DNA of 10,160 nt from Phycisphaerae bacterium. Lineage in GTDB: Bacteria > Planctomycetota > Phycisphaerae > Sedimentisphaerales > Anaerohalosphaeraceae. A program made the translations under genes and the position numbers. Within the stretch, counting starts at the first letter, position 1. Every line of letters starts with the position of its first letter. The notes below the pieces were generated by a model that saw nothing but the letters and a program-made list of their open reading frames with translations, was not told the origin of the DNA and searched no databases. The DNA lies in the NCBI GenBank assembly GCA_021736615.1, contig JAIPFN010000213.1, forward strand, positions 1 to 10,160. The letters run 5' to 3'. Of the stretch, positions 1-10,160 are shown in pieces.

Positions 1-63
1 ATAAACGCCTATAGCAGAGATTACTCGAATTGGACAGCGGCGACGCCGACACCGAAACAATAA
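1..63 (+). CDS. C-terminal end of an unidentified gene (partial, runs off left edge)
   Basis: Frame 1 is open from the first base to a TAA at 61-63 and encodes INAYSRDYSNWTAATPTPKQ. A strong plus-strand terminator follows 13 nt later, which supports this being a real gene end. The Thr/Pro-rich tail loosely resembles the short tails after the dockerin-like region of the secreted proteins further right (SLPQPQTK, SLTAPTEAP), so it may belong to the same secreted-protein class. Twenty residues are too few to assign a family. Confidence 0.4.
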   Translation: MNAYSRDYSNWTAATPTPKQ

Positions 64-75
64 AATACTCTGATG

Positions 76-105
76 ACTCTGACCGGCCTTTCGGTCGGTC
101 AGAGT
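76..105 (+). terminator. Rho-independent terminator of the upstream gene
   Basis: A stem of about 13 bp (left arm 76-88, right arm 93-105) closes on a TTTC loop, with one G-T wobble. It is followed by the T-rich stretch TTGTTATTGTTG. It sits just after the TAA at 61-63 and is oriented to stop plus-strand transcription. Confidence 0.65.
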
Positions 106-271
106 TGTTATTGTTGATAACTGAAGGTCCGCCGTACATTTAAAGTTTGGCAAACCATTAGATATTGAAATTCTCAGCAACATAATGTTTGCATCCTGCC
201 GACATTTGCCCTGTTTCAAGCCAACTTCAATCAGATTCTCAATCCAGAGTTTTAGCCAATTCGATAGACAG

Positions 272-779
272 GCCTGATTTTAAGTCACATTTTGCTGACC
301 GTTATAGCGGTGACATGTGACGTCCCGAGGAAAAAGCGATTGCTTTTCCAACCAATTCAAGGCTTTACACAAAGATGTTATATCGTCTTATAAGCCTTTC
401 TAAGAAACAAGCTATTCAATTACGCCATAATTACACTGGTGATGGCCAAGTTCATATTACCGGTTAACTTGGCAAAAGCAAAGCCCCACCGGCTATTCTT
501 AAACGAACGAAGCGGCGATCAGCGGTGGAACAGGAGATTGGGCATTTAAAAAGTGATAATCGGATGGGACGAAACTTCTCTCAAAGCAAAGAAGGCGACC
601 GGATCAATGTGTTACGGGCTGGAATTGGAGCGAATATATGCAAGTTACCGGCTGCATTTTGGCCTGCAATTTTGGATAGGGCACGAATATACGTATCGAA
701 TTGGCGGATAAGGCTGCATCTGAAAAATCAACATCTTCAACTTGCAGTGTTATCGCTAAAAACTGACTTTTTCAGGGGC
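272..779 (+). mobile_element. Degenerate, internally deleted IS5-family insertion sequence
   Basis: The element is defined by transposase remnants (321-772) and by imperfect candidate terminal inverted repeats. The left end at about 272-294 begins GCCTGATTTTAAGTCA. The reverse complement of the right end at 755-779 begins GCCCCTGAAAAAGTCA. They align with small gaps. Intact members of this family are usually well over 1 kb, so this copy of about 0.5 kb has lost much of its interior. No convincing target-site duplication was found. Between the terminator (105) and this element (106-271) nothing recognisable is seen. Confidence 0.5.
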
Positions 780-848
780 GACATCGTACATCCCGGTTTT
801 ACGTCGGGAATCATTATTCATTTCAAACTGGCAGATCGTTCAGTTTGA
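321..848 (+). pseudogene. IS5-family transposase remnant (deleted, with stop and probable frameshift)
   Basis: One frame carries two recognisable IS5-type blocks. Around 324-416 is EEKAIAFPTNSRLY followed by LSKKQAIQLR, which resembles the N-terminal block after the DTT motif (usual form QEKAIAFPTDSRLY). Around 429-640 is NYTGDGQVHITG, an in-frame TAA at 465-467, then KRRSAVEQEIGHLKSDNRMG and GDRINVLRAGIGANICKL, the conserved C-terminal block with the catalytic Glu region. The central part with the second catalytic Asp is missing between the blocks. A TGA lies at 318-320, and the DTT segment seems to be out of frame around 310-330. The natural C-terminus is probably near LKTDFFRGD (about 780). 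The open frame from the GTG at 525 is only the surviving 3' piece and is not expected to be functional. Confidence 0.75.
824..847 (-). terminator. Post-stop hairpin downstream of the TolC gene
   Basis: On the minus strand, just after the TAA (850-852), CAAACTG and CAGTTTG form a 7-bp stem with a 10-nt loop. There is no good U-run, so it is a weak terminator by classical criteria. The same post-stop sequence recurs after the esterase gene (7811-7855). A second small hairpin (TCCCG/CGGGA, 791-809) lies further downstream. Confidence 0.3.
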
Positions 849-849
849 G

Positions 850-2559
850 TTATTGACTTGTTAATTTCTTGAGCCAGTTCACTATTGTATCTTCGGAGTC
901 TGTTTCTTTGAAGATTGTTTTTTCTGCCGTTTTTTCTGCTACTGATTTTTCCGTCAGGTGTTTTGTATTCCACATCCCGTCTTCTTTAATTTCCATCACT
1001 CCTGCGTCTTTGTAGAAATCGAGTGTTGCAATTGTAAAGGCGACAAGCGCTTCAGCAGCGGCGTTTTTGGCATCGAAGAGATCTTTCTGTGCATCGAGTA
1101 TGTCTCGTGTGTTTGATCTTGCATACTGGAGCAGGAGCGATGTTTTATTGAATCGGTCGGCTGCAAGTTTGAGGCTCTTTAACTGAACATCCCGGACGGT
1201 GGAAGCTTCGGTTAGGTTTCTAAAAGCTGTCCGTACCTGCAGGGCTGTTATATCGCTTGACTCCTGGTAGTTTCGTTTTGCCTGATCCAAAGCGATGAGG
1301 GCTTTTCTATACTGGTTTCTTTCGGCTTTTCTGTCCAGAGCGAGGTCGAGTTCGAGTCCAACGGAGTTATTGGTCGACGATGCGGCGATGGCGGAAGTAG
1401 AGGTTGTCCGTTTTGTTACAGATGATGTCGAGGCGGTAAGGTCAAGTCGGGCCTTGAAGGCTTCGGCGGCAACTTTAATTTTTCTTTCGGCATCAGAGAT
1501 CATGTCAGCTTGGTTTAGCAGATCAAGGCGTCTATTCACTGCCTCAGCGACTGCCTGCTCTTCCGTAAAAGCAGGAGTAGGGAGGTTTTTGGCGGCAATT
1601 ACAGATAGTTTTTCTGTATCGAGAGAAATTTCTGTTGATGGAGGAATAGACAGTATCAGCTTGAATTCGTCTAGTGTCTGATTGCAGAGATTTTGCTGTC
1701 TTATGAAAATATCGCGGGCCTTAAGGATGTCTTGCTGAGTCTGTTCGAGTTCGTGTTTTTCCAGGCGGCCGGCTTTGACCATCTTCTCCATCAGCCCAAA
1801 CGTCTCTTTCAGATCATCAAGGTTTTGTCTGGCATTTTCCAACTTCTCATAGCTTAACAGCGCATTGTAGTATGCGGTTATTACCGAAACAGTAAGCTCT
1901 TTTCTGAACCGTCCAAAAAGCCTCAGCTGATAAAGTGTGTCTCTCTGGGCCTGGGTGAGATTTTCTAGAAGGATTATTCTTTCGCTGTCACGCAGCAGTG
2001 GTTTGGTTATTGCGGCCTGAAAAATTCCCGAAAGCCCGCTTCTCAGGTCACCGGTAAGGATGTCTGCCCATGCAAATGCCACGTCTGTGGTCAGATATCC
2101 TCCGGTTGCAAACAGACGGGTAAGGCCGATATTACCATTTGCGTCAATGGATTCGCCATTTGCATTTTTGGCATAGTCTGCTCCTGATTCACTGAAATAC
2201 CTTGGAGCGAACTGATGGGCCGCCAGAGTAAGATCAAGGGCTTTCAGGTAAATGGCCTCTTTCTCGGCCTGGTATCTTCTATTGTTGACAGTTGCTATAT
2301 AAACGGCGTCTTCGAGAGACATTTTTCCAGATGGTATTACGAGTTTTGATGGAGTGTCGTTTGGAGATTCAAGGGCGTCTTCGATCTTGTAATTAGTCCT
2401 TGGACCGAAATCGTCCTGCCATTTATTATCTATGATGCTGTACACTTCTTTATCCGCATCATCTTTATAATGAGCGGTGTCTTTGCTGCATCCGTTAATG
2501 AAGATTGCAGACGTACATAGCACAACGGCCAGTTTGATTTTCATTGAAAAGTTAAGCAT
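850..2559 (-). CDS. TolC-family outer-membrane efflux lipoprotein
   Basis: This is a 569-residue outer-membrane channel subunit of the TolC/OEP type. It is expected to form a trimeric beta-barrel with a long periplasmic alpha-helical tunnel. An N-terminal lipoprotein signal is visible: Lys7 and Lys9, a hydrophobic stretch 10-21, and the lipobox IFINGC with Cys24. Two OEP repeats follow at about 80-310 and 330-515. They are rich in Ala, Leu and Gln helices, with QAAITKPLLRDSERI (181-195) resembling the usual strand/helix junction and DILDAQKDLFDAKNA (486-500) the typical second-repeat helix. A Ser/Thr-rich stretch at 377-400 may be a surface loop. Met6 is an alternative start, and neither start has a clear Shine-Dalgarno. 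It is the last gene of the operon, about 64 nt after the adaptor gene. That gap holds a weak AAAATG/CATTTT hairpin followed by T's (2575-2594), which could reduce read-through. Confidence 0.88.
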   Translation of the reverse strand: MLNFSMKIKLAVVLCTSAIFINGCSKDTAHYKDDADKEVYSIIDNKWQDDFGPRTNYKIEDALESPNDTPSKLVIPSGKMSLEDAVYIATVNNRRYQAEKEAIYLKALDLTLAAHQFAPRYFSESGADYAKNANGESIDANGNIGLTRLFATGGYLTTDVAFAWADILTGDLRSGLSGIFQAAITKPLLRDSERIILLENLTQAQRDTLYQLRLFGRFRKELTVSVITAYYNALLSYEKLENARQNLDDLKETFGLMEKMVKAGRLEKHELEQTQQDILKARDIFIRQQNLCNQTLDEFKLILSIPPSTEISLDTEKLSVIAAKNLPTPAFTEEQAVAEAVNRRLDLLNQADMISDAERKIKVAAEAFKARLDLTASTSSVTKRTTSTSAIAASSTNNSVGLELDLALDRKAERNQYRKALIALDQAKRNYQESSDITALQVRTAFRNLTEASTVRDVQLKSLKLAADRFNKTSLLLQYARSNTRDILDAQKDLFDAKNAAAEALVAFTIATLDFYKDAGVMEIKEDGMWNTKHLTEKSVAEKTAEKTIFKETDSEDTIVNWLKKLTSQ

Positions 2560-2623
2560 TCATTTCACTTAAAAAAAATGTGATTTTGCATTTTGATAAA
2601 CATTGAGCCTTGATCAGCTACAT

Positions 2624-3790
2624 TCAATCATGCAATCCCCTGATCCCTATTTTTTCTCCCGGCGTAAGTTTCATTCCGGGCGGGATTTTTACTATAAAAG
2701 CTCTTCCCCATTGAGGCCTGTCCGGGTACACCATTAGTCGCGGAGGGACCAGGTCTATTGACGGTCCTATCTGCACTATGTGTGATTCAGCGATCTGCGG
2801 TGTAGATCCGTTCTTTACGAGTTCAACTCTCTGCCCCAGTTTTAAGGAATTATGCGTAGCGTCTGATGCGTAGCCGATTACTTCTGTAGGATCGGTCTGA
2901 GTAATGGTTAAAATCGGCAATGCGGGGATTGCGATTTCTCCGGACTTTGCCGTGATTTGAGTTACTACTCCATCGGCTGGAGATACGATAACAATCGCCT
3001 TACCTTCGACAACTATCTCTTCCATAAGTTGCTGCTGGACGTCTATTGCTTTGCTTATTGCCGCCAGTGCGATGTCAGGCGATGGATTTACCGTCTCAGT
3101 GCTGAAGAATTCGTTCTTTCTTTTGATCGCCTCTTCAAGGTTTTTCCGAGCTTGATCGAGAAACTCCTCATTTTTTTCTATTTTAAGTGAGATCGAGTCA
3201 TGCAGTGCCTGTGCCTTTTGGATGTTATAGTTGGTCGAGATCGCCCCTGAAGCGAGAAGTTCCTTTTCAATGTTGATTTCTGCCAGGTAATCTTTGAGCA
3301 GGATTCGGTCGGGTTCTATAACTGCTATAAGTTCAAGTATGGTAAGCCTTGCGCTTTCAACGTCCGCAGAAAAACGTCTGTGTTCTGTGACCATGTCTAT
3401 GCGGCTATTCTTCGCCTCTGCATCAAGGATTTCACGGTTTGCGTTTAACTCTGCCTGTAAGCGTGCAACTTCGGCTTTTATGGTATTTAGCTTGGCATTC
3501 ATGAGTTCCGAATCAAGTACTGAATCAAGTACAACGAGAGCCTGTCCTTTTTTGACTTCGTCGAAGAGATTTACAGTTAAGCTCTTTATTCGACTGGTTT
3601 CAACTGCTGATACCTGCCAGATTTTTGACTGGGCCATCCCTATGACTTCAAATTTCTGGATGCGAGTATTAAAAAGAATAATCACTACCATAAGAGTGCA
3701 CAGCCAAACAATCACGGGTATAACGTGAAGACGTATTATACCTTTACGATTATTCCTTACCGATACAAATTTTGATTTTTTATTATACAT
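2624..3790 (-). CDS. HlyD-family periplasmic adaptor (membrane fusion protein)
   Basis: This 388-residue adaptor is anchored in the inner membrane and should bridge an inner-membrane partner to the TolC channel encoded next. It has a basic N-terminus (to residue 20) and one membrane helix (about 22-41). The first half of a biotinyl/lipoyl-like domain is at 47-90 (IKSLTVNLFDEVKKGQALVV). A long coiled-coil hairpin spans about 92-260, and the second lipoyl half is at 266-298 (SPADGVVTQITAKSGE). A beta-barrel region covers about 300-388. I chose the ATG at 3788-3790, which overlaps the DUF4956 stop by 8 nt. A TTG codon directly upstream could add one residue. Such adaptors normally work with an ABC, RND or MFS pump, and none is encoded here, so the neighbouring DUF4956 protein is the likely partner (inference). 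Confidence 0.88.
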   Translation of the reverse strand: MYNKKSKFVSVRNNRKGIIRLHVIPVIVWLCTLMVVIILFNTRIQKFEVIGMAQSKIWQVSAVETSRIKSLTVNLFDEVKKGQALVVLDSVLDSELMNAKLNTIKAEVARLQAELNANREILDAEAKNSRIDMVTEHRRFSADVESARLTILELIAVIEPDRILLKDYLAEINIEKELLASGAISTNYNIQKAQALHDSISLKIEKNEEFLDQARKNLEEAIKRKNEFFSTETVNPSPDIALAAISKAIDVQQQLMEEIVVEGKAIVIVSPADGVVTQITAKSGEIAIPALPILTITQTDPTEVIGYASDATHNSLKLGQRVELVKNGSTPQIAESHIVQIGPSIDLVPPRLMVYPDRPQWGRAFIVKIPPGMKLTPGEKIGIRGLHD

Positions 3791-4481
3791 CAAGAAGTTG
3801 CTCCTGCATTGTTAACGAAATGTTTTTAACGCCTTCGATCTCTTCCAGTTCGGCGAGCATCTTTTCGTTTTTTGTCGCGTTTCTTACCATCAACTGAAAT
3901 GCGTATTCGACGTTCGGATCACCAAAATCGCTGCCCTGGGCAGAGACAAGAGTGAAACTGCCGCAGAATCGCTTTAGTATTGTGTGAATCGGGTGATCCG
4001 AGCTTATGTGCTTGCCGATAGAGAACCTTAAAAAGCCGTTGTGCGGGCGATGCGTGCCGAAGTTTGTAAACCGCAGGTAAAGAGCGATTAAGGACAGGGC
4101 AAGTGCCCCTATTATCGCGATGGCGAATCGTTGCGAACCGGCGGCCATGCCGATTACAAGCGAACAGAAGATAAAAGCTATGTCGCGTGTGTCCTTGATC
4201 ATATTTCTGAACCGGATGATCGAAAGTGCTCCCATCAGGCCTACTGCGGTGACGAAACTGTTCTGGATGGTTGACATTACCAAAGCAATGACGACCGTGA
4301 TCATCACCAGAGACTGTACGAACGACCTGGAATATGACAGCCCGCTGTGGGTAAAGTAATAGACCCATGCCATCAACTGCCCGAGCAGGAAAGCGAGCAG
4401 AATCGCAAGTATAACATTCTGTGGAGAGTAACCTGTCTCCAGATACGAATTTCCTTCAAGAATTTGCCAGATACGATCCAT
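3783..4481 (-). CDS. DUF4956 family inner-membrane protein
   Basis: This is a 232-residue membrane protein. Hydrophobic segments lie at about 22-42, 54-72, 75-88, 101-114 and 119-137. The family signature is GLMGALSIIRFRNMIKDTRD at 81-100, followed by IAFIFCSLVIGMAAG. The rest (about 148-232) is a soluble domain ending in ELEEIEGVKNISL, which reminds me of the small ACT-like C-terminal domain of MgtC-type proteins. The biochemical role of DUF4956 is not established. In many bacteria it sits next to VTC-domain polyphosphate polymerase genes, often with CotH, and it does so here. The ATG shares one base with the stop of the VTC gene (TAATG), a layout typical of translational coupling. The charged RFRNMIKDTRD loop between hydrophobic segments could line a path for an anionic substrate, but that is speculation. 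Confidence 0.88.
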   Translation of the reverse strand: MDRIWQILEGNSYLETGYSPQNVILAILLAFLLGQLMAWVYYFTHSGLSYSRSFVQSLVMITVVIALVMSTIQNSFVTAVGLMGALSIIRFRNMIKDTRDIAFIFCSLVIGMAAGSQRFAIAIIGALALSLIALYLRFTNFGTHRPHNGFLRFSIGKHISSDHPIHTILKRFCGSFTLVSAQGSDFGDPNVEYAFQLMVRNATKNEKMLAELEEIEGVKNISLTMQEQLLDV

Positions 4482-5332
4482 TATTGCCTCATCATCATTA
4501 TAGGGGAACTTGCCCCAAGTGAATTTGACTGTTCTATCGTCGATACGTATTTCGAAAAAGCGCTCTGCTTCAAATTAAAGCACTTTACCATATTGCTTAG
4601 CCATGCCGGGAATCGCTGTGTGAATTTTATCTCTAAGATTACAAAGTTAAGCGGCACACGGTGCCAGTTTGGGCCGTACACCTCGACCTCAGGTGTGGTC
4701 ACTGGCTTGTAGTGCAGATTCCGGTCGAATGTTACCCGGACGCGCGTGGTTGTGTCGCCCTCAAAAGCCTGACGGTCGTATCTGATAAGCATAAGCGGTC
4801 TTGCGTTCAGCGAATCTTTGTAGAGAAGGAACTGACGGAGGACTTGCTCGTCTTCCTTATATACACTATCGGGTATTCGGCCTGATAAGATCATTGGTAT
4901 GTCATCTTTCTTTACGCGTGCTCTGCCTTTCAATATGACATTATTTATCCTTCGTTTCACCTCGAAAAAACAAGGGGAACCGGGTTCGTCAGAGTATGTA
5001 CGGACGCGAAGTTTAAACCGGTTACTTCTGCCCTCTTGGGTGTCTTTGCATAGTCTCAAAGTATCGGAGTCGTAATACAGACTCGATATGGGGTAATCCC
5101 CGGAAGGCGTCGAAAGAGCATATTTGTCCCTGTGAAGATAAGGTCTGATAAAAGCTGCGATTGCCCCGGCGTGAGCCTCAGAAATCCGGTATTTCAATTC
5201 GTATCGGCAGGAAAGCATCTTGTCCGAGGATTTTTTCTTCGGAGATTTAGGCAGACCGATTACGCCTTTATCAGTTCGTTGTATATGCGAACGGTCATTT
5301 TCAATTGAAGAATTTTTTAGGTTATCACTCAT
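4481..5332 (-). CDS. VTC-domain polyphosphate polymerase
   Basis: This protein of 283 residues has the triphosphate-tunnel fold of the yeast Vtc4 catalytic domain, which transfers the gamma-phosphate of ATP onto a growing polyphosphate chain. Motifs in order are RYELKY (43-48), SSLYYDS (83-89), KLRVRTY (107-113), FEVKRR (123-128), KGRARV (135-140), RYDRQAF (184-190), RVTFDR (199-204), LEIKF (233-237) and FSKYV (259-263). The Arg/Lys tunnel lining, the metal-binding Glu and the final Ser-Lys are all present, so the enzyme looks intact. There is no SPX domain, unlike the yeast proteins. A polar, Lys/Ser-rich N-terminus (1-42) precedes the core. I chose the ATG at 5330-5332. An in-frame ATG at 5402-5404 would add 24 hydrophobic residues, but that stretch is AT-rich like a leader. 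Neither start has a clear Shine-Dalgarno. It is the first gene of the operon. Confidence 0.88.
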   Translation of the reverse strand: MSDNLKNSSIENDRSHIQRTDKGVIGLPKSPKKKSSDKMLSCRYELKYRISEAHAGAIAAFIRPYLHRDKYALSTPSGDYPISSLYYDSDTLRLCKDTQEGRSNRFKLRVRTYSDEPGSPCFFEVKRRINNVILKGRARVKKDDIPMILSGRIPDSVYKEDEQVLRQFLLYKDSLNARPLMLIRYDRQAFEGDTTTRVRVTFDRNLHYKPVTTPEVEVYGPNWHRVPLNFVILEIKFTQRFPAWLSNMVKCFNLKQSAFSKYVSTIEQSNSLGASSPIMMMRQ

Positions 5333-5450
5333 AATCAAACTTAAGAATTTACAAACACCCCCAAAAAATAACAAACTAATGTTTGCTAAAAATTGGACTA
5401 ACATAAAATGGATATATATACATGATCAATCCATCACATCTAATCAAATT

Positions 5451-5479
5451 ATTATCTCATAAACGAGGCCAAAAGTCAA
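5451..5479 (-). promoter_or_regulatory. Sigma70-type promoter of the VTC-DUF4956-HlyD-TolC operon
   Basis: On the minus strand, TTGACT (5479-5474) and GATAAT (5456-5451) are separated by exactly 17 nt, and each hexamer differs from consensus by one base. The predicted start is near 5444. This leaves a leader of about 112 nt to the ATG at 5332, or about 40 nt to the alternative ATG at 5404. The leader contains a G-rich stretch (minus-strand GGGGGTGTTTG, 5362-5352). Confidence 0.65.
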
Positions 5480-5958
5480 GTAAATAAAGAGGGAAAAGTG
5501 AAAGTAGGAGAGTTTTTTTTTGTGAGATTAGGGGAAATGGGTAGCCTGTTTAAGTTATTAGGGAGCGTTGTTGTCCTTAGCTTTGAGAAAGGGCGAAAAA
5601 ACACTGGCAAAAACTGACATTTTTCGTGGGACTCTGCTGTGATAAAAAAAAGCATTTTCCATGAAACCGAATTCTGGACATTAAAGTACATGCTTGTGTT
5701 ATTCCGTGGCACGATTAAGGATAAAATGTCCACGCTTGTGTTTTCCGCTAAAAATCTCACTCAAAAGTGAAATAAATTCAAAAGCACTGCCGTTTATTAC
5801 TTTAATTGGGCCATTTGGTCAGTTTGAGTAATAAATCGTTCTATAGGGTGTAGAAAAATAGAACTATTTATCGCGTTTTGTTAGTTGGCGTTCTTTTGAT
5901 GCCCATAATATCAGGGTTTTTAGCTTTTGTGGTCTTTTAGTGGGGGGGTGTTTGCTTT
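5480..5958. other. AT-rich non-coding spacer with inverted repeats
   Basis: No convincing gene is seen here. A 94-codon minus-strand open frame (5476-5760) overlaps the operon promoter and has no family resemblance. Visible structure includes GTTCTAT (5838-5844) and ATAGAAC (5858-5864), a 7-bp inverted repeat with a 13-nt loop. There is also a near-direct repeat GCTTGTGTTATTCCG / GCTTGTGTTTTCCG at about 5692-5746. TCAGTTTGAGT occurs at 5819-5829 and recurs at two gene ends elsewhere in the window. Confidence 0.4.
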
Positions 5959-6117
5959 ATGCGGGTATTAGTCGGTAGGATGTCCATTAAGTCGCCTTTC
6001 TTGGGATTTCAAAGTAATCAGGAGTTTGCGGTATTACGGGCAGGCAAAGATTTGTTTATTTTATTTATTGTTGTTTTTTTTGCACAACTAGTGTATAATT
6101 TAACCGGTTTATATTAG
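5959..6117 (+). CDS. Possible small membrane protein, 52 codons
   Basis: The ATG at 5959 opens a 52-codon frame ending in TAG (6115-6117). The first 30 residues are polar or basic (MRVLVGRMSIKSPF...). The C-terminal part has one hydrophobic helix (DLFILFIVVFFAQLVYNL, about 31-48), like a tail-anchored small membrane protein. A G-rich run (5942-5950) lies 8 nt upstream, though it is not a canonical Shine-Dalgarno. I recognise no family. The promoter at 6071-6099 lies inside its 3' part, which argues against it. The hydrophobic stretch could simply reflect the T-rich DNA. Confidence 0.25.
   Translation: MRVLVGRMSIKSPFLGFQSNQEFAVLRAGKDLFILFIVVFFAQLVYNLTGLY
6071..6099 (+). promoter_or_regulatory. 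Sigma70-type promoter upstream of a small ORF and the esterase cluster
   Basis: TTGTTT (6071-6076), a 17-nt spacer and a perfect TATAAT (6094-6099). The predicted start is near 6106, within or beside the 8-bp palindrome AACCGGTT, which could be an operator. It would drive the 34-codon frame at 6139 and possibly the secreted-protein genes from 6380 onward. Confidence 0.5.
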
Positions 6118-6138
6118 TTGTTAGTTTTGGAGTGTTTG

Positions 6139-6243
6139 ATGAATGTTTTTTTGATTTACGATCAGAAAGAATCTTCCTGCGCCATCACTTCCCTTTATAG
6201 CACCTTAAACCAGAAAATTAAATACCAAGATGTAGCTAGCTAA
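6139..6243 (+). CDS. Possible small protein or leader peptide, 34 codons
   Basis: The ATG at 6139 follows a GGAG (6129-6132) with good spacing and lies about 33 nt downstream of the predicted start of the promoter at 6071-6099. The frame encodes 34 residues, beginning MNVFLIYDQKESSC and ending KYQDVAS, with a TAA at 6241-6243. I recognise no family. It has no signal peptide or membrane helix. It could be a leader peptide, a small protein, or the surviving start of a longer lost gene. The promoter and ribosome-binding site make it more credible than a random short frame. Confidence 0.35.
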   Translation: MNVFLIYDQKESSCAITSLYSTLNQKIKYQDVAS

Positions 6244-6287
6244 TTGCTGAACCAATTGATGTTCAGGGTAGTTTTTCAGATGACAGA

Positions 6288-6300
6288 TGATCACTGATCA
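6288..6300. repeat. Paired TGATCA palindromes
   Basis: Two TGATCA palindromes (6288-6293 and 6295-6300) are separated by one C, about 80 nt before the esterase start. They could be a dimeric regulator site. A perfect TTGACA lies at 6327-6332, but no good -10 hexamer follows at proper spacing, so I do not call a promoter there. Confidence 0.25.
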
Positions 6301-6379
6301 ATTTAAACTGCATTTGTTTGTTTTTGTTGACAGATGCCGGCGGTTTTTAGCTAAATTGTTTTTCTTAAGGAGTTTTGCG

Positions 6380-7813
6380 ATGAAGATGAAAATGTCATTA
6401 TTGTTTGCAGTTGTTGCGGTTACGTTTGTGTTTGTCGGTACTGTTTTTTCCGGCGAGTCTTTGAAGGTGTTTATTCTTGCCGGTCAGTCCAATATGCAGG
6501 GCCAGGGTAATATGACTCCGGTTACGACTCAGGGGACACTTGAGTACATTGTCACCAATGACCCGGAAACGTATGGACATATCAAAGACGGCGGAAATTG
6601 GGCCGTACGCGACGATGTCTGGATTTACTATGAGCGTGACGCTTCCACCACTGTCAAAGGCGGACTGACTGCCGGCTGCGGTGCCAGCAGTACAACCATA
6701 GGCCCTGAACTACAGTTCGGTCATGTCATGGGCGATTATTTTGACGGTCAGGTTCTTATCATCAAGACGGCATGGGGCGGAAAGAGCCTGGCGATTGATT
6801 TTCGTTCTCCAAGTTCAGGCGACATCAATGACGAAATCACATACGACCCGCCGAAAACTGCTGAACAGCAGGGGTATTACTATCGGGAAATGTTAAGTAT
6901 TGTCAGCGATGTTCTGGGTAACCTGTCAACGTACTTTCCGGCATACAATGCCGCCGACGGATACGAGATAGTCGGATTCGGATGGCACCAGGGTTGGAAC
7001 GACCGTGTCGATCAAGCTCACAACGACCAATACGAACGGAACATGAAAAACTTTATCAAGGATGTCCGTGCAGATTTGTGCATATCCAATTTACCCTTTG
7101 TAATAGCCACAACGGGAATGACCGGATGGACCGATACGCATCCCCGTGCACTTTCGTTGATGGAAGCGCAGCTGGCAATGGAAGACTTTACTAAATATCC
7201 CGAATTTGAAGGCAATGTCGCTGTAGACGACACCAGGGACTACTGGCGAACTGTAGAGGAGTCACCGGCTAACCAGGGTTATCACTGGAACCGTAATGCA
7301 GAGACCTATTGCCTGATAGGCAACGCATTGGCTTTGGAGATGATCGATATACTTGGCGACCCTAATGCTCCTTCTGTAGATGCAGGGGCCGATATGATCA
7401 CATGGTCCGGCGAACCGGTAGACCTCGATCCAAATGTCGTCGAAAAGCCCGGCTCGACATGGACAAACCTGACATACGAATGGACGGCCGATCCCGATAC
7501 GGGCGTTGTATTTTCAGATGACCAGGCGCCGGCTCCAAGTGTTACAATTACCGCGGCAACTGATAATCCGACAGTTGTAACGCTGACGCTTGCAGTCAAC
7601 GACTCTGGCAGTACCGAACCGCCCGTGGCAGATTTCGTCAAGATCAAATTGTACGATGATTCCTGTAAGGCAGCTCGTCTGGGCCTGTCCCTTGCAGATG
7701 AGAACCTGACAGATATTTCAGGTGACGATTGTGTTACAAACCTAAAAGATTTTGCCGAGTTAGCCTTTACCTGGCTTAATACTACAAGTTTGCCGCAACC
7801 ACAGACTAAATAA
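6380..7813 (+). CDS. Secreted SASA-type carbohydrate acetylesterase with PKD-like and dockerin-like C-terminus
   Basis: This is a 477-residue exported esterase of the SASA (sialate O-acetylesterase/CE6-like, SGNH fold) family, which removes acetyl groups from glycans. The start at 6380 is set by AAGGAG (6367-6372), 7 nt upstream, and by the signal peptide that begins there (MKMKM, then a hydrophobic core to about residue 22). The frame is open further upstream to 6287, but that part is not signal-like. The catalytic domain covers about 27-325: GQSNMQGQG with nucleophile Ser37, GPELQFG (108-114), WHQGWND (202-208), and HWNRNAETY (302-310) with candidate catalytic His302. A PKD/Ig-like domain follows at about 327-423 (VDAG...TWSG...YEWTADP). 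The C-terminus is a degenerate dockerin-like region (425-467, Cys429 and Cys451) with a short SLPQPQTK tail. The first position of the calcium-loop pattern (Asp) is lost here. The natural substrate cannot be told from sequence. Confidence 0.85.
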   Translation: MKMKMSLLFAVVAVTFVFVGTVFSGESLKVFILAGQSNMQGQGNMTPVTTQGTLEYIVTNDPETYGHIKDGGNWAVRDDVWIYYERDASTTVKGGLTAGCGASSTTIGPELQFGHVMGDYFDGQVLIIKTAWGGKSLAIDFRSPSSGDINDEITYDPPKTAEQQGYYYREMLSIVSDVLGNLSTYFPAYNAADGYEIVGFGWHQGWNDRVDQAHNDQYERNMKNFIKDVRADLCISNLPFVIATTGMTGWTDTHPRALSLMEAQLAMEDFTKYPEFEGNVAVDDTRDYWRTVEESPANQGYHWNRNAETYCLIGNALALEMIDILGDPNAPSVDAGADMITWSGEPVDLDPNVVEKPGSTWTNLTYEWTADPDTGVVFSDDQAPAPSVTITAATDNPTVVTLTLAVNDSGSTEPPVADFVKIKLYDDSCKAARLGLSLADENLTDISGDDCVTNLKDFAELAFTWLNTTSLPQPQTK

Positions 7814-7815
7814 CT

Positions 7816-7840
7816 CAAACTGATTGATTTGGTCAGATTG
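7816..7840 (+). terminator. Post-stop hairpin downstream of the esterase gene
   Basis: CAAACTGA (7816-7823) and TCAGATTG (7833-7840) form an 8-bp stem with one mismatch. After AAATTGAATATTA a T-run follows (7854-7860). The distance to the T-run and the weak stem suggest partial termination at most, so the next gene may be co-transcribed. The sequence closely resembles the post-stop hairpin of the TolC gene. Confidence 0.35.
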
Positions 7841-7864
7841 AAATTGAATATTATTTTTTTATAC

Positions 7865-7878
7865 AGGAGTAAGTCATG
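7865..7878 (+). promoter_or_regulatory. Ribosome-binding leader shared with the third secreted gene
   Basis: AGGAG (7865-7869) lies 6 nt before the ATG at 7876. The surrounding AGGAGTAAGTCATGAA is repeated exactly at 9154-9169 before the third gene. It fixes both starts and shows that the two genes share a common 5' origin. Confidence 0.7.
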
Positions 7879-9099
7879 AATACCAGAAAAGGAATTAAAT
7901 CACTATTAATCATTGTTGTTACGGGTATCGCAGTTATGGTTACCTCGGCAAGCGCCGAGATCACCGTCGATGGCAGCGCCACGTGGCAAAGCGGTAACAC
8001 CAACCTTGGCGGCACTTTTGATGCCAGCGATTCGGACAAACTGGTCGTGATTGTGACCGGTGAGCATGGGTTCAACCAGACCGGAAACGGTTTTGCAGGC
8101 GACGTCTTTTATGACGGTGTCCAATTGACTGCAGCGGTGAAACGCCAACCCATTAAAGCGAACGTGGACCCCCTCGTTCTCGTCGATGACACGTACAATG
8201 CCATTTATTATCTGGACAATCCCGGCACCGTCCACGTCGCCGGCGCCATCACGACCTCGGGTTTTCAGAGCCGCGGCAGCGTGGCGGTTGTTGCTCTGTC
8301 TGGTACCGAAGCCGGCGTTGGCAACGTGGTCACCGGCGCTCGTGACACGAACACCGCTGACCTGACAACGGCCGACGGTTCGATCGTCATTGGCTCGTAC
8401 GGCCTGGGCGGCACCGGCAACACCGCACAACTGGCCCCGATCACGACCCCCGACTGGGATGCCGAGCTCGCCCGGCAGGAAAACGGTAGCAACTGGGACG
8501 GCCACGTCGTGGCATACAAGAATTACGTCGCTGCCGGTACTGCGACCTACACCTTCGATGACACCACGTTGCCCGGGGCAGACGGCCGCACCGGTCGGCA
8601 CGTCATCGCAGCAGAATTCGTGAATGCATTTGCAGATCCGAATCTTCCTGATGTCGATCTCGGTGACGACTGGATTACCTGGTCCGGAAGGTCGGTAACA
8701 TTGGCTCCGGAAGTTGTCAATAACGATACCCAGGTTCCGCAAAGAACCTTGAACTATGCCTGGACAGCTGACCCTGCCGACGGTGTTGTTTTTACTCCAG
8801 ACGCTAATGTTGAGGCTCCGGATGTTACGATCACCAAAGCAGCCGGTACCGGCGATGCGACTGTCGTTAAGCTTATGCTTTCGGTTACCATCGATGGCGT
8901 AGAAGGGGTAGTGGAAGAAGACATTAATATCGACGTTTACGATGATTCCTGTGCCGCTGCAGTGGCCATTGGTACGGCGGCCATATTTAACCCGGCCGAC
9001 TTCAATCAGGATTGTATTACAGACATTCAAGATCTTGCTGCAATAGCCGCAGAATGGCTTAATAATTATTCTCTGACAGCACCTACAGAAGCACCTTAA
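7876..9099 (+). CDS. Predicted secreted protein with unnamed beta-rich domain, PKD-like domain and dockerin-like C-terminus
   Basis: This 407-residue exported protein has a classical signal peptide (MNTRKGIKSLLIIV..., AxA site after Ala27). Residues 28-250 form a beta-rich domain (ATWQSGNTNLGGTFDASDSDKLVVIVTGEH..., ending GRTGRHVIAAEFVNA) of a kind common in planctomycete surface proteins, to which I can give no function. Residues 254-353 are a PKD/Ig-like domain (VDLGDDWITWSG...YAWTADPADGVVF). Residues 355-396 are dockerin-like, with Cys359 and Cys380 and one canonical calcium loop DFNQDCITDIQD (375-386) followed by the AEWL helix. A short tail SLTAPTEAP ends the protein. Codon use in the N-domain is strikingly GC-rich. 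One 60-nt row (8221-8280) is about 73% GC, against 48% in a row of the PKD part (8701-8760). The likely role is a cell-surface or matrix protein. Confidence 0.75.
   Translation: MNTRKGIKSLLIIVVTGIAVMVTSASAEITVDGSATWQSGNTNLGGTFDASDSDKLVVIVTGEHGFNQTGNGFAGDVFYDGVQLTAAVKRQPIKANVDPLVLVDDTYNAIYYLDNPGTVHVAGAITTSGFQSRGSVAVVALSGTEAGVGNVVTGARDTNTADLTTADGSIVIGSYGLGGTGNTAQLAPITTPDWDAELARQENGSNWDGHVVAYKNYVAAGTATYTFDDTTLPGADGRTGRHVIAAEFVNAFADPNLPDVDLGDDWITWSGRSVTLAPEVVNNDTQVPQRTLNYAWTADPADGVVFTPDANVEAPDVTITKAAGTGDATVVKLMLSVTIDGVEGVVEEDINIDVYDDSCAAAVAIGTAAIFNPADFNQDCITDIQDLAAIAAEWLNNYSLTAPTEAP
8630..8775 (+). repeat. Copy 1 of a direct repeat encoding the PKD-like domain start
   Basis: The 146 nt aligns without gaps to 10015-10160, with about 23 mismatches counted by hand (roughly 84% identity). 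Both copies begin just before ADPNLPDVD and continue to the window edge in copy 2, so the true repeat is longer. The repeat begins where the two proteins stop being different. Confidence 0.8.
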
Positions 9100-9100
9100 A

Positions 9101-9135
9101 ATAAGCCTTAAGCATTAAGTCTTAGGCTTTAAGCT
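9101..9135 (+). repeat. Five-unit heptanucleotide tandem repeat between secreted genes
   Basis: Consecutive heptamers ATAAGCC, TTAAGCA, TTAAGTC, TTAGGCT and TTAAGCT follow the stop codon of the second secreted gene after one base. Within them AAGCCT (9103-9108) and AGGCTT (9124-9129) can pair as a hairpin extended by AAG/CTT with a one-base bulge. A T-run (9147-9151) lies too far away for a classical terminator. It could act as an RNA processing or attenuation element before the next gene. Confidence 0.5.
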
Positions 9136-9164
9136 GCAAGTAAAAATTTTTATAGGAGTAAGTC

Positions 9165-10160
9165 ATGAAAGTAAGAAGCAGAATTAAAACAGTGTTAACA
9201 ATCGTCGTTGCATCGTTGGCCCTGATTGCCGTATCGGCAAGCGCCGTTGAGGTCATCGGCGAACTTGGTATTTTGGATGTAACCGCCAATGGCGGAATCA
9301 ACCCTAACACAGGCGTCGCCTGGGCAATCGGTGACCAATACCGCCTGGCTTTCCATACGGTTGGAGCTACAGGCAAGATTGACTCAACTTCCAATGACCC
9401 TGCCGTCTACAATGACTACGTAACAGCCGAAGCCCATGCCAACGAGGCCCTGGCCGGATCGATCTGGTTCGCGCTGGTTTGCGTGAATCTGGATGGCACC
9501 GTTACGGAGGCAGAGTCCCCTAAGAGCGATCCCAGGGTTATCTCGGGTACCGACGATCAAGCTGGCGGTTCCGGCCAAGGCGGTGCTGGTGTGCCGGTTT
9601 ACGCGATGGATGGAACGACCTGCATCGCCAGAAACAACGCGGATATCTGGAACTCTTGGAGTAACCCGTTTGAAGATTCTCCGGGTGTCCCTAACGCTTC
9701 CGGTACAGGCAATAACGCGGTACGGCTTACCCCTCCGACCTCGTCGCAAAACGTGCACTACTCTCCCTTCCTCGATCAATTTGGTAATCAGACTGTCAAT
9801 CCGGATGATGTTCATGGCATAGACGTAGCGACAGGATGCAGCAATACCGGAACCCCCATCAATCCCCTCGGCAACACGACCGACAACACGACGATGAACA
9901 GGGGCAACGCAAATGCCAACAACACCGGCCGCGTTTGGAACCGCTATACGAACAATACCACCGACAAGTTATCTTTCTATGCCCTGTCTGAAGTATTGAC
10001 GATTCAGGATGCTTTTGCTGATCCGAATCTTCCTGATGTCGATTCCGGTGATGACTGGATCAGTTGGTCCGGCCAGGCCGTAACATTGGCCCCGGTCGTT
10101 GTCAATAACGATACAGAAGTTCCGCAGAGAACCTTGAGCTATGTTTGGACAGCCGACCCT
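9165..10160 (+). CDS. Predicted secreted protein with YALSEVLTI-type N-domain and PKD-like domain (partial, runs off right edge)
   Basis: The frame from the ATG at 9165 stays open for 332 codons to the window edge. AGGAG (9154-9158) lies 6 nt upstream. A signal peptide is clear (MKVRSRIKTVLTIVVA..., AxA site after Ala27). Residues 28-280 match a domain pattern I know from exported PEP-CTERM-type proteins of cyanobacteria and planctomycetes: YRLAFHTVGATG (59-70), YNDYVTAEAHANEA (82-95), a WFAL strand, VPVYAMDGTTCIARNNADIW (143-162) and the closing FYALSEVLTI (271-280). Its function is unknown. An Asn/Thr-rich low-complexity stretch lies at 237-266. From residue 286 the PKD-like domain starts (DPNLPDVDSGDDWISWSG...YVWTADP), nearly the same as in the preceding gene. 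By analogy, the missing C-terminus should carry the dockerin-like region. Confidence 0.75.
   Translation, partial: MKVRSRIKTVLTIVVASLALIAVSASAVEVIGELGILDVTANGGINPNTGVAWAIGDQYRLAFHTVGATGKIDSTSNDPAVYNDYVTAEAHANEALAGSIWFALVCVNLDGTVTEAESPKSDPRVISGTDDQAGGSGQGGAGVPVYAMDGTTCIARNNADIWNSWSNPFEDSPGVPNASGTGNNAVRLTPPTSSQNVHYSPFLDQFGNQTVNPDDVHGIDVATGCSNTGTPINPLGNTTDNTTMNRGNANANNTGRVWNRYTNNTTDKLSFYALSEVLTIQDAFADPNLPDVDSGDDWISWSGQAVTLAPVVVNNDTEVPQRTLSYVWTADP
10015..10160 (+). repeat. Copy 2 of the PKD-domain direct repeat (continues past the edge)
   Basis: It aligns without gaps to 8630-8775. Many differences change the protein little (for example Asn to Ser and Ala to Val in LNYAWTADP versus LSYVWTADP), which indicates selection on the domain after duplication or exchange. 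Confidence 0.8.

Follow-up and report, generated by a model that had tools for sequence, protein, structure and literature searches.

Which task could a VTC-domain enzyme have at the head of a gene row that continues with a DUF4956 membrane protein, a HlyD-type adaptor and a TolC-like channel, and what stands in for the pump in such a row? The window, as we call the whole analysed stretch of 10,160 nucleotides from a Phycisphaerae bacterium (contig JAIPFN010000213.1), carries these four genes on the minus strand in this order. The ORF of the VTC-domain protein, a putative polyphosphate polymerase with triphosphate-tunnel fold, extends from 5404 to 4481 (PF09359, E 1.4e-39; 136.5 bits, above the curated cut-off of 23), its likely true start being 5332 (Met25 of the ORF, 283 aa), where the clustered database protein begins. 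One nucleotide is common to its stop and to the start of the DUF4956 gene (4481..3783; PF16316, E 3.5e-14), the end of which overlaps by 8 nt with the ATG of the adaptor gene (3790..2624, with a TTG at 3793; PF16576, E 1.2e-9; PF13437, E 1.9e-6). After a gap of 64 nt follows the TolC/OEP gene (2559..850; PF02321, E 6e-18, in two stretches). Genes, order and both overlaps are as the original prediction for this locus had stated; only its word "fused" was loose, as these are four separate genes. Its claim of one promoter is less certain. A promoter-like site does lie upstream of the VTC gene (5479..5451, minus strand; TTGACT-17-GATAAT, 10/12 consensus, extended TG), but positions 1..6400 hold six such sites, fewer than expected from shuffled sequences (mean 11.0, sd 3.1), and because these sites are rarer than in shuffles a single promoter is unproven. 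No gene for an RND, ABC or MFS pump was found among the seven Pfam-scanned ORFs of the window.

PF09359 is the sole Pfam family in the VTC protein; an SPX domain and a Vtc1-type transmembrane domain were not found. In yeast VTC4 we take K281, K294, Y359, R361, R373 and K455/458 to belong to the catalytic residues. For R264, R266 and E426 a catalytic role is given in the excerpted text of PMC9911596. Of the equivalents of all these residues in the window protein, R133, R135, K150, K159, Y209, R211 and R223 lie within the profile alignment; E258 and K285, which fall outside of it, were matched by their order in the sequence. All nine positions are identical in 36 of 36 HlyD-type VTC rows, and judging from these kept positions the protein is a putative polyphosphate polymerase.

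The DUF4956 protein, a candidate inner-membrane translocase, has four to five membrane helices and ends in an ACT-like domain (AlphaFold model with mean pLDDT 74.6 and pTM 0.58). Its residues R90-F91-R92 are conserved to at least 90% in rows with HlyD (37) as well as in rows without (31). The adaptor possesses, according to Pfam, model and fold matches, an N-terminal membrane helix and lipoyl halves split by a long alpha-hairpin (PF16576 with 38.2 bits, cut-off 30), and in model and fold matches it resembles EmrA and MacA. Adaptors dock to TolC with the hairpin-tip motif RxxxLxxxxxxS. Leu179 and Ser186 of this motif are present in the window protein; the Arg is missing here and in the window's clade, which we count against our preferred reading given below, and some relatives have the complete motif at the tip (e.g. 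L015, L017, L060, L066, L099, L101). The TolC/OEP protein (PF02321 with 65.7 bits, cut-off 22) is probably a lipoprotein, as a lipobox-like FINGC with its Cys can be read by eye near the N-terminus.

The order VTC-DUF4956-HlyD, in the same orientation, was found in 37 loci including the window, belonging to Planctomycetota, Verrucomicrobiota and one Pseudomonadota genome; L120 is a 38th beyond these. Because 37 loci share it, this gene order is not due to chance. Among 19 loci found by HlyD seeding 17 show it on one strand. A single clade of 39 rows holds 36 of 36 HlyD rows in the VTC tree (99/97), and a clade of equal size holds 37 of 37 in that of DUF4956 (94/94); on these trees the label changes three to four times as compared to 23-27 times in shuffles. 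The three genes are an old co-inherited unit, which forms essentially one clade in both trees.

In 80 Planctomycetota genomes all eight HlyD matches of at least 150 bits, one of which is part of the search model, directly follow DUF4956 (the next best match has 89 bits), and the same is true for all six matches at E<=1e-15 in 80 Verrucomicrobiota genomes. Strong matches to this HlyD thus occur only behind DUF4956 in the 160 tested genomes. Outside of these, L013 harbours a HlyD-TolC pair without adjoining VTC or DUF4956 genes, and its genome has in addition a separate VTC-DUF4956-HlyD trio without neighbouring OEP. Of the 63 genes next to HlyD loci on the same strand, the neighbour scan covered 61, with 25 of 74 families listed, including all with at least two members. 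Among the transporter families listed only ABC_tran and BPD_transp_2 reach two members, MacB has one, and no recurrent pump was found past these ABC families in two. Because VTC, DUF4956 and HlyD form a conserved unit and a pump gene was not found in the window, DUF4956 is the obvious candidate for the adaptor's partner in the inner membrane.

The complete four-gene order occurs in more genomes than this one: in 16-17 of the 37 loci HlyD has an OEP/TolC gene behind it. With such a share, the link to TolC is looser. Around VTC sites taken from whole genomes, the VTC-DUF4956 pair has HlyD next to it in 10 of 41 cases in Planctomycetota, 10 of 18 in Verrucomicrobiota and one of eight in Pseudomonadota; DUF4956 is present at all 21 of these places with HlyD, and the majority of the pairs has no HlyD. 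Given that TolC adjoins in 16-17 of 37 loci and that most pairs are without HlyD, the conduit has to be regarded as an add-on. The original prediction is partly supported: its first three parts form a conserved unit, the link to TolC is looser than predicted, and the proposed replacement of a pump by DUF4956 agrees with the conserved unit and the seven ORFs. Its own objection, that in relatives the HlyD/TolC pair could go with a pump located elsewhere, does not hold for HlyD in the 160 genomes.

The original prediction missed a further partner. CotH proteins, secreted or membrane-anchored proteins with a kinase fold, track the VTC-DUF4956 pair. VTC was found in 21 of the 80 Planctomycetota genomes, and DUF4956 in exactly the same 21 (G097 below cut-off). 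CotH is present in 20 of these 21 and in two of the 59 others, in Verrucomicrobiota in 10 of 10 VTC-containing genomes and four of 70 others, and, as a weaker link, in four of seven compared to eight of 73 in Pseudomonadota; the p-values for this co-occurrence ignore kinship. Of 49 CotH ORFs near VTC, 45 are strongly hydrophobic over a stretch close to the N-terminus, as compared to three of 83 VTC ORFs. Compact sets such as VTC-DUF4956-HlyD-OEP-CotH (L003, L010, L053, L056, L100) and CotH-VTC-DUF4956-HlyD (L052, L112) exist. The Pfam-scanned ORFs of the 10-kb window include no CotH gene; the genome of the nearest locus by DUF4956 (L001, 82% identity) has nine CotH matches. Two genomes speak against the link: Bacteroides ihuae has VTC and DUF4956 matches but none for CotH, and Bacillus subtilis a CotH match without VTC or DUF4956. 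Corynebacterium glutamicum and Methanosarcina acetivorans have members of all three families. The co-occurrence suggests a purpose for the predicted exported product.

Our preferred reading, to which we assign a probability of a little under 0.4, is a synthesis-coupled translocase for a phosphate polymer, with an optional trans-periplasmic extension, which serves CotH outside the cytoplasm. The soluble cytoplasmic VTC enzyme would join ATP-derived phosphate into a chain and pass it to DUF4956 for transport across the inner membrane. In the clade of the window the EmrA-like adaptor would sit on DUF4956 instead of a pump and reach across the periplasm to the OEP/TolC channel. The product could then serve the extracytoplasmic CotH proteins, where little ATP is expected; in the simplest case it would donate phosphoryl groups, or be a polymer which CotH attaches or organises. 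That CotH proteins are kinases which run on polyphosphate, made by VTC from ATP, threaded out by DUF4956 and in one clade brought past the outer membrane by the EmrA-like adaptor and TolC, and in this way carry out protein phosphorylation or polyphosphorylation in places that lack ATP, seems unlikely in this full form. The ATP binding of Bacillus CotH, described in the excerpted text of PMC12189002, counts against our preferred reading.

Possible, though doubtful, is a plain polyphosphate exporter as originally predicted, in which free polyphosphate leaves the cell via DUF4956 and HlyD-TolC to contribute to the matrix, bind metals or store phosphate, and CotH is a mere companion in the same surface programme. 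Gene order and catalytic conservation fit it equally well, and yeast VTC couples synthesis with translocation along a basic path, as far as the excerpt of PMC9911596 goes. PPK1 (PF02503), which is found in 11 of 21 Planctomycetota genomes with VTC and in 34 of 59 without, is in line with it too and indicates that VTC is not simply a substitute for the storage enzyme. What it leaves unexplained is the near-constant presence of CotH in VTC-containing genomes of the first two phyla and the compact gene sets.

The triphosphate-tunnel fold family includes enzymes with other activities. It is rather unlikely, in our view, that VTC is one of these, making or charging a different phosphorylated molecule, for instance a CotH co-substrate, which DUF4956-HlyD-TolC would move. 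The similarity to VTC4 is distant (E 0.063 for the window protein as single sequence, E 1.9e-8 for the family profile against the crystal chains), and in the excerpted literature searched we met no bacterial VTC domain with demonstrated polymerase activity; the conserved VTC4 catalytic positions argue for the polymerase.

DUF4956 weakly resembles the MgtC/SapB family in its membrane part followed by a C-terminal ACT-like domain, and it differs in its partners and in that no match reaches the curated cut-off (PF02308, E 6.7e-4, 20.4 bits, cut-off 31.4; NF007431, E 8.6e-7, 28.8 bits, cut-off 214). These matches cover both the membrane and the C-terminal part, and the C-terminal domain of MgtC (2lqj) is a weak Foldseek match (rank 9, E 4.9e-3). 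To our knowledge MgtC is not known as a polymer channel, which counts against a channel function of DUF4956. That DUF4956-HlyD-TolC is an MgtC-like system for the efflux or sensing of ions or small molecules, with VTC as its regulator, is nevertheless improbable, as the active site of VTC is kept, DUF4956 is restricted to VTC-containing genomes among the 80 Planctomycetota searched, and the co-occurrence with CotH would find no explanation. That HlyD and TolC are parts of an ordinary pump encoded elsewhere and stand in this operon by chance is very improbable: TolC proteins are often common to several pumps, the OEP gene adjoins in less than half of the loci and the L013 pair stands apart from VTC, but that genome has its trio elsewhere, strong HlyD matches in the 160 genomes only follow DUF4956, the HlyD loci are one clade spanning phyla, and their neighbourhood is as poor in transporter families as given above.

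The preferred translocase shares with the yeast VTC complex (Vtc1/Vtc3/Vtc4) the tunnel-fold polymerase domain with, by alignment, identical catalytic residues and a membrane partner whose conserved basic residues could receive the chain. It differs in that neither SPX nor a Vtc1-type membrane part was found, with DUF4956 as the membrane protein instead, and by its HlyD/OEP genes in a two-membrane envelope. With EmrAB-TolC, MacAB-TolC and HlyBD-TolC (type I secretion) it has in common an adaptor that is anchored in the inner membrane and bears a long hairpin and, in a subset of loci, the OEP channel; an enzyme and DUF4956 are found where those systems have an RND, ABC or MFS pump. CotH, VTC-type and DUF4956-type genes also occur together as accessory genes (cotH-PPP-DUF4956-DUF4832) in pel clusters of the Gram-positive type, and NELoc-2 of Clostridium perfringens combines VTC/CotH genes with a membrane protein of 222-226 aa labelled tubulin, but the excerpted texts mention neither HlyD nor TolC and give the trio no role (PMC7112168, PMC2879425, PMC11677781). 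We guess that this "tubulin" is a DUF4956 protein.

This small conserved unit of VTC enzyme, DUF4956, adaptor/channel and CotH bears on how secreted bacterial kinases are supplied with phosphate and on whether bacterial VTC domains make polyphosphate, and two to five genes suffice for testing. Should the adaptor indeed bind to DUF4956, the assembly would amount to a tripartite conduit driven by polymer synthesis instead of a pump; if CotH does run on exported polyphosphate, an enzyme would feed a trans-envelope conduit which manages without a classical pump.

On the minus strand of the window the VTC gene (PF09359; 5404..4481, with a probable start at 5332), the DUF4956 gene (PF16316; 4481..3783), the HlyD adaptor gene (3790..2624) and the OEP/TolC gene (PF02321; 2559..850) follow each other in succession. 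Each of the four has a Pfam match, and the overlaps of 1 nt and 8 nt agree with the original prediction; a 64-nt gap separates HlyD from TolC. The promoter proposed for them is unproven, as the promoter-like site is of a type no commoner than expected by chance. Directly downstream of the TolC gene lies the remnant of an IS5-family transposase (525-848, plus strand; C-terminal 40 positions of NF033578, E 9e-8), and the left edge carries a strong terminator-like hairpin of 18 pairs (71-110, plus strand). A divergent series of secreted-looking proteins is encoded at 6287-10160 (plus strand), one of them sialic-acid-esterase-like (PF03629) and two others that have sequence in common towards both termini (152 nt at 84%); by eye, the proteins of this series have dockerin-like ends.

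An alignment of the window-type HlyD, used as query against species genomes, yielded 19 loci, 17 of which have the order VTC-DUF4956-HlyD on a single strand (12 of 13 in Planctomycetota, 5 of 5 in Verrucomicrobia). The exceptions are L013, a HlyD-TolC pair with neither VTC nor DUF4956 alongside, and L019, on a 3.8-kb contig from a Nitrosomonadales bin that carries HlyD, OEP and an LTD-like protein. The genome of L019 gave no match to VTC and none to the kinase-fold family CotH, and we guess that the contig may be misbinned. In order to avoid seeding on HlyD, a second survey was seeded on VTC. Genomes with PF09359 number 34 of 119 in Planctomycetota, 16 of 115 in Verrucomicrobiota and seven of 249 in Pseudomonadota, where one of the seven is below the cut-off. 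The surroundings were read for 41 of 42 Planctomycetota places (the fragment G137:C378 was omitted), all 18 Verrucomicrobiota places and eight of nine Pseudomonadota places (the sub-threshold G417 was omitted), two of the VTC places being covered through L007 and L014. HlyD adjoins VTC at 10 of 41, 10 of 18 and one of eight of these places, respectively, and DUF4956 is present at all 21. Once the remaining HlyD-seeded loci and the window itself are counted in, the order VTC-DUF4956-HlyD recurs in 37 loci. Two genomes carry two copies each (L051 and L053 in G070; L056 and L058 in G044), and in L100 HlyD is split into two ORFs (6881-8085, minus strand) by a frameshift or an assembly error.

With a model of this HlyD we searched 80 genomes from each of two phyla, out of 119 in Planctomycetota and 115 in Verrucomicrobiota. 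All eight Planctomycetota matches of at least 150 bits, one of which (G007) belongs to the search model, lie directly after DUF4956, the next best match reaching 89 bits. Likewise, all six Verrucomicrobiota matches at E<=1e-15 are located at VTC-DUF4956 loci; here the HlyD of G014 belongs to the search model, and the more divergent one of G187 (L098) falls under the threshold. Hence the predicted linkage with HlyD and TolC stands for HlyD, strong matches being found only at DUF4956 in the 160 genomes tested, and is looser for TolC: a same-strand OEP gene follows HlyD at 16 of the 37 loci, with L098 as a weak 17th case, and two further loci (L017, L018) have a convergent OEP gene. In L006 and L011, where OEP is absent, an antisense secretin gene (PF00263) lies next door (11228-12898 and 11338-13077, minus strand), and such secretins beside TolC-less trios possibly provide another outer-membrane exit. 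Antisense ORFs of similar size to the secretin genes, with cross-locus BLAST matches, are found in L009 (3828-5651) and L012 (11346-13223). The HlyD-TolC pair L013 counts against an exclusive linkage of HlyD to DUF4956. Because its genome has VTC at another place, in a VTC-DUF4956-HlyD trio without neighbouring OEP (L120), our guess is that L013 represents an additional HlyD together with the system's channel gene. The pair (9074-12184) is far from L120 (7268-9853) within this genome and is followed by a DUF3616 protein; DUF3616 was matched by five of 61 neighbours on the same strand as the HlyD loci.

For VTC, a tree was built from 82 proteins, L001 being left out due to its short sequence; all 36 HlyD-type rows fall within one clade of 39 (support 99/97), and the HlyD label changes four times, compared with a mean of 27.0 after shuffling. 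The three other members of this clade are L061, whose contig stops 108 bases past DUF4956, L067 and L074. The DUF4956 tree (69 rows) likewise places all 37 HlyD loci in one clade of 39 (support 94/94), with three changes versus 23.1 in shuffled labels. As the starred branches force three label changes, one gain of HlyD with losses fits, a single origin not being proven thereby. Over 35 loci, the VTC, DUF4956 and HlyD distances are correlated with one another at 0.88-0.90. Without a joint function of the three proteins, their co-inheritance across phyla would be hard to account for.

The VTC family profile matches chains of yeast VTC4 at E 1.9e-8, a single sequence at E 0.063. For comparison we used, besides R264, R266 and E426, further residues known from the VTC4 literature. 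Their counterparts R133, R135, K150, K159, Y209, R211, R223, E258 and K285 show no variation among the 36 HlyD-type VTC rows, and each is kept in 40-46 of 45-46 other rows, the equivalence of E258 and K285, which lie outside the printed profile alignment, being assigned by order. Joint replacement of R264, R266 and E426 impairs the yeast complex, and basic residues are needed along its channel, according to the accessible text of PMC9911596. The DUF4956 model, predicted with moderate confidence (mean pLDDT 74.6, pTM 0.58), consists of membrane helices and a C-terminal beta-alpha-beta-beta-alpha-beta domain. Similarity to MgtC sequence models is weak and below the cut-offs, and the MgtC-type structure 2lqj at rank 9 is one among many weak fold matches. 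R90-F91-R92 are the sole positions with one residue at 90% or above in both the 37 rows with and the 31 rows without HlyD, and form a basic patch that would lie on the cytoplasmic face. The HlyD model (mean pLDDT 86.4; pTM 0.46, domain arrangement unsure) has a membrane helix at 13-46 and hairpin helices at 95-181 and 189-231; MacA and EmrA are its top PDB likenesses.

Where HlyD is absent, VTC and DUF4956 usually have CotH as their neighbour, which lies within 6 kb of such pairs in 18 of 23 cases in Planctomycetota, six of seven in Verrucomicrobiota and four of four in Pseudomonadota. Both families co-occur in sets of 80 genomes, with p-values that take no account of kinship: 20 Planctomycetota have VTC and CotH, one VTC only, two CotH only and 57 neither (Fisher p 1.3e-15); the Verrucomicrobiota numbers are 10, 0, 4 and 66 (p 6e-10), and those of Pseudomonadota, a case-control set with all seven VTC-positive genomes chosen on purpose, are 4, 3, 8 and 65 (p 0.008). 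DUF4956 is found in exactly the 21 VTC-positive genomes of the 80 from Planctomycetota, with G097 under the family cut-off. VTC and DUF4956 have the same distribution over 14 named control genomes, with matches in Bacteroides ihuae, C. glutamicum and M. acetivorans; CotH occurs in the latter two and in B. subtilis. Of the 19 genomes that carry the HlyD-seeded loci, 17 have CotH and 18 have VTC above the cut-off, and CotH lies inside the stretch read at 10 of the 37 HlyD loci, close and on the same strand in L003, L005, L010, L052, L053, L056, L100 and L112, divergent in L066 and L091. A strong hydrophobic stretch, defined by a mean hydropathy of 1.75 or more across 14 residues and situated in roughly the first 160 residues, is present in 45 of 49 CotH ORFs above 60 bits at the loci read, compared with three of 83 VTC ORFs. 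Many CotH N-termini resemble, by eye, signal peptides, lipoboxes or anchors, and three flanking CotH proteins that were scanned contain LTD and other extracellular-type domains. Judged from these sequence features, the most likely place of action of the CotH proteins is therefore beyond the cytoplasm. Near VTC, L075 (11130-16452) and L082 (6505-11885) each carry an array of four CotH genes, whose products of 432-457 aa look lipoprotein-like to the eye.

According to their accessible text, Gram-positive pel clusters have accessory genes including cotH, a polyphosphate polymerase and DUF4956 (PMC7112168), and VTC and CotH genes occur together in one C. perfringens locus (PMC2879425, PMC11677781); the same text names no role for the CotH/VTC/DUF4956 trio and mentions neither HlyD nor TolC. 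Our search, which took in only a minority of subscription papers and no bioRxiv preprints, found no publication joining CotH with a phosphate donor and polyphosphate, and none on polyphosphate with TolC export.

We propose that VTC and DUF4956 form the core, with CotH as its client or partner, and that HlyD, with or without OEP, would be an extension gained about once. In the simplest mechanism a phosphate polymer would be translocated in a process coupled to its synthesis, as in yeast: VTC would make polyphosphate, DUF4956 would be the channel and HlyD would dock on it. The exported polymer would then supply CotH proteins past the inner or outer membrane, which may use this product.
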